A stretch of 64,000 bases of DNA from Streptacidiphilus sp. ASG 303. GTDB taxonomy: Bacteria > Actinomycetota > Actinomycetes > Streptomycetales > Streptomycetaceae. A program made the translations under genes and the position numbers. The notes below the pieces were generated by a model. The model was given only the letters and a program-made list of their open reading frames with translations. It did no database searches and had not been told where the DNA came from. Location of the stretch: assembly GCF_020991365.1 (NCBI RefSeq), contig NZ_JAJLRA010000015.1, forward strand, positions 62,001-126,000, in the 5' to 3' direction. Shown piece after piece: positions 1 to 64,000 of this stretch (its first letter is position 1; the number at the start of each line of letters is the position of its first letter).

Positions 1-236
1 CCTCTGACCCGCCGCCGCGCCGCCTGACCCGCCGCGCCGCACCGCCCGACCCGCGGCCGCCCCGCCGGCGGCCGCGCGGTACGGACGGCCGCCGCGCCGC
101 CTCCCCCCGGACCGGGCCGCCACCCGGCCGGGGGAGCGGCGCGCCGTCCCGGCGTGCCCCGGGGCCGCCGTGGTGCTGGGATCGGGTCATGTACAGCGAC
201 GCACCCGGAGGACGGCCCGCGCAGCCGGAGGAAGCC
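1..236. other. Left-edge non-coding stretch
   Basis: Very G+C-rich sequence at the window edge. I see no convincing coding frame; the 3' end of an upstream gene could lie in the first bases but cannot be recognised. An in-frame ATG at 189 could extend the first gene, but the ATG at 237 has the better ribosome binding site (GGAGG, 227-231). Confidence 0.5.
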
Positions 237-617
237 ATGCCTCCCCGGGTGGAGTTCGCCTCGGTGATGATGGTGCTGCTCGGCACCTTCCTCGTCATCG
301 CCGCCGTCACCGAGTGGGCCGGCAGCAGCTGGCTCTCCCCGCGCGCCTTCGCCGTCTTCGGCTCCGCCCACGCCTGGTGGGGCGTCCTCGACCTGGTCCT
401 CGCGCTGCTCGCCTTCTACGCGGCCTGGGCGCTCAACGGGCGGCAGCGTGTCACCGGCAGGCTGCTGGCGCTGGCCTTCGCCGTGGTCAGCGCCGTGCGG
501 TGGATGTTCTTCATCCCGTCCGCGCCGGTGCTGGGCGTCCTGGTCGTGGCGATCGACGCCGTGATCGTGTGGGGCCTGACCTCCGCGCGGGAGTGGTTCG
601 CCCAGCCGTCGGTCTGA
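237..617 (+). CDS. DUF7144-type four-helix membrane protein
   Basis: About 126 residues with four hydrophobic segments and short loops, ending in a polar tail. The pattern (TM1 near the N-terminus, a W/G-rich first loop, TM2-TM4, a short hydrophilic end) matches the small actinobacterial DUF7144 membrane family and resembles the protein encoded at 8138-8584, so the window holds two paralogues. Function is unknown for the family. The start at 237 is preferred because GGAGG lies 5 nt upstream; an in-frame ATG at 189 would add 16 residues. No operon partner is evident; the methyltransferase gene follows about 250 bp downstream. Confidence 0.72.
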   Translation: MPPRVEFASVMMVLLGTFLVIAAVTEWAGSSWLSPRAFAVFGSAHAWWGVLDLVLALLAFYAAWALNGRQRVTGRLLALAFAVVSAVRWMFFIPSAPVLGVLVVAIDAVIVWGLTSAREWFAQPSV

Positions 618-864
618 CCGGTCCGCGGGGAGCGCCGGAACGGTGGCCGGCGGTGGGGCACCGCGCGGATGCCGGGGACGCTCCCGGCCGAAGGCCCGAC
701 CCGAGGCCCGACAGCGGCCCCGGCAGCGGCCCCGGCCCGGCGCAGCCGCACGTCGCGACGACGGGAAGCGCGTCGGCGCCCTCGCGGCGGCGGCCGGACC
801 CCGGCCGGTCCGGGTTCCGACGGCTGTACCGCCGGAACCGGGACCGTCGTCCTATCCTCTGCTG

Positions 865-1533
865 ATGCGCGCACACCGCACCGACCGCCCGGCCGATCTC
901 GACGCGGTCCGTGAGTCCTACGACCGGGTGGCCGACACCTACGCCCGCATGGTGGTGACGACGGGGTTCGGCGACATCCGGCGCCATCCCTGGCTCAAGG
1001 CGGCCGTCGACGCCTTCGCCGACACCGTGAGCGGTCTCGGGCCCGTTCTCGACGTCGGCTGCGGACCCGGGACGGTGACCGCCTACCTGGCCGAACGCGG
1101 ACTCGACGTCTCCGGGGTGGACCTCTCCCCCCGCATGGTCGAGAACGCGCGCCGTCTCCATCCGCAGTGCCGCTTCGACGTCGCCTCCGCCACCGACCTC
1201 GACCTCGGTGAGGCGTCCCTCGGCGGCGTGCTCGCGTGGTGGTCCCTGTTCAACCTTCCCCGCGACGTCCTTCCCCAGGTCCTCGCTCTGTTCGCGCGCG
1301 CCCTGGAGCCGGGCGGGCACTTCATCACCGCGACACACGCCGGCGACGGGGACGTGGTGCGCACCGAGGCCTACGGAGGTGTGCCCGTCCGGTGGACGAC
1401 GCACCGGTGGCGGCCGGAACAGCTCGTGGACCTCATCGAGCGGGCCGGGCTGCGCCCGGTCGCCGAACTCCGGCTCCCCGCGGGCGAGCAGAGCGGGCCG
1501 GGCCTGGTCGTCATGGCCGAGCGCCCCGCCTGA
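865..1533 (+). CDS. Class I SAM-dependent methyltransferase
   Basis: A 222-residue cytosolic protein. The SAM-binding motif I (DVGCGPGT) lies near residues 57-64, followed by the acidic motif GVDLSPRM and the post-motif GGHFITATHAGDG, a standard Rossmann-like class I fold. The ATG at 865 is chosen because the reading frame upstream is arginine/proline-rich and looks non-coding. The substrate cannot be told; the N-terminal YDRVADTYA element is common in small-molecule methyltransferases. It converges with the sensor phosphatase gene, with a small hairpin between the two stops. Confidence 0.85.
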   Translation: MRAHRTDRPADLDAVRESYDRVADTYARMVVTTGFGDIRRHPWLKAAVDAFADTVSGLGPVLDVGCGPGTVTAYLAERGLDVSGVDLSPRMVENARRLHPQCRFDVASATDLDLGEASLGGVLAWWSLFNLPRDVLPQVLALFARALEPGGHFITATHAGDGDVVRTEAYGGVPVRWTTHRWRPEQLVDLIERAGLRPVAELRLPAGEQSGPGLVVMAERPA

Positions 1534-1558
1534 GGACCGGGCGCCGGAGGCGGCACAG

Positions 1559-1575
1559 GGTCCCGTATCGGGACT
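1559..1575. terminator. Short hairpin between convergent genes
   Basis: GTCCCG and CGGGAC pair across a 3-nt TAT loop (extendable by a G-T pair) in the 55-bp gap between the convergent methyltransferase and phosphatase genes. Position suggests a bidirectional terminator; there is no T tract. Confidence 0.45.
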
Positions 1576-1588
1576 CGTCACCCGGCGC

Positions 1589-3961
1589 CTACCGCTGTCT
1601 TCCGTCCGGGTCCTCCCCGGGCGCCCGGCCCGCGGCGAGCTGCGCCCAGATGACCTTGCCGTCCGAGGTGTAGCGGGTGCCCCACCCCTGGGCCAGCCGG
1701 GCCACGATGAACAGGCCCCGCCCGCCCTCGTCGTTGGCACGGGCGTGCCGCAGCCGCGGCGCGTTGTCGCTGCCGTCGAAGACCTCGCAGGTCAGCGCCC
1801 GGTCGCGGATCAGCCGCAGCCGCAGCGGCGCCGCCCCGTGGCGGACCGCGTTGGTGACCAGCTCGCTGACGACGAGCTCGGCGGCGGACGCCTCCTCGCC
1901 CAATCCCCACGCGGCCAGCCGCTCCCGCACCAGGCGCCGCGCCGCCGCGGCCGACGACGTCTCGAAGGGCAGCGACCAGGTGGCGACCCGCGCGGGGTCC
2001 AGGGTCCGGGTGCGGGCCAGCAGCAGGACGGCGTCGTCCTCCGGCCGGGAGGGGAGCAGCCCGTAGACGGCCTCGTCCCGGATCGCCCGCAGCGGCCGGT
2101 CGTGCCGGGCCACCGCCCTGCGCAGCAGCTCGGTCGTGCCGCCCGGCCGGCCGGCCTCGCCCGTCGTCGCGCCGCGCAGCAGCCCCGGCGTGTAGAGCGT
2201 GAGCAGGCTGCCCTCGGCCAGCTCCAGCTCCACGGCGTCGAACGGCAGGCCGCCCTTGCCGAGGGGCGGCCCCACGGGCACGCCCACCTCCTCGACCGTC
2301 CCGTCCGGGCGGGTCAGCAGCGGCGCCGGATGGCCGGCGCTGGCGGCGGTGAACCGCCGCGACAGGGGGTCGTACACCGTGTACAGGCAGGTGGCGAGCA
2401 GCAGGTCGGAGCCTCCGGACGGGGTCGGCGGCCAGTCCGAGCCCTCCTCCGCGATGCGCAGGGCGGTGTCGTCGAGGCGGGCCAGGAGCTCGTCGGGCTC
2501 CAGGTCGAGGACGGCCAGCGCGTCGATCGCGGTGCGCAGCCGCGCCATGGTGGCTGCCGCCCGCAGCCCGTGCCCGGCCACGTCGCCGACGACGAGGGCC
2601 ACCCGGGCGCCGGAGAGCGGGATGACGTCGAACCAGTCGCCGCCCGCGCCGGCCGGCAGGTAGTAGTGGGCGATCTCCGCCGCGGCCTGCTCGGGCGGCG
2701 TGCAGCGGACCAGCTCCCGCTGCAGCGTCACGGCGACCATGTGCTCGCGGGTGTACCGTCGGGCGTTGTCGACGCACAGCGCCGTGCGGGCGGCGAGGTC
2801 GGCGGCCACGGGCAGGTCGTCCTGGTCGTACGGCTCCGAGTCGCCCGACCGGTAGAAGGCGGCCAGGCCCAGCACCGCGCCCCGGAGGACCAGCGGCACC
2901 ACGACCAGCGAGTGGACGCCGGCGGCGCGCAGCTGCCGGGCCCGCTCGGGGTCCCGGGCCAGCCAGGCCTGCCCCTCCCCGTCCAGGCTGCGGACCAGGC
3001 GCGGCTGCCGGTCGGCCAGGCTCTGGGTGAACGGCGTCGGGAAGGGGTACCGGCCCACGTTCCCCACCGGCAGGGTGCCCGGCAGCCCCTGCCGGGAGCG
3101 GAAGGCCGCCCGGCGCAGGGGCACGTCGGGGTCGACGGGCCCGGACGGAGGGTCGGAGCCCCGCGCGAGGGAGTCGAGGAGGTCCACGGCGGTCGCGTCG
3201 GCGAAGCCCGGGGTCGTGACCCCCGCCAGCTCGTCGGCGGTCCGCATCATGTCCATGGTGCGGCCGATGGCGGTCCGCGCCTGGCCCAGCAGGACCAGGC
3301 GGGCCCGGGACCGCTCCTGCTCGGTCACGTCCACCACGGACACGGCCAGGCCCAGCACCCGCCGGTCCCTGCCCAGCAGCCGGAAGGCCGACAGTGCGAA
3401 GGACCGCTTGCGGCCGGGGTCGGCCACGGTGCCGCAGCGCACCAGGTGGTTCCGCACGGGCATCCCGGTGGCGAGGACCTCGCGCAGCATCGGCTCGGCC
3501 CGGGTCGGCTCGCACAGCGGGTAGACCTCGGTCACCGGATGGCCCAGCAGACCGCCCGGATCCGTGCCCTGCACCCCGGAGGCCGCGGCGTTGAAGCGGA
3601 GGAGGCGCAGTTCCGGGTCGAGGAGGTGCAGGCCGACGGGCGACTGGGTGAAGAGCGCCTCCACCAGGGCGGCCCCGAGGCCGCCGGCCGCCGCGTCCCC
3701 GCCGTCCACGCCTCCCTCGCCCCCGCGGTCCGCCCCCGCCGGGCGGGCGGTCACCTCCCACACGGCCGCCCCGTCCGCCCGGGGCACCGGCCGGACCTCC
3801 AGGCGCAGGTCCGCCGCCCCGTCGGGGAACGGGCCCAGCGCGGCGGCCGCCCTGCCCAGCGCCTCCGCCGCGGTGCGGCCGAGGAGCCGCTCGGCCTCGG
3901 GGCTCCACTCCACCACGACGCCCCGGGTGTCGAGCCGCATGAGCACGTCTCGATCGGACAC
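1589..3961 (-). CDS. PAS-GAF-SpoIIE phosphatase fused to HATPase
   Basis: A large cytosolic signalling protein of about 790 residues. Order: PAS-like segment (around 5-75), second PAS (around 100-210), GAF (around 240-400), SpoIIE/PP2C phosphatase with GGDWFD and GDVAGHG metal-site motifs (around 420-630), and a C-terminal GHKL/HATPase_c domain with ELVVSELVTNA (N-box) and GGRGL (G-box). Such fusions carry both the RsbU-like phosphatase and the RsbW-like anti-sigma kinase activity of a partner switch; in this family the input domains tune the phosphatase. The GTG at 3961 is chosen since GGGAGG lies 11 nt upstream; a start at 3997 is possible. No STAS partner is adjacent, so its target is elsewhere. 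Confidence 0.85.
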   Translation of the reverse strand: MSDRDVLMRLDTRGVVVEWSPEAERLLGRTAAEALGRAAAALGPFPDGAADLRLEVRPVPRADGAAVWEVTARPAGADRGGEGGVDGGDAAAGGLGAALVEALFTQSPVGLHLLDPELRLLRFNAAASGVQGTDPGGLLGHPVTEVYPLCEPTRAEPMLREVLATGMPVRNHLVRCGTVADPGRKRSFALSAFRLLGRDRRVLGLAVSVVDVTEQERSRARLVLLGQARTAIGRTMDMMRTADELAGVTTPGFADATAVDLLDSLARGSDPPSGPVDPDVPLRRAAFRSRQGLPGTLPVGNVGRYPFPTPFTQSLADRQPRLVRSLDGEGQAWLARDPERARQLRAAGVHSLVVVPLVLRGAVLGLAAFYRSGDSEPYDQDDLPVAADLAARTALCVDNARRYTREHMVAVTLQRELVRCTPPEQAAAEIAHYYLPAGAGGDWFDVIPLSGARVALVVGDVAGHGLRAAATMARLRTAIDALAVLDLEPDELLARLDDTALRIAEEGSDWPPTPSGGSDLLLATCLYTVYDPLSRRFTAASAGHPAPLLTRPDGTVEEVGVPVGPPLGKGGLPFDAVELELAEGSLLTLYTPGLLRGATTGEAGRPGGTTELLRRAVARHDRPLRAIRDEAVYGLLPSRPEDDAVLLLARTRTLDPARVATWSLPFETSSAAAARRLVRERLAAWGLGEEASAAELVVSELVTNAVRHGAAPLRLRLIRDRALTCEVFDGSDNAPRLRHARANDEGGRGLFIVARLAQGWGTRYTSDGKVIWAQLAAGRAPGEDPDGRQR

Positions 3962-4086
3962 CGGTCGGCTCACCTCCCGCACGCACGACCCCCGCAACCT
4001 CGATCGTCGCAGACTTCTGCACCGCTCGCCCCGCCGTGCCCTAATGGACTGGTACCGGGCACACCGCCCGGCGGAAGGGGACCGCG

Positions 4087-4212
4087 ATGATCGCCCTCCA
4101 GATGATCGGCTACGCGCTGCTGGTCCTGGCCGTCTGCGCCGGGACGCTGCTCTTCCTCATGGGCGGCCTCCGCTACCGCGACCGCCCGGCGCCTCCCCGC
4201 CACCGCTCCTGA
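4087..4212 (+). CDS. Small single-span membrane protein
   Basis: A 41-codon gene with strong signs of being real: a purine-rich ribosome binding site (GGAAGGGGA) just upstream, an ATG start, and codons ending almost entirely in G or C. The product is one hydrophobic helix (about residues 6-28) followed by a short basic and proline-rich tail, so an N-out/C-in single-pass protein is likely. It is divergent from the sensor phosphatase gene at 3961, and the 125-bp gap must hold both promoters. No family is recognised. Its 3' end overlaps the tail of a possible frameshifted gene on the other strand. Confidence 0.55.
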   Translation: MIALQMIGYALLVLAVCAGTLLFLMGGLRYRDRPAPPRHRS

Positions 4213-4619
4213 CGCTCCTGACCGGTCCGTTCCCGGCCGGCCCGCCCGCCGCGGCCCCCGGCCGCCCCGGGCCCGCCGCCGCGGGCGCGGCGCCGCCGTC
4301 CGGGGACAGCCCGCCGAGGTTGCGGCCGACCGCACCCAGCCGCGTCCGGAGGTCGGCCAGGTGGACGGCGGCGGCGGAGGCACCCGGCCCCTCCCCGCCC
4401 ACCGCCTCCCCGTGCGGCCCGAACCCGCGGGCCCGGCCCGGGGCCGCTGCCGTGCCCCGCCCCCCGTCCGGCTTCCGGGTCGGCCGGGGAGGCCCGGTCC
4501 ACCGCCGCGGCCTGTGCCGCCTCGAACACCGCGACGGCCCGCTCCAGCTGCGCGGTGTCCGGTGGGGGTCCGGGTCCCGCCGCCGCAGCCGGGCGGCGGG
4601 CGCACGGGCGGCGGTCACG
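4157..4619 (-). pseudogene. Possible frameshifted gene downstream of ClC
   Basis: Directly after the ClC gene a GTG overlaps the ClC stop codon (GTGA). Two pieces with clean actinobacterial codon use follow, in different frames. One piece at about 4480-4565 encodes an alanine-rich helix (AQLERAVAVFEAAQAAAVD); the second, at about 4157-4440, encodes AAVHLADLRTRLGAVGRNLGG and a glycine/proline tail. G and C runs lie between them. An intact single frame is not readable, so this is either a decayed gene or one or two indel errors in homopolymers. The function of the product is not recognised. Confidence 0.35.
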
Positions 4620-6105
4620 GTCCGGTCCGCGCCGGTCCGCCCGGCCCCGGTCCACCGCCCGCCCCCGGCGCCCCCGGGGCCCCCGCCCCCGGCGCCCCCG
4701 GCGCCCCCGGTGCCGCCGCGTCCTCCCCGTGCGTCCGGTTGCGCAGCAGCTCGCCGACGGCGAAGCCCACAACCGCCGCGAGGACGACCAGCGGGATGTC
4801 CTCCGCCGCGTCCTTGCCCAGCAGCAGCGAGGAGAGCACCACGGCCGAGACCGGCAGCCGCATGACGGCAGTGGCGGCCGCGGTGAGCCCCGCGGCCATG
4901 GCCGGCACCGTGCCGAAGCCGGGCAGGCCCGAGCACGCCGTCCCGAACGCGGCCCCGAGCAGGATCGAGGGGAAGATCGGGCCGCCGCGCAGGCTGCCCA
5001 GTGAGACCGCCCAGCCCAGCCCCTTGAAGAGCACGAGCAGCAGCAGCGCCGAGACCGGCCACGCGTGCGGGTCGCCCGCCAGCGCGGCCAGGGTGCTCTG
5101 GCCGGAGAGGGCGGCCTCGGCGGGGTCGCGCCCGGTCGCCAGCGCGTACGCGGCGATGCAGATGCCGACCGCCGCCGCGCACAGCACGGTCCGCTCCACG
5201 GTGCGCCGCCCCGTCCAGGCGGCGGTGCGGCGGCCGAGCGTGGTCAGGCCCGCCACACCGGCGGCGACGAGGGCGGCCAGCGGGAGCCCCCACAGGAAGT
5301 CGCCCGTGTCCAGGTGGGGCACCGGGGCCCCCAGCGGCAGTTTCAGCGAGCCGACGTCCAGCCCCGTCCACCGGCCGAACCCGGTGAAGACCAGCGCGCC
5401 CACCCCGCTGGCCAGCAGGCTCGGCAGGATCAGCGCGAACAGCTGCGGCCCGCCGATGCCCGCCGCCTCGATCAGCAGCACCGCCGCCACCAGCGGACTG
5501 CCGAAGATCGTCGAGATGGCCGCGGCCGAACCCGCCGTGCCCAGGACCGTGACCAGCTGCGGCGCCTCGGCCCGCCGCGCCGACCGCACGACCGCCAGCG
5601 CCAGCCCGCTGCCCAGCGCCATCAGCGGCGCCTCCGGGCCCAGCACCGCGCCGAGGGAGAGGCTCGCGAGCGCGGCCAGCACCACGCCCGGCACGTGCGA
5701 CGGCAGCGAGGGCCCGCCCGCGCCGAACCCCGCCGCGGGGACGTGCCCGCCGTGGCCGGGCAGCCGGGTGACGCACGGCGCCACCAGCAGGCCGGCCAGC
5801 GTCAGGCACGGCAGCGGCCACCACCAGGGCGGGGCGGACAGGCCGAGCGCGTGCGGCAGGGACACCCACACGCCGTGCTGCATCTCGTGCTCCAGGGCGA
5901 CGAACCCGAAGGCGAGCAGCGACACGGGGATGCCCACCAGGGCGGACAGCAGCAGCATGCGCCGGTAGCCTGAGGTCCGCAGCAGGTCGTGGAGCTCCAC
6001 GGTCTCGGGGGCCTGGACCGGCCGGACGGCCTCCCGCTCCACCGCTCCGGCCTGCGCCCCCCTCGGTGAGGCCGGCCCCTGCGGGTCCCTGCTCGACTGG
6101 GCCAT
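4615..6105 (-). CDS. ClC-family chloride channel / H+-Cl- antiporter
   Basis: A 496-residue polytopic protein with about ten hydrophobic segments. It keeps recognisable ClC signatures: LGPEAPLMALGSG in the position of the GREGP gating-glutamate motif, and GGPIFPS in the position of GGxFxP. The GSGIP motif is degenerate (GHGGHVP). The C-terminus is a 35-residue Gly/Ala/Pro tail. Start: ATG at 6105 with AGGAG 8-12 nt upstream. It should move chloride across the cytoplasmic membrane; the conserved glutamate favours an exchanger, but transport type is inference. It is followed by the possibly frameshifted frame and preceded by a K+ channel gene on the same strand. Confidence 0.85.
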   Translation of the reverse strand: MAQSSRDPQGPASPRGAQAGAVEREAVRPVQAPETVELHDLLRTSGYRRMLLLSALVGIPVSLLAFGFVALEHEMQHGVWVSLPHALGLSAPPWWWPLPCLTLAGLLVAPCVTRLPGHGGHVPAAGFGAGGPSLPSHVPGVVLAALASLSLGAVLGPEAPLMALGSGLALAVVRSARRAEAPQLVTVLGTAGSAAAISTIFGSPLVAAVLLIEAAGIGGPQLFALILPSLLASGVGALVFTGFGRWTGLDVGSLKLPLGAPVPHLDTGDFLWGLPLAALVAAGVAGLTTLGRRTAAWTGRRTVERTVLCAAAVGICIAAYALATGRDPAEAALSGQSTLAALAGDPHAWPVSALLLLVLFKGLGWAVSLGSLRGGPIFPSILLGAAFGTACSGLPGFGTVPAMAAGLTAAATAVMRLPVSAVVLSSLLLGKDAAEDIPLVVLAAVVGFAVGELLRNRTHGEDAAAPGAPGAPGAGAPGAPGAGGGPGPGGPARTGP

Positions 6106-6260
6106 CCGCGCGTCTCCTCGCCCGTTCGGCCGCGGGGGCGCGGCCGGCACCTTCCCCCAGCGTCGGCGACCGGCGGGCTTCCGGCACCCCGGGAGCCGCC
6201 TCCCGGGGCACCCGCCCGGGTCCCGGACGCCCCGGGCCGTACGGCAGGGGACCCGCGCCC

Positions 6261-6893
6261 TCAGCCGCCCGTGCCGCCCGTGCCGCCCGTGCCGCCCGGG
6301 TCTCCGGCGGCCTCCTCCGTCCCGGCGGACCCCGTCTGCGCCCCCCGGCGCCGCAGGCCGATCTGCACCGCGCCCAGGAGCACCTTGGCGATCACGCCCA
6401 CGAGGAGCACGTCGAGCACCATCTGGACCGTGGTCGCGATCCGGGCGTCCGCCGTCACCGGGGCGATGTCGCCGAAGCCCACCGTCGCGAAGACGGTGAT
6501 CGTGAAGTACAGCGCGTCCGTGCGGCCCAGCCTCTCGGTGAAGGAGTCCGGCGTGCTGCGGGCGATCATGAAGTACGTCGCGGAGAAGAGCAGCAGGAAC
6601 AGCGGGATGACGCAGGAGAGCGCCTGGATCGCCCGCAGGCGCGGGTGGTCCGCGTGGACGATCGCCCGCACCTGGAGGGCGACCACGGCACCGAAGACCA
6701 GCAGCCCGGCCACGAGCGCCAGCGCCGTCCAGGCGTCGACGGGGGTGTCCAGCGGGGCGATGGAGTAGAGGGCGACCAGCATGGCGACCGTCGCGGCCGA
6801 GCTCGCCAGCGAGCGCAGCACCAGCCACGGGCTCGTCCGTCCGCCGGGGACGCCGGGCGGTGCCCCGGGGTCGGAACCCCCGTTGTCCGGCAT
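6261..6893 (-). CDS. Potassium channel family protein
   Basis: A 210-residue membrane protein. Hydrophobic segments lie near residues 28-45, 54-73, 92-112 and 155-178, and a pore loop with the K+ selectivity filter TVGFGD sits between the last two. This is the two-pore-helix Ion_trans_2 type with two extra N-terminal helices. The cytosolic C-terminus is short and ends in GGT/GGTGG repeats encoded by a trinucleotide-like repeat; there is no RCK domain in this protein. It sits between the ClC gene and a SHOCT protein gene on the same strand, so a small ion-homeostasis block is likely. Confidence 0.88.
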   Translation of the reverse strand: MPDNGGSDPGAPPGVPGGRTSPWLVLRSLASSAATVAMLVALYSIAPLDTPVDAWTALALVAGLLVFGAVVALQVRAIVHADHPRLRAIQALSCVIPLFLLLFSATYFMIARSTPDSFTERLGRTDALYFTITVFATVGFGDIAPVTADARIATTVQMVLDVLLVGVIAKVLLGAVQIGLRRRGAQTGSAGTEEAAGDPGGTGGTGGTGG

Positions 6894-6983
6894 GAGTCCT
6901 TCGCCCCTTCCGTTGCCGTGGCCGGCCCGCGTCCGACGGCCGGTCAGGGAGGGCCGCCCGCCGCGGGCGGCGGGCGCGGCGGT

Positions 6984-7301
6984 TCAGCCGCTGAGCACGG
7001 CCCGCTTCTGCGCCTCGAACTCGGCGTCCGTCAGCACGCCCTGCTCCCGCAGCTCGGCGAGCTCCTTGAGCTGGTCGATCTTCCGGCTGACCGGGTCGCC
7101 GCCCGGTCCGGGCGCCGCGGCGGGCGCCGGAGCCGGCGCCTCCTGCGCGGGTGCCTGCTGCACCGGTGCCTGCTGGGCGGCCTCCTGCTGGGCCCAGCGG
7201 CCCGCCTGACGCCGCGACACCCGGTTGGACACGGCGGTCGCCGTCCCCGAGATCACGGCCGTGCGGGCGACCCCGCGGATCAGTCCGGGCACGCTCCTCA
7301 C
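6984..7301 (-). CDS. SHOCT domain protein
   Basis: About 105 residues. The N-terminal half has a weakly hydrophobic segment (GLIRGVARTAVISGTATAV), the middle is a Gln/Ala/Pro linker, and the C-terminus is a clear SHOCT domain (IDQLKELAELREQGVLTDAE, then EFEAQKRAVL). SHOCT domains are short helical oligomerisation or adaptor modules. The GTG at 7301 overlaps the stop of the upstream DUF6325 gene by 4 nt (GTGA), so translation is probably coupled; a second GTG at 7292 is a possible alternative. The pairing with DUF6325 suggests a shared, unknown function. Confidence 0.78.
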   Translation of the reverse strand: MRSVPGLIRGVARTAVISGTATAVSNRVSRRQAGRWAQQEAAQQAPVQQAPAQEAPAPAPAAAPGPGGDPVSRKIDQLKELAELREQGVLTDAEFEAQKRAVLSG

Positions 7302-7777
7302 CTCCCCACGGTGGGCCGGGGGCCGCCTGCGGACCCCGGCGCTGCTTCTGCGGCGTCCAGCGACGCCAGGACGTCCTGGACCGGGATGCGGCCCCCGGCC
7401 ACCATGCGGGCCCCGGACCGGCGAAGGGCGGCGGCCAGCGGCGCCGCCCACAGGTTCTCGTAGACCACGACCGCCGCCGAGCTGCCCGGCTCCAGGGCGG
7501 CGGCCGCCTCGTCCAGGTCGTCCCGGCCGAGCAGCCCCGAGGAGACGCCCTCGAAGACCGCCAGGTCGAGCCGCCCGCCGCGGTCGAGGTCGGCCAGCTC
7601 CAGCGCGGTGACGGAGCCGTCGGCCTCCCGGCGCAGGAACGCCAGGTCGAGGAGCCGGATGACGCCCCGGTCGACGAGGTCGACCAGCAGCGGCATCCCC
7701 TCACCGGTCGTCCGGCCGCCGGGGAACTCCACGACCAGGTAGTCGATGGGCCCCATCTCGTCCACGTCGTCGCTCAC
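7298..7777 (-). CDS. DUF6325 family protein
   Basis: A 159-residue soluble, acidic protein. It begins with GPIDYLVVEFPGG and contains the LLDLAFLRREADGSV and VVYENLWAAPLAAALRR segments typical of the actinobacterial DUF6325 proteins that usually sit next to SHOCT genes, as here. The alternation of strand and helix and the conserved glutamate-rich core suggest a ferredoxin-like fold, but function is unknown. It is the first gene of a two-gene unit with the SHOCT protein (4-nt overlap). It is transcribed divergently from the DUF7144 gene at 8138, and the gap holds a 20-bp perfect palindrome. Confidence 0.78.
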   Translation of the reverse strand: MSDDVDEMGPIDYLVVEFPGGRTTGEGMPLLVDLVDRGVIRLLDLAFLRREADGSVTALELADLDRGGRLDLAVFEGVSSGLLGRDDLDEAAAALEPGSSAAVVVYENLWAAPLAAALRRSGARMVAGGRIPVQDVLASLDAAEAAPGSAGGPRPTVGR

Positions 7778-8137
7778 GTCGGCTCCTCGCCGTTCAGGAG
7801 TGCGGTCGTCCCGGGGTCCGGGGCCTCCGGCGGCACCGGCCGCCTGCGCGGGGCGGGCCCCGGACGGTCCCGCGGCGGCGGGGGTCCCGCCGCCCCCGCC
7901 ATTGCACCACCGGCCGGACCCGGCCGCACGTCACGGCCGCGTGCCGCGGCCGCCCGCCGCGGGCGGCGGGAGGGCCCTCCCGCCTGGGCCTTTCGGCTGG
8001 GCCGTAGGGCACGTCCGTGAGCCGGGCGGGTCCACGGGGATGCCGACCGGGTGAACCGGTGCCACGCTGGACACGGGGGTCGCCGTCCGGCCCGACCGGC
8101 CGGCGTGAGGTCTTCTCTCACCCCGGAGGAGTACGAC
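7778..8137. other. Divergent intergenic region
   Basis: A 360-bp gap between the DUF6325 gene (minus) and the DUF7144 gene (plus). No coding frame with a ribosome binding site is visible. It must contain two promoters. It holds the perfect 20-bp palindrome at 7965-7984 and an adjoining 15-bp odd palindrome at 7951-7965. Confidence 0.6.
7965..7984. promoter_or_regulatory. 20-bp perfect palindrome in divergent promoter region
   Basis: GGCGGGAGGGCCCTCCCGCC is a perfect palindrome with no loop. It lies 153 bp before the DUF7144 start and 188 bp before the DUF6325 start. A gapless palindrome in a divergent region fits a dimeric regulator operator better than a terminator; the binding protein is unknown. 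Confidence 0.4.
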
Positions 8138-8584
8138 ATGGCCAGTCATGTGAGCGGGGCGGGTGCAGCCGGTACGGCTCCCCGCGCCACCACCGGCGTC
8201 AACACCATGGTGACGGGCTGGACGATGTTCGCCGCCGTCCTCATGATCTTCGCCGGCCTGATGGCGATCTTCGAGGGCATCTCCGCCCTCGCCAAGGACA
8301 ACCTGCTGGTCGTCACCCGCAACTACGTCTACCAGTTCAACCTCACCGGGTGGGGCTGGATCCACCTGATCCTCGGCGTCCTGGTCGCCCTCGCGGGCTG
8401 TGCCCTGTTCACCGGCGCCATGTGGGCGCGCGTCGTCGGCGTCGCGCTCGCCGGACTGAGCATGCTCGCCAACTTCGCGTGGCTCCCCTGGTACCCGCTG
8501 TGGGCCATCGTCGTGATCGCGCTCGACGTCGTCATCATCTGGGCCCTGGTCGCCCGGACCGGCGAGGGAGCGGCCGAGGCCTGA
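8138..8584 (+). CDS. DUF7144-type four-helix membrane protein
   Basis: 148 residues with four hydrophobic segments (about 28-50, 75-95, 98-117, 122-142). It has the DUF7144 hallmarks: a GW-rich first helix start (GVNTMVTGWTMFAAVLM), a loop ending GWGWIHLILG, and a polar acidic end. The start at 8138 has GGAGGAG 8 nt upstream. It is a longer paralogue of the protein at 237-617. Function unknown. A strong 13-bp hairpin follows 19 bp after the stop, so it is likely transcribed alone. Confidence 0.82.
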   Translation: MASHVSGAGAAGTAPRATTGVNTMVTGWTMFAAVLMIFAGLMAIFEGISALAKDNLLVVTRNYVYQFNLTGWGWIHLILGVLVALAGCALFTGAMWARVVGVALAGLSMLANFAWLPWYPLWAIVVIALDVVIIWALVARTGEGAAEA

Positions 8585-8602
8585 CCTCCCGCCGCCTTCC
8601 TG

Positions 8603-8634
8603 CGGCCCCGGCCGGCTCCGCCCGGCCGGGGCCG
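8603..8634 (+). terminator. Hairpin terminator after DUF7144 gene
   Basis: A perfect 13-bp stem (8603-8615 with 8622-8634) and a 6-nt loop, 19 bp after the stop codon. There is no T run, as is common for actinobacterial terminators. Confidence 0.65.
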
Positions 8635-8966
8635 TCCCGTGCCCGGCCGCCCGCCGCCCGCCGCCCGCTACCCGTCGCCCGGGCCCCTGCCCGGTCCGGC
8701 CCCTGTTCGGTCCGGCCCCTCCCGCCCCCGGACCCTCGCACCGCCGCCCCCGACCGCCGCCCCCGCCGTCCGGGCCGCTGGGCCGTCCGCCGGATCCCCG
8801 CCCCGGACGGAGCAGCCGGAGCCGCCCACGGCGTGCCGCCCCGCCGCACCGGTGGTTCCGTCGACGGGAGGACCGGTACCGGCGCATCCCCGCCGCCGCG
8901 TCCCGCGCCGGGTCCGCCCGCCGCACCGCACCGCCCGCCACCCCCACCGGACGCAGGAGGCCGACC
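8635..8966. other. C/G-rich intergenic stretch
   Basis: No coding frame with credible codon bias or ribosome binding site is seen. It presumably holds the promoter for the membrane protein gene at 8967, but no element could be assigned. Confidence 0.5.
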
Positions 8967-10355
8967 ATGGCGGACCACGCCCCCGGCCCCCCGCCGGAAC
9001 CCCGCGGCCCCGCCCGCCCGGACGGCCCGGACGGCCCCCACCGTCCGGACGGCCCGGACGGCCCCCACCGTCCGGACGGCCCCGACCACCCGGGCGGGCC
9101 GCGCGAGCTGGACGAGCTGCGCCACCGGGTCGAGGTGCTGGAGCACGCCGGTCCGCCCCCCGCCCGCCACCACCGCCTGCGGTCGCTCTCCTCCTTCCTG
9201 CTGATCCTGGCCGCCTCGCTCCTCTCCCTGCTCGCCGTCGTCGCCGTCTGGGCGGACAGCATCGTCGACGACACCGACCGGTACGTCGCCACCGTCGCGC
9301 CCCTGGCCTCCGACCCGGCCGTCCAGCAGGCCGTCACCAACCGGGCCACCGCCGAGATCGTCGCCCGGATCGACGTCAAGGGCCTGGTCGACCAGCTCGC
9401 GAAGGCCGCGCAGCAGAAGGGCGTCCCCCCGCAGGCCGCCGACCTGATCACCCGCCTCAGCGGCCCCATCACCAGCGGGCTGAGCGACCTCGTCGGCAAC
9501 GCCGTGCACAAGGTGGTCACCAGCAGCGCCTTCGCGACCGTCTGGACCGAGGCCAACCGGGCGGCCCACGCCTCCTTCGACAAGGCCCTCTCCGGGAAGG
9601 GCGGGGGCGCCGTCGCGCTGACCGACAACCAGGTCACCGTCGACATCGGACCGGTCATCGCCCGGGCCAAGGACGAACTCGTCAAGGCGGGCTTCGCCCC
9701 CGCCGCGAAGATCCCGGTCGTCCACACGACCATCACCGTCTTCGCCTCGAAGGACGTCGGCAGGCTCCGCACCGGGATCCGCCTCCTCCAGCTGGCCGGC
9801 ACCTGGCTCCCCGTGGCGGCCCTGCTGCTCGCCGCCTGCGGGGTGCTGCTCGCCGCCGACCGCCGACGGGCCCTGCTCGGCGCCGCCCTCGGCGTCACCG
9901 CGGCCATGCTCGTCCTCGGCCTCTCCCTCAGCGCCTTCCGCGCCCTCTACCTGGACCGCCTCCCGCCCGGCACCTCCCAGGCCGCCGCCGGGGCCGTCTT
10001 CGACGCGCTGGTGCGGTTCCTGCGGGCCGCCGTGCGGGCGCTCGGGGCCCTCGCCGCCGTCACCGCCCTGGGCGCCTGGCTGGAGGGCCCCTCGCGGCCC
10101 GCGGTGGCCGTCCGCTCGGGGTGCGCCCGGGCGGTCGGCGCGCTGCGCGGCGCGGCCGCCTCGGCCGGGATGCGCACGGGCCCGGTCGGCCGGTTCGTCC
10201 ACCGCCGCAAGCGCTGGATCGGGGCGCTGATCCTCGCCGTGGCCGCGGTCGTGCTCCTCACCTGGTCGTACCCGACGTGGGGGGTCGTCCTCTGGACCGC
10301 CGCCGCGGTGCTCGCCGCCCTCGCCGTCCGCGAGTTCCTGGACACCGGCCCCTGA
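8967..10355 (+). CDS. Large actinobacterial integral membrane protein
   Basis: A 462-residue protein. Residues 1-45 are a Pro/Gly/Asp/His-rich tail built on a 27-bp DNA repeat; residues about 45-60 are a charged helix. A TM helix follows at about 72-95. A long extracytoplasmic domain comes next (about 96-270; it contains DDTDRYVATVAPLASDPAVQ, a signature seen in related Streptomyces proteins). Further TM segments are near 275-295, 303-325, 358-375 and 420-455. The N-in, large outside loop topology suggests a cell-envelope role, but no function is known. The start has a GGAGG ribosome binding site upstream. The epimerase gene follows about 200 bp later. Confidence 0.75.
   Translation: MADHAPGPPPEPRGPARPDGPDGPHRPDGPDGPHRPDGPDHPGGPRELDELRHRVEVLEHAGPPPARHHRLRSLSSFLLILAASLLSLLAVVAVWADSIVDDTDRYVATVAPLASDPAVQQAVTNRATAEIVARIDVKGLVDQLAKAAQQKGVPPQAADLITRLSGPITSGLSDLVGNAVHKVVTSSAFATVWTEANRAAHASFDKALSGKGGGAVALTDNQVTVDIGPVIARAKDELVKAGFAPAAKIPVVHTTITVFASKDVGRLRTGIRLLQLAGTWLPVAALLLAACGVLLAADRRRALLGAALGVTAAMLVLGLSLSAFRALYLDRLPPGTSQAAAGAVFDALVRFLRAAVRALGALAAVTALGAWLEGPSRPAVAVRSGCARAVGALRGAAASAGMRTGPVGRFVHRRKRWIGALILAVAAVVLLTWSYPTWGVVLWTAAAVLAALAVREFLDTGP
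9018..9083 (+). repeat. 27-bp tandem repeat, 2.4 copies, coding
   Basis: Two identical 27-bp units (9018-9044, 9045-9071) and a partial third encode the repeating PDGPDGPHR peptide in the disordered N-terminal tail of the membrane protein. The unit is a multiple of three, so copy changes keep the frame. Confidence 0.8.
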
Positions 10356-10555
10356 CGGCCCCGGGCGGTCCCGGACGTTCCCCGACGGCCCCGTCGCCGG
10401 CTCCGGCGCGCCCCCCGCACACGGCCCTGCGACACCCGCCGCGCCGGGGCCGCGCGGCGGCCGCCCCCGGGTACGGTGTCCCGACGGGCCGCACCGCGGC
10501 GGCCCGCCCGCGCGAGGTCCCCCGGGAGATCCCGCAGCCGAGAGGGAGGCGCCGG

Positions 10556-11491
10556 ATGCCGCAGACGGACGACGACACGCCCACCGGCCGTCAGTTCCGC
10601 ATCGCCCGCGGCGACCAGAGCGCCGTCGTCGTGGAGCTGGGGGCCGCGCTGCGCCACTACGAGGCCGGCGGCCGCCCGGTGCTCGACGGCTTCGCCGCCG
10701 ACGACCGGATCAGCGGCGGCCGCGGCCAGCTCCTGGTGCCCTGGCCCAACCGGATCACCGACGGCCGCTACCCCTGGGAGGGCGGCGAGCAGCAGCTGCC
10801 GCTCACCGAGCCCGCCCGCGGCAACGCCATCCACGGCCTGCTGCGGTGGACCTCCTGGCAGCCGCTGGAGCACGGGGAGGACCGGGTCGTCCTCGGCGCC
10901 ACCGTCTGGCCGCAGCCCGGGTACCCCTTCCGCCTCGACGTCCGCGCGGAGTACGCGCTCGGACCCGGGGGCCTGGAGGTCGCGGTGACGGCCCGCAACC
11001 GCTCCGGCGCCGCCGCGCCCTACGGGATCGGCCAGCACCCCTACCTCACCGCCGGCACGGACCTGGTCGACGAGGCCGTCCTCACCGTGCCCGCCCGCCT
11101 CCGGCTGCGCACCGGCGACCGGGGGACCCCGGTCGGCGACCCGGAGCCCGTGGACGGCACGCCCTACGACTTCCGCACCCCGCGCCCCGTCGGCGCGCTG
11201 GAGCTGGACACCGCCTACACCGGCCTGGAGGCCGGGCCCGGCGGCCGCCCTGCGGTGCGCCTGGCCCACCCGTCGGGGGAGCACGGCACCGACCTGTGGC
11301 TCGGTGAGGGCGTCCGGGCGGTCCAGCTCTTCACCGGGGACACCCTGGCGGAGGGCGCGCGGCGCCGCGGCCTGGCGGTCGAGCCGATGTCCTGCCCGCC
11401 CGACGCCTTCCGCAGCGGCACGGACCTCGTCGTGCTGGCCCCGGGGGAGCGGCACGTCCTGCGGTGGGGGCTCACCCCCTGGCGCGCCTGA
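10556..11491 (+). CDS. Aldose 1-epimerase family protein
   Basis: A 311-residue cytosolic protein of the galactose mutarotase (beta-sandwich) family, which interconverts alpha and beta anomers of aldoses. Visible family features: LVPWPNRITDG near residue 60, the first catalytic-type histidine in NAIHGLLRW near residue 85, GIGQHPYL with the second histidine near residue 160, and the glutamate of AVEPMSCPPDAF near residue 280. Start: ATG at 10556 after GAGGGAGG. Which sugar it acts on cannot be seen, and no sugar pathway genes are adjacent. Confidence 0.88.
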   Translation: MPQTDDDTPTGRQFRIARGDQSAVVVELGAALRHYEAGGRPVLDGFAADDRISGGRGQLLVPWPNRITDGRYPWEGGEQQLPLTEPARGNAIHGLLRWTSWQPLEHGEDRVVLGATVWPQPGYPFRLDVRAEYALGPGGLEVAVTARNRSGAAAPYGIGQHPYLTAGTDLVDEAVLTVPARLRLRTGDRGTPVGDPEPVDGTPYDFRTPRPVGALELDTAYTGLEAGPGGRPAVRLAHPSGEHGTDLWLGEGVRAVQLFTGDTLAEGARRRGLAVEPMSCPPDAFRSGTDLVVLAPGERHVLRWGLTPWRA

Positions 11492-11513
11492 CGTGCCGTG
11501 CCCCGCGGCCGCC

Positions 11514-11546
11514 GCGCCGGCACGGGCCCCGCGCCCGTGCCGGCGC
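11514..11546. terminator. Bidirectional 14-bp hairpin
   Basis: A perfect 14-bp stem (11514-11527 with 11533-11546) with a 5-nt loop between the convergent epimerase and DUF2252 genes. It probably terminates both. Confidence 0.7.
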
Positions 11547-11567
11547 CGTGGCCCTACCGCGCCCGCG

Positions 11568-12971
11568 TCACGCCCGCGTGGCCGCGACCCGCCCGCTGCG
11601 CACGGCCTCCACCAGGGCCCGGTGGTCGCGCTCGTTGAGGTCGGCGTAGCTCTCGGCGAACCGCACCAGCGCCCGGTCGAACACGTCGCCCGACCCCAGG
11701 TAGGCGGCGATCGCGATCCGGTCGCCGGACCGGGCGTGCGCCCGCGCCAGCGTCGCCCCGCACAGCTCGCCGAAGACCCGCATCCCGCGCGGCGCCATCG
11801 CCTCGGGCACGGCGATGCCCTTCCAGTCCCGCAGCTGGCGGACGTAGAAGTCGCGCGGCCGCCCGTCGATGCCGCTCACCCGCTCCCAGCCCAGGAAGAT
11901 GTCGCTGGCGGCCTGCATCAGCCGCTGCCCGGAGACGACCCGCTCGCCCTGGTTCGGGTACGCGCTCTCCCCGGCGTACGGCGCGAGCACCGACCGGTCG
12001 GCCTCCTTGGCCTGGAGCAGCAGCGGGTCCCCGTCGTCGCGGCCCAGCAGCAGCACGATCCAGCAGCGCGTGCCGACGCTGCCGACCCCGACCACCTTCC
12101 GGGCCATGTCCGCGATCCGGTACTGCTCCAGCAGCTGCCGCCGGTCGGACTGGAGGGTGCGGCCGTAGCTGAGGATCAGCCCGCGGATCCGGTCCTCCAG
12201 GGCGCCGCGCTCCAGGTCCGGCAGCAGGTCGGCCACCGGGACGACCAGCGGCGGGTCGGGCGTGATCCGGCGCTCGCCGTCCACCAGCCGGGTGAGCGCC
12301 CCGAACGCCTGCAGATTGTCGCGGGTGCGGGCCCTCGCGACGGCCCGGGAGACCTGCCGGCGCCCCGCCTCGTGCAGCCGGCCGCGGAGCAGCACCTGCA
12401 GCTCCTCCGCGTCCGCCTTGGCGTAGTGGACGGCGAGGTTGCCCATGAGGGCCAGGGAGCGCATCCACTCCCGGTACGACCGCACGGCGCCCTGCACCAC
12501 GGACGACCGCTCCCGGCGGTCGAACCCGTTGGCGCGGCCCGCGATGACCAGGCTGGCCGCCAGCCGCTTGACGTCCCACTCCCACGGGCCCGGCAGCGTC
12601 TCGTCGAAGTCGTTGATGTCGAAGACCAGGCGCCGCTCGGGCGTCGCCAGCAGCCGGAAGTTGAGCAGGTGCGCGTCGCCGCAGAGCTGCGCCGTGAGTC
12701 CGGAGTCCGGCGTCCCGGCCAGGTCGCCCGCCATGATCGCGGCGGCGCCCCGGTAGAAGCGGAACGGCGACTCCGTCATCCGCCCGTACCGGATCGGCAC
12801 CAGCTCGGGCAGCCGGGTCGCGGACTGGCGCTCGACGACGTCCACCGGGTGCGGCCGCCCCCGCGCCGGGGTGAACTCGCCGTGCAGGGAGCGCGGGGTG
12901 CGCGCCCGGGCGGCCTTGCCGCGGGCGGCCCGCTCCCGGGGGGTGCGGCCCGCGGCCGTCGTACCGGTCAT
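11568..12971 (-). CDS. DUF2252 family protein
   Basis: A 467-residue cytosolic protein of the DUF2252 family, which has a kinase-like (aminoglycoside phosphotransferase-related) fold. Seen here: LCGDAHLLNF near residue 95 and FDINDFDETLPGPWEWDVKRL near residue 120. In the family these correspond to a GDxHxxN catalytic-loop-like block and a DxxD block, and ARKVVGVGSVG appears further on. The length is normal for the family. The substrate is unknown. Start: ATG at 12971. It follows the CMD-like gene by 11 bp on the same strand, so the two probably form an operon. Confidence 0.85.
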   Translation of the reverse strand: MTGTTAAGRTPRERAARGKAARARTPRSLHGEFTPARGRPHPVDVVERQSATRLPELVPIRYGRMTESPFRFYRGAAAIMAGDLAGTPDSGLTAQLCGDAHLLNFRLLATPERRLVFDINDFDETLPGPWEWDVKRLAASLVIAGRANGFDRRERSSVVQGAVRSYREWMRSLALMGNLAVHYAKADAEELQVLLRGRLHEAGRRQVSRAVARARTRDNLQAFGALTRLVDGERRITPDPPLVVPVADLLPDLERGALEDRIRGLILSYGRTLQSDRRQLLEQYRIADMARKVVGVGSVGTRCWIVLLLGRDDGDPLLLQAKEADRSVLAPYAGESAYPNQGERVVSGQRLMQAASDIFLGWERVSGIDGRPRDFYVRQLRDWKGIAVPEAMAPRGMRVFGELCGATLARAHARSGDRIAIAAYLGSGDVFDRALVRFAESYADLNERDHRALVEAVRSGRVAATRA

Positions 12972-12982
12972 GGCGTGCCCGC

Positions 12983-13315
12983 TCAGTGGAGGTCGAAGGC
13001 CTGGACGATGTTGCCGGCCGCGGTGACGGTGCGGGCGCTGCCGACCAGGGGGGCCAGGGCCACCAGGACGCCCTCCAGCCTCTCCGCCGGCACCCCGGCG
13101 TGCACGGCTGCACCCAGGTTGACCAGGTAGGACGCGGGGGAGGCGTCCATGGCGATCAGGGCGGCGATCCGTATCAGCAGGTAGGTCTCCTCGTCGAGGC
13201 CCGAACGCTCGAAGGCGCCCGCCGTCATCGTGGTGAGCCCCTCGATGAGCTGCGCGTCGCCCCGGGCCAGCACGCCCAGGAGCTCCTCGGTGGTCAGCGG
13301 GCGGCTCGTGGTCAT
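12983..13315 (-). CDS. Carboxymuconolactone decarboxylase-like protein
   Basis: About 110 residues, all-alpha. It resembles the CMD/AhpD superfamily (ALIAMDASPASYLVNLGAAV in the position of the ExxxxxC-type helix), but the catalytic Cys-x-x-Cys of AhpD peroxidase is absent, so it is probably a non-redox member. The ATG at 13315 with GAGGAGG upstream is better than an in-frame ATG at 13366. It lies 11 bp upstream of the DUF2252 gene and is probably co-transcribed with it. Confidence 0.75.
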   Translation of the reverse strand: MTTSRPLTTEELLGVLARGDAQLIEGLTTMTAGAFERSGLDEETYLLIRIAALIAMDASPASYLVNLGAAVHAGVPAERLEGVLVALAPLVGSARTVTAAGNIVQAFDLH

Positions 13316-13440
13316 CCGGCGCCTCCTCGTCCTGCCCCCGTCGTGCCGTCCCTGCGGGGCGGACACTCCCAGTCTCCTCCCGGCGGCTGCCTCCCGCAGT
13401 CCGTGGCGGGCGGGGCGCCGGGGACCCGCCGCCCCCGCGG

Positions 13441-13472
13441 GCCGCGGCCCCTCCCGCCGGAGGGGCCGCGGC
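13441..13472 (-). terminator. 14-bp hairpin after CAP protein gene
   Basis: A perfect 14-bp stem (13441-13454 with 13459-13472) and a 4-nt loop begins 17 bp after the CAP gene stop on the minus strand. It separates that gene from the CMD-DUF2252 pair. Confidence 0.68.
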
Positions 13473-13488
13473 TGCGGCGGGCGGGGCG

Positions 13489-14535
13489 TCAGCTGCCGAC
13501 GACGGGGCCCGCCTCCGGCGCCGGGGCGGCCGCGGAGCCGCCTCCCGGTGCCGTCACCGGACCGCTACCGGCCCCCGGACGGCCCCCGGCGCCCGTGCCG
13601 GGCCGGGTGCCGGTGGCGCCGGTGGCGCCGTTCCCGACGCCGTTCCCGCTCCCCGTGCCCGGCTGGGCCCCGGCCCCGCTGCCGCTCCCCGTACCGCTCC
13701 CGGTGCCGGTGCCGTTCCCCGTGCCCGTGCCCGTGCCGGTGCCGGGCCGCGTGCCGCCGCCCTGTCCCGCGCTTCCGCCCTGACCCGTACCGCCACCGGT
13801 CCCGCCGCCCGCACCCGGTCCGCCGGTCCCGCTCCCCGCTCCCGGACCGCCGCCGTTCCCCGGACCGCCGCCCGCGCCGGGCCCGTTCCCCGCACCCGGC
13901 CGCGGACCCGGGCCCGTGCCCGGTCCGGAGCCCCCCGCCGGGCCGGGGTCGGCGGCCAGGACGTTCCGCCCGTACTGCCCGGGCACGTTCCCGGCGCCGC
14001 GGAAGACCACGACCACGTACGTCTCGAACCAGTGCGCGCCCCGCCCCGCCACCCGGGCCGCGCCGATCCGCGTGGTGGCCCGCCAGACCAGCTGGGTGAA
14101 GCGGCCCGTCCCGCGCGAGGTGCCTGGGTGCCCGAAGTCGTACGCCCGGGCCTCGCGGTACCAGGCGTCCACCGCCTCCCCGGCGGTGCGCACCACCCGG
14201 ACCGAGCTGCCGCTCCAGTACAGGTCCTCCCCGGTGCCGGGTGCGGGGGCCCCGCGCCGGGCGGACAGGCCCTCCCACCGGGAGACCTCGCGGGCCCGCT
14301 GCTCCGCGTACTCGGTGAGTCGCCGGTCCAGGACCACCGGCGGCGCGTGGTGCCGCGCCCGCACCGAGTTCACGGCCTGGAGCGCCTCCTGGAGGAAGCG
14401 CTGCGAGGTGGCGTCCGGGAGGGCGGGCCGGGCCGGTCCCGGGGCGGCGGCCAGTCCCGCCAGGGCCGCCGCGGCGGCCAGGGCGCCCAGCCTCGTCGTA
14501 CGGTTCAGCCGGTTCTGCCGGTTCGGCCTGTTCAT
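13489..14535 (-). CDS. Secreted CAP-domain (SCP-like) protein
   Basis: A 348-residue exported protein. Residues 1-39 form a Sec signal peptide (Asn/Arg n-region, then a long Ala/Leu core, with likely cleavage after an Ala-rich stretch). Residues about 45-190 form a CAP/SCP domain: NSVRARHHAPPV, DFGHPG, GRFTQLVWRATTRIG and FETYVVVVF are the conserved blocks. Residues about 195-348 are a Gly/Pro/Ala/Thr low-complexity tail that may pass through the cell wall. CAP proteins bind lipids or act as wall-associated factors; the specific role is unknown. Start: ATG at 14535 with GGAGG 6 nt upstream. Confidence 0.83.
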   Translation of the reverse strand: MNRPNRQNRLNRTTRLGALAAAAALAGLAAAPGPARPALPDATSQRFLQEALQAVNSVRARHHAPPVVLDRRLTEYAEQRAREVSRWEGLSARRGAPAPGTGEDLYWSGSSVRVVRTAGEAVDAWYREARAYDFGHPGTSRGTGRFTQLVWRATTRIGAARVAGRGAHWFETYVVVVFRGAGNVPGQYGRNVLAADPGPAGGSGPGTGPGPRPGAGNGPGAGGGPGNGGGPGAGSGTGGPGAGGGTGGGTGQGGSAGQGGGTRPGTGTGTGTGNGTGTGSGTGSGSGAGAQPGTGSGNGVGNGATGATGTRPGTGAGGRPGAGSGPVTAPGGGSAAAPAPEAGPVVGS

Positions 14536-14751
14536 GGACAACCTCCAGATCGGGCGGCGCCGCGTCCGCGCACGGCCGGGTGACGCAGTCCACCCCACCC
14601 GGCGCCCCCGGCCCGCCGATTGCTCCGACCGGCGGCGTGGCAGAGCGCCCCGGGTTCACCCGTCCGGCCGACACGGCACGGATCCGGGGAGGCGGCAGGG
14701 CGCACCGGCGGGCGAGGATCGGCCGTGGGACCCGGAGAGGAGCGCAGCAGG

Positions 14752-14799
14752 ATGCGATCCACCCTTCCTGCAGGCCCCGACGGCCGGCGGCGCCCGTGA
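14752..14799 (+). CDS. 15-codon leader ORF coupled to phosphatase
   Basis: ATG at 14752 is preceded by a strong ribosome binding site (GGAGAGGAG, 14734-14742). It reads 15 codons and ends in a TGA that overlaps the GTG start of the phosphatase (GTGA). The phosphatase itself lacks a good binding site, so its translation may depend on this mini-ORF. The peptide is basic and unlike known families. It could instead be the true N-terminus if an indel exists here. Confidence 0.45.
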   Translation: MRSTLPAGPDGRRRP

Positions 14800-15917
14800 G
14801 GACGCCGCTGCGGCCCCGGGGCGGACGAAGGCGGCGTCCGCACGGACGGCGCGGCACGGCGCTCAGGGCCGTCCTCGCGACCCTGGTCGCGGTCACCGCC
14901 CTGGTCCTCGGCAGCAGCGTCCTGCTCGGCGTCGACGTCCGGCTGGCCCCGCTGCTCGCCTTCCTCCCCGCCTTCGCCGCGATCTTCGGCACGGTGGCGC
15001 AGACCGTGCTCGCCGCCGTCTGGGCGACCGCCGCCGTCTCGACCGCCTACAGCTACCTGTCGGACCGGAGCGGGGTGACCAGCCTGGTGGCCGCCGGCTT
15101 CTGCGCGGTGCTGGGCGGGCTCAGCGTGGAGGCGTGCCGCCGCCGCATCCACCGTGAGGAGGAGCTGGGGCGCCTGCGGTCCACCGCCGCAGCCCTCCAG
15201 CGGCAGATCCTGCGCCCGCTGCCGCTCCTGACCGACCGGCTGCTGGTCGGCGGCCTCTACGACCCGGTCGAGAGCGACATCCTGGTGGGGGGCGACATCT
15301 ACGAGGTGGTCGCCTCCCCGTACGGCAGCCGGGTGCTCATCGGCGACGTCCAGGGCAAGGGCCTCGCCGCGATCGGGACCGGCTTCGCGGTGCTCGGCGC
15401 CTTCCGGGAGGCGGCGTACCGCGAGCCGACGCTCACCGCCGTCGTGGACGCCCTGGAGGACGCCGTCGTCCGGCACAACACCTACGCCCTGGGGGAGGGC
15501 GAGCAGGAACGGTTCGTCACCGCCCTCGTGCTCGGCGTGGACGGCGCCACCTCCTGCCAGGCGGTCAACTGCGGGCACATCACGCCGCACCTGCTGGACG
15601 GGGACGGCGCCCGGACCGTGCCGCTCGGCGAGCCGGGCGTGCCCCTGGGGCTGGAGCGCCTGGCGGCGGTCCCCCGCACCGTCGCCTGGTTCGACTTCCC
15701 GCGGGACAGCGCCCTGCTGCTCTGCACCGACGGCGTCACCGAGGCCCGGGACCGGCACGGCTCCTTCTACCCGCTGACCGAACGCCTCGCGCGCTGGGCG
15801 GGCCGCAGCGTCCCGGAGGTGACCGAGGCGCTCCGGGACGACCTGGACAGCTACACGGCCGGGGTGCACCGCGACGACATCGCCGTCCTCCTCGTCCGCC
15901 GCACCGCCGCCGCCTGA
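14796..15917 (+). CDS. Membrane-anchored SpoIIE/PP2C phosphatase
   Basis: About 373 residues. Two to three hydrophobic segments lie in residues 20-105, then a SpoIIE-type Ser/Thr phosphatase domain (about 140-370). The domain carries VGGDIYE and IGDVQGKG (metal-binding aspartates) and LLCTDGVTEARD and HRDDIAVLLV (C-terminal metal site). There is no GAF or PAS domain, so a membrane signal is the likely input. Its role would be to dephosphorylate an anti-sigma antagonist, or another phosphoserine protein; the partner is not adjacent. The GTG start overlaps the stop of the 15-codon leader ORF. Confidence 0.8.
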   Translation: MRTPLRPRGGRRRRPHGRRGTALRAVLATLVAVTALVLGSSVLLGVDVRLAPLLAFLPAFAAIFGTVAQTVLAAVWATAAVSTAYSYLSDRSGVTSLVAAGFCAVLGGLSVEACRRRIHREEELGRLRSTAAALQRQILRPLPLLTDRLLVGGLYDPVESDILVGGDIYEVVASPYGSRVLIGDVQGKGLAAIGTGFAVLGAFREAAYREPTLTAVVDALEDAVVRHNTYALGEGEQERFVTALVLGVDGATSCQAVNCGHITPHLLDGDGARTVPLGEPGVPLGLERLAAVPRTVAWFDFPRDSALLLCTDGVTEARDRHGSFYPLTERLARWAGRSVPEVTEALRDDLDSYTAGVHRDDIAVLLVRRTAAA

Positions 15918-15940
15918 CCGCGCCGCCGTACCGTCGCCCT

Positions 15941-16037
15941 GCCGCCTGCCGCCTGCCGCCTGCCGCCTGCCGCCTGCCGCCTGCCGCCTGCCGCCTGCCG
16001 CCTGCCGCCTGCCGCCTGCCGCCTGCCGCCTGCCGCC
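15941..16037. repeat. 7-bp tandem repeat, about 14 copies
   Basis: The unit GCCGCCT is repeated without error for 97 bp (about 13.9 copies), in the gap between the phosphatase and the DHA2 exporter gene. A 7-bp unit would shift a frame, and no gene runs through it. Frames read across it on the minus strand give only a monotonous peptide and are not genes. Confidence 0.9.
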
Positions 16038-16192
16038 GACCCCGCCGTGCATCCGCCCCGGCCCTGCGGCCCGAACCCTGACGCCACCCCCGCCCCGCAT
16101 CCCGGCGACCAGCCGGGGCAGCAGACCAGGCAGGGAGCGGCGCCCGGCGTCCTGCGACCGGCGCCGCCCGACGACGCCCGAAAGGCCCACCC

Positions 16193-17758
16193 GTGAGCAC
16201 AGCATCCGCCGTCTTCGGCAGGCCCGGCGGCGGCGGCCGCCCGCAGGCCGCGCACCGCTGGCAGGCCCTCTCCGTCTGCCTGATCGCGGCCTTCATGACG
16301 CTGCTCGACGTCAGCATCGTCAACGTCGCCCTGCCGTCGATCCGGTCCGGCCTGCACACCTCCGAGAGCGCCCTGCAGTGGGTGCTCTCCGGGTACGCCC
16401 TCGCCTTCGGGCTGGTCCTCGTCCCCGCCGGGCGGCTCGGGGACGTCCGCAGCCGCCGGGCCGTCTTCATGGCGGGCCTCGCCCTCTTCACCGCCGCCAG
16501 CGCCCTGGTGGGCGCCGCGCAGAACGAGGTCTGGCTCGTGGGCGCCCGCCTGCTCCAGGGCCTGGCCGGCGGCCTGCTGATGCCGCAGGTGTCCGGGTTC
16601 GTCCAGCAGCTCTTCCGGGGCGAGGAGCGGGGCCGGGCCTTCGGCCTGCTCGGCGCCACCGTCGGCGTCTCCACCGCGATCGGGCCGCTGCTGGGCGGGC
16701 TGCTCATCCAGGCCTTCGGGGTGCAGGAGGGCTGGCGCTGGGTCTTCTACGTCAACCTGCCGATCGGCGTGGCCGCCCTGCCGGTCGCGTACCGGCTGCT
16801 GCCCGGCCCCCGGGCCCAGGGGGCCGGGGACGGCGCGGCCGTCCGGCGCGACCGCGGCTTCGACCCGGTGGGCGTCCTCCTGCTGGGCGCGGGCACGGTG
16901 GCGCTCCTGCTGCCCTTCGTCCAGGAGCAGCAGTGGCCCGGCGCCCGCAAGTGGCTGCTGCTGCCGGCCGCCGCCCTGCTGCTGGCCGCCTTCACGCTCT
17001 GGGAGCTCCGGTACGCGGGCCGCGCCGAGCCGCTGGTGGACCTGCGGCTGTTCCGCGCCCGGTCCTTCGCGCTGGGGGCGCTGCTCTCCCTGGTGTACTT
17101 CGCGGGCTTCACCGCGATCTTCTTCATGTTCACGCTCTACCTGCAGAACGGCCTGCACTACAGCGCCCTGCAGGCCGGACTCGCGATCACGCCCTTCGCG
17201 CTCGGCTCGGCCGTCGCGGCGGCGGCCGGCGGCCGGGTGGTCAACCGGATGGGCCGGCCGCTGGTGGCCTGGGGGCTGGTGCTGGTCGCGGTCGGGATGG
17301 CGGGCGCGGCCCTCGCCGTCCACCTGGTCCCGGGGCACTCGGCGGGCCTGGCGACCCTCGCCCCGCTGCTCCTCGCGGGTGTCGGCAGCGGGCTGGTCAT
17401 CACCCCGAACCAGACCCTCACGCTCAGCGAGGTCCCCGTGGTCCGGGCGGGCAGCGCGGGCGGCGTCCTGCAGACGGGCCAGCGCATCGGCTCGGCCGTG
17501 GGCATCGCCGCGGTCGGCTCCGTCTTCTTCGCCCACCTGAACTCCCACGGCGGCGACTGGGCCGGCGCCTTCCAGCGCGGCATCGCGGTGGCCACCGGGT
17601 TCGTGCTGCTGGCCCTGGTGGCCGCCCTCGTGGACGTGGCGGGCGGCCGCGGGCGCGCCGGGACCGGCCGGGTGCAGGGCCGGCCGCCGGGGGCGGGCGC
17701 GGAGCCGGAGCCGGGCGGCGCGGCCGCTGCTCCCGGCGGGGGGCGGCGTCTGGGCTGA
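16193..17758 (+). CDS. DHA2-type MFS drug exporter
   Basis: A 521-residue inner membrane protein with 14 predicted hydrophobic segments, as expected for the EmrB/QacA DHA2 subfamily of proton-driven drug exporters. Visible motifs: LLDVSIVNVALPSI in TM1, GRLGDVRSRR (motif A) in loop 2-3, ARLLQGLAGGLLMP (motif B region), and the motif-C-type GPLLGGLLI. The C-terminal tail is Gly/Pro-rich and disordered. The start is a GTG at 16193 with GAAAGG upstream. No TetR or MarR gene adjoins it, so regulation is not visible. Confidence 0.87.
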   Translation: MSTASAVFGRPGGGGRPQAAHRWQALSVCLIAAFMTLLDVSIVNVALPSIRSGLHTSESALQWVLSGYALAFGLVLVPAGRLGDVRSRRAVFMAGLALFTAASALVGAAQNEVWLVGARLLQGLAGGLLMPQVSGFVQQLFRGEERGRAFGLLGATVGVSTAIGPLLGGLLIQAFGVQEGWRWVFYVNLPIGVAALPVAYRLLPGPRAQGAGDGAAVRRDRGFDPVGVLLLGAGTVALLLPFVQEQQWPGARKWLLLPAAALLLAAFTLWELRYAGRAEPLVDLRLFRARSFALGALLSLVYFAGFTAIFFMFTLYLQNGLHYSALQAGLAITPFALGSAVAAAAGGRVVNRMGRPLVAWGLVLVAVGMAGAALAVHLVPGHSAGLATLAPLLLAGVGSGLVITPNQTLTLSEVPVVRAGSAGGVLQTGQRIGSAVGIAAVGSVFFAHLNSHGGDWAGAFQRGIAVATGFVLLALVAALVDVAGGRGRAGTGRVQGRPPGAGAEPEPGGAAAAPGGGRRLG

Positions 17759-17855
17759 TCAGGGCGTACGGGCGGGCTATCCGGGTGAGAGTGCGTGCGC
17801 CGCGCGCTGACGCGGCGTCGGATCGGTTAACCAGTAGGCGACCACTTCTTCACCT

Positions 17856-17867
17856 GAGGAGCTCCTC
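17856..17867 (+). promoter_or_regulatory. Palindrome overlapping chaplin ribosome binding site
   Basis: GAGGAGCTCCTC is a perfect 12-bp palindrome whose left half is the Shine-Dalgarno sequence of the chaplin gene (ATG two bases after it). If it folds in mRNA or pairs between transcripts it would hide the binding site, giving a simple translational control. Confidence 0.45.
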
Positions 17868-17868
17868 G

Positions 17869-18252
17869 ATGAACAAGATCACCAAGGCTGCCGTCCTGGC
17901 CGCCGTCGCCGGCTGCCTGACCGCCACCGCTGCGGGCACCGCCAGCGCCTCCGGCGCCCAGGGTGCGGCCGTCGGCTCCCCCGGCGTCCTGTCGGGCAAC
18001 CTGGTCCAGATCCCGATCGACGTCCCGATCAACGTCTGCGGCCTGGGCGTCAACGTCCTCGCGGCGCTCAACCCGGTCGGCGGCAACACCTGCATCAACG
18101 CCGAGGGCGGCTTCGGCCGCGGCTACGGCCGTGAGGGCTTCGGCCGCGGCTACGGCCACGGCTTCGGCGGCGAGTACGGCGAGCGCGGCCGCGGCGGCCA
18201 CGAGGGCGGCGAGCGCGGCCACGGCGGCCACGAGGGCGGCAAGGACTGGTAG
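17869..18252 (+). CDS. Chaplin with Gly/His-rich C-terminal tail
   Basis: A 127-residue secreted protein. Residues 1-28 form a Sec signal peptide (Ala-rich, ending ASA). Residues about 33-76 form one chaplin domain, with GVLSGNLVQIPIDVPINVCG and GNTC supplying the two conserved cysteines that form a disulphide. Chaplins assemble into amyloid-like films that let aerial hyphae breach the surface. Short chaplins normally end here and long ones end in a sortase signal. This protein instead has a 45-residue tail rich in Gly, His, Arg and Glu with GYG and GGHEGG repeats and no LAxTG. It is a single gene, with a strong terminator after it. Confidence 0.88.
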   Translation: MNKITKAAVLAAVAGCLTATAAGTASASGAQGAAVGSPGVLSGNLVQIPIDVPINVCGLGVNVLAALNPVGGNTCINAEGGFGRGYGREGFGRGYGHGFGGEYGERGRGGHEGGERGHGGHEGGKDW

Positions 18253-18595
18253 GTCCTCCGTCCCTCACGCACCACCACCCCCACCCCCCGGCCCGGCGCG
18301 CTGTCGGCGCGGCAGCACGGTTCGCCGGTGGGTACGGCTCCCGTCCGAGCACCTGCTCGGGCGGGAGCCGCCTTTTCGCCGTCTTTTCGCCGCCTCTGCG
18401 CCGCGCCTTCGCGGATCCCGCCACGGGCCTCTCCGCAGGCCCGTTCCCGGTCCCGGCGGCCCGGCGGGGTTTCGGCCGGCTCCCTGTGGACACGCGACCC
18501 TCGGACAGCGCGGCGGCGGCCCGCACGCGCTGCGACGGATCCGACGCGCTGCGGCGGGCCGCCCGGCGACCGTTCGACGACGGAAGGCCGGTCCC
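18253..18595. other. Intergenic region with terminator
   Basis: A 343-bp gap between the chaplin and DUF2267 genes. It contains the strong chaplin terminator (18335-18376) and presumably the promoter of the DUF2267/archease/rtcB group. No coding frame is supported. Confidence 0.6.
18335..18376 (+). terminator. Strong intrinsic terminator after chaplin
   Basis: CGGCTCCCG (18335-18343) pairs with CGGGAGCCG (18362-18370), and an inner CCGAG/CTCGG stem closes the loop. A TTTT tract follows at 18373-18376. This is the most classical Rho-independent terminator in the window. Confidence 0.85.
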
Positions 18596-19033
18596 ATGCA
18601 CCACGACGAGTTCATCGGCCAGGTCCGGGCGCGCGGCGCGCTGCCGGACCGCGCGGCGGCGGAGCGCGCGGCCCGCGCCACCCTGGAGACCCTCGGGGAA
18701 CGGGTGCCCGTCGGCCTCGCCGAGCACATGGCCGCCCAGCTGCCGCCCTCCCTCGGGCAGTACCTGCTGCGCGCCGCCGTCGGACACGGCGCCTCGCGGG
18801 ACGAGCGGCGGCGGGGCGAGCGGTTCGACCTGACGACCTTCGCCGGGCGCATCGCCTGGCGGTCCGGCACCGACGAGGAGGTGGCCCTCCGCGAGGCGGG
18901 CGCCGTCCTCGACGTCCTCGACGCCTCCCTCTCGCCCGAGCTGATGCGGAAGCTCGGCCACGTCCTCCCGCACGACATCCGCGAACTGCTGCCCGAGGCA
19001 CGGACGCAGGACGCGCCGTGGTCCACGGCCTGA
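18596..19033 (+). CDS. DUF2267 family protein
   Basis: A 145-residue, mainly helical cytosolic protein. DUF2267 features are clear: the start [17 protein letters not shown], the [23 protein letters not shown] block, and the end [22 protein letters not shown]. The family is widespread, often near stress genes, with no defined biochemical role. Its 3' end overlaps the start of the archease frame by 16 nt, suggesting translational coupling with the archease-rtcB pair downstream. Confidence 0.85.
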
Positions 19034-19521
19034 CCCCGCCCGCCGGACCTCCGGCCCCTGGGCCTCCCCCCGGCTCCCCGTCGCCCGGGCCTCCCGCCGG
19101 GCGGCGCCGGCCGGCCGGGCACCGGACCGTGCCGCACACCGCCGACCTGCGCGTCGAGGCGTGGGCACCCGACCGCGAGGGCTGCCTCGCCGAGGCCGTC
19201 GCCGGACTCGTCGACGCCTTCGCCGACCGCGCGGCGGCCCGGCCGCACCGCACCGCCTCCCTCCGCCTCCCTCCGGCCCCCGACGAGGACCTGCTGGTGG
19301 CCCTGCTGGAGGAGGTGGTCTACCGCCTCGACGTGGCGGGCGAACTGCCGGTCGCGGTGGAGGCCGCCCCCGTCCCCGGCGGCGGGCTGGACGTGCGGCT
19401 GGCCATGGCCGGCACCGGGGAGGTCGAGGCCGTCGGCGCCCTGCCCAAGGCGGTGTCGCTGCACGGGCTGCGGATGGGCGCGGGGGACGGCTGGTCCTGC
19501 TCCTTCACGGTGGACGTCTGA
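19018..19521 (+). CDS. Archease (RtcB ligase activator)
   Basis: Archease promotes guanylylation and multiple turnover of the RNA ligase RtcB, whose gene follows. The protein has the family start [17 protein letters not shown] with the conserved HTAD, the FADR and [14 protein letters not shown] blocks, and the C-terminal end [10 protein letters not shown]...SFTVDV, whose last aspartate is in the metal-site position. GTG at 19018 gives 167 residues with a Pro-rich leader; GTG at 19129 gives 130 residues, nearer the usual family length, but would cut off part of the conserved start. The 5' end overlaps the DUF2267 gene. Confidence 0.82.
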
Positions 19522-19637
19522 CCGCCGCCGGATCCCGCCGCCCCCCGCCGGGCCCTGCCGCGCCCGCCGACCCCCGCCCCGGGTCCCGGCCGGACCCGCC
19601 GTTTCGGGCCCGCCCCCGCGGGTACCCCGGGACCGCC

Positions 19638-21050
19638 ATGGACCTCACCCAGACCGGCCCCTACGAGTTCCGGGTCGAGCAGCGCGGCGGGATGCGCGTC
19701 CCGGGCGTGGTGTTCGCCTCTCGGGACCTCCTCCGCGACGCCGGGCAGTCGCTGGAGCAGGTCCGCAACGTCGCCACCCTGCCGGGGATCGTCGAGGCCT
19801 CGTACGCCATGCCCGACGTGCACTGGGGGTACGGCTTCCCCATCGGCGGCGTCGCCGCCACCGACCCCGCCCGCGGCGGCGTGGTCTCCCCGGGCGGTGT
19901 CGGCTTCGACATCTCCTGCGGCGTCCGGCTGCTCGCCGCCGACACCACCGCCCGTGAGCTGGCGCCCGTCCTCGGCAGCCTGATGGACGCCCTCGACCCG
20001 GCCGTCCCGCGCGGCATGACCCGCGGCGCGGTCTGGACCCCGCCGGACCGCGGCGAGCTGCTGCGCCTGCTCACCGGCGGCGCCCGCCGCGCCCTGGAGC
20101 GCACCCACGGCGAACCGGGCGACCTGGAGCGCTGCGAGGACGGCGGCGCGGTCGGCGGCGCCGACCCCGCCCAGGTCAGCGACCGGGCCCTGGAGCGCGG
20201 GATGCAGCAGGTCGGCAGCCTCGGCTCCGGCAACCACTTCCTGGAGGTGCAGCGCGTCGCCGAGCTGTACGACGAGGCGACCGCCGCCGTCTTCGGCCTC
20301 GGTCCCGACCAGGTCTGCGTGATGATCCACTGCGGGTCGCGGGGGCTGGGCCACCAGATCTGCGGCGACCACGTGCGGCGGATGGAGCAGGCCATGCCCC
20401 GGTACGGGATCCGGGTGCCGGACCGGCAGCTCGCCTGCGCCCCCGTGGAGTCGCCCGAGGGTCGCGCCTACCTCGGCGCGATGGCCGCCGCGGCCAACTA
20501 CGGCCGCGCCAACCGCCATATGCTCGCCGAGGCCGCCCGCCGGGTCTTCTCCGCCGTCGCGGACGCCCGGCTCTCCCTGGTCTACGACGTCTCGCACAAC
20601 CTCGCCAAGCTGGAGGAGCACGCCGTCGGCGGCGTCCCGACCCGGCTGTGCGTCCACCGCAAGGGCGCCACCCGCGCGCTGCCGCCCGGCCACCCCGACC
20701 TGCCGCCGGACCTGCGGCCGGTCGGGCAGCCCGTCCTCATCCCCGGCACCATGGGCACGGCCTCCCACGTCCTCACCGGGGTGGCGGGAAGCCGCGCCTT
20801 CCACTCCGCCTGCCACGGCGCCGGCCGGGTGCAGAGCCGCCACCAGGCCGCCCGCGGGGTCAGCGGCCGGGAGCTGCGCGACCGGATGGAGGCGGCGGGC
20901 ATCGCCGTGCGGCCCTCCTCCTGGCGCGGACTGGCCGAGGAGCACCCGGGGGCGTACAAGGACGTCGACGCCGTGGTGGCGGCGGCCGCCGGCGCCGGGC
21001 TGTGCCGCCCGGTCGCCCGGCTCGTCCCGCTCGGCGTCGTCAAGGGCTGA
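19638..21050 (+). CDS. rtcB: RNA-splicing ligase RtcB
   Basis: A 470-residue enzyme joining RNA 2',3'-cyclic phosphate (or 3'-phosphate) ends to 5'-OH ends with GTP and Mn2+. Conserved blocks: [17 protein letters not shown] near residue 56, [14 protein letters not shown] with the metal cysteine near residue 97, [10 protein letters not shown] near residue 197, [10 protein letters not shown] near residue 234, and the SACHGAGR histidine near residue 396 that carries the GMP adduct. Length is typical. The archease gene lies 116 bp upstream on the same strand, an expected functional pair used in RNA repair or tRNA healing. Confidence 0.95.
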
Positions 21051-21131
21051 GCCCCGGACCCCGGCGGCCCGCCCCCGGCGCCGTGTCGCGGCGCCGCCCC
21101 TGCACCCGGCGCGGCGAGGCCGTCCGCCATC

Positions 21132-21226
21132 CTGCCCCCGGCGCCCGGACCTGCCCCCGGCGCCCGGACCCGCCCCCGGCGCCCGGACCCGCCCCCGGCG
21201 CCCGGACCCGCCCCCGGCGCCCGGCC
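21132..21226. repeat. 19-bp tandem repeat, 5 copies
   Basis: Five head-to-tail 19-bp units (the first CTGCCCCCGGCGCCCGGAC; copies 3-5 differ by one base) fill the gap between rtcB and the SRPBCC gene. The unit is not a multiple of three. Each unit holds a small CGGGCGCCGG-like dyad. Confidence 0.85.
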
Positions 21227-21309
21227 CGCGCACCCCGGCCCCGCCCCGGCGCCCCGCCGCCCGGCGCGGCCCCGCCCCCGGCGCGGCCCGCCGGGCCTAT
21301 GCTCGCGCC

Positions 21310-21744
21310 GTGGCCCCCTTCCGCATCGAACGCCTCACCGCCCTGCCGCCCGACGAGGCCTGGCGCCGCCTCACCGACTGGGAGCGGCACGCCGCCCACG
21401 TGCCCATGACCCGGATCACCGTCACCACCCCGCCGCCCAACCGGGCCGGCACCGCCTTCACCGCCCGCACCGCCGTGGGCGGCGTAGGGTTCGACGACCC
21501 GATGGAGGTCGTCGCCTGGGAGCCGCCCGCCGCCGGCCGGCCCGGCCGCTGCCGCCTGGAGAAGCGCGGCCGCACGGTCACCGGCTGGGCCGAGATCGAG
21601 GTGGCACCGCACGGCGCCGGCTCCCGGGTCGTGTGGACCGAGGAGGCCCGCGTCCGCGGCGTGCCCGCCCTCTTCGACGCGCCGTCCCGCTGGGCGGGCC
21701 GCCTCCTCTTCGGCCGCGCCGTCGACGGCCTCCTGCGCGGCTAG
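21310..21744 (+). CDS. SRPBCC family protein
   Basis: A 144-residue cytosolic protein with the helix-grip (START/Bet v1-like) pattern: RIERLTALPPDEAWRRLTDW at the start, a beta-rich middle with MEVVAWEPP and GRCRLEKRGRTVTGWAEIEV, then a long C-terminal helix (SRWAGRLLFGRAVDGLLR). Such proteins bind hydrophobic ligands in a deep pocket; the ligand here cannot be inferred. Start: GTG at 21310, with no strong ribosome binding site. It is followed about 100 bp later by a DUF6891 gene on the same strand. Confidence 0.82.
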   Translation: MAPFRIERLTALPPDEAWRRLTDWERHAAHVPMTRITVTTPPPNRAGTAFTARTAVGGVGFDDPMEVVAWEPPAAGRPGRCRLEKRGRTVTGWAEIEVAPHGAGSRVVWTEEARVRGVPALFDAPSRWAGRLLFGRAVDGLLRG

Positions 21745-21847
21745 CCGGGCTCTCCGCCGGCCGGCCGCCGGGCCGCACCGCCGGAGTCCCGCCGGAGTCC
21801 CCGGCAGGGGCCGGCGGCCCCCGGGGCCGTCGGCGGCCCGTGCCAGA

Positions 21848-22711
21848 ATGCGCGCCATGCTCGAGATCACCGTGCGCACGGAGGACGGACGGCGGCACGT
21901 CCGGCCGACCGCGCAGGAACTCGCCGGCCTGGTCCGCCGGATCGGCGGCGCGGGCGACCGGTTCCTGGTCGTCCAGCCGGTCCCCGACCTCCCCGACGTC
22001 TTCGTCCAGGTGTGGCACGAGGCCGGGGGCGGCTACACCCTGGAGCACCGCGCCGGGGCGCCCGACCGCCACGTCGCCGCGACGCTCGACGGGCCAGAGC
22101 CGGTGGCCGCCGCGATGACCGCCTGGGCCCGCCGCGATGACGGCTGGGACGCCGGACCGGACTGGTCCCCGCTCGACCTGGGGCCCGTCCCGCCGCCCCC
22201 GCCGCCGCTCGACCTCGACGACGACGACCGCAGGCGGCTCGAGGAGCACGTCCGCGCCGTGCTCGTCGGCGGCTACGCCACGCGGGCGCAGCTGGCGGAG
22301 GCGGCCGAGGACCACCTCGTCTCCGGCGACCGCCGCCCGGTCTCCCGCGAACAGGCGCAGCACCTGGCCGACCGGATGTGGCTGGAGCGCGTCGAGGAGC
22401 AGGCGGCCTGGGAGGGCGAGACGGACCCGGAGCGGCTCACCCGGGCCTTCGCGGCGCTGGAGGAGGCGGGCATCACGGCACGGGAGCACTTCACCTGCTG
22501 CCGCACCTGCGGCGGCGCGGAGATCGGTGCCGCCGGCGCGCCGGACGCCCGCGGCTTCGTCTCCTTCCACTCCCAGTGCACCAGGGGTGCTGCGGCGGGG
22601 CACGGGCTGACGCTGCTGTACGGCGGGTTCGACGGATCCCGGGAGACGACGGCGGCCGTCGGCCGGGAGGTCGCCGAGGCCTTCGGGGCGGTCGGCCTGC
22701 CGGTCGAGTAG
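21848..22711 (+). CDS. DUF6891 family protein
   Basis: A 287-residue cytosolic protein. The N-terminal 110 residues are a beta-rich domain (EITVRTEDGRRHVRPTAQEL; VFVQVWHEAGGGYTLEHRAG). A Pro/Asp-rich linker follows, then a helical C-terminal domain. That domain contains FTCCRTCGGAEIG near residue 215 and SFHSQCTRGAA near residue 240, a Cys cluster (CC-x2-C ... C) that could bind metal or be redox active. This C-terminal layout is the DUF6891 family pattern; function is unknown. An ATG at 21857 is an equally possible start, since neither has a clear ribosome binding site. Confidence 0.75.
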   Translation: MRAMLEITVRTEDGRRHVRPTAQELAGLVRRIGGAGDRFLVVQPVPDLPDVFVQVWHEAGGGYTLEHRAGAPDRHVAATLDGPEPVAAAMTAWARRDDGWDAGPDWSPLDLGPVPPPPPPLDLDDDDRRRLEEHVRAVLVGGYATRAQLAEAAEDHLVSGDRRPVSREQAQHLADRMWLERVEEQAAWEGETDPERLTRAFAALEEAGITAREHFTCCRTCGGAEIGAAGAPDARGFVSFHSQCTRGAAAGHGLTLLYGGFDGSRETTAAVGREVAEAFGAVGLPVE

Positions 22712-22895
22712 GACGGCGATCCCGGGCGTGCCCTCACGGTCACGCCGCTGGACTGGCGCAGGAGGCTCGTCGGGTAGGGCCCCGCCGCCCGGCCGGCGCG
22801 GCCCGTCGCGCGGCGGCCGGGCCGTCCCGCCCGCCGCCCGCGGACGCGCCACGCACACCTGCCGCACATTCGCGGGGGACACCCGGAAGGGCGTA

Positions 22896-22914
22896 CCGTT
22901 GCCCTTGGTAACGG
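22896..22914. promoter_or_regulatory. Inverted repeat before photosensor-like operon
   Basis: CCGTTGCC and GGTAACGG form an inverted repeat (8 bp, one G-T type mismatch) around a CTT centre. It lies 43 bp before the ATG of the mini-ORF that leads the phosphatase / B12 / STAS operon. The sequence is less G+C-rich than its surroundings. It may be an operator or part of a promoter. Confidence 0.4.
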
Positions 22915-22957
22915 ATCTGCGACCGGAGACGGACCGACGACAGGCGGAGGTGGAGAG

Positions 22958-23035
22958 ATGGGGAACAGCACGGCGGAGGCGGCGGCCCGCCCCTTCCTCG
23001 CGTCCCGCGCCACCGCCCCGGGTCGGCGCCGGTGA
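22958..23035 (+). CDS. 25-codon leader ORF coupled to phosphatase
   Basis: ATG at 22958 follows a strong GGAGG site; 25 codons end in a TGA that overlaps the GTG start of the phosphatase (GTGA). The peptide starts MGNSTAEAAARPFLASRA and is not recognised. As at 14752, the downstream phosphatase gene lacks its own good ribosome binding site, so coupling through re-initiation is likely. Confidence 0.45.
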   Translation: MGNSTAEAAARPFLASRATAPGRRR

Positions 23036-24714
23036 CGGAGCACACGGAGAGGACCGCCCAGCCGGCCCCCGGCGACCTCAGGGAGGCCGGAGGCCCCGCC
23101 CGCGGCGCCCGGCGCCCCGCCCCGGCGGCGCCCCCCGCCCCCGCTGCACCGCAGCAGGCCCCGGCGCACCCCGAGGAGGGCCTGCTGGACCTCGTGGACC
23201 AGGCCGTGGTCGTCTGCGACGCCGACGGCGTGGTCCTGCGCACCAACGCCCCCGCCGGGCGGCTCTTCCCCCGCCTGCGGGTGGGGGAGGTGCTCGGCGC
23301 CCCCGCCGCCGGCCCCCTCGCGGCAGCTGCGGGCGACGGCTCCGACGCCTTCGACGCCGACTTCCTCGGCCGGCGGCTCAGCGGCCGCCGCACCGCCTGG
23401 GACGGCCGCACCGTGTGGCTGGTCCGCGACGACAGCGCCGTCCGCGAGCGGGAGGACGCCCTGCTGGCCGAGCGGTCCCGGTCGGCCTTCCTCGCCCAGG
23501 CCGGCAAGCAGCTCGGCGCCTCCCTCCACCACGGCCGCACCGTCCGCACCCTGGTCCGCACGGCCGTCCCCGTGCTCGCCGACAGCGCCGTCGTGGTGCT
23601 GCCGCTGCGCGGCAACCGCACCACCTGGCACCGCTTCGGCCCGCACACCCCCGAGCCCGTCGCCGGGCGGATCGCGGCCGCCGTGCTGGAGGGCGTGCCG
23701 CGGGTCGCCGACGCCCTGTCCGGCCTGGAGCCCGAGCCCACCGCCTGCCCCTGGCAGGAGCTGGAGGACCTCGGCGTCGTCCCGCAGCAGCTCGGCGAGG
23801 GCGGCGAGGCGCTCGTCATCCCGCTGCCGGGCAACGGCGTCCCCGCCGGCGCCCTCGTCCTGGCCCGCGGCCCGGACCGCGAGGGGTTCACCGCGGTCGA
23901 CACCGAGCTGGTGCGCCAGTTCGCCTCCCGCGCCGGCATCGCGCTGGCCGCGTCCGCCTTCTACACGCAGCAGTCCCACACCGCCTCCGTGCTGCAGTCG
24001 GGCCTGGAGCCCGCCGCGCTGCCCGCCGCCGACGGCGTGCGGCTGGGCGCCGCCTACCGCCCGGCGCGCGAGGCCCTGCGGATCGGCGGCGACTTCTACC
24101 AGGTCGACCCCCGCCCCGGCGGCGGCCTGGACTTCTTCTTCGGCGACGTCTGCGGCAAGGGTGTGGAGGCGGCGGTCCTCACCGGCCGGGTGCGGCAGAG
24201 CCTGCGCACCCTGGCCCTGGTGGAGATCCGGCCGGTCCGCGTCCTGCACCTGCTCAACCAGGCGCTGCTGGACGCGGGGGAGGCCCGCTTCACCACCCTG
24301 GTGACCGGCTCCGCCCGCTCCGCCGCCGACGGCGGCCTCGACGTGGTCCTGGCCGGCGGCGGCCACCTGCCGCCGCTGGTGCTGCGCGACGACGGCCGGG
24401 TCGAGCCGGTGCAGATCGGCGGCACGCTGGTCGGCGCCCTGCCCGACCCGATCTTCGACCAGGCCGAGATCCACCTCGCCCCCGGGGAGCTGGTGCTGCT
24501 GTACAGCGACGGCGTCACCGAGGCCCGAGGCGGCCCGGCCGGGTACGAGATGTACGGGGAACGGCGGCTGGTCCGGGACCTCGGCACCTGCCGGGGCATG
24601 CCCGCCGGCGCCGTCGCCCAGCGCGTCGAGCTCCTCGCCACCGAGTGGCTCGGCGGCCGCCCCCACGACGACATCGCCGTTCTCGTCCTCCAGGCGCCCG
24701 CCCGCACCGACTGA
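23032..24714 (+). CDS. PAS/GAF SpoIIE-type phosphatase (RsbU-like)
   Basis: A 560-residue cytosolic protein. Residues 1-48 are an Ala/Pro linker. A PAS-like domain follows at about 50-105 (LLDLVDQAVVVCDADGVVLR), then a GAF domain at about 150-310. The SpoIIE/PP2C phosphatase domain is at about 330-555, with RIGGDFYQ, GDVCGKGVEAA, LYSDGVTEARGG and HDDIAVLVL. It should dephosphorylate a STAS anti-sigma antagonist; a STAS gene is the third member of this operon. The B12-binding protein gene follows 22 bp downstream. The GAF/PAS inputs imply a second signal besides B12. Confidence 0.87.
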   Translation: MTEHTERTAQPAPGDLREAGGPARGARRPAPAAPPAPAAPQQAPAHPEEGLLDLVDQAVVVCDADGVVLRTNAPAGRLFPRLRVGEVLGAPAAGPLAAAAGDGSDAFDADFLGRRLSGRRTAWDGRTVWLVRDDSAVREREDALLAERSRSAFLAQAGKQLGASLHHGRTVRTLVRTAVPVLADSAVVVLPLRGNRTTWHRFGPHTPEPVAGRIAAAVLEGVPRVADALSGLEPEPTACPWQELEDLGVVPQQLGEGGEALVIPLPGNGVPAGALVLARGPDREGFTAVDTELVRQFASRAGIALAASAFYTQQSHTASVLQSGLEPAALPAADGVRLGAAYRPAREALRIGGDFYQVDPRPGGGLDFFFGDVCGKGVEAAVLTGRVRQSLRTLALVEIRPVRVLHLLNQALLDAGEARFTTLVTGSARSAADGGLDVVLAGGGHLPPLVLRDDGRVEPVQIGGTLVGALPDPIFDQAEIHLAPGELVLLYSDGVTEARGGPAGYEMYGERRLVRDLGTCRGMPAGAVAQRVELLATEWLGGRPHDDIAVLVLQAPARTD

Positions 24715-24736
24715 CCCCTCAGCCAGGAGCACCCGA

Positions 24737-25795
24737 GTGACCACCGCCACCCGACCCGCCCTCGACCCCGACGTCCGGTCCGCCTACGACGCGCACCTCG
24801 CCCGCGCCGACGAGGACGCAGCCGCCGCCCTCGTGCTCGGCCTGCTCGACGCCGGCTGGGCCCCGGAGCGGATCCTGCTGGACCTGGTCGCACCCGCCCA
24901 GGTCGCGGTGGGGGAGCGGTGGGCCTCCGCCGAGTGGAGCGTCGCCCAGGAGCACGCCGCGACCCACGTCAGCGAGCAGACCGTCGCCGCGCTCGCCGCC
25001 GCCACCCGCCGCCCCGCCGAGGAGGGCGCCGGGAGCATCGTGGTGGCCTGCGTCGACGGCGAGTGGCACGCCCTGCCCGCCCGCATCCTCGCCGAGGTGC
25101 TGCGGCTGCGCGGCTTCCGGGTCACCTTCCTCGGCGCCCACGTCCCCGCCCCCCACCTGGTCTCCTACCTGCACCAGCACGGCCCGGACCTGGCGGCCCT
25201 GTCCTGCATGCTCCCGGTGCGCCTGCCCCGCGCCCACCGCATGGTCGAGGCCGCCCGCCTCGCCGGGGTGCCGGTGCTCGCGGGCGGACCCGGCTTCGGG
25301 CCCGACGGGTCCTGGGCGGCCGCCCTCGGCGCGGACCTGTACGCGTCCGACGCCGCGGGCGCCGCCGACCTGCTGCAGCGTGCCTGGCCGCCGCCCTTCG
25401 ACGGCGCGGTCTCGCTGCCGCACCTCGCCGACGAGGAGTACGCACAGCTCGTCCGGCGCCGTCCCGAACTGCTGCGGCACCTCGTCGACACCCTGCACGA
25501 GCGGTTCCCCGCCATGCGCGACTACAGCGACCACCAGCACGAGGCCACTCTGGAGGACCTCGGCCACCTGCTGGACTTCCTCACGGCGGGCGTCTTCGTC
25601 GACGACCCCCGCGTCCTCACCGGCTTCCTCGACTTCAGCGCGCACATCCTCGCCTCCCGGCGGGTGCCCCCCGCCGGCCTCCACCTGGCCGTGGACGCGC
25701 TCACCGGCCCCCTGCACGACTTCCCGAGGACCCTTGCGCACCTCACCGCCGGGAAGGAGGGCCTGGAGGAGGCCGGACACGCCCACTCCCGCTGA
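24737..25795 (+). CDS. CarH-like B12-binding sensor without DNA-binding domain
   Basis: A 352-residue soluble protein. Residues about 10-92 are a four-helix cap carrying W62-x9-E72-H73, the W-x9-EH signature of adenosylcobalamin photoreceptors (CarH/LitR type). Residues about 97-215 form the Rossmann-like B12 domain, with E108-x-H110, where the histidine is the expected lower cobalt ligand; the usual following glycine is proline. The MerR-type DNA-binding domain of CarH is missing. Residues about 220-352 form an extra helical domain of unknown role. It lies between a phosphatase gene and a STAS gene, so it probably passes a light or B12 signal by protein contact. This is inferred, not shown. 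Confidence 0.8.
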   Translation: MTTATRPALDPDVRSAYDAHLARADEDAAAALVLGLLDAGWAPERILLDLVAPAQVAVGERWASAEWSVAQEHAATHVSEQTVAALAAATRRPAEEGAGSIVVACVDGEWHALPARILAEVLRLRGFRVTFLGAHVPAPHLVSYLHQHGPDLAALSCMLPVRLPRAHRMVEAARLAGVPVLAGGPGFGPDGSWAAALGADLYASDAAGAADLLQRAWPPPFDGAVSLPHLADEEYAQLVRRRPELLRHLVDTLHERFPAMRDYSDHQHEATLEDLGHLLDFLTAGVFVDDPRVLTGFLDFSAHILASRRVPPAGLHLAVDALTGPLHDFPRTLAHLTAGKEGLEEAGHAHSR

Positions 25796-25824
25796 CCCCC
25801 GAGCCCGAGGAAGGAGACGACCCG

Positions 25825-26226
25825 TTGCACGCCCCCGAACACCGGCCCGCACTCGACATCACCGAGGCGCGCCGCGACGACGGCACCGTCCACCTCGTCC
25901 TGGAGGGCGAGCTGGACTACGACACCTGCGAGGACCTCGACCACGCCCTCGGCCGGGCGCTCACCCCCGGCACGCACCGCCTCGTCGTCGACCTCGGCGG
26001 CGTCACCTTCATGGACTCCTCCGGCATCGTGTGCCTGCTGCGCGCCCGCCGTGCGGCCCCGGCGCCCGGCGGCCTCCGCGTCGTCAACGCCGCCCGCCAG
26101 CCGCTGGAGCGCCTCTCCATCGCGGGCGTCCTCGACCACCTCACCCGCACGGCCGAGGACGAGGACCCCGCCTCCGCCGCCGGATCCGCCTCGCTGGCGG
26201 ACTCCGCGCCGTCCGGCACCGGCTGA
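25825..26226 (+). CDS. STAS-domain anti-sigma factor antagonist
   Basis: About 133 residues; TTG start at 25825 with AAGGAG 9 nt upstream. A STAS domain of the RsbV/SpoIIAA type runs from about residue 8 to 110. HLVLEGELDYDTCEDL is the N-terminal strand-helix block, and FMDSSGIVCLLRARR holds the serine that the cognate anti-sigma kinase phosphorylates. When dephosphorylated by an RsbU-like phosphatase such proteins bind the anti-sigma factor and free sigma. It is the last gene of the phosphatase-B12 sensor operon. No anti-sigma kinase or sigma gene is in the window. Confidence 0.86.
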   Translation: MHAPEHRPALDITEARRDDGTVHLVLEGELDYDTCEDLDHALGRALTPGTHRLVVDLGGVTFMDSSGIVCLLRARRAAPAPGGLRVVNAARQPLERLSIAGVLDHLTRTAEDEDPASAAGSASLADSAPSGTG

Positions 26227-26342
26227 TCCGGCGTCCGCCCGGCACCCGTCCCGCAGCCCCCGCCCTGCGGTCCCCGCGCCGAGGAGCCGGACTGCTGCGG
26301 CGGGTCCCGCGGTCCGGGGGGCGCTCCCGCGATACGGTCCGA

Positions 26343-26352
26343 ACGGTACCGT
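26343..26352. promoter_or_regulatory. ACGGTACCGT palindrome before crtI
   Basis: A perfect 10-bp palindrome 79 bp upstream of the crtI start, preceded by a half-copy (ACGGT at 26334-26338). The same core, CGGTACCG, lies upstream of the opposite carotenoid operon at 33296-33305. A shared operator is possible but the core also occurs inside genes. Confidence 0.3.
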
Positions 26353-26395
26353 CCCGAGGACGGCCGGCCGCCCGCACGGCGGCCGAGAGGGTGAG

Positions 26396-26415
26396 GGCGT
26401 GCCGGGCGGCACGCC
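26396..26415 (+). promoter_or_regulatory. Hairpin in crtI leader
   Basis: GGCGTGCC and GGCACGCC form a perfect 8-bp stem with a 4-nt loop, ending just upstream of the crtI ribosome binding site (GAGGAGGGG) and 16 nt before the start codon. It could affect transcript stability or translation. Confidence 0.35.
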
Positions 26416-26430
26416 GGGTGAGGAGGGGCG

Positions 26431-27914
<1,484 letters not shown>

Positions 27915-27918
<4 letters not shown>

Positions 27919-29486
27919 CCGCCCCGCACCTCCTCCGGCCCCAGGCGCAGCCGCAGGCCCCCCGGCGCGGCCGCGACCGCCGCGCCCGCACCTGGCCCGC
28001 CCCCGCCGGCCGCCCCCGCGCCGCCGGACCCGCCCCCCGCACCGCCGTCGTCGGCGGCGGCATCGCGGGCCTGGCCGCCGCCACCGCCCTGGCCGAGCGC
28101 GGCGTCCGCGTCGACCTCCTGGAGGCCCGCCCCACCCTCGGCGGGCGCCTGGCCGGCTGGTCCACCACCCTCGCCGACGGCTCCACCGCCACCATGAGCC
28201 GCGGCTTCCACGCCTTCTTCCGCCAGTACTACAACCTGCGCGGACTGCTGCGCCGCGCCGACCCGGGCCTCGGGATGCTCGTCCCGCTGCCCGACTACCC
28301 GCTCCAGCGCCGCGGCGGCGCCCGCGACAGCTTCGCCCGCGTGCCGCGCACCCCGCCGTGGAGCGCCCTCGGCTTCGCCGCGCTCAGCCCCACCTTCACC
28401 TGGTCCTCCCTGGCCGGCATCGACCCGGTGGCCGCCCTGCCCCTGCTCGACGTGCGGGTCCCCGAGGTGTATGAGCGCCTCGACGGCACCAGCGCGCAGG
28501 ACTTCCTCGACGCCGTGCGCTTCCCCGAGGAGGCCCGGCACCTGGCGTTCGAGGTCTTCTCCCGCAGCTTCTTCGCCGACCCGGGCGAGCTCTCCGCCGC
28601 CGAGCTGGCCCTGATGTTCCACATCTACTTCCTCGGCTCCAGCGAGGGCCTGCTCTTCGACGTGCCCGCCGAGCCGTTCCCGCAGGCCCTGTGGGACCCG
28701 CTGGCCGCCTACCTGGAGCGCCACGGCGCCCGGCTGCGCACCGGCACCGCCGTCGGCCGCGTCGACCCGCTGGCCGGCGGCGGCTTCGAGGTCGCGCCGG
28801 ACGGCGGCCCCGCCGAGGCCTACGACGCGGTCGTCCTCGCCCTGGACTCCGGCGGCCTCCAGCAGCTCGTGGCGAAGTCGCCCGATCTCGGCGACCCCGC
28901 CTGGCGGGGCGCGATCGGGACGCTGCGCCAGGCGCCGCCGTTCCTCGTCTCCCGCCTCTGGCTGGACCGCCCGGTCCGCGCCGACCGGCCCGGCTTCCTC
29001 GGCACCAGCGGCTACGGGCCGCTGGACAACGTCAGCGTCCTCGACCGCTGGGAGGGCGAGGCCCGCCGCTGGGCCGACCGCACCGGCGGGTCGGTGGTGG
29101 AGCTGCACGCCTACGCCGTCGACGCTGGCGCCGACCGCCGGACCGTGGAGGACCGGCTGCTCGCCGAACTCCACCGGATCTACCCCGAGACCGCCGCCGC
29201 CCGCACGGTCGACGTCCGCCACGAGTGGCGCGCCGACTGCCCGCTCTTCCCCGTCGGCGGCTACGGGGACCGCCCGGAGGTCCGCACCCCGCACCCCCGG
29301 CTGGTCCTGGCCGGCGACCTCGTCCGCACCCGGGTGCCCTGCGCGCTCATGGAGCGTGCCGCCACCACCGGCTTCGAGGCCGCCAACCACCTGCTGCAGG
29401 GCTGGGGCGTCCAGGGCCAGCACCTGTGGTCCGTGCCCACCGCCGGCCGCTCCGCCCCGCTCCGCGCCCTGGCCCGCCGCTTCTGA
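27915..29486 (+). CDS. crtU: Carotene desaturase/methyltransferase CrtU-type
   Basis: A 523-residue FAD protein. Residues 1-45 are an Arg/Pro/Ala-rich leader. The FAD motif VVGGGIAGLAAATAL follows near residue 46, then LEARPTLGGRLAG. Features such as RGFHAFFRQYYNLRGLLRR and HIYFLGSSEGLLFDVP are typical of CrtU, which aromatises the beta-ionone rings of beta-carotene to give isorenieratene, with loss and shift of methyl groups. Its ATG overlaps the crtI stop. With CrtB, CrtI and CrtY in the window, the predicted product is isorenieratene-like. Confidence 0.87.
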
Positions 29487-29508
29487 CGGCGGGTCAGGTG
29501 AGCACGCC

Positions 29509-29537
29509 GGACCGCCGCTCCCCAGGAGCGGCGGTCC
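29509..29537 (+). terminator. 13-bp hairpin after crtU
   Basis: A perfect 13-bp stem (29509-29521 with 29525-29537) with a 3-nt loop, 22 bp after the crtU stop. It ends the crtI-crtU unit. Confidence 0.75.
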
Positions 29538-29654
29538 CACGCCCGTGGCCTGCGGGGATGCGCGCTCTTATTCCCCGCGGGTTGTCCTGACAGTCCGCTA
29601 GGCTCCCCGGGCCGGAACGGATTCCGGCACAGGAACTACCGGGGAACAGCACAC

Positions 29655-30485
29655 ATGCGCACCATACGTACCGCCGCCGTCGCGGCCGCCGCCTGCGTCC
29701 TGCTGGGCGGGCTGTCCGCCTGCGGCGGGGAGAAGAAGGACGAGCGGACGCCCGCGGACGCCCTGAAGGCCGCCTCCGCGGTGATGGCCAAGGCGGGCAG
29801 CGCCGCCTTCACCCTCGACGCCCAGGACCCCGAGGACGGGAAGAGCACCGCCAAGGGCGCGATGAGCTGGACGGGTGCCAAGGCCATGGACCTGGCCTTC
29901 ACCTCCGAGGACGGTCCCGCCCGCATGCGGTGGGTCGGTACGACCCTCTACTTCGGCGGGGACGACAAGGACGCCGCGGACCACGACGGCAAGCACTGGA
30001 TGAAGCTGGGCGGCGGGCCCGCCACGGCCGGTGCCGACACCGGGCAGATGGGCGCCTGGGTCGACCAGGCCAACCCGTCCTCCGCCCTCGACGCCGTCGT
30101 CGCCGTCGGCACGCTGAGGAAGGTGGGCGAGGAGAAGGTCGCCGCCGCGGACACCGTCCACTACCAGGGCACCGCCCCGGTCGCGGACCTCGTGGCCGCC
30201 ACCCGGCAGCTCAGCGCCAAGCAGCGGAAGTCGACCCTGGAGATGTACCGGAAGCAGGGCGCCACCTCGGTCACCCTCGACTTCTGGCTCAACGGCGACG
30301 ACGAGGTCGTCCGGCACGTCCAGACGGCCAAGGGCACCAAGGGCACCTCCACCACCGCGTTCGTCTACTCCGAGCTGGGCCGGCACGCGGGCATCCAGGC
30401 ACCGCCCGCCTCCGACGTGTACTCGCTGGAGGACATGATGAAGCAGGCGGCCGGCGCCCTGAAGGACGAGGGATCCGGGAGCTGA
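29655..30485 (+). CDS. Secreted lipoprotein, LppX/LprG-like
   Basis: A 276-residue exported lipoprotein. The signal peptide ends in a lipobox LSAC with the acylated cysteine at residue 23; after it comes a charged GGEKKDERTP linker. The remainder is a mix of strands and helices with repeated DG/Y-rich turns (VGTTLYFGGDD; HYQGTAPVADL), resembling the actinobacterial lipoproteins related to LppX/LprAFG. A role in envelope lipid handling is possible but not shown. It sits in the middle of the carotenoid region between convergent arms, with terminators on both sides, so it is an independent gene. Confidence 0.8.
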   Translation: MRTIRTAAVAAAACVLLGGLSACGGEKKDERTPADALKAASAVMAKAGSAAFTLDAQDPEDGKSTAKGAMSWTGAKAMDLAFTSEDGPARMRWVGTTLYFGGDDKDAADHDGKHWMKLGGGPATAGADTGQMGAWVDQANPSSALDAVVAVGTLRKVGEEKVAAADTVHYQGTAPVADLVAATRQLSAKQRKSTLEMYRKQGATSVTLDFWLNGDDEVVRHVQTAKGTKGTSTTAFVYSELGRHAGIQAPPASDVYSLEDMMKQAAGALKDEGSGS

Positions 30486-30495
30486 CCGACCCTGC

Positions 30496-30524
30496 CCGGG
30501 GGCGCGCCGGCGGGGCGCCCCCGG
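30496..30524. terminator. Bidirectional hairpin between lipoprotein and Rieske genes
   Basis: A 10-bp stem, CCGGGGGCGC with GCGCCCCCGG, and a 9-nt loop in the 49-bp gap between two convergent stop codons. Confidence 0.65.
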
Positions 30525-30534
30525 AGATCGGGCC

Positions 30535-31536
30535 TCAGCCCGGGAAGCGGCCCGTGCTGCGCAGCTCCCAGCGGCGCTCCGCGTAGGCCAGGTCGTCCTT
30601 CCACAGCCGGGCGGCGGTGTGCCGCATCAGCGGCCGGACCAGCGGCGCCGCGCGGCGGGCGGCGGCGAAGCCGGCCCGGTCCGAGGCGGCGACCACGGCC
30701 TCGACGACCGCGGTGCGCGGCCGCCCGTGCCCGTCCGGCGTCAGGGGCGTGGCGTGGGTCTCCACGACGCTGCCCTCGCCCTCGCCCTCGGTGATGCGCA
30801 TGACGACCGTGCGCGGGTCCGGCGCCGTGAAGACCGCCCGGACCGGCACGCCGAAGCGGCCCCGCACCCGGAACGCCACCTCCACCACGAACGTGTCGTC
30901 CTCCTCGGCCACCGGCCCCGACCCCGGCGCGCCGACGACGGTGAGGTCCGCGAAGGCGTACGGGTGGAACCACGCGCCGTGCCAGGGGTCCAGCCGGTTC
31001 GCCACCACGTCCTGCGGCTCGCAGCGGCCGACCGCCGTCGTCACCGCCGACAGCGCCAGGCCGAGGGGCGGGCGCTCCGGCACCACCGGCTCCGGCAGCG
31101 GCTCCTCGCCGCCCGCCGCGTCCAGCCGTACCCACGCCAGCACGCCGTCGTCGTGCGCCGGGAACGGCTCCCAGCCCGCGAAGCCCTTCTCGCCCAGCGT
31201 CAGTCCGTGCCAGTGGCAGACCAGCCTCCCGCCCGTGACCCGGCTGTCGCACAGCGGCGCGCCCAGGTGCGGGCAGGCGCCCGGGCCGGCGAGCAGCCGC
31301 CCGTCCGCGCCGCGCCAGGCGACGACCTCCACGCCCGCCACGGTCCGCCCGAAGGGGCGGCCCCGCCGGACCTCGTCGCTGGCGCCCAGCACGAACCAGT
31401 TGCCCGACGGCCGCGCCTCGGCGCGCTTCAGCGCCCCGTCGATGACGTCGGGGCGGGCGCCGCGCCAGGTCGGCTCCTGCTCGGCCCAGCGGGTGCCGCC
31501 CAGCAGGCTCAGCGGCAGCGGACGCGGCCTCCTCAT
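30535..31536 (-). CDS. Rieske [2Fe-2S] protein, DUF5914 type
   Basis: A 333-residue protein. The Rieske domain (about residues 45-145) has both ligand pairs: CPH near residue 88 and CHWH near residue 108. The C-terminal part (about 160-330) matches the oxygenase-like DUF5914 region found next to carotenoid genes in Streptomyces, with [10 protein letters not shown] as a possible iron-site block. It overlaps crtB by 4 nt (ATGA), so it is surely part of the carotenoid operon. A hydroxylase or other oxygenase acting on the carotenoid is a reasonable guess; the reaction is not known to me. Confidence 0.82.
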
Positions 31537-32489
31537 CGGCCCCTTCCCTTCCTCGCGCCGCGGCCCAGGCGGGCCGCGGCCAGTCGTCCCAGGCCCGCGG
31601 CGGCGACCGCCGCCCGCCGGCCCGCCGGCACCACGACCCGCCGGTGCAGCACCGGGTAGCCGTTGTGCTCGATCTCGTCCAGGATGCGCCGGTACAGCAC
31701 CAGCGCCGTCGCCACGCACGGCCGGGAGACCGGCGCCAGCATCGGCACGCCCAGCGTGGCCTGGGCGTAGATCTCGCGGGTGGAGGCGATGATGTCGCGC
31801 AGCGCCTCCCGCACCCGGTGGTCGGTGCGGCCGGTGCGGCGGCACCACAGCAGCAGCTCCCGGTCCACACCGTGCGGGGAGAGCCGGTCCGCGGGCAGGT
31901 AGACCCGGTCGCGGTCGAGGTCCTCGCCCACGTCGCGCAGGAAGTTCGTCAGCTGGAAGGCGACACCGAGGGCCGCCGCGTGCGGCTCCGCCTCCTCGCG
32001 CGGCGCCGACGTGCCCAGCACGGGCAGCACCTGCAGCCCGATCACCGCCGCCGAGCCGTGCATGTACCGGTGGAGGTCGGCCCAGGTGGGGTAGTCGGTG
32101 ACGCTGAGGTCCATCCGCATGGAGTCCATGAAGTCGGCGAAGTGCCGGTGGTCGATGCGGTACCGGGCGGCGGTGTCGGCCAGCGCCGCGACCACCGGGT
32201 GGCCGCTGGACCCGGTCGCCAGGCCCTCGTCCAGCTCCTTCTGCAGGCCGCGCAGCGTCTCGTCGCGCTCCTCCGTGGAGGCGTCGCTGCCCAGGTCGTC
32301 CACGATGTCGTCGGCCCAGCGCGCGAACCCGTACAGGGCGTGCACGGCCGGACGCTGCGGAGGCGTCAGGAAGCGGGTGGCCAGGAAGTAGGTGCGGCCG
32401 TGGCGGGCGTTCAGCTCGCGGCACCGGGTGTAGGCCGCACGCAGCTCGGGATCGGTGATGCCCGCGCTGTCCAGTTCGCGGACGGTCAC
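31533..32489 (-). CDS. crtB: Phytoene synthase CrtB
   Basis: A 318-residue enzyme of the squalene/phytoene synthase fold joining two geranylgeranyl diphosphates to phytoene. Both Asp-rich motifs are present: DDIVDD near residue 53 and [14 protein letters not shown] near residue 175. FYFL is replaced by YFLATRF near residue 30. Length is normal plus a basic Arg/Gly-rich tail. The GTG start at 32489 overlaps the methyltransferase stop by 4 nt, and its own stop overlaps the Rieske start, giving a tight three-gene operon. Its substrate must come from a GGPP synthase encoded outside this window. Confidence 0.93.
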
Positions 32490-33229
32490 GAGGCGCCCTC
32501 CGCCGGATCCGGCCCCTCCGCCGGGCGGCGGGCCGTGAAGGTGTGCACGATGCCCTGCTGCCAGCCGCCGACCGGCAGCGCCCGCACCCCGGTGAAGCCG
32601 GCCCGGCCCACCCGGGCGTGGAAGTCGGCGGCGGTGTCGAAGTCCAGCACGCTGCGCCACAGGTGCCGGTACAGGCCCGCGCCGCCCGGGCCGAGGGCCC
32701 CCAGCGGCATGACGACCGACCAGCAGACCCCGTGCCACACCGCGCGGTGCAGCGGCGATCCGGTGAGGGTGTACTCGTGGACCACCAGCCGGCCGCCGGG
32801 CCGCAGCAGGCCGCGGACGGACCCCAGCACCGCGTCCGGGTCGGCGGTGTTGCGCACCAGGTACGCGGCGAACACCGCGTCGAAGGGGCCGGTGACGCCC
32901 GCCTCCGCGAGCCGCTCGGCCGGGCTGTGCACGAAGCGCACCTGCCCCGGCCAGCGCTTGGCGCGGGCCTGCCGCAGCATGCCCTCCGAGGCGTCGGCCG
33001 CGGTGATCCGGGCGTGCGGGGCGGCGCGCAGCAGGGCCGCCGTGGAGGCGCCCGTCCCGCAGCCGAGGTCCAACACCTCCAGCCCCCGGCCGCCGTCCGG
33101 CAGGCCCAGCCGCCGTGCGGCGAGCCGGAGATGGCGGTGGTACCCGGGATTGGCCCCCACCAGCCTGTCGTAGGCGGGAGCCGCCCGGTCGAACGCGTCC
33201 GAGAGCTCCCGGCTGCGCAGCAGACTCAA
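32486..33229 (-). CDS. SAM methyltransferase in carotenoid operon (CrtT-like)
   Basis: A 247-residue class I methyltransferase. Motif I is [15 protein letters not shown] near residue 54; ADASEGML follows, and the [12 protein letters not shown] post-motif is near residue 147. It resembles the UbiE-like methyltransferases named CrtT in Streptomyces carotenoid clusters, whose role is not settled. The start is a TTG at 33229 with GGAGG 8 nt upstream, a weak-start arrangement that may limit the first enzyme of the operon. A GTGA overlap joins it to crtB. Confidence 0.85.
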
Positions 33230-33295
33230 CCCCTGCCTCCTCGTTGTCGCGGACCGTCGTCCGCGGGACCAGACGCTACCGCCCCTACCCCTGCG

Positions 33296-33305
33296 GCGGT
33301 ACCGC
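33296..33305. promoter_or_regulatory. GCGGTACCGC palindrome before methyltransferase-crtB operon
   Basis: A perfect 10-bp palindrome 67 bp upstream of the TTG start, sharing the CGGTACCG core with the site before crtI at 26343-26352. It may be a common operator of both carotenoid arms. Confidence 0.3.
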
Positions 33306-33347
33306 GCAACGCCCCGGCGCGCCGCGCCGGGCGTCCCGGGCGGCGGC

Positions 33348-33800
33348 TCAGAGCTGCAGCTTGAAGCCGACGTGCGACCCGACGAAGCCGAGCTGCTCGT
33401 AGAAGCGGTGGGCGTCCGGCCGCGCCGCGTCGGAGGTCAGCTGGACCAGCGAGCAGCCCTGGCGGCGGGACTCGTCGACCGCCCACTCCATCAGCTGCCG
33501 GCCGAGGCCCCGCCCGCGCTCCGAGCCGTGCACGCGCACGCCCTCGACGACCGACCGGGTGCTGCCGCGGCGGGACAGGCCGGGGATGACGGTCAGCTGG
33601 AGGGTGCCGACCACCTCGCCGTCCCGCTCGGCCACCACGAGGTGCTGGTTCGGGTCCCCCTGGAGCCGCTCGAACGCGGCGACGTACGGGCTCAGGTCGT
33701 CGGGGGACTCGCGCATGGCCCCCAGCACGTCGTCGGCCAGCATGGCCACGATGGCGGGGATGTCGTCCGCGACGGCGGACCGGATGCCGATATCTGTCAT
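33348..33800 (-). CDS. GNAT family N-acetyltransferase
   Basis: About 150 residues. It has the acetyl-CoA binding block ERGRGLGRQLMEWAVDESRRQG (R/Q-x-x-G-x-G/A type) and the C-terminal SDAARPDAHRFYEQLGFVGSHVGFKL, both standard for GNAT enzymes. The substrate is not visible. Start: ATG at 33800; an ATG at 33809 is an alternative. It stands alone on the minus strand between crtY and the methyltransferase-crtB operon, with gaps of about 100 bp on both sides, so its link to carotenoids is only positional. Confidence 0.85.
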   Translation of the reverse strand: MTDIGIRSAVADDIPAIVAMLADDVLGAMRESPDDLSPYVAAFERLQGDPNQHLVVAERDGEVVGTLQLTVIPGLSRRGSTRSVVEGVRVHGSERGRGLGRQLMEWAVDESRRQGCSLVQLTSDAARPDAHRFYEQLGFVGSHVGFKLQL

Positions 33801-33898
33801 GATCCGCATCGTAACCGGACGTCCGTGCGGGGCCCCCGGGCCTGCCGCGGCGGGGCGGGCGCGCGGACGGCCCTCCGGGACGGCGGGACGGTGGGGCG

Positions 33899-35125
33899 CT
33901 ACCGGGCGCGCGGGACCCCGGTACGGCGCAGCAGCGGCAGCTCCAGGCAGGTCAGCGCCATCGGCACCACCGGCGTCCGAAAGCCCATCAGGACCTCCTC
34001 GCGCAGCGACGAGCCGCCGTCCAGGAAGCGCAGCAGCCGCTCCGGCGGACCGGACGCCACGAGCCCGGCCAGCAGCTCCGCGCCGCTGATCCGCCCGGTG
34101 TCCACCGCCCGCAGCAGGGCCGCGTCCATCGCCAGGTGCCGGCGGCGGTGCGGCGGCGGCGGCACCGGCACCCGCCCCGCCGCGTACGCCGCCGCGACGG
34201 CCCGGGCCTGCCGCTGCGCCGTGCTGAAGGTGTAGCCGGTCGCCGGGCGGGTCGCGCCGCCCGCCGTGCCGATGCGGAACGTCCGGGCGCCGGTGCGGCG
34301 GGGGAAGGCCGCATCGGTCATCGGCACCGCGCCCTCCTCGGTGCCGGTCACCTCGAACTCCGCCACGCCCAGCACCTCCCGCAGGTAGTGCTCCAGGCCG
34401 GCGTCGTACGCGGGCCCGTCCAGCCGGGCGCGGGAGAAGAGGGTGTACTCCACCAGCGCCTCCCGCGGCCCGGTGGGCAGCACGTAGCCGAAGGCCACCC
34501 CGCGCGGGGGCTGCGGCAGCCGGAAGTCCATCAGCAGCGCCGCCCCCGGGTCGAAGACCGGCGCGGCCGTGCGGACGAACCAGCCGCGGAAGTGCTGGAG
34601 CAGGCTGGTGCGGGCGGGCGGCAGCGCCGGGAGCGGGCGGGAGTCGAACACCCAGCGGGCCCGCAGCCGCCGGGGGCCCTCCGGCGCCTCCACGTCCACC
34701 TCGGCGCGGTGCGCCCCGTCGCGGACCGCCGTCACCCGCCCGGTGACCCGCCGCACCGCCGGGTGCGCGGCGAGCTCCGCGCCGACCAGCGCCTCGAAGT
34801 CGTCCGACCGCAGCATCCGGTACCGCAGCGGGGCGATCGGCCGGTCGGTCAGCGTGCCGTCGGGGCCGTGGACCGCGATCCGGTCCCAGGCGTGCCGCAC
34901 CGCCGCGTCGTACGGGCCGGGCCCCGCCTCCCACCAGCACCAGGTCCGCAGCGGGCTGCGGGCCGGGCCGTCCGGCGGCTCGACCACCACCAGCGGACCG
35001 TCCGTCACCACCCCGGCCAGGTGCCGGGCCAGGGACAGCCCCGCCGCCCCCGCCCCGACGACCACCACCTCGGCGTCCTCGGCGTACCCGGCGCCCTCCG
35101 CCGGCCCGGCCGTGTCCGCCGTCAT
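33899..35125 (-). CDS. crtY: Lycopene beta-cyclase CrtY
   Basis: A 408-residue FAD-linked cyclase making beta-carotene from lycopene. Visible: VVVVGAGAAGLSLARHL near residue 20, RTWCWWE near residue 60 (a CrtY signature), FDSRPLP near residue 160, FGYVLP and LVEYTLFS, and IGTAGGATRPATGYTF near residue 290. Start: ATG at 35125 with GGAGGGG upstream; an in-frame ATG at 35278 would add 51 residues coded by a 15-bp DNA repeat and is less likely. It is transcribed divergently from the CBS-BON gene at 35422. Confidence 0.9.
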   Translation of the reverse strand: MTADTAGPAEGAGYAEDAEVVVVGAGAAGLSLARHLAGVVTDGPLVVVEPPDGPARSPLRTWCWWEAGPGPYDAAVRHAWDRIAVHGPDGTLTDRPIAPLRYRMLRSDDFEALVGAELAAHPAVRRVTGRVTAVRDGAHRAEVDVEAPEGPRRLRARWVFDSRPLPALPPARTSLLQHFRGWFVRTAAPVFDPGAALLMDFRLPQPPRGVAFGYVLPTGPREALVEYTLFSRARLDGPAYDAGLEHYLREVLGVAEFEVTGTEEGAVPMTDAAFPRRTGARTFRIGTAGGATRPATGYTFSTAQRQARAVAAAYAAGRVPVPPPPHRRRHLAMDAALLRAVDTGRISGAELLAGLVASGPPERLLRFLDGGSSLREEVLMGFRTPVVPMALTCLELPLLRRTGVPRAR

Positions 35126-35174
35126 CCGCGCCCCTCCCGCACGGCGGCCGCCGGGGGCGTCCGCACGGCCGGGG

Positions 35175-35231
35175 TGCTGCACGGGGACGTCCGGCACGGG
35201 GACGTCCTGCACGGGGCAGTCCTGCACGGGG
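35175..35231. repeat. 15-bp tandem repeat, 3.8 copies
   Basis: Units close to TCCTGCACGGGGACG repeat from 35175 to 35231, just upstream of the crtY start. Read on the minus strand in the crtY frame they give PVQDV-like pentapeptides, so they would matter if the longer crtY start is used. Confidence 0.75.
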
Positions 35232-35291
35232 CCGGGGTCCCGGCCGGGAGTTTCCGCATGGCCCCGAGTATCGGCCACCGGGGCTGCCCCC

Positions 35292-35310
35292 GGGGACCTT
35301 CGGCCCCTGA
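35292..35310 (+). promoter_or_regulatory. DosR-box-like element before CBS-BON gene
   Basis: GGGGACCTTCGGCCCCTGA. It is the best example of an element (GGGACC-N3-GGCCC) that recurs upstream of stress genes across the right half of the window. It resembles the GGGACT...AGTCCC DosR/DevR box of mycobacteria. It lies 112 bp before the CBS-BON start and also upstream of crtY on the other strand. Confidence 0.45.
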
Positions 35311-35421
35311 CCGCGCGCCGCCGCCCGCGCGCACGATGGCAGTGGGGCCCGGCGGGCCCCGGGGCCCGCCCCCGGGGAGCCGTCCGACCAGGGGCGGGAC
35401 GGACCGGAGGAGGAGAGAACG

Positions 35422-36105
35422 ATGGCTGCGCCCTACCGCGTGCGGGACGTCATGAGCACCCCCGTGGTCGCCGTCTCCCGGCACGCCCCCTTCAAGGAGA
35501 TCGCCGCGGCCATGGGCCACTGGCGGATCAGCGCCCTCCCGGTGCTCGACGCCGACCGCCGGGTCGTCGGCGTCGTCTCCGAGGCGGACCTCCTGCAGAA
35601 GGAGGCCTACCGCGGGTACGAGCCGTCCCGCCGGGAGCAGCTGCAGCAGATCCAGGAGATCGAGAAGGCCGGCGGCGTCACCGCCTCCGACGTGATGACC
35701 GGGCCCGCCGTGTGCGTCGCGCCCGACGTCCCGCTCGCCGAGGCGGCCCGCCTGATGGCGCGGCACCACGTCAAGCGGCTCCCCGTGGTCGACGCCGAGC
35801 GGCGGCCGGTCGGCGTGGTGAGCCGCACCGACCTGCTGAAGGTCTTCCTGCGGGCGGACGGCCAGCTCGCCGACGAGGTGCGGCGCGAGCTCGCCGAGGG
35901 CCTTCCCGGCCCGGCGTCCGCCGGCGTCTCCGTCACCGTCGTGGAAGGGGTGGTGACGCTGGACGGCGAGGTCGGCGACGCCTGCCTCGTCCCGGTTGCC
36001 GCCCGCCTGGCGCGCGCCGTCGAGGGCGTCGTCGGCGTCGACTGCCGCCTGCACGCCCCGCACCCGCAGCACCGCGAGCCGCCCAGGACCGCCCCGCTCT
36101 ACTGA
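35422..36105 (+). CDS. CBS-pair protein with BON domain
   Basis: A 227-residue cytosolic protein. Two CBS motifs form a pair (about residues 7-58 and 88-145; RVRDVMSTPVVAV and ASDVMTGPAVCVA start them). A BON domain at the C-terminus (about 150-215) includes VSVTVVEGVVTLDGEVGD. CBS pairs sense adenine nucleotides; BON domains bind membranes or ligands. It is close in plan to the proteins at 37128-37814 and 62608-63444. A DosR-box-like element lies upstream. CBS protein Hrp1 is a member of the mycobacterial dormancy regulon, which fits the neighbourhood. Confidence 0.88.
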   Translation: MAAPYRVRDVMSTPVVAVSRHAPFKEIAAAMGHWRISALPVLDADRRVVGVVSEADLLQKEAYRGYEPSRREQLQQIQEIEKAGGVTASDVMTGPAVCVAPDVPLAEAARLMARHHVKRLPVVDAERRPVGVVSRTDLLKVFLRADGQLADEVRRELAEGLPGPASAGVSVTVVEGVVTLDGEVGDACLVPVAARLARAVEGVVGVDCRLHAPHPQHREPPRTAPLY

Positions 36106-36124
36106 ACCGGCCGGGAGACCCGCA

Positions 36125-36155
36125 GGCGGCCGGTGCCCCGAGGGCACCGGCCGCC
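36125..36155 (+). terminator. 14-bp hairpin after CBS-BON gene
   Basis: A perfect 14-bp stem (36125-36138 with 36142-36155) and a 3-nt loop, 20 bp past the stop of the plus-strand CBS-BON gene. Confidence 0.75.
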
Positions 36156-36306
36156 CGTGTGCGCCTCCGCGGCCGTCCGGGCCCCGGCCCGGCCGCGGAG
36201 GCCGCCACCGGCCGCGGGGCGCCCCCGCGGCACGCACACCGGCCCGGACCCGTACGGCGCCCGTCCCCGCACGGCGCCCCCCACGGCACGTCCCGGGCCC
36301 CCGCCG

Positions 36307-36335
36307 AAGGCCCCGAGGAGCCTCCCCGGGGCCTT
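36307..36335 (-). terminator. 9-bp hairpin beyond Rv1733c-like gene
   Basis: AAGGCCCCG pairs with CGGGGCCTT across an 11-nt loop. The A/T-containing arm ends suit a terminator for the minus-strand gene that stops at 36442. Confidence 0.5.
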
Positions 36336-36441
36336 GCGGAGGGCCGGCCCGGAGGGCGCCCCGGGGACGACGCCCGCGCGGACCGGGCTCCCGCCGCGCG
36401 CCGCGTGCGGATCCCGGCCCGTGCGGGCCCGGGGAACGGGG

Positions 36442-37071
36442 TCAGGACGACCGGGAGCGACCCGACCAGCCCGGCTCGACCTGCTCCCACTCCCGCTCCC
36501 AGGCCGCCGCCGTGCGGGCGTCGATCCGCCGGCGGCCCACCGCCTGGACGGACCCGCACAGCAGCGCCGAGCCGGTGAGCGCGGCGAAGCCCGCGAGGAC
36601 GGCGCCCGTCACGATGTCGGCGGAGGAGCGCAGGGGGCCGGCCGGCGCCCCGTGGTCGTCGACCCACACGGTGACGGTGCTCCTCGCGGGGGTCCCGCTC
36701 CTCACGGGCACCGGCGCGGTGTGCGTCCGCTGCGCCGGGTAGTGCCAGCGGGCCGGGACCGGCGGGCCCAGCGCCCCCGGCATCCAGGTGCCGTCCTGCG
36801 GCGCCGCGGCCAGGGTCGTGGCCGCCACCCGGTGGCGGTGCGCGGCGAGCGCGTCGGCCGCCCTCAGGTCCGACCGGTACAGCGTCCAGGAGAACGCCGC
36901 GGACAGCGCCACCGCCACCACCGCCAGCAGCAGCACCACCGAGGCGAGCCTGGTCCGCGCCCGGTCGACCGGGCGCCACAGGGGGTTGCCGTCCCGGCCC
37001 AGGGCGCGGCGCAGGCGGACGGCCCGGCCGGGACGGCCGGGCTGACGCTGCTGGGGTGCGGTAGGGCGCAT
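36442..37071 (-). CDS. Rv1733c-like membrane protein
   Basis: A 209-residue protein with a basic N-terminus, a TM helix near residues 42-63, an extracytoplasmic segment (about 64-145; it includes RWHYPAQRTHTAPVPVRSG and TVTVWVDDHGAPAGPL), a second TM helix near 150-172, and a cytosolic tail. This matches the two-TM Rv1733c family; in M. tuberculosis the namesake is in the DosR dormancy regulon and its function is unknown. It follows a CBS-BON gene on the same strand across a 56-bp gap that has its own hairpin. Confidence 0.8.
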   Translation of the reverse strand: MRPTAPQQRQPGRPGRAVRLRRALGRDGNPLWRPVDRARTRLASVVLLLAVVAVALSAAFSWTLYRSDLRAADALAAHRHRVAATTLAAAPQDGTWMPGALGPPVPARWHYPAQRTHTAPVPVRSGTPARSTVTVWVDDHGAPAGPLRSSADIVTGAVLAGFAALTGSALLCGSVQAVGRRRIDARTAAAWEREWEQVEPGWSGRSRSS

Positions 37072-37093
37072 CGGACTCCGCCTCCTCGCGTGG

Positions 37094-37120
37094 CCCCGCG
37101 GCCCCCACCGGGCCGCGGGG
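37094..37120 (-). terminator. Hairpin between CBS-BON and Rv1733c-like genes
   Basis: An 11-bp stem, CCCCGCGGCCC with GGGCCGCGGGG, and a 5-nt loop lies 8 bp after the CBS-BON stop and 23 bp before the next start. It may attenuate read-through rather than end transcription fully. Confidence 0.55.
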
Positions 37121-37127
37121 ACTCCGG

Positions 37128-37814
37128 TCACCTGCGGCCGGCCGGTCCCACCGGCTGGCCCGTCGTGTCGTCGGCCCGGTAGCCGAGCCGGTCGTGGACC
37201 GCGACCACGCCGTCCACGCCCCGGCACAGCCGGACCAGGGCCTGCTGCTGGCTGTGCCGCTCCAGGACCCCGGACAGGGTCACCTGCCCCTCGTGCACCT
37301 GGACGTCCACCGAGTCCGGGTACAGGCCGAGGGTCCCGTCGAGGACCTCGTGCCGGATCTCCTCGTGGATCGCCCGGTCGCTGCGCAGGAAGACCCGCAG
37401 CAGGTCCGAGCGGCTGACGATCCCGATCAGCCGGCCCGCCTCGTCGACGACGGGCAGCCGCTTGAGCCGCTTGCCCTCCATCAGCCGGGCGGCCTCGACG
37501 ACCGTCCACTCGGGGCGGGCGCACACCGCCGGACTGCTCATCAGGCCCTGCCCGGTGAGGGCCTCGCTCCTGGCCCGCTCCCGGGGGGACAGCCGCGCCG
37601 GGGGCAGCAGCCCCGCCGGGTCCTCGCCGGCCGCGGCGTGCCGCAGCAGGTCCGCCTCGGACACCACCCCCAGGGGGCGGTCCTCCTCGTCCACCACCGG
37701 CACCGCCGTCACGTCGTTGCGCTCCAGCAGCTGGGCGAACTCCTTGAAGGGGGTGTCCGGGTGCGCGCGGACCACCCCGGAGGTCATCAGCTCTCCCACG
37801 GTACGGTGTCGCAT
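37128..37814 (-). CDS. CBS-pair protein with BON domain
   Basis: A 228-residue paralogue of the protein at 35422-36105. The first CBS motif (TVGELMTSGVVRAHPDTPF) and the second (GQGLMSSPAVCARPEW) are followed by the LIGIVSRSDLLRVFL end of the pair. A BON-like C-terminus follows (VDVQVHEGQVTLSGVLER). Start: ATG at 37814 with GGAAGGAG upstream. It probably leads a two-gene unit with the Rv1733c-like gene. A small hairpin (GGCGTCCC/GGGACGCC, 37847-37865) sits just upstream of its start. Confidence 0.87.
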   Translation of the reverse strand: MRHRTVGELMTSGVVRAHPDTPFKEFAQLLERNDVTAVPVVDEEDRPLGVVSEADLLRHAAAGEDPAGLLPPARLSPRERARSEALTGQGLMSSPAVCARPEWTVVEAARLMEGKRLKRLPVVDEAGRLIGIVSRSDLLRVFLRSDRAIHEEIRHEVLDGTLGLYPDSVDVQVHEGQVTLSGVLERHSQQQALVRLCRGVDGVVAVHDRLGYRADDTTGQPVGPAGRR

Positions 37815-38099
37815 CGTCAAGGCTCCTTCCGGTCCGGCGGCCGCCGGGCGTCCCCTCGGGACGCCGGCCCGGCCCCACCCCCTCACTGTCGCCCCGCCGC
37901 CGGGGCCGCCGCGTGGGCCGTCCGTCCCCGGCCGCCGCCGCCGACCGGCCCTGCCCCGGCGGCGGCCGGTCCGGTCCGCTCCGGTCCGCTCGGGTCCGGG
38001 CCGGGGCGGCCCCGTGCGGCCCCGTGCGGAGGCCCGGCCCCCGGCCGGCGCGGCACGGCGGGACCGTGCGGCCCCGGCCGCCGCCCGGGCCGGGCCGGG

Positions 38100-38600
38100 T
38101 CAGCCGCGGCCGTGGGGGATGACCACCACGGGGCAGTCCGCGTGGTGCACGCAGTGCTGGGTCACCGAGCCGAGCAGGGCCCCCGCGAACCCGCCGTGCC
38201 CGCGGTTGCCCAGGACCAGCAGGTCCGCGCCGTGGGCACGGTCCAGCAGCACCTGGGCGGCGTTGCCGGACGCCGTGCACCTGTGCACCTCCACGGCCGG
38301 CTCCGGACCCAGCACCTCGCGGACGCTCTCCGTCAGGGTCTGCTCCGCCGCCGCGGCCAGCTCGGGGTCGAGCGACGGGACGCTCCACCCGTACACCGGC
38401 GTGAACTCCCAGCCGGTGACCGCCTCGACCACCGCGCCCGTCAGGGCCGCCTGGTCCGCCGCCCAGCGCAGGGCCGCCCGCGACGGGGGCGAGCCGTCCA
38501 CGCCCACCACGATCCGCCGCCTCCCCCGTGCCTCCTGCCCCTGCCCGCGCTCCTGCTGCTGCGCGCCGGGCTCCCGGCCCCGTCCCTCGTCCGACGTCAT
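38100..38600 (-). CDS. Universal stress protein, single domain
   Basis: A 166-residue protein with one UspA domain after a Gln/Arg/Glu-rich N-terminal tail (1-28). RRIVVGVDGSPPSRAAL starts the fold, and GNRGHGGFAGALLGSVTQ is the canonical ATP-binding G-x2-G-x9-G(S/T) motif; the end is CPVVVIPHG. It is likely ATP-binding, in the cytosol. Start: ATG at 38600 with GGAGG 8 nt upstream. It is divergent from a two-domain USP gene at 38922, and a DosR-box-like element lies in the shared gap. Confidence 0.9.
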   Translation of the reverse strand: MTSDEGRGREPGAQQQERGQGQEARGRRRIVVGVDGSPPSRAALRWAADQAALTGAVVEAVTGWEFTPVYGWSVPSLDPELAAAAEQTLTESVREVLGPEPAVEVHRCTASGNAAQVLLDRAHGADLLVLGNRGHGGFAGALLGSVTQHCVHHADCPVVVIPHGRG

Positions 38601-38921
38601 GACCGCCACCTCCCGCACCGCCTGCCGGCCTCCAGGCTGACCCCGCGCCCGCCGGGCCGCCAAGGGCCGCCCCGGCCCGGCGGCCCGGGACCTTCGTACC
38701 CGCACCGTCCCCGGACCCGGGCCCGGTCCCGGCCCCGCGCCGTCCCGACCGTCCCCGGACCCGGCCCCGCCCGGCCGCGCCGCCGCCGGGTCCTGGACCG
38801 TTCGGCCCTCGCCCGATCGGGTGGCCCCGGCGTGCACTGGTACCGGAACGGGCACCGTCGCCCGTGCACCGCCCGCGCGCCGCACCCCGGACGCGCGGGC
38901 CCGTCCGGACGGAGGACCACC
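38601..38921. other. Divergent gap between two USP genes
   Basis: A 321-bp gap with no coding frame. It contains the DosR-box-like element at 38687-38703 and must hold promoters for both genes. Confidence 0.6.
38687..38703 (+). promoter_or_regulatory. DosR-box-like element between USP genes
   Basis: GGGACCTTCGTACCCGC, a variant of the recurring GGGACC-N3-GGCCC element. It lies 87 bp before the minus-strand USP start and about 220 bp before the plus-strand one. Confidence 0.38.
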
Positions 38922-39812
38922 ATGCCCCTCCCCGTCGTCGTCGGCATCGACGGCTCCGCCTCCAGCCTGCGCGCCGTCGACTGGGCGGCCGACGAGGCCC
39001 ACGTGCGCGGCGTGCCGCTGCGCCTGCTGCACACCTCGCTGTGGGACCGCTACGAGCCCGACGCGTCCGACAACCCCGACCTGGCCCTCGCCCGCAAGGC
39101 CGTCGCCGAACTGGTCGACACCGCGTCCGAACGGGCCGGGACCCGCCGTCCCGGGGTCGAGGTCCGGGCCGAGGTGGTCCCGCAGGCCACCGTCCCGGCG
39201 CTGCTGGAGGCGGCCTGCGAGGCGTCGGTCCTCGTGGTCGGCGACCGGGGGCGCGGCGGCTTCGCCGGGCTGCTGCTCGGCTCGACGGGCCTGCAGACCG
39301 CCGCCCGCGCGGCCTGCCCCGTCGTCGTGGTGCGCGGCGGGGACGACGCGGTGGACCGCCGGCACGGCCGCGTCGTCCTGGGGGTGGGGGACCCCGGGTC
39401 GTCCCGCGCCGCCGCGGAGTTCGCCCTCGACCTCGCGGAGACGTGGGGCGCACGGCTGGAGGCCGTGCACGCCTGGCACTCCACCGACCCGTTCCTGCTC
39501 TACGGTCCGGCGATGAACGCGATGGCGGACGCCGGGTACGTCCAGGCGCGCCGCATGCTGGAGGCGGCCACCGCCGACGCGGCCGCGGCCCACCCGGGCG
39601 TGCTCCTCCGGCTGGAGCCGCGCAACGCCGGCTCCCACAAGGCCCTGCTGGAGGCCGCCGCCGACGCCGACCTGCTGGTCGTCGGCGCCCGCCGCCGCCA
39701 CAGCGCGGTCGGCCTCCAGCTCGGCCCGGTCAACCACGCCGTGCTGCACCACGCCCCCTGCCCGGTCGCGGTCGTGCCCGAGGCGCGGACCCCGCCCCCG
39801 GCACAGGACTGA
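38922..39812 (+). CDS. Universal stress protein, tandem domains
   Basis: 296 residues with two UspA domains (about 3-145 and 155-288). The first keeps the ATP-binding motif GDRGRGGFAGLLLGSTGLQ. The second has GARRRHSAVGLQLGPVNH, which has lost the glycine spacing and is probably non-binding. The end CPVAVVP is standard. Start: ATG at 38922 with GGAGG upstream. Tandem USPs of this type are prominent members of the mycobacterial dormancy regulon. Confidence 0.9.
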   Translation: MPLPVVVGIDGSASSLRAVDWAADEAHVRGVPLRLLHTSLWDRYEPDASDNPDLALARKAVAELVDTASERAGTRRPGVEVRAEVVPQATVPALLEAACEASVLVVGDRGRGGFAGLLLGSTGLQTAARAACPVVVVRGGDDAVDRRHGRVVLGVGDPGSSRAAAEFALDLAETWGARLEAVHAWHSTDPFLLYGPAMNAMADAGYVQARRMLEAATADAAAAHPGVLLRLEPRNAGSHKALLEAAADADLLVVGARRRHSAVGLQLGPVNHAVLHHAPCPVAVVPEARTPPPAQD

Positions 39813-40151
39813 CGGGTCCTCCGCGCCGCCCGGGCGCGCGGGCCGCCCCACCGGACGGCCCGCCCGCGGCCGGGACGCCGTGCGACCGCCCGCCGCGGGG
39901 ACCTTCGCCCCTGGCCGGCGGCGGGTCCGGGCGCCGAGGCTGGACGCACGGAGCCCGGACCGGCCGCACGGACCGTCCGCACGGACCGGCCGCACGGCGC
40001 CCGGCAGGGCGCCGCCGCGCCCGGGCGCACCGGGACGGCCCGCACCCCGACCGGCCGCACCCCGCGGCCCGCACCCCGACCGCCCGCACCCCGGCCGGCC
40101 GGGCAGGACCGGGGCGGACGGCAGCGTCCGCCCCGCCGACAGGAGGCCCCC
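39813..40151. other. Intergenic region before tandem USP gene
   Basis: A 339-bp gap with short direct repeats of CCGCAC-rich units (about 39955-40100). It carries the DosR-box-like element at 39897-39914. No coding frame is supported. Confidence 0.55.
39897..39914 (+). promoter_or_regulatory. DosR-box-like element before USP gene
   Basis: GGGGACCTTCGCCCCTGG, one base shorter in the right arm than the element at 35292. It lies 238 bp before the USP start at 40152. Confidence 0.4.
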
Positions 40152-40983
40152 ATGCCCCGACCGATCGTCGTCGGCCTCGACGCCTCGCCCGAGAGCGTCG
40201 CCGCCGCCGACTGGGCGGCCCGCGAGGCGCTGCTCCGCGGCCTGCCCGTCGAACTCGTCCAGGCGTGGCCCCGGCTGCCCGAAGGCCACCGCCACGCCGA
40301 GGCCGACCGGGAGGGGCGCCGCTGGGGCGAGCGGGTGCTGGCCCGGATGGAGGTGGAGCTGCGCACCCGCCACGCCGGTGCCGCCGTCACCACCGCGCAG
40401 GTGCCCGGCGCCCCGGCCGAGGTCCTGACCGCGGCGGGGCGGCGCGCCGCCCTGCTGGTCCTCGGCTCGCGCGGCCTCGGCGCCCTCCGGGGCTTCCTGA
40501 TCGGCTCCGTGGCCCAGACGGTCCTGTCCCGGTCCGCCTGCCCGGTGGTGCTGGTCCGGGCCGCCGCGGACCTGCCGCCCGCGCCCGCCGCGGAGCACCC
40601 CGCCGGAGCGCCGCCCCGGGAGGTGGTCCTGGGCCTGGACCTGCGCAGGCCCTGCGACGACGTGCTCGCCTTCGCCTTCGAGGAGGCCGCCCTGCGGTCC
40701 GCCCTGCTGCGGGCCGTCCATGCCTGGAACCCCCCGGCGGGCTTCGAGCACGGACCGGCCCCGCTGGAGCCGGCGGCCGCCGCCCGGCTGCTCGTCGCGG
40801 ACGAGGAGCGGGCGGAGGCCGTGCTGCGGCCCTGGCGGGAGAAGCACCCGCAGGTGCGGGTCGTGCACCAGACGGTGCGCGGGAGCGCCGGGGCCCCGCT
40901 GGCGGCGGCGGCCGTGCAGGCCGGGCTGCTGGTCGTGGGGCGCCGGGACCGGGAGTCCGCCGTGGGCCTGCACATCGGCCCGG

Positions 40984-43935
<2,952 letters not shown>

Positions 43936-43938
43936 CGG

Positions 43939-44823
43939 TCAGCCGGTCCGCGGCGGGACCACGATCAGCGGGCAGGCCGCGTGGTGCAGCAGCACGTGGC
44001 TCACCGAGCCCAGCAGCAGGCCGCGGAAGCCGCCGAGGCCCCGCGTCCCCACCACCAGGCAGCGGGCGTGCGCGGCCTCCCGCAGCAGGACCTGCGCCGG
44101 CTTGCCGGGCAGCACCTCGTGCCGCACCTCGACCTCCGGGTACTTCTCCTGCCAGCCCGCGGTCGCCTCGGACAGGTCCGCGCGCACCCGCTCCTCCAGC
44201 TCCCGGTTCCGGGACTCCGCGAGCGGCCGGCCGACGTGCTGCCGGGCCTCCACCGCCAGCAGCCGGGCGCCGCGCAGCGCGGCCTCCTCGAAGGCGACGG
44301 CCACGGCGTCCCGGCAGTTCTCCGAGCCGTCCACGCCGACCACGACCAGCGGCGGCTCGTGCGTCACGTGCTCGGGCACCCGGACCACCGCCACGGGGCA
44401 GCCCGCGTGCGAGGTCAGCGCCACGCCCAGGTTGCCGGTGGTCAGCACGTCCTCGGCGGCCAGCCGCTTCGCCCCGATGACCAGGAGCGCGGCCTCGTCG
44501 CCCTGCGCGCGCAGCACCGCGGCCCGCGACCCGTCCGCCAGGAGGGTCTCCACGTCCGCCTCGGGGCGGCGGCGGCGCACCTCGTCGGCCGCCTCGCGCA
44601 GGACGGCCTCGCCGGCGGCCCGGTAGTGGGCGCTCCAGGTCCGCTCCGGGTGGTCCACCGCGGGGTGCGGGTCCGACCCGGGCGGCCACTCCAGGGCGTG
44701 GACCATCCGCAGCGGGACGCCCCGCCGCACGGCCTCGTCCGCGGCCCAGTGCGCCGCCCGCAGCGCCGTCGCGGACCGCCCCACGCCCGCGACCACCGGC
44801 CGCCCGCCTCGGAACGCGCTCAT
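43939..44823 (-). CDS. Universal stress protein, tandem domains
   Basis: 294 residues with two UspA domains. Here the second (about 155-292) holds the canonical ATP-binding motif GTRGLGGFRGLLLGSVSH, while the first (about 8-148) has GAKRLAAEDVLTTGNLGVAL, which is degenerate. This is the reverse of the other tandem USPs in the window. It is the first gene of an operon with the P-type ATPase (3-bp gap), suggesting it regulates or responds with the pump. A DosR-box-like element lies 100 bp upstream. Confidence 0.9.
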   Translation of the reverse strand: MSAFRGGRPVVAGVGRSATALRAAHWAADEAVRRGVPLRMVHALEWPPGSDPHPAVDHPERTWSAHYRAAGEAVLREAADEVRRRRPEADVETLLADGSRAAVLRAQGDEAALLVIGAKRLAAEDVLTTGNLGVALTSHAGCPVAVVRVPEHVTHEPPLVVVGVDGSENCRDAVAVAFEEAALRGARLLAVEARQHVGRPLAESRNRELEERVRADLSEATAGWQEKYPEVEVRHEVLPGKPAQVLLREAAHARCLVVGTRGLGGFRGLLLGSVSHVLLHHAACPLIVVPPRTG

Positions 44824-44922
44824 GGCTGCCTCCGTACGTCGTCGGACGGGCCGGAAGGGCCCCTCGCCCCCAGCGTGCGGCGGTCCCGGCGGGCGCGGCA
44901 GGGCCGATCGGCGCCCGGCTCC

Positions 44923-44936
44923 GAGCCCAAGGTCCC
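44923..44936 (-). promoter_or_regulatory. DosR-box-like element before USP-ATPase operon
   Basis: On the minus strand it reads GGGACCTTGGGCTC, with intact left half and imperfect right half. It lies 100 bp before the USP start. A second dyad, GGGCCGATCGGC, lies at 44901-44912. Confidence 0.38.
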
Positions 44937-45001
44937 ATGGCCGCGGGGCCGGGACGGAGGCCCGTCCCGGCCCTCCGTCCCGGCCCCGCGGCCCGCGCCG
45001 G

Positions 45002-45631
45002 TCAGCGCAGCCAGGGGTGGTCGCGGACCACCGGGAGCGCGGCCCACCGGCGCCCCAGCCCCCAGGTGCCGCCCGCGCCGAGCACCGCCACGGCGACCAG
45101 GACCAGCGCGTAGACCACGTGGTAGTCCACCAGCGGGTTCGTCGACATGCTGGCCGAGCCGTCCGACAGGTGCCGGGCCGGGGGCCACTCCGCCGCCCAC
45201 ATCAGCGCCATCAGGACGGCCCCGCCGGCCGCCGCGATCCGCAGGGCGACCCCCGCGGTCAGGGCCAGGCCGATGCCGAGCAGGCCGGCCATGAAGAGCC
45301 AGTCCGCCCACCACGCGCCGGCCCAGGAGTGGAACACCGACTGCAGCGGTCCGGCCGCCACGTGGCCCAGGAACCCGCGGGTGGGCGAGCCGCCGTTCAC
45401 CCAGGCGCCCTTCGACGGGGTCGCCCAGCCCCAGCCGAAGGCCTTGTCGAGGAAGGCCCAGAGGAACACCGCTCCGGTGGCGACGCGCAGGACGGCGAGC
45501 GCCCGCACCCCCGCCGCCCCGGCGGCCGCCGCCTCCGGCCGCACGGCCGCCTTCCCCGCCTCGCCGGCCTCCCCGGCCGGTGTCCGCCCGGGTCTGCCGA
45601 TCCGGATCCGGTGTGCACGCAGGACTGCCAT
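45002..45631 (-). CDS. DoxX family membrane protein
   Basis: A 209-residue protein. After a charged 40-residue N-terminus come four TM helices (about 42-62, 100-130, 133-155, 165-190), as in DoxX/thiosulfate:quinone oxidoreductase small-subunit-like proteins. FLWAFLDKAFGWGWATP is the typical first helix. Members often associate with redox proteins in the membrane; the partner is unknown. Start: ATG at 45631 with GGGAGAGG upstream. On the minus strand GGGACATTGGCGG (45811-45823) is a weak relative of the DosR-box-like element. Confidence 0.85.
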   Translation of the reverse strand: MAVLRAHRIRIGRPGRTPAGEAGEAGKAAVRPEAAAAGAAGVRALAVLRVATGAVFLWAFLDKAFGWGWATPSKGAWVNGGSPTRGFLGHVAAGPLQSVFHSWAGAWWADWLFMAGLLGIGLALTAGVALRIAAAGGAVLMALMWAAEWPPARHLSDGSASMSTNPLVDYHVVYALVLVAVAVLGAGGTWGLGRRWAALPVVRDHPWLR

Positions 45632-45991
45632 GGCCCTCTCCCCATCTCCGCTGCTCGTTGCTGCCCGTCGCTGCCGTCCGCGCCCCGACCCGGCCGGGAC
45701 CCGGCCGGGACCCGTCCTCCCGTCAGGGCCCCGTCCCCCGGTCCGCGCCTGCCGCCCGTCCGTGGCGGCCGCCCGTCCGTGGTTGTCGCCCGTCCCTGGT
45801 GGTCGGGGCGCCGCCAATGTCCCGCCCCGGCGCGGCCCGTGCGCAGGTGCCGGAGGTCCCGGCCCCGCGGGCCGTCCGGCACCGCCGCCGGCCCGCGGGC
45901 AGGCCTCTGGGCGCGCCGTCGGGACCCCTTCGGCCCTCGGTCCGCGCCGTCGGCGGGGTGCAGCCTGGTGGCCGGAGGAGGAGGTGCACTG
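45632..45991. other. Divergent gap between DoxX and HPF-like genes
   Basis: 360 bp with no supported coding frame. It contains short imperfect direct repeats around GCCCGTCCGTGG (about 45755-45800), a weak GGGACATTGGC element on the minus strand, and the element at 45921. Confidence 0.55.
45921..45940 (+). promoter_or_regulatory. DosR-box-like element before HPF-like gene
   Basis: GGGACCCCTTCGGCCCTCGG: both half sites are present but the spacer is 2 nt longer than in the other copies. It ends 51 bp before the HPF-like start. Confidence 0.35.
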
Positions 45992-46978
45992 ATGACCGGT
46001 CCGAAGGTGCTGCCCGCAGGGAAGGGGCCCGCCGGCCCGCCGGCCGGGACACGGCCCGTGGGAACGCCGCCCCTGGGAACGCCGCCCGTGGGAACGCCGC
46101 CCGTCGAGGTGTCGCCCGTCGCCCTGCCGGGCGGCGTCGAGGTGCTGGTGGAGCGGCACGGCGACGTCCCCCGCCGTGCCGCCGACCGCGCGCGGACCGC
46201 CGTCGGGGCCGTCGTCGCCGCCCTGCCCGGACCGGTGCTCGGGGTCCGGGTGCGGCTCACGCAGGCGGCCTGCCCGTCCGGCGCCCGTCCGGCCTCCGCC
46301 GAGGCGGCCGTGGACGTCGGCGGGCGGCTGGTGCGGGCCCGCGCGGGCGGCCCCACCCCGGCGGCGGCGGTCGACCTGCTCGCCGAGCTGCTGGCGGGCC
46401 GGCTCGACCGCGCGGGCCTGCGCCGGACCCCGGCCGGCCGCGAGGGCGCCCCGGCACCGCGCCGACTGCCCCCGGGGGAGCGGCGCGTCGTGCGCCGCGC
46501 GCCGTCCGGACCGCCCGTCGAACCGGTCCACGAGGCCGTCTTCGAGATGGACGCCCTCGGCCACCGGTTCCGCCTCTTCACCGACACGGCCACCGGCTTC
46601 GACACCCTGGTCTACCGGGCCGGTCCCACCGGCTACCGCCTGGCCCGCACCGGCCCCGCCGCCGGCGCGGGCCTGCCCCCGGCCGGCCTGCCGGTCACCG
46701 TCAGCGAGGTCCCCGCGCCCCGGACCACGGTGGCCGAGGCCGTGCGGCGGCTGGAGGCCACCGGCCTGCCCTTCGTCTTCTTCACCGACGCCGCCACCGG
46801 GCGCGGCGCCGTGCTCCACCACCGCAGCGACGGCCACTACGGCCTGGTCACCCCCACCGGCGGCCCCCGGCGGCCCGGGCGGGCGGCGCACCTGGCGGAC
46901 CGCCGCCGCGGGTGCTTCCCTGGGGAGGGGAGGGGACGTCCCGTACCGCCGCGCACACCCGACCCGGAGGTGTCCGCC
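45992..46978 (+). CDS. HPF/RaiA-like ribosome hibernation protein, no own stop
   Basis: About 329 residues up to the next start. After a Pro/Gly/Thr-rich leader with GTPP repeats (1-40), residues about 45-145 resemble the S30AE/HPF fold (VEVLVERHGDVP; VLGVRVRLTQ). Two sigma54/S30EA C-terminal-type repeats follow (FEMDALGHRFRLFTDTATGF; VFFTDAATGRGAVLHH). Such proteins inactivate ribosomes in dormancy. A GGAGGAGGAGG site precedes the ATG. The frame has no stop: it continues into the HTH-PNPOx gene, giving a possible 575-residue fusion ending at 47719. Codon bias weakens over the last 30 codons, suggesting the join is read-through of a former spacer. Confidence 0.78.
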
Positions 46979-47719
46979 GTGACCCAGCAGCAGGACCAGT
47001 CCGGCAGCCCCGGACAGCTCGGCCGGCCCGACGTGCCCGTCCCGTCCGGCAGCGACCAGCCCGGCAGCCCCGCCGAGCCGCCCCACGCCGGCGACATCGG
47101 GCGCCGCGCGGCCCTGCGCCGCCGCCAGCTCGGGCTCAGCCGCGAGCAGGTGGCGTCCCGCGCCGGCATGGCCGTCCGCTACCTGCAGTACGTGGAGGAG
47201 CGGCCCGCCCAGATCGAGCCCGGCGCCCTGCTGCGGCTGGCCGGAGCCCTGCAGACCACCGCCGAGCAGCTGCGCGGCGGGGACGTCGGCCTCCCGCCCG
47301 GCCGCTCCGAGGCCGCCGCCCGGCCCGAACTGGAGGAGCTCGGCGCCGAGGAGTGCCGCACGCGCCTGGACAGCCGCGGGGTGGGGCGTGTCGCCTTCAC
47401 CACCGACCTCGGCATCTCCGTCCTGCCGGTCAACTACGCCGTCGACGGCGACCGCATCGTCTACCGGACCGCCGCGGGAGCGGCCCCCGCCGCCGCCATC
47501 GGCCAGGAGGTCGCCTTCGAGGTCGACCAGGTCGACGACGCCCTCAGCCAGGGCTGGAGCGTCCTGGCCACCGGCCGGGCCGAGCGCGTCACCGACCCGG
47601 ACGAGCTGCGCGCCCTCGCCTCCCGCGCCGCCCCCCGGCCCTGGGCGGGCGGCGACCGCGACCTGTGGATCCGCATCGCCGTCACCCGCCTCACCGGCCG
47701 CGTCGTCCGGGCCCTCTGA
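46979..47719 (+). CDS. HTH-XRE / pyridoxamine 5'-phosphate oxidase-like protein
   Basis: A 246-residue protein if started at the GTG at 46979, which has GGAGG 8 nt upstream. Residues about 40-95 form an XRE helix-turn-helix (RRRQLGLSREQVASRAGM then VRYLQYVEE). Residues about 115-245 form a PNPOx-like split-barrel flavin or heme-binding domain (GVGRVAFTTDLGISVLPVNY). This fusion is common in Streptomyces stress regions; the flavin domain may sense redox. It lies in frame with the HPF-like gene without a stop between them, so it could also be made as the C-terminal half of a longer protein. Confidence 0.83.
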   Translation: MTQQQDQSGSPGQLGRPDVPVPSGSDQPGSPAEPPHAGDIGRRAALRRRQLGLSREQVASRAGMAVRYLQYVEERPAQIEPGALLRLAGALQTTAEQLRGGDVGLPPGRSEAAARPELEELGAEECRTRLDSRGVGRVAFTTDLGISVLPVNYAVDGDRIVYRTAAGAAPAAAIGQEVAFEVDQVDDALSQGWSVLATGRAERVTDPDELRALASRAAPRPWAGGDRDLWIRIAVTRLTGRVVRAL

Positions 47720-47741
47720 GGGCCGGGGCGCCGGGCGGCCG

Positions 47742-47768
47742 CCCCGGGACACGCTCGGGATCCCGGGG
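47742..47768 (+). terminator. Hairpin after HTH-PNPOx gene
   Basis: CCCCGGGA pairs with TCCCGGGG across an 11-nt loop, 22 bp after the stop and in the gap between convergent genes. Confidence 0.45.
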
Positions 47769-48008
47769 GCGCCGCCCCGCGGACGGCCCGCACACGGACG
47801 TGGTGTGCCGGTCGGCCGAGCAGGTCGGTGCAGCCGTCCTCACGCAGTACCGGAGGGCCGGACGGTGACGGGGCCACCCTGAGCCGCGGGCCTTCCCCGG
47901 CCCGGACGCGGGCCCGGAGCGGCCCGCCCCGCAGGGCCGCGGGCGCGGTGGCGGGGCGCCGGGCGCACGAGATGCGCGCGGCGCCCGCGCCCCGCCGGGC
48001 GGCTCCGC

Positions 48009-49346
48009 TCACGTCCCGCCGGGCCGCCCCGGTCCCGTGGCGCGGGCGGAGAGCCCCCGCACCGGCAGCTCGGCACCCCGGGCGCCCCCGGGACCGGCGG
48101 CCGCGCCCTCCGCGGCCGCCGGTCCTTTCGCCGCCGCCCCTTTCGCTGCCGCCGCCTCCGTCTCCGCCGCACCGTACCGGCGGGCCAGCGGCCCCGCGCT
48201 GAGGCCGTGCGCCAGGACGCTCAGCAGCACCGTGCACACCACCACCGGCACCACCGCCCGCTCCGCGGCCGGGTCCAGCTCCTCCACCGCGAGCAGCACG
48301 AAGATCACCGACGCCAGCCCGCGCGGCCCGAACCAGCCGACGAACAGCACCGTGCGGCGGTCCAGTCCGCTGCGGACCAGTGACAGCGCCACCGGCACCA
48401 TCCGCAGCACCGTCAGGCTCAGCAGCGCGTAGGCGACCGCCTGCCAGGTCAGGTGCCCGAACGCGTACGGCACCGCGACCGCGCCGAAGACCAGCCACAC
48501 CAGCAGCGACAGCACCGACGCGGTCTGCTCGGTGAACCGCAGCTGCCACTCCGGCGCGCCCCCGTGGACCGTGCCGAACGCCAGCCCCGCGACGAAGGCC
48601 GCCACGAAGCCGTTGCCGCCGACCGCCAGCGCCGAGGTGTAGCAGAGCAGCGCCAGCGCCAGCACGGCCGCACCGGTGAACTCCTCCGCCGCCCACCCGC
48701 GCCGCAGCGCCGCGCGGACCAGCCACCCGCCGCCCGCCCCCACCGCCGCGCCGTACACGACGCCGACCAGCAGCTCCACGGCCGCGCCGCCCGCGCCGTG
48801 GTGGCCCGTGCCCCCCGCCACCGCGGACGCCGTCCCCGCCACCGCCAGCACCACGAAGGGCGTGGCGATGCCGTCGTTGAGCCCGCTCTCGACGTTGACC
48901 ATCCGCCGGACCCGCGCCGGCACCAGCGGGTTCACCATCATCGCCGCGCCCAGCGCCGCGTCGGTCGGCGCCAGCGCCGCCCCCACGTACAGGGCGGCCC
49001 AGCCGGACACGCCCGGCAGCAGGCCGGCCGCCAGCAGCGCCCCGAACGCCATGCACAGCGGCAGGCCCACGCCGAGGAGCCGCACGTACAGGCCCAGGTC
49101 GGGCCGCACCTCGCGGAACGACAGCCGGGCGGCGTCGGTGAAGAGCACCCAGGTGAGGCTGATCTCGGCCAGGGCCTTGACCGTCTCCCGGGAGGGGGCG
49201 AGGTCGACGGCGCCGGTGCCCGCGCCGAGCAGCAGCCCGGCGAGGACGAAGGCGATGGGGGCGGTCAGCTCGACCCGCTCCACCCGCTGGGAGCACAGGC
49301 CCCAGAGGAAGAGCAGCAGCAGGACCAGCGAGAGGGTCGCGTCCAT
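48009..49346 (-). CDS. CPA1-type Na+(K+)/H+ antiporter
   Basis: A 445-residue protein with about 12 TM helices. Features of the Na_H_exchanger family: TAPIAFVLAGLLLGAG near the N-terminus, GAALAPTDAALGAAMM (the TD motif in the ion-binding region), VESGLNDGIATPFVV (the ND motif), and FVGWFGPRGLASVIF. The C-terminal 50 residues are an Ala/Lys/Gly tail in the cytosol. It would exchange protons with monovalent cations. Start: ATG at 49346 with TAGGGG upstream. It converges with the HTH-PNPOx gene. Confidence 0.88.
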   Translation of the reverse strand: MDATLSLVLLLLFLWGLCSQRVERVELTAPIAFVLAGLLLGAGTGAVDLAPSRETVKALAEISLTWVLFTDAARLSFREVRPDLGLYVRLLGVGLPLCMAFGALLAAGLLPGVSGWAALYVGAALAPTDAALGAAMMVNPLVPARVRRMVNVESGLNDGIATPFVVLAVAGTASAVAGGTGHHGAGGAAVELLVGVVYGAAVGAGGGWLVRAALRRGWAAEEFTGAAVLALALLCYTSALAVGGNGFVAAFVAGLAFGTVHGGAPEWQLRFTEQTASVLSLLVWLVFGAVAVPYAFGHLTWQAVAYALLSLTVLRMVPVALSLVRSGLDRRTVLFVGWFGPRGLASVIFVLLAVEELDPAAERAVVPVVVCTVLLSVLAHGLSAGPLARRYGAAETEAAAAKGAAAKGPAAAEGAAAGPGGARGAELPVRGLSARATGPGRPGGT

Positions 49347-49826
49347 GCCCCTACCGGTACCCGCGCCGGGCGCCCCCGCCCGCCCGGGACCGGCCGCCTC
49401 CCCGGCGGCCCGCCCCGGGGTCCCGAGCCGCCCCGGTCCCGTCGGCGCGGCCCGCCGGTCCCGGGGGCCGCCTCCCGCACGGGTCCGCAGGGGGTCGTGC
49501 GCCCCCGCACCGCCCGGCCGCGCCGTCCGGGGCCCGGCCTCCTCCGACCGGGGGCGTCCGGGCGGTTTCACCCGGACGGCCCGCCGGCCGCCACCCGTCC
49601 GGCCCAGCGCCCGCCCCGCGGCGGCACCCGGGCGTCCCGCCGGGCGGGCGCCGCCGCCGCACCGTCCGGCGCGGTGCCCGGCGGGGCCGGACGGGCGGCA
49701 GGTCGGGACCTGTGGCCCCAGCGGGCACCGCCCCCGGCCGCGAAGGTGGGAGGTGTCCGGACCGGCCGCCCGCCGGCCCGGCACAGGCCGCGCCCCCCGC
49801 GCATCCCCGCCACCGGAGGTGTCACC
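49347..49826. other. Divergent gap before USP gene
   Basis: 480 bp of very G+C-rich DNA between the antiporter and USP genes. No coding frame with credible signals was found. It holds a DosR-box-like element at 49705-49721. Confidence 0.55.
49705..49721 (+). promoter_or_regulatory. DosR-box-like element before USP gene
   Basis: GGGACCTGTGGCCCCAG: GGGACC, 3-nt spacer, GGCCC, the same arrangement as at 35292. It lies 106 bp before the USP start. Confidence 0.43.
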
Positions 49827-50750
49827 GTGTCCCGACCCGCGACCGACCGAGCTGCGACCGACCGGCCCGCGACCGACCGAGCTGCGACCGACCGGCCCGT
49901 GACCGTCGGCGTCGACGGGTCCCCCGAGAGCCTCGCCGCGGCCGACTGGGCGGCCCGCGAGGCCCTGCGGCGCGGGCGGCCGCTGGTCCTGGTCCACTCC
50001 TGGAACACGCTGCCGCCGGACGCCCCCGCCGTCCAGGACGAGGAGACCCGGCGGTACTGGGCCGCCCGCATGGTCCGGGAGGCGGAGCGCGCCCTGCTCG
50101 AGCGCCACCCCGGCCTGGAGGCCTCCGTCGAGCAGGAGGGGGAGTCGGCGGTCGCCGTGCTGCTCGACCGGTCGGAGCGGTCCGAGCTGCTGGTCCTCGG
50201 CTCGCACGGCTACGGCGCCGTCGCCGGGTTCGTCCTGGGCTCCGTCGGCGCCCAGGTGCTGGCCCGCGCCGCCGGACCGGTGGTGATGGTCCGCGCCCAG
50301 GGCGGCAGGGCGCTGGAGGGCGCGGGGGAGGAGGTCGTGCTGGGCGTCAAGGGCTACCGCGACCCGGCCCCGGCGCTGCTGGGGTTCGCCTTCGGCGAGG
50401 CGGCCCTGCGCGGCGCCGTGCTGCGGGTCGTCCGGGCCTGGAGCCTGCCGCCGGTGTACGGCTACGGCGAGGCGGCGGTGAACCTCGCCGAGGGGCAGTC
50501 CGACATCGAGCGGAAGGCCCTGGCCGCCGCACTGGCCCCCTGGCGGGAGAAGTACCCGCAGGTCGAGGTCGTCGAGCAGGTGGAGCTCGGCTCCCACGGC
50601 GAGGTGCTGGTCCGGGCCGCCGGGCACGCCGGGCTGCTGGTGGTCGGCCGCCGGGTGCGCCGGCCCGCCGTGGCGATGCGGGTCGGGCCGGTGGCGCACG
50701 CCGCCCTGCACTTCGCCCGCTGCCCGGTGGCGGTCGTCCCCCACGACTGA
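49827..50750 (+). CDS. Universal stress protein, tandem domains
   Basis: A 307-residue protein if started at GTG 49827 (GGAGG upstream). Residues 4-23 are a repeat-coded ATDRAATDRP tail. The first UspA domain (about 25-160) has GSHGYGAVAGFVLGSVGA (ATP-binding type); the second (about 170-305) has the degenerate GRRVRRPAVAMRVGPVAH. A GTG at about 49899 would remove the repeat tail but lacks a binding site. PPDK follows 130 bp downstream on the same strand. Confidence 0.89.
   Translation: MSRPATDRAATDRPATDRAATDRPVTVGVDGSPESLAAADWAAREALRRGRPLVLVHSWNTLPPDAPAVQDEETRRYWAARMVREAERALLERHPGLEASVEQEGESAVAVLLDRSERSELLVLGSHGYGAVAGFVLGSVGAQVLARAAGPVVMVRAQGGRALEGAGEEVVLGVKGYRDPAPALLGFAFGEAALRGAVLRVVRAWSLPPVYGYGEAAVNLAEGQSDIERKALAAALAPWREKYPQVEVVEQVELGSHGEVLVRAAGHAGLLVVGRRVRRPAVAMRVGPVAHAALHFARCPVAVVPHD
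49836..49895 (+). repeat. 30-bp perfect tandem duplication in USP N-terminus
   Basis: Two identical 30-bp units (49836-49865 and 49866-49895) encode two ATDRAATDRP-type decapeptides at the start of the USP. Each unit itself contains two near-copies of GCGACCGACCG. Confidence 0.9.
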
Positions 50751-50880
50751 CGGCCCCGCACGGCCGGCGGGCCCGTCCCGCCCCGAACCGCCGCCCCCGA
50801 ACCACCGACCCCGAACCGCCGACCCCACCCCACCGACCTCGATCACCGACCCCGACCACCCCGCACGGGAGGCGCACCGC

Positions 50881-53604
50881 ATGGCCGCGTACGTGTACGA
50901 CTTCGCCGAGGGCGGCCGCGAGCAGGCCGGCCTGCTGGGCGGCAAGGGCGCCAACCTGGCCGAGATGACCAGGCTCGGCCTGCCCGTGCCGCCCGGCTTC
51001 ACCGTCACCACGGACGCCTGCCGCGCCTACCTGGCCACCGGCGCCGAGCCGGAGGGCCTGCGCGAGGAGGTCGGGCGGCACCTGGCGGCCCTGGAGCGGG
51101 CCGTCGGCCGCCGGCTCGGGCAGCCCGACGACCCGCTGCTGCTCTCGGTCCGCTCCGGCGCCCGCTTCTCCATGCCCGGCATGATGGAGACCGTCCTCGA
51201 CATCGGCCTCAACGACGACTCGGTACAGGGCCTCGCCAAGACCTCCGGCAGCGAGCGCTTCGCCCGCGACTCCCACCGCCGCCTGCTGCAGATGTTCGGC
51301 AGCACGGTGATGGGCGTCGACGCGGCCGTCTTCGAGGACGCCCTCACCCGCATGAAGCGGGACCGCGGCGCCGCCGACGACCTCGGCCTGGACGCCTCCG
51401 ACCTGGCCGTCCTCGCGGGCGAGTACCGGCGGCTGATCCGCGAGCACACCGGGGAGGACTTCCCCGAGGACCCGGTCGAGCAGCTGCGCCGCGCCGTGCT
51501 CGCCGTCTTCCGGTCCTGGAACACCGAGCGGGCCCGCGTCTACCGCCGCCGCGAGCACATCCCCGACGACCTGGGCACCGCCGTCAACGTCCAGGCCATG
51601 GTCTTCGGCAACCTCGGCGCCGACTCCGGCAGCGGCGTCGCCTTCACCCGCGACCCCGCCACCGGGCGCCCCGGCGTCTACGGCGACTACCTGCCCAACG
51701 CGCAGGGCGAGGACGTCGTCTCCGGCATCCGCAACGCCGTGCCTCTCGCCGAGCTGGAGCGGCTCGACAAGCCGTCGTACGACCGGCTGCTGGAGATCAT
51801 GCGGACCCTGGAGCACCACTACCGGGACCTGTGCGACATCGAGTTCACCATCGAGCGCGGCACGCTGTGGATGCTCCAGACCCGGGTGGGCAAGCGCACC
51901 GCCGAGGCCGCCTTCGCGATCGCCGCCGCCCTCACCGACGAGGGCCTGACCGGCCCCGACGAGGCGCTCGCCCGGGTCTCCGGCGAGGGACTGGCCCGGC
52001 TGATGTTCCCCCGGTTCGACACCGCCGCGGTCGGCGAGCCGCTGGCGCGCGGCATCCCCGCCTCGCCCGGCGCGGCCGTCGGCACCGCCGTCTTCACCTC
52101 CGCCGAGGCAGTGCGGCGGGCGGCGGCGGGGGAGAGGGTCGTCCTCGTCCGGCAGGAGACCACCCCCGACGACCTGCCCGGCATGATCGCCGCCCAGGCC
52201 GTGCTCACCAGCCGCGGCGGCAAGACCAGCCACGCCGCCGTCGTCGCCCGCGGCATGGGCAAGGTCTGCGTCTGCGGCGCCGACTCCCTCACCGTGGACC
52301 CCGCCGCCCGCCGCTTCACCACCGCGGCCGGGACCGTCGTGGAGGAGGGCGCGCTGCTCTCCGTCGACGGCACGGCGGGCGCCGTGCACGCCGGCGCCGT
52401 GCCCCTCGCGGACTCCCCGGTGATGCGCTACTTCGAGGACGGCGGCACCGCGGACGCCGCCCGCGCCGCCGGCGGCGTCGCCGAGGCCGTGCACCGCGCC
52501 ATGGACCGGGCCGACGGCGTGCGCCGCCTCGGCGTGCGGGCCAACGCCGACACCCCCGAGGACGCCGCCCGCGCCCGCCGCTTCGGCGCCGAGGGCATCG
52601 GGCTGTGCCGCACCGAGCACATGTTCCTCGGCGAGCGCCGCCGCCTGGTGGAGGCCATGATCCTCGCCGACGGGCAGGAGGGCCGCGACCGCGCCCTGGC
52701 GGCCCTGCTGCCGCTCCAGCGCGGCGACTTCGCCGCCATCCTCGCCGCCATGGACGGCCTGCCCGTCACCATCCGGCTGCTCGACCCGCCGCTCCACGAG
52801 TTCCTGCCGGACCGCACCGACCTGGCCGTGCGCGTCGCCTCCGCCGAGGCCGCGGGCGGGCACCCCGACCCGCACGACACCGAGCTGCTGGCCGCCGTGG
52901 ACCGCATGCACGAGGAGAACCCCATGCTCGGCCTGCGCGGGGTCCGCCTCGGCCTGGTCGTGCCGGGCCTGGTCGCCATGCAGGTGCGGGCCGTCGCCGA
53001 GGCCGTCGTCGAACGCCGCCGGGCGGGCGGCGACCCCCGGGCCGAGATCATGGTGCCGCTGGTGGACACCGTGGAGGAGCTGCGGCTGGTCCGCGCCGAG
53101 GTGGAGCGGGTGCTCGCCGAGGTCTCCGCGGAGTCCGGGACCGAGGTGCGGTGCCCCGTCGGCACCATGATCGAACTCCCGCGGGCCGCGCTCACCGCCG
53201 GCGCCATCGCCGCCCAGGCCGAGTTCTTCTCCTTCGGCACCAACGACCTCACCCAGACCACCTGGGGCTTCTCCCGCGACGACGTGGAGGCCGCCTTCTT
53301 CTCCGCCTACCTCGACAAGGGCATCTTCGCCGTCTCCCCCTTCGAGACCATCGACGTCGACGGCGTCGGGCGGCTCGTCCGCATCGCCGTCGAGGAGGGC
53401 CGCGCCGCCCGGCCGGGCCTGAAGACCGGCGTCTGCGGCGAGCACGGCGGCGACCCCGCCTCGGTCCACTTCTTCCACCGGGTCGGGCTCGACTACGTCT
53501 CCTGCTCGCCGTTCCGGATCCCCGTCGCACGCCTGGAGGCCGGCCGCGCCGCCCTCGCGGGCGGCACGGAGGGTCCCGGGGACGCCGGGGACGCCTCCCG
53601 CTGA
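50881..53604 (+). CDS. ppdK: Pyruvate, phosphate dikinase
   Basis: A 907-residue enzyme interconverting pyruvate + ATP + Pi and PEP + AMP + PPi. Domain order is standard: N-terminal ATP-grasp nucleotide-binding domain (GGKGANLAEMTRLGLPVPPGF at the start; RFSMPGMMETVLDIGLN), central phosphohistidine domain with TSRGGKTSHAAVVARG (catalytic His near residue 457), and PEP/pyruvate TIM barrel with FGTNDLTQTTWGFSRDD and the C-terminal VCGEHGGDP cysteine. Length is normal. It sits beside PPK2 and among stress genes, which suggests PPi- and polyphosphate-based energy metabolism under low oxygen or starvation. Confidence 0.96.
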   Translation: MAAYVYDFAEGGREQAGLLGGKGANLAEMTRLGLPVPPGFTVTTDACRAYLATGAEPEGLREEVGRHLAALERAVGRRLGQPDDPLLLSVRSGARFSMPGMMETVLDIGLNDDSVQGLAKTSGSERFARDSHRRLLQMFGSTVMGVDAAVFEDALTRMKRDRGAADDLGLDASDLAVLAGEYRRLIREHTGEDFPEDPVEQLRRAVLAVFRSWNTERARVYRRREHIPDDLGTAVNVQAMVFGNLGADSGSGVAFTRDPATGRPGVYGDYLPNAQGEDVVSGIRNAVPLAELERLDKPSYDRLLEIMRTLEHHYRDLCDIEFTIERGTLWMLQTRVGKRTAEAAFAIAAALTDEGLTGPDEALARVSGEGLARLMFPRFDTAAVGEPLARGIPASPGAAVGTAVFTSAEAVRRAAAGERVVLVRQETTPDDLPGMIAAQAVLTSRGGKTSHAAVVARGMGKVCVCGADSLTVDPAARRFTTAAGTVVEEGALLSVDGTAGAVHAGAVPLADSPVMRYFEDGGTADAARAAGGVAEAVHRAMDRADGVRRLGVRANADTPEDAARARRFGAEGIGLCRTEHMFLGERRRLVEAMILADGQEGRDRALAALLPLQRGDFAAILAAMDGLPVTIRLLDPPLHEFLPDRTDLAVRVASAEAAGGHPDPHDTELLAAVDRMHEENPMLGLRGVRLGLVVPGLVAMQVRAVAEAVVERRRAGGDPRAEIMVPLVDTVEELRLVRAEVERVLAEVSAESGTEVRCPVGTMIELPRAALTAGAIAAQAEFFSFGTNDLTQTTWGFSRDDVEAAFFSAYLDKGIFAVSPFETIDVDGVGRLVRIAVEEGRAARPGLKTGVCGEHGGDPASVHFFHRVGLDYVSCSPFRIPVARLEAGRAALAGGTEGPGDAGDASR

Positions 53605-53685
53605 ACGCTCCGCGCTGCGGCCGCCCCGCGGACGCCCGTACGGTGGCCGCAGGAGCACCGCACCGTCGGCAGGGGAGCGCCCACC

Positions 53686-54606
53686 ATGGCGAAGAAGTCC
53701 CGGAAGGACCAGGACCAGGGCCAGGACCGCGGTCCGGACCGCGGGCAGGGACGGGGCCGGGACCGGACACAGGCCGGCAACGGTGCGCAGGAACGCCTCC
53801 CGCGGGCCCGCTACGAGCAGGAGCTGTACCGCCTCCAGGCGCAGCTCGTCGAGCTCCAGGAGTGGGTGCGGGCCGAGGGCGCCCGCCTCGTCGTGGTCTT
53901 CGAGGGCCGCGACGCGGCGGGCAAGGGCTCCACCATCAAGCGCGTCACCGAGTACCTCAACCCCCGCGTCGCCCGCATCGTGGCGCTCCCCGCCCCCACC
54001 GACCGCGAGCGCGGCCAGTGGTACTTCCAGCGGTACGCCGCCCAGCTGCCCGCCGCCGGCGAGATCGTCCTGCTCGACCGCAGCTGGTACAACCGCGCCG
54101 GCGTGGAGCGCGTGATGGGCTTCTGCACCAAGGAGGAGTACTGGCGCTTCCTCCACCAGTGCCCGGTCTTCGAGCGGATGCTCGTCGAGGACGGCATCAT
54201 GCTGCGCAAGTACTGGTTCTCCGTCAGCGACGCCGTCCAGGAGCAGCGGTTCCGCAGTCGGCTGGAGGACCCGATGCGCCGCTGGAAGCTCTCCTCGATG
54301 GACCTGGAGTCCCTCACCCGCTGGGAGGCCTACTCGCGGGCCAAGGACGAGATGTTCGCGCGGACCGACATCCCCGAGGCGCCCTGGTACGTGGTGGAGA
54401 GCGACGACAAGCGCCGTGCCCGCATCAACATGATCGCCCACCTCCTCTCCACCGTGCCCTACCGCAGGGTCGAGCGCCCGCCCCTGGAGCTCCCGCCCCG
54501 CCCGGCCGCCACCGGCTACGAGCGCCCGCCGCGCGACATGCAGACCTACGTCCCGGACCACGCGGCCTCCCTCACGGAGGGGTGGCGCGAGGCTCCGCCG
54601 TCGTGA
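53686..54606 (+). CDS. ppk2: Polyphosphate kinase 2 (PPK2)
   Basis: A 306-residue kinase using polyphosphate to make NTPs or NDPs, or the reverse. Residues 1-35 are a Gln/Asp/Arg/Gly tail. Walker A is EGRDAAGKGS near residue 72; the lid and Walker B blocks are DRSWYNRAGVERVMGF near residue 128 and SRLEDPMRRWKLS near residue 187. The length and single domain fit class I PPK2. The gene follows ppdK by 81 bp on the same strand and could be co-transcribed. Both enzymes handle phosphoanhydrides, which fits an energy-saving module. Confidence 0.93.
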   Translation: MAKKSRKDQDQGQDRGPDRGQGRGRDRTQAGNGAQERLPRARYEQELYRLQAQLVELQEWVRAEGARLVVVFEGRDAAGKGSTIKRVTEYLNPRVARIVALPAPTDRERGQWYFQRYAAQLPAAGEIVLLDRSWYNRAGVERVMGFCTKEEYWRFLHQCPVFERMLVEDGIMLRKYWFSVSDAVQEQRFRSRLEDPMRRWKLSSMDLESLTRWEAYSRAKDEMFARTDIPEAPWYVVESDDKRRARINMIAHLLSTVPYRRVERPPLELPPRPAATGYERPPRDMQTYVPDHAASLTEGWREAPPS

Positions 54607-54776
54607 CGTGGCCGGTCGGCGGGGCGGCGTGACCCCGTTTCGGGGTGCCGGTGCCGGTGCCGGTCGTGGGCGGCCGGCTGTGAGGCGGGCCGTCCGGCGG
54701 GGGAGGGGCGGTGCCGATGAGTTCACCGTCCTGGAGCGGTCCACCCGGCGACACGACCCTTCCCGACAGGAGTGCC

Positions 54777-55145
54777 ATGTCCACCATCCAGCCGGTGATC
54801 ATCACTGCCCGCCAGGACGTCCTGGTCCGCTTCTACACGAAACTGTTCGGCGCCGAGGAGGTCTTCCGGGTACCGGCGGAAGGGCCGGTCTTCTACCTCG
54901 GCCTGCGCATCGGCGACACCGACCTCGGGCTCGTGGCCCAGGCGGACCCCGGGACCGGGGCGGCGCCGCGGATCCTGCTCAGCATCGGTGTCGACGACGT
55001 CGACGGGACGCTCGGCCGGGTGACGGCGCTGGGCGGCTCGGTCCGCAGCGGCCCCAACGACATGCCGTGGGGGCAGCGCGTCGCCCACATCCGGGACCCC
55101 GACGGCAACCCGGTGAACCTCACTCAGCCGATCCCGGTCCGGTGA
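54777..55145 (+). CDS. VOC (glyoxalase-like) family protein
   Basis: A 122-residue protein with two beta-alpha-beta-beta-beta halves: VIITARQDVLVRFYTKLFG begins the first, and VDDVDGTLGRVTALGGSV the second; DPDGNPVNL is the usual end block with a metal-type aspartate/asparagine site. Enzymes of this fold include glyoxalases, dioxygenases and resistance proteins; the reaction here is unknown. The ATG at 54777 has CAGGAG upstream and is preferred over an in-frame ATG at 54711. Confidence 0.85.
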   Translation: MSTIQPVIITARQDVLVRFYTKLFGAEEVFRVPAEGPVFYLGLRIGDTDLGLVAQADPGTGAAPRILLSIGVDDVDGTLGRVTALGGSVRSGPNDMPWGQRVAHIRDPDGNPVNLTQPIPVR

Positions 55146-55302
55146 CGCTGTTCCGCGGGTGTCCGTGCCGGCCGCGGGCCGCCCGCGGCGGGGACCGGGT
55201 GCCGGCAGCGGCCTCGATGCCCGTCGGGTGTGCGCGGTGGACGTGTCCCGGACCCGGCGCGGGACCCGGCCCCGGGAGCCCGCGGCGGAACGCCCGGCAG
55301 GT

Positions 55303-55333
55303 CCCCCCGGCCGGTCACGGACCGGCCGGGGGG
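55303..55333. terminator. 13-bp hairpin overlapping MFS stop
   Basis: A perfect 13-bp stem (55303-55315 with 55321-55333) and a 5-nt loop overlap the 3' end of the minus-strand MFS gene and face the VOC gene. It probably serves both. Confidence 0.65.
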
Positions 55334-56931
55334 CGGGGGGCGGGCGTGGGGCACTCCGGCCCGGTCCGGGGCGGGCGCGGCATGACCAGGTGCGCCGCCA
55401 CCGCCAGGACCAGCGGCGCGAGGGAGACGGCCAGCACGGTGAGCCGGAGCGCGTCGGCGTAGTCCACCCCGAGGTCCAGGCCCGAGGTGTGCGCGACCAG
55501 GTTCGGGTCGTACCCGGCCGTGCCGGGGCTCTTCGCCAGCGCGCTCCTCGCCGCGTCCACGGCGTGCCCGGCCTGGCCCGCCGACAGCCCGCGCGCCTCG
55601 GCGTCCGCGAGCCACCGCCGGTGGAAGAACAGGTCGAGCAGCAGGAGGCAGACGGTGGGCCCGAGCGCGTAGCCGGTCATCCCGAAGGCCGGCTGGACGG
55701 AGGCCACCGCGCCGGACCTGCCGGGCGGCGCGTGCGAGAGGACCGTCTCGGAGACGGGCGTGGAGGTGACCAGGCACCCCACGTTGCAGAGCCAGACGGC
55801 CGGGACGAGGAGCCACGGCGCCATCGAGGGCGCGGCGGTCCCGGCCGTGACCAGCCCGCTCCCGGTGAGCAGCAGCAGGCCGGTGACCATCACCGGCCGG
55901 GGGGTGTACCGCGCGACTATGCGTCCGGCGAGGAGGGCGGCGGCCGTGGCCAGCAGGGTGCCGGGCAGGTACAGCAGGCCGATCGTCTGTGCGGGCAGCG
56001 CCAGCACCGCGCCGCCGAACTGCGCCAGGACGACGCTGAACCCGGCGGAGATGAAGTTCAGCGTCACGGTCGCCAGCACCGCCACGGCGAACGCGGGCCT
56101 GCGGAACAGCGCGAGGTCCAGGGCCGGCTCCGCCCCCCGGCGCTCGTGGCGCACGAACGCCGCCGCGGCCGCCGCCCCGGCCGCGAGCGGCACCCACGCC
56201 CGGGGGTCGGAGAGCCCGTTCTGGGCCGCCCCCACGCCGTGGACGAGGGCGAGCAGGGCGGCGCCGAAGAGGACGACCCCGACGGTGTCGACCCTGCGGG
56301 CGCGCCGTCCGCCCGGCTCCGAGGTGTACCGCGCCGTCAGCGCGAGCGCGCAGAGCGCCAGCAGCGGGGCCGGCAGGAACAGCCACCGCCAGCCAAGGCG
56401 CTCCACCACCCAGCCGCCGACGGCCGGCGTCACCCCGTACAGGAGCATGTCGACGGCCATGAGGATCCCGATGGCCGCCGGCCGGGTCTCCGGCGGCACC
56501 GAGACGTTGAGCAGGGCCAGCGACAGCCCGAGCAGGGCGGCCAGCGCCAGTCCGTCGAGGAGGCGCGCGACCAGGAGGAACGGGTAGCCGGTGGCCAGGG
56601 CGGAGAGCAGGTTCGCGACGACGGTCCCGGCGAGCCCCAGCATCAGCGTCCGCTTCAGGCCGTGGGCGTCCCCGAGGTTCCCCACGGCGAGGACCGCGGC
56701 CGCCACCACCAGGGTCGCCGCACCGGCCAGGAACCCCAGCGCCTGGGGCGGCACGTCGAGCGCCCTGCTGACCCGGGAGAGGTTCAGACCGAGCATCAGC
56801 GGGTCCACGGCCGTGACCGCGAAGGCGGTCGCGGGGCCCAGGACGGCCAGGACGACCTTCGCGGTGAGCCGCGGCCGGGGACCGGGGAGCCCCCCGCCCG
56901 CGGCGGCGTCAGCGGGGCCCACGGGCACCAC
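55315..56931 (-). CDS. DHA2-type MFS exporter
   Basis: About 538 residues with some 14 TM helices. Motif A is present in degenerate form (GNLGDAHGLKR), GYPFLLVARLLDGLAL is the motif-B region, and GWVVERLGWRWLFLPAPL follows as in the second repeat of drug exporters. A long extracytoplasmic loop with YDPNLVAHTSGLDLG precedes the last helix. The start is unsure: three in-frame GTGs lie at 56931, 56928 and 56922, and 56931 has GGGGAGG 12 nt upstream. It is divergent from hsp20 across a 598-bp gap that holds an 18-bp tandem repeat. Confidence 0.82.
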   Translation of the reverse strand: MVPVGPADAAAGGGLPGPRPRLTAKVVLAVLGPATAFAVTAVDPLMLGLNLSRVSRALDVPPQALGFLAGAATLVVAAAVLAVGNLGDAHGLKRTLMLGLAGTVVANLLSALATGYPFLLVARLLDGLALAALLGLSLALLNVSVPPETRPAAIGILMAVDMLLYGVTPAVGGWVVERLGWRWLFLPAPLLALCALALTARYTSEPGGRRARRVDTVGVVLFGAALLALVHGVGAAQNGLSDPRAWVPLAAGAAAAAAFVRHERRGAEPALDLALFRRPAFAVAVLATVTLNFISAGFSVVLAQFGGAVLALPAQTIGLLYLPGTLLATAAALLAGRIVARYTPRPVMVTGLLLLTGSGLVTAGTAAPSMAPWLLVPAVWLCNVGCLVTSTPVSETVLSHAPPGRSGAVASVQPAFGMTGYALGPTVCLLLLDLFFHRRWLADAEARGLSAGQAGHAVDAARSALAKSPGTAGYDPNLVAHTSGLDLGVDYADALRLTVLAVSLAPLVLAVAAHLVMPRPPRTGPECPTPAPRPPAGP

Positions 56932-57181
56932 CGCCGGCCGCCGCCTCCCCGCAGGGCGCGGCGGTCCCGCGGACGGCCGCCGCGCCGGGATCCGCGGCCG
57001 ACACGACCGGCACGGCACCCCACCCCCTTCGGCACATCGTCGGACACCCCACGGTCCGGCCCGGCCGACGCTAACCCGGCCGCCGCGCCCCGGGCGCGCT
57101 CCCCCGGCCGACGCGCACGGCGCCGCCCACGTTCGGGGCAACCGCCACCGGTACGGGCACCCGCCGCGCGGCGTGCCGGCC

Positions 57182-57307
57182 GGCGGCCCCTCCCGCACCG
57201 GCGGCCCCTCCCGCACCGGCGGCCCCTCCCGCACCGGCGGCCCCTCCCGCACCGGCGGCCCCTCCCGCACCGGCGGCCCCTCCCGCACCGGCGGCCCCTC
57301 CCGCACC
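57182..57307. repeat. 18-bp tandem repeat, 7 perfect copies
   Basis: The unit GGCGGCCCCTCCCGCACC is repeated seven times without a single mismatch. It ends 223 bp before the hsp20 start. The lack of drift suggests recent expansion or active maintenance. Confidence 0.95.
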
Positions 57308-57444
57308 GGCGGTCCGCCGCTGGGCCGGGTCCGCCCGCGCCCCTCCGCCGGGACCGGGCGCAGCCGGGGCCGCCGGGCGGCGGGACGCCGCGCCCCGGCC
57401 CGGCGGAGGGACGCGCCCGGCCGGGCCCGGGGGCCCAGGCACGG

Positions 57445-57462
57445 GGGGACCTCCGGCCCTGA
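57445..57462 (+). promoter_or_regulatory. DosR-box-like element before hsp20
   Basis: GGGGACCTCCGGCCCTGA: GGGACC, 3-nt spacer, GGCCC, as at 35292. It ends 68 bp before the hsp20 start. Confidence 0.45.
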
Positions 57463-57529
57463 CCGGCGGGGGGCTGGGGGAGTGGACTGGAGGGGTACAG
57501 ACGCGTCGAGACACCGCGGAGGTGTCGAC

Positions 57530-57958
57530 ATGGCCATTCCCGCACGCCGGCAGGCGCGCTCCCGCTTCCCCGACCTTCCCGAGTGGTTCGAGTCCTTCCC
57601 GTCCCGTATGGCCTGGCCGGCGATGGCCGACCTGCACACGGTGCGGATCGAGGAGTACACCGAGGAGGGCCGCTACGTCTGCAAGGCGGAGATCCCCGGG
57701 CTCGACCCCGCCGAGGACCTGGAGGTGACCCTCCAGGACGGCATGCTCACCATCCGGGCGGAGCGCTCCGAGGAGACCAGGGAGAAGGACCGGTCCGAGT
57801 TCCGCTACGGCTCCTTCAGCCGCACGGTGTCGCTGCCGCCGGGCGCGGACGAGGACGACATCCACGCCGATTACAGCGCCGGCATCCTCACCGTCACCGT
57901 CGGGCTGAGGCAGGAGAAGGCGGAGGCCCGCCAGATCGAGGTCTCCCACAAGGACTGA
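57530..57958 (+). CDS. Hsp20/alpha-crystallin small heat shock protein
   Basis: A 142-residue chaperone. The alpha-crystallin domain (about residues 38-138) includes YVCKAEIPGLDPAEDLEVTL, DGMLTIRAERSEE, FRYGSFSRTVSLP and AGILTVTVGL. The N-terminal arm is short. Start: ATG at 57530 with GGAGG 8 nt upstream. It holds unfolded proteins in an ATP-independent way. The mycobacterial counterpart (HspX/Acr) is the best-known dormancy regulon product; the DosR-box-like element upstream fits this parallel. No CIRCE or HAIR element was seen. Confidence 0.92.
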   Translation: MAIPARRQARSRFPDLPEWFESFPSRMAWPAMADLHTVRIEEYTEEGRYVCKAEIPGLDPAEDLEVTLQDGMLTIRAERSEETREKDRSEFRYGSFSRTVSLPPGADEDDIHADYSAGILTVTVGLRQEKAEARQIEVSHKD

Positions 57959-57975
57959 CCGCCGCCCCACGGGGC

Positions 57976-58017
57976 GGCTCCGGGCGGACGGGGAACCCTC
58001 CCCGCCCGCCCGGAGCC
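57976..58017. terminator. Long bidirectional hairpin
   Basis: A 12-bp outer stem (57976-57987 with 58006-58017) and an inner CGGGGA/TCCCCG stem form an extended hairpin between convergent hsp20 and RCK genes. A shorter GCCGCCCC/GGGGCGGC hairpin at 57961-57978 overlaps it. Confidence 0.7.
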
Positions 58018-58127
58018 GTCCGCCCGGAGCCGTCCGCCCGGGGCCGCCCGGCGGACGCCGACGCGGGCCGACGCCGTCGCAGGGGTCGTCTCGGACGGGG
58101 CGGCCACGGCGGCACCGGGAGGGGCGG

Positions 58128-58796
58128 TCACAGGGGCGGTCCGTGGAAGCAGGCGTGGACCTCCTGGTCCGTCGCGCTCTGCGAGACGACCAGCAGCTCG
58201 TCGCCCGGCCGCAGCCGGAAGTCCGGCCCCGGCACGGTCGGGCGCCCCTCCCGGACCACCGCCGCCACCACCGTCCCGCCGGGCAGCGCGACGTCGCCGA
58301 CGGTCCGCCCGGCCGCCCGCGACTGCGCCGAGAGGGTCGTCTCGATGACGCTGACCCCGGCCCGGCTGAGCCGCAGCAGGGCCACCGTGTCGGCGGCGCC
58401 GGCCGCCTCCTCGATGAGCGAGACCAGCGGCGTCGCCGCCGGGACGGCCACGTCGACGCCCCACCGGTGGTCGAACAGCCAGGTGTTCTCCCCGTCGTTG
58501 ACCCGCGCCACCACCCGCGGCACCGCGAACCGCCGCTTGGCCAGCAGGCAGACCACCAGGTTGTCCTCGTCGGCGCCGGTGGCCGCCACCGCCAGGTCGG
58601 CGGTGAGCGCGCCCGCCCCCTCCAGCACCGCCGGGTCGCAGGCGTCGCCGAGGACCAGCCGCGCGGGCAGGGAGCCCTCCAGCCCGGCGATCCGCTCCTC
58701 GTCGGCGTCGACGAGGACGACGGTGTTCCGCGCCCCTGCCAGGACCTGCGCCACCTGGACCCCGAGCCGGCCCGCGCCGGCGACCAGCACCCTCAT
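58128..58796 (-). CDS. TrkA/KtrA-type RCK protein
   Basis: A 222-residue cytosolic regulator. RCK_N (about 1-130) starts VLVAGAGRLGVQVAQVL with the NAD(H)/nucleotide-binding GxGxxG, then VLVDADEERI; TrkA_C (about 140-220) ends PDFRLRPGDELLVVSQS. Such subunits gate K+ channels or transporters. No KtrB/TrkH, Kup or RCK-dependent channel is adjacent. It is the last gene of an apparent operon CBS-BON, P-type ATPase, RCK, RCK. Start: ATG at 58796. Confidence 0.88.
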   Translation of the reverse strand: MRVLVAGAGRLGVQVAQVLAGARNTVVLVDADEERIAGLEGSLPARLVLGDACDPAVLEGAGALTADLAVAATGADEDNLVVCLLAKRRFAVPRVVARVNDGENTWLFDHRWGVDVAVPAATPLVSLIEEAAGAADTVALLRLSRAGVSVIETTLSAQSRAAGRTVGDVALPGGTVVAAVVREGRPTVPGPDFRLRPGDELLVVSQSATDQEVHACFHGPPL

Positions 58797-58831
58797 GGGC
58801 CCGGCCTCCCCGTGCGCCCGCCCCGCCCCGC

Positions 58832-59491
58832 TCACGTCCCCAGCTCCCGGTCCAGGAAGCCGCGCAGCCGCTCCAGGGCCGTCGCGGCGACCGCGAAGGT
58901 GACCAGGTCGCCGGGCTCGGCCACGGCGTCCCGCGAGGCCACCGCCGAACGGCCGCCCCGGGACACCTCCACCACCCGGATCTCCCCGTCGACCTCCAGC
59001 TCCGCCAGCCGCCGCCCGGCCAGCCACCCGGGCAGCCCCGACCGCACCAGCAGGGTCTCCCCGCCGCCGAAGCTGGCCTCCGGCTCCAGGTGCCGGTGGA
59101 GCAGCAGCCGGTGGAACTGCCGCACCGTCCAGTGCGTGCCGGCGACCACCGGGATGCCGAACTCCCGGTACAGGTCCGCGCGGGCCGGGTCGTGCGTGCG
59201 GGCCAGGACCAGCGGCACCCGGTACGTCTCCCGGGCCGTCCGCGCCGCGACCAGGTTGCCGCTGTCGCTGGTGGTCACCGCGGCGAACGCGTCCGCGTGC
59301 CCGATGCCCGCCTCCTCCAGCACCCGGCGGCTGAAGCCGCTCCCGGTGTGGAACCGGCCCGCCAGGTGCGCGGGCAGGGCCCGGCGCGCCCGCGGGTCGC
59401 GGTCGACGACCCGCACGTCGTGCCCGTCCGCGGCGAGCCGCACGGCCAGCTCCGAACCGACGTGCCCGCAGCCCATGACGACGATCCTCAC
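58832..59491 (-). CDS. TrkA/KtrA-type RCK protein
   Basis: A 219-residue protein with the same plan as its downstream neighbour: RCK_N beginning VRIVVMGCGHVGSELAVRL (about 1-135) and a TrkA_C-like end (about 140-215; WLAGRRLAELEVDG, AEPGDLVTFAV). The GTG start at 59491 overlaps the stop of the P-type ATPase gene by 4 nt, showing tight coupling to that pump. A pair of RCK proteins without a membrane partner suggests they act on a transporter elsewhere, or on the ATPase itself, which would be unusual. Confidence 0.88.
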   Translation of the reverse strand: MRIVVMGCGHVGSELAVRLAADGHDVRVVDRDPRARRALPAHLAGRFHTGSGFSRRVLEEAGIGHADAFAAVTTSDSGNLVAARTARETYRVPLVLARTHDPARADLYREFGIPVVAGTHWTVRQFHRLLLHRHLEPEASFGGGETLLVRSGLPGWLAGRRLAELEVDGEIRVVEVSRGGRSAVASRDAVAEPGDLVTFAVAATALERLRGFLDRELGT

Positions 59492-62400
59492 GTCCCGCCT
59501 CCGTCCGGCAGCCCCTTCTCCGGCAACTCCTTGTCGGGCAGCCCCTTCTCCGGCAACTCCTTGTCGGGCAGCCCCTTCTCCGGCAACTCCTTGTCGGGCA
59601 GCCCCTTCTCCGGCAGCCCCTTGTCGGGCAGTCCTCTCCCCGGCAGCCCCTTCCCCGGCAGCCCTCCGCCCGCCGCCCCCGCCCCACGTCCCGGGGCGCG
59701 GTGCTCCGCCCCGCGCCCCGGGACCGACCGCGCCGCCCGCCGCCGCACCGCCCACTTGCGGCCCTCCTCCGCCACCAGCAGCAGCACCCCGAACGCCACC
59801 AGCACCGCCCAGTCGCCGGCCGTCAGCGGCGCCGTGCCGAAGACCGCCTGCAGCGGCGGCCAGTAGCTGATCGCCGCCATGAGCGACACGCCCAGCAGGC
59901 CCGCCGCCACCACCTTCCGGTTGGCCAGCAGCCCCACCCGGAACACGCTCTGCCGGTCGGTGCGCACCGCCAGCGCGTTGAAGAACTGGCTGACCACGAT
60001 CGCCGCCTGCGACAGGGTGATCGCCGTCCGGTAGGCGGGCGTCTCCCGCGTGAAGTCCGCGTACGGGATGCCCGACGCGTGGATGTGCCAGAAGAACACC
60101 GTGCACACCCCGACCGACTGCACCGCCCCCAGGAAGAGGAACCGCCCCACCAGCGCCCGGGAGAAGAGCGGCTCGCGCGGGGAGCGCGGCGGCCGGTCCA
60201 TGACGTCCGGCTCGGGCGGCTCGGTGCCCAGCGCCAGCGCGGGCAGCACGTCCGACCCCAGGTCGATCGCGAGGACCTGCACCGCCGTGATCGGCACCAG
60301 CGGGAAGCCGGCGAACGTCGCCGCCAGGATCGGCGCCAGCTCCCCGATGTTGTGGCTGAACAGGTAGACCAGGAACCGCCGGATGTTCAGGTACACCGAG
60401 CGGCCCAGCCGCACCGCGGCGGCGATGGAGGCGAACGAGTCGTCCAGCAGCACCATCACCGCCGCCTCGCGGGCCACGTCGGTGCCCGACGCGCCCATCG
60501 CCACCCCGATGTCGGCGTGCTTCAGGGCGGGCGCGTCGTTGGCGCCGTCCCCGGTCACCGCCACCACCTCGCCGCGCCGCTGGAACGCCGCCACCACCCG
60601 CATCTTGTGCTCCGGGCTCACCCGGCACAGCAGCAGCTCGCCCGGCCGGGCCAGCAGGCCCTCCAGGGCCGCGTCGTCCAGGGCGTCCAGCCGCTCCCCG
60701 GTCGCCACCTGCGGGGGGCCGCCCCGCACGATGCCCACGCGGCGGGCGATCGCCTCGGCCGTCAGCGGGTGGTCGCCGGTGACCATGACGATGCGGATCC
60801 CGGCGCGCCGGCACGCCCGGACGGCCTCGGCGACCTCCGGCCGCGGCGGGTCCAGCATGCCGACCAGGCCCAGCAGCACCAGCCCCGACTCCGCCTCGGC
60901 CGCGCCGGCCGGGACGGCGGCGGCGTCCCGCCGCGCCACCGCCAGCACCCGCAGCCCCCGCGAGGCCAGCGCGGCGTCGGCGGCCGCCACCGCCGCGCGC
61001 CGCTCCGCCGTCAGCGGCACCGGCGGCCCGCCGCCCTCCCCGGCCACCGCGGCGCACCGGTCGAGCAGTTGCTGCGGCGCGCCCTTCGCGCACACCGCCA
61101 GGCCGCCGCCGGGCGTGCGGTGGACGGTGCTCATCAGCTTGCGGGCCGAGTCGAAGGGGAACTCCGCCACCCTCGGCAGCGCCCCCTCCTCCGCCGCCCG
61201 GTCCAGCCCGGCCTTCGCGGCCGCGACCAGCAGCGCCCCCTCGGTCGTGTCGCCCAGCACCCGCCACCCCTCCCGGCCGGCGGGCGGCACCAGGCGGGCG
61301 TTGCTGCACAGCGCCGCCGTCCGCAGCAGCTCCCGCACCGCCCCCGGCCCGGACACCGCGCCCTCGGGCGCGTAGCCCACGCCCGTCACCGGGTACTCGG
61401 CCCCGCCGCACCACACGGCCGACACGGTCATCTCCGCGCTGGTCAGCGTCCCCGTCTTGTCCGTGCACACCACGGTCGTCGACCCCAGCGCCTCCACCGC
61501 CAGCAGCCGCTTGACCAGGGCCTGCCGCCGGGCCATCCGCCGCACGCCGAACGCCAGCGACACCGACAGGGTCGCGGGGAGCCCCTCCGGCACCAGCGCC
61601 ACCATCACGCCCAGCGCGAAGACGAAGGCGGGCAGCAGCGGCTCCCCGGTCGGCACCCGCACCGCGAACAGCAGCGTCCCGATCAGCAGGGCCGCCACCG
61701 CCACCCGCCGGGCCATCACCCGCACCTGGCGCTGCAGCGGCGTCCGCGGCTGCGGCGCCTGCTCGGTCAGCGCGAAGATCCGCCCGAACTGCGTCGCCGC
61801 GCCCGTCGCGAAGACCACCGCCCGCGCCGAGCCCGCCGCCACCACCGTGCCCATGAAGACGCAGTTGCGGGAGCCCAGCAGCGGACCCGGCGACGGCTCC
61901 GCCGTCCGCCGCACCGCGGCCGACTCGCCGGTCAGCGCCGCGTTGCCCACCGCCGCCTCGTGCGCCTCCACCAGCCGGCAGTCGGCGGGCACCGCGTCGC
62001 CCGCCTCCAGCACCACCACGTCCCCCGGCACCAGGCCGCGGACCGGCAGCTCCCGCCGCTCGCCGCCGCGCAGCACCCGGCAGGCGTGCGGCACCATCGC
62101 CTGCAGGCTCTCCGCGGTGCGCTCCGCCGAGTACTCCTGGGCGAAGCCGATGGCGGCGTTCAGCACCACCACGCCCAGGATCGCCACCGCCAGCTGGAGC
62201 GTCCCCGGCTGCTGCGGCCGCTGGAGCGCGTACGCGAGGAAGGTGATCGCCGACGCCGTCAGCAGCATCACGGCGAACAGGTCGGTGAACTGCGCCGCGA
62301 AGCGCCGCCACACCGCCGGGCGGCGGGGCGGCGGCAGCTCGTTCGCGCCGCCGGACCGCAGGCGCGCCGCGGCCTCCTCCTCCGCCAGGCCGCGGGGCGA

Positions 62401-62598
62401 GGAGGCCAGCGCGGCGAACACCTCGCCCGCCGCCAGGTCCTGCACCGGCCGCCCCCGCCCCGGCCCGTCCTCCCGCCCCTCCGGCGCCGGCGGCTCCCCG
62501 GGCACGCGCGCCGGTCCGCCCGCACCCGGCGCGGGGCCGCCGCGGCCGCCGCCGCGGACGGCCCCGCCCCGGACCGGCACGTCGGCGGGCACGCCCAT
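59488..62598 (-). CDS. P-type cation-transporting ATPase with repeat tail
   Basis: A 1036-residue P2-type ATPase. TGES at 223-226, the TM4 motif PEGLP at 337-341, phosphorylation site DKTGTLT with D380, KGAPQ nucleotide block, TGDGANDAPALKHADIGVAMG, and about ten TM helices. PEGLP rather than PESLP separates it from the ATPase at 40984 and is seen in Na+/K+- and Ca2+-type pumps; the ion is not proven. The C-terminal 90 residues are mostly a decapeptide repeat (GLPDKELPEK) coded by a 30-bp DNA repeat. The gene lies 9 bp after a CBS-BON gene and overlaps an RCK gene, forming a four-gene operon. Confidence 0.9.
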   Translation of the reverse strand: MGVPADVPVRGGAVRGGGRGGPAPGAGGPARVPGEPPAPEGREDGPGRGRPVQDLAAGEVFAALASSPRGLAEEEAAARLRSGGANELPPPRRPAVWRRFAAQFTDLFAVMLLTASAITFLAYALQRPQQPGTLQLAVAILGVVVLNAAIGFAQEYSAERTAESLQAMVPHACRVLRGGERRELPVRGLVPGDVVVLEAGDAVPADCRLVEAHEAAVGNAALTGESAAVRRTAEPSPGPLLGSRNCVFMGTVVAAGSARAVVFATGAATQFGRIFALTEQAPQPRTPLQRQVRVMARRVAVAALLIGTLLFAVRVPTGEPLLPAFVFALGVMVALVPEGLPATLSVSLAFGVRRMARRQALVKRLLAVEALGSTTVVCTDKTGTLTSAEMTVSAVWCGGAEYPVTGVGYAPEGAVSGPGAVRELLRTAALCSNARLVPPAGREGWRVLGDTTEGALLVAAAKAGLDRAAEEGALPRVAEFPFDSARKLMSTVHRTPGGGLAVCAKGAPQQLLDRCAAVAGEGGGPPVPLTAERRAAVAAADAALASRGLRVLAVARRDAAAVPAGAAEAESGLVLLGLVGMLDPPRPEVAEAVRACRRAGIRIVMVTGDHPLTAEAIARRVGIVRGGPPQVATGERLDALDDAALEGLLARPGELLLCRVSPEHKMRVVAAFQRRGEVVAVTGDGANDAPALKHADIGVAMGASGTDVAREAAVMVLLDDSFASIAAAVRLGRSVYLNIRRFLVYLFSHNIGELAPILAATFAGFPLVPITAVQVLAIDLGSDVLPALALGTEPPEPDVMDRPPRSPREPLFSRALVGRFLFLGAVQSVGVCTVFFWHIHASGIPYADFTRETPAYRTAITLSQAAIVVSQFFNALAVRTDRQSVFRVGLLANRKVVAAGLLGVSLMAAISYWPPLQAVFGTAPLTAGDWAVLVAFGVLLLVAEEGRKWAVRRRAARSVPGRGAEHRAPGRGAGAAGGGLPGKGLPGRGLPDKGLPEKGLPDKELPEKGLPDKELPEKGLPDKELPEKGLPDGGGT
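59507..59670 (-). repeat. 30-bp tandem repeat in ATPase C-terminus
   Basis: Three perfect 30-bp units (59507-59536, 59537-59566, 59567-59596), a fourth with two changes (59597-59626), and a decayed fifth to about 59670. They encode GLPDKELPEK-type decapeptides, alternately charged, at the cytosolic end of the pump. Confidence 0.93.
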
Positions 62599-62607
62599 CG
62601 CGGCGGC

Positions 62608-63444
62608 TCAGACCGCCGTCAGGCGGTCGACCACGTCCACCACGCCGTCCACGTCCCGGACCTCCGCCAGCAGCCCGGGGATCAGCTCCCGCCCCACCTC
62701 GCCGCGGAGCGTCACCACCGCGTGGTCCACCGCCACGTCCACGCCCCCGGGCCCCACCGCCAGACCGTGCCCGGCGACCCTGGCCGCCGCCTCCCGGCGC
62801 AGCCCCCCGTCGTCCACCACCAGGCAGCGCAGCAGGTCGCCGCGGTGCACCATGCCGAGCAGCCGCCCCTGGTGGTCCGTCACCGGCAGCCGCTTGAGGC
62901 GCGACCGGGCCGCCGCCCGCGCCGCCTCCGCCACCGGGGTGTCGGGGTGCACGGCGACGGCCGGCGCGGTCATCAGCGCGCCCGCCGTCCCGGCGGCGGC
63001 CCTGCGCCGCAGCCGCCGCCCGCGCAGCGGGTGCAGCGGGCCCGCCGAGGGGCCGGCGCCCGCCGCCACCGCCAGCAGGTCCGACTCCGACACCACGCCC
63101 ACCACCCGGCCGCCCGCGTCCACCACGGTGACCGCGCCGAGGTTCCCGTGCGCCAGGGTGCGCGCCACCTCCAGGAACGGCGCGTCCTCGGGCACGCCCG
63201 GCACCGGCCGCCGCATGATGTCCCGGACCCGCAGCTCGCGGTGGACCGTCCCCGGCTCCGCCGGCCGCACCGGCGCCGCGGCCCGGCCGGGTGCCGTCGT
63301 GCCGCCCGCGGTCGCGGCCGCGTGCAGGTACTGCAGCAGCATGTCGCCGCCGGAGGCCCCCCGGGTGCCGAACCTGCCCCGCACCAGCCCCGGGGCGGTC
63401 CGGCGGGCCTCGGCCTCCGCGGCCCGGTGTTCGCGCTCACTCAT
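62608..63444 (-). CDS. CBS-pair protein with BON domain
   Basis: A 278-residue cytosolic protein. An extra N-terminal segment of about 70 residues (Arg/Ala/Glu-rich, with GGDMLLQYLHAAAT) precedes the CBS pair (about 72-130 and 155-210; RVRDIMRRPVPGV and GALMTAPAVAV). A BON-like C-terminus follows (VDVAVDHAVVTLRGEVGREL). Start: ATG at 63444 with GAGGAGG upstream. It heads the operon with the P-type ATPase and two RCK proteins, so adenine nucleotide sensing may set pump or K+ transport activity. Confidence 0.87.
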   Translation of the reverse strand: MSEREHRAAEAEARRTAPGLVRGRFGTRGASGGDMLLQYLHAAATAGGTTAPGRAAAPVRPAEPGTVHRELRVRDIMRRPVPGVPEDAPFLEVARTLAHGNLGAVTVVDAGGRVVGVVSESDLLAVAAGAGPSAGPLHPLRGRRLRRRAAAGTAGALMTAPAVAVHPDTPVAEAARAAARSRLKRLPVTDHQGRLLGMVHRGDLLRCLVVDDGGLRREAAARVAGHGLAVGPGGVDVAVDHAVVTLRGEVGRELIPGLLAEVRDVDGVVDVVDRLTAV

Positions 63445-63545
63445 CACACAGCCTCCTCGGGAGGACGCACGGCCCCCCGGAACCCCCCGCCCCACCAGCA
63501 TCCCCGCGGGCCGCCGCCGGGGGATGGGCCGGGCGTCCCCGGTCC

Positions 63546-63560
63546 GGGCCGTCCGGCCCT
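63546..63560 (+). promoter_or_regulatory. DosR-box-like element between divergent genes
   Basis: GGGCCGTCCGGCCCT, a dyad-symmetric relative of the GGGACC-N3-GGCCC element. It lies between the CBS-BON operon (102 bp upstream of its start) and the plus-strand gene at 63628 (68 bp). Confidence 0.33.
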
Positions 63561-63627
63561 ACCGGCGCGGCCGGGCCCCTCCCTAGCGTGGGAACGACGC
63601 ACGCCCCTGCCCGGCAGGAGGAGCGCA

Positions 63628-64000
63628 GTGACGGGCTTCCGGGATCTCCTGGCACGCTTCCGGCCGGCCGCGGCCCCCGGACCGGCCGCACCTGAGGCCG
63701 TCCGCGCCGACCGCGCCGCCGCCCGCGCGGCCGAACTCGCCGCACCCCTCGCCCTCCTCGCCCCCGCCCGCGCCGAGGCGGACCGCATCCGCCGGGAGGC
63801 CGCCCGCGAGGCGGACCGGCGCCGCCGGGCCGCCGCCGACGAGGCCGCCCGCACCGTCGCCCGCGCCCGCGCCGCCGCCTCCCGCGTCCGGGCGGACACC
63901 GCAGCCGCCGCCCGCGCGGCGGCCGCCGAAGAGGCCCGGCGCCTGCTGGCCGGGGCCGGGCAGCACGCGGAGGAGCTGCGGCGCCGCGCCGCCCGGCGCG
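63628..64000 (+). CDS. Coiled-coil protein, truncated by window end
   Basis: The GTG at 63628 follows AGGAGGAG, and the frame stays open to the end of the window (124 codons seen). The product starts TGFRDLLARFRPAAA and becomes a long Ala/Arg/Glu helix with many EADR, REAAREADRRRRAA and RARAAA units, giving a strongly predicted coiled coil. Such helices occur in V/A-type ATPase E/H-like subunits, DivIVA-like or stress-envelope proteins; the family cannot be told without the rest. It is divergent from the CBS-BON operon. Confidence 0.65.
   Translation, partial: MTGFRDLLARFRPAAAPGPAAPEAVRADRAAARAAELAAPLALLAPARAEADRIRREAAREADRRRRAAADEAARTVARARAAASRVRADTAAAARAAAAEEARRLLAGAGQHAEELRRRAARR

Follow-up and report, generated by a model that had tools for sequence, protein, structure and literature searches.

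A short overlapping ORF that probably delivers ribosomes to a SpoIIE phosphatase gene in Streptacidiphilus sp. ASG 303

Results

Two SpoIIE phosphatase genes start within the stop codon of a short ORF

The window analysed is a 64,000-nt stretch of the 200-contig draft assembly of Streptacidiphilus sp. ASG 303 (GCF_020991365.1, NZ_JAJLRA010000015.1, positions 62,001-126,000, forward strand). It carries two phosphatase genes, each led by a mini-ORF (Table 1). The first-pass annotation had assigned both to the SpoIIE family, and domain profile searches confirmed this, as PF07228 scored 128.5 bits (4e-37) in phosphatase 1 and 139.6 bits (1.6e-40) in phosphatase 2 against a curated cut-off of 25; the GAF domain of phosphatase 2 (PF01590) barely exceeded its cut-off, and the hydrophobic stretch of phosphatase 1 was judged by eye on the translation.

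Table 1. Features of the two phosphatase loci
Feature	Coordinates	Strand	Description
SD site of mini-ORF 1	14734..14742	+	GGAGAGGAG; duplex energy -12.7 kcal/mol
Mini-ORF 1	14752..14799	+	ATG14752, 15 codons, TGA14797-14799 over GTG14796; anatomy as mini-ORF 2, not conserved
Phosphatase 1	14796..15917	+	SpoIIE/PP2C, hydrophobic stretch N-terminal; GTG overlaps mini-ORF 1 stop
Candidate -10 element, phosphatase-2 promoter	22894..22899	+	TACCGT, 64 nt 5′ of mini-ORF 2; putative role
SD site of mini-ORF 2	22946..22955	+	GGAGGTGGAG; duplex energy -14.2 kcal/mol
Mini-ORF 2	22958..23035	+	ATG22958, 25 codons, TGA23033-23035 over GTG23032; putative ribosome-delivering leader ORF
Phosphatase 2	23032..24714	+	GAF + SpoIIE/PP2C; GTG start overlaps mini-ORF 2 stop (GTGA)
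B12-binding-domain protein	24737..25795	+	PF02310, PF02607; partner 3′ of phosphatase 2

The strength of an SD site was calculated as the energy of its duplex with the anti-SD of the 16S tail; all SD values below are in kcal/mol. Both overlaps were exactly as first annotated, and so was the contrast between strong sites at the mini-ORFs and poor ones at the phosphatases (-5.0 for phosphatase 1 and -4.3 for phosphatase 2, with a median of -7.4 over the 879 called gene starts of this genome).

Phosphatase 2 homologues occur in two states

A search of 61 genomes with the whole phosphatase-2 protein (E ≤ 1e-100) matched only the window's own, and therefore the query was cut down to a part lacking the SpoIIE domain; a later search with this query added no locus. 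From a 79-locus search, L032-L036 were taken as orthologues and L037, L038, L040, L041, L042, and L059 as outgroups, whereas L039 was only viewed. L116 and L122, whose values matched those of L036 and L034, were left out as duplicates, and five Streptomyces plasmid records of less than 60% identity were also left out. The B12-binding-domain gene lay downstream of the phosphatase 2 homologue in all 23 homologous loci.

The 21 homologues scored were sorted by layout, and the tree was built afterwards. In group A (10 loci, the window included), an out-of-frame ORF always ended across the phosphatase start, its best-SD start lying 23 to 35 codons upstream (a TTG in L112), and the phosphatase's own SD ranged from -3.2 to -7.3. 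The mini-ORF SD was ≤ -7.9 in 8 of the 10, being weak in L123 (-5.7) and L129 (-7.2). The 11 loci of group B, by contrast, had an SD of -10.9 to -12.7 directly 5′ of the phosphatase start. Short ORFs with weak SDs overlapped that start in 8 of them, and at none of the 11 was the SD of an overlapping ORF stronger than -6.7. L126, assigned to group B by sequence, is absent from the SD table, and L129, which has an upstream stop in the phosphatase frame and whose matched frame is short, was scored for SD strength but left out of the tree and the opening-energy calculation. An NTGA overlap was found in nine group-A loci, L032 having an 8-nt overlap in a different relative frame, and also at 10 of 11 group-B starts, so the overlap is not specific to group A; it is a by-product of the second codon being Thr. 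The real start of L032 could instead be a GTG located in frame 18 nt downstream.

In the tree, group B formed a single clade (100/100), and the nine group-A rows fell into four deep lineages at a fork that the tree leaves open; loci of one lineage are not independent of each other. When group-A mini-ORF SD/start regions were compared with group-B phosphatase SD/start regions, 5 of 63 pairs (L036 with L117 and L127; L033, L034, and L112 with L127) exceeded all 300 shuffles, but most did not.

The first-pass annotation had proposed coupling at both phosphatases and a comparison of mini-ORF length and GTGA overlap in relatives. For phosphatase 2 the comparison showed the layout in 10 of 21 homologues, all outside clade B, with a length of 23-35 codons and NTGA in 9 of 10, whereas for phosphatase 1 it showed the layout in none of the 37 homologues examined. 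Translational coupling at phosphatase 2 is thus a well-supported reading of the compared sequences.

The idea that the N-termini would be misplaced was rejected for phosphatase 2 and found no support for phosphatase 1. GTG23032 is the sole in-frame upstream start codon of phosphatase 2, and Val or Met followed by Thr was common to 18 of the 21 homologues scored; in phosphatase 1, the start of the nearest homologue coincides with GTG14796. Fusion of the mini-ORF in frame with the phosphatase, named in the annotation as the sign of a sequence error, was seen in none of the phosphatase-2 homologues.

Predicted start accessibility differs between the two states

The predicted opening energy of the phosphatase-2 start averaged 21.2 kcal/mol in group A (n=9) versus 15.0 kcal/mol in group B (n=11), the background medians being 15.4 for 300 sampled gene starts and 19.4 for 300 internal positions. 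Group-A mini-ORF starts were predicted to open at 11.9-16.9 kcal/mol. The window's phosphatase-2 start was predicted to be closed (23.5 kcal/mol); L036 was an exception, its phosphatase start (13.5) being as open as its mini-ORF start (14.4). The mini-ORF 2 leader (22935-23095) folded no better than shuffles (z 0.69), and the mini-ORF 1 leader (14730-14860) folded slightly better (z -1.56).

Mini-ORF 1 is not shared by phosphatase-1 homologues

For phosphatase 1, 42 homologue loci, five of them duplicates, left 37 distinct ones, which are only part of all matches (one search alone matched 86 of 394 genomes, of which 20 loci were obtained). The mini-ORF layout occurred in none of these 37: 32 were direct under a broad rule that accepted any nearby start with an SD ≤ -6.5, inner starts counted, and five were unclear, among them L018 with an own SD of -3.7 and an overlapping 36-codon ORF with an SD of -7.1. 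The nearest homologue, L002 (71% identity), had a direct SD, and its start was predicted to open at 16.5 kcal/mol; in the window the phosphatase 1 start was predicted closed (26.8) and the mini-ORF 1 start open (14.4).

Mini-ORF 1 is therefore either a lineage-specific layout or the product of a frame change or sequence error. On the latter reading, which we consider possible but doubtful, mini-ORF 1 would be the displaced true N-terminus of phosphatase 1, separated from it by a real one-base change or a draft sequence error. One base suffices to join the two frames, and the mini-ORF 1 start region aligned with the start region of L002, which there leads the phosphatase directly, with a score of 30 that was reached by 14 of 2000 shuffles. 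However, the -60..+20 region of GTG14796, in which the mini-ORF start is included, scored 28 against L002 (26/2000 shuffles), the length from GTG14796 to the hydrophobic stretch equals that of L002 while a fusion would be about 15 residues longer, and mini-ORF 1 was non-coding by score in its own frame (-8.6). As DNA, the 5′-terminal 90 nt of the phosphatase-1 gene aligned with those of L002 no better than shuffles did (676/2000), the match being visible at the protein level.

The layout is rare and not specific to phosphatases

The annotation had further suggested that the same design at both genes reflects a shared translational control, but mini-ORF 1 is shared by none of the 37 homologues examined, and the comparison therefore does not support such a control. 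Of the 50 SpoIIE profile hits of this genome, 43 were sampled, all matched to called genes and including the window's two; none of the other 41 had the layout (own SD ≥ -5, mini-ORF SD ≤ -8), the closest miss being a gene on C119 with an own SD of -6.2 and a 12-codon mini-ORF with -7.8. An unrelated oxidoreductase-like gene of this genome, moreover, carries the layout. The mini-ORF layout is hence no phosphatase-specific control, and shared control of the SpoIIE genes was rejected.

Could the layout have arisen by chance? In a G+C-rich genome with frequent NTGA starts and open frames, SD-led mini-ORFs might overlap gene starts accidentally, and the phosphatases would start on their own. NTGA starts made up 301 of the 879 called gene starts, 219 of them with no called gene ending there; own SDs ≥ -5 were found in 63 of these 219, so weak sites are not rare. 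A mini-ORF SD ≤ -7 together with an own SD ≥ -5 occurred at seven of the 219, and the strongest mini-ORF sites among the seven were the window's two. Compared with non-NTGA starts handled alike, this was no significant enrichment at cut-offs of -7 (7/63 vs 16/186, p=0.62), -8 (7/63 vs 9/186, p=0.13), or -12 (2/63 vs 0/186, p=0.06). Under a wider rule the layout was present at 8 of 753 gene starts, again including the window's two. These background counts are rough, and some background starts are wrong, because the gene caller picks starts by codon score; a start call that is likely wrong is that of a gene on C114, presumably hydrogenase-like, which is among both the seven and the eight. The mini-ORF/GTGA layout is thus a low-frequency design, found at about 1% of called gene starts and not significantly above the chance control genome-wide, and the pattern alone could therefore be chance. 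The Thr codon, which makes the TGA by itself in group B too, and the 0/37 count for mini-ORF 1 point the same way. Nevertheless, four deep lineages all have the phosphatase-2 layout, and a change of layout goes with a change in both SD strength and predicted start accessibility. Because of this homologue comparison, mini-ORF 2 is judged probably not to be a chance overlap, and we consider chance an unlikely explanation overall.

The layout of mini-ORF 2, but not its peptide, appears to be kept

The mini-ORF 2 peptide was not conserved between lineages. All four length differences inside the mini-ORF stretch were multiples of 3 (L033, +3; L123/L129, -3; L036/L112, 6 and 3), a 2-nt difference lying immediately 5′ of the compared stretch in L033, and the stretch was less diverged than the -300..-100 region in five of five pairs. 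No third-position substitution bias was found in the mini-ORF, several pairs fitting the phosphatase frame better. Of the three sense frames, the mini frame scored highest for codon use in only five of nine loci (window, L032, L034, L036, and L112), with coding-like scores in the window and L036 only. Coding selection on the mini-peptides was accordingly unsupported by codon scores and substitution pattern; instead, these comparisons support the view that selection keeps the layout, not the peptide, at phosphatase 2.

A leader peptide that senses, as an attenuator or stalling uORF through which the mini-ORF amino acids regulate the phosphatase, would suit the position ahead of a regulatory gene. 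It is nonetheless very improbable, given that the peptide varies between lineages, that no long run of one codon was seen in the mini-ORF translations, and that neither a terminator-like site at either leader nor an Rfam family at gathering score in the window was found.

Discussion

The phosphatase-2 pattern fits termination-reinitiation, or "ribosome delivery", by analogy with uPPE2-PPE2 of Mycobacterium tuberculosis, in which translation of PPE2 depends on an AUGA-coupled uORF (PMC11260477). As in that pair, a short ORF in another frame, with a credible SD, precedes each of the two window genes, and its stop overlaps their start by 4 nt (NTGA); the downstream SD is weak here, whereas PPE2 has none. 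According to the same account, however, that pair belongs to a different gene family and its leader holds a B12 riboswitch, whereas the window has no Rfam hit; moreover, uORF dependence was shown there and is here a prediction from sequence. A uORF that can "deliver" a ribosome to the coupled gene is discussed in a review (PMC12548453), in which, as here, the short ORF serves translation of the next gene rather than its own peptide; its main text contains no mention of Streptomyces, and its account of ribosome delivery describes no lineage with a direct form in place of the coupled one. ATGA-type overlaps are also known from termination-reinitiation gene pairs (PMC6728339), although those, as presented there, consist of two genes, of which the second usually has an SD, whereas here the first ORF has 15-35 codons and the second gene a weak site.

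We consider it probable that mini-ORF 2 is translated and, as a leader ORF, delivers ribosomes to phosphatase 2, with a layout that is kept in relatives, and that mini-ORF 1 is unshared. Ribosomes would load at the strong mini-ORF 2 SD; reading of the 25 codons would, judging from predicted opening energies, open the G+C-rich structure that covers the start of the phosphatase; and ribosomes stopping at the TGA of GTGA may then restart at the overlapping GTG, as in uPPE2-PPE2. Clade B instead has a direct SD before the phosphatase start. Each mini-ORF probably hands ribosomes on to its phosphatase, and mini-ORF 1 would work as mini-ORF 2 does in this genome. That a fused leader-phosphatase protein is made by suppressing the stop and shifting frame at the overlap is most unlikely: a minor fused product is known for uPPE2-PPE2, but the main product there comes from reinitiation (PMC11260477), and the relative frame of L032 is unlike the rest if its ATG is the start.

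For the phosphatase-2/B12-binding pair, we tentatively suggest that the leader ORF is a replaceable translation device, present in four lineages without peptide conservation, with a direct SD in its place in one clade. If so, the gene exists naturally in both coupled and uncoupled form among related bacteria. This would amount to a natural experiment on the value of termination-reinitiation for a regulatory phosphatase, in which the cost and benefit of ribosome delivery by a uORF would be directly measurable. Coupling might, for example, throttle or de-noise phosphatase dosage relative to the B12-binding partner. A leader ORF selected for its position alone, as suggested here, would be missed by codon-based tests for small ORFs.

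Upstream of the leader, a sigma-70 consensus scan gave no match. TANNGT was found 34-73 nt upstream of the mini-ORF start in all nine group-A loci examined, and at -75..-34 of 53 of 753 called gene starts, a range that was set after the data were seen. In the window, TACCGT is a candidate -10 element for phosphatase 2.

Mini-ORFs precede two phosphatase genes but are no mark of phosphatases

Exact reading of the sequence confirmed the two mini-ORFs described by the first-pass annotation, each ending in a TGA that overlaps the GTG start of the next gene. Domain search determined that a SpoIIE/PP2C phosphatase is encoded 3′ of each, and that phosphatase 2 additionally carries a GAF domain.

Features of the two loci and of related loci (positions of the window unless a locus is named)
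Feature	Position	Description
Mini-ORF 1	ATG14752; TGA14797-14799	15 codons
Phosphatase 1 start	GTG14796	overlapped by the mini-ORF 1 stop
CCTGCCG array	15938-16037	perfect; 7-base unit, 14.3 copies; shortly past the phosphatase 1 stop
Mini-ORF 2	ATG22958; TGA23033-23035	25 codons
Phosphatase 2 start	GTG23032	overlapped by the mini-ORF 2 stop
B12-binding-domain gene	24737-25795	3′ of phosphatase 2
STAS-domain gene	25825-26226	after the B12-binding-domain gene
Oxidoreductase-like gene, source genome, contig C88	L185:12008-13060 (- strand)	identity read by eye
Phosphatase-1 matches, L206 genome	G360:C1:532278-548033	four of equal score, spaced 5,094 bases

To see how often this layout arises in the source genome (7.0 Mb, 200 contigs, 50 SpoIIE matches), genes were called on 1.18 Mb, giving 900 genes with 879 usable starts, and SD strength was taken as the energy of the duplex formed with the 16S tail (all energies in kcal/mol). 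NTGA starts numbered 301 of 879, and no called gene ended at 219 of the 301. Among these 219, seven combined a mini-ORF SD of ≤ -7 with an own SD (that of the gene start itself) of ≥ -5; the window's two were among them and had the strongest mini-ORF SDs of the seven (-12.7 for mini-ORF 1 and -14.2 for mini-ORF 2). Compared with non-NTGA starts handled in the same way, the NTGA class was not significantly enriched at mini-ORF SD thresholds of ≤ -7 (7/63 versus 16/186, p=0.62), ≤ -8 (7/63 versus 9/186, p=0.13) or ≤ -12 (2/63 versus 0/186, p=0.06). Under broader criteria (a mini-ORF of 20-36 codons overlapping to within a few bases, mini-ORF SD ≤ -7.9, own SD ≥ -7.3), 8 of 753 starts had the layout, four of them with an opening energy ≥ 19; mini-ORF 1 is counted here from an in-frame GTG that makes it longer. 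One of the eight is the C88 oxidoreductase-like gene, which has a 24-codon mini-ORF (SD -14.3) with its TGA overlapping the ATG, an own SD of -5.5 and an opening energy of 29.7. Only 2 of 43 sampled SpoIIE genes of the source genome satisfied the narrower rule (own SD ≥ -5, mini-ORF SD ≤ -8), both in the window. Given these two and the oxidoreductase-like gene, the layout is an occasional design and no mark of phosphatases, and the first-pass annotation's suggestion of a shared translational control is not supported.

The coupled layout was not found in the phosphatase 1 homologues examined

None of the 37 distinct phosphatase-1 homologues examined was classed as coupled (a mini-ORF stop overlapping a weak-SD gene start); a broad rule put 32 in the direct class, and five were unclear. 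In the nearest homologue, L002 (71% identity, same genus), the start matches the position of GTG14796 and has a direct SD of -11.7 with no overlap. The sequence around the mini-ORF 1 start resembled that around the L002 start (as high a score in 14 of 2000 shuffles), although the region around GTG14796, mini-ORF 1 start included, scored nearly equally (26 of 2000). A frame change may thus have displaced the former start region, its role passing to the overlapping GTG; the layout may also stem from an error in the draft sequence. Because the mini-ORF 1 start is predicted to be open (14.4) and the phosphatase start closed (26.8), the anatomy predicts coupling of the two in the source genome. The fourfold matches in the L206 genome represent either tandem amplification or an assembly artefact.

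Phosphatase 2 homologues show two layouts

The strong evidence for the layout comes from phosphatase 2. Its orthologues are rare: 394 genomes drawn from the family yielded four besides the window, and in one large genus 17 of 392 genomes carried one, three of the 17 being repeats from the first draw. Five named Streptomyces loci were added, and the five closest named relatives were Streptomyces. Homologues were then sorted by layout into groups A and B. In group A (n=10: window, L032-L036, L112, L115, L123 and L129), the own SD was weak (-3.2 to -7.3), and an out-of-frame ORF, with its best-SD start 23-35 codons upstream, ended in a stop that overlapped the phosphatase start. The mini-ORF SD was -7.9 or stronger in eight of the ten (L112 -17.4, at TTG; L036 -17.1; window -14.2; L034 and L115 -11.6; L032 -11.5; L033 -9.6; L035 -7.9), the exceptions being L129 (-7.2) and L123 (-5.7). 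L129 looks decayed: its phosphatase frame carries a stop shortly before the start, and the open frame that was matched is short. In group B (n=11), a strong SD (-10.9 to -12.7) directly preceded the phosphatase start, and no overlapping short ORF had an SD better than -6.7. Since NTGA starts (10/11) and overlapping short ORFs (8/11) also occur in group B, the mark of group A is the place of the strong SD, not overlap alone.

The predicted opening cost of the phosphatase start was 13.5-27.0 in group A (mean 21.2, n=9) versus 11.8-17.8 in group B (mean 15.0, n=11), with reference values of 15.4 (median) for sampled gene starts and 19.4 for internal positions. Group-A mini-ORF starts were predicted to be open (11.9-16.9); L036 departed from the group in that its two starts were alike. 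Rank tests between the groups gave p=0.00014 for own SD and p=0.003 for opening, values that are too small given relatedness and the sorting by layout.

Layout rather than peptide is conserved at phosphatase 2

Conservation applies to the layout, not to the mini-peptide. By eye, mini-peptides of different lineages showed no likeness, and no third-position bias was found in mini-ORF substitutions. Among the three sense frames, the mini frame scored best for codon use in five of nine loci, and it was coding-like only in the window and L036. Each of the four length differences inside the mini-ORF stretch was divisible by three (L033 differs by 2 nt just upstream of it), and the stretch was less diverged than the region -300..-100 in 5/5 pairs. 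In L032, whose start could instead be a GTG further on, the overlap is in a different relative frame. At such divergence, drift would be expected to cost a leader its SD, frame and overlap; selection for ribosome delivery by termination-reinitiation is the simplest reading for phosphatase 2, with the mini-ORF presumably translated and any dosage effect putative.

Parallels are described in three publications. In M. tuberculosis, PPE2 is without an SD; it overlaps an out-of-frame uORF at an AUGA and requires that uORF, chiefly through termination-reinitiation, and hundreds of NUGA overlaps are reported there (PMC11260477). A review mentions uORFs that do nothing but deliver ribosomes (PMC12548453), and M. 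tuberculosis short ORFs are described as pervasively translated, mostly without codon-level selection (PMC9094748). No report of the phosphatase case was among the open-access literature matches listed (uORF/coupling; Streptomyces, mycobacteria, SpoIIE/PP2C); with such parallels known, we therefore file it, by analogy, as a putative coupled uORF.

In a tree of 27 proteins, including nine group-A rows, group B formed one clade (support 100/100). The group-A rows fell into four deep lineages joined in a polytomy (window; L032; L036 and L112; L033, L034, L035, L115 and L123), and 38% of bootstrap trees set group A apart from all other rows by a single branch. The simplest reading is one switch between coupled and direct at the base of group B, in either direction.

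TANNGT occurred 34-73 nt upstream of the mini-ORF start in all nine group-A loci examined, against 53 of 753 background gene starts at -75..-34, a range picked after seeing the data; TANNNT occurred within 150 nt in 1 of 11 group-B loci. The position of this candidate promoter is compatible with a transcript starting just before the mini-ORF.

The B12-binding-domain gene lay 3′ of phosphatase 2 in 23/23 loci, both groups included, and the two form a conserved pair that may be a sensor with its phosphatase.
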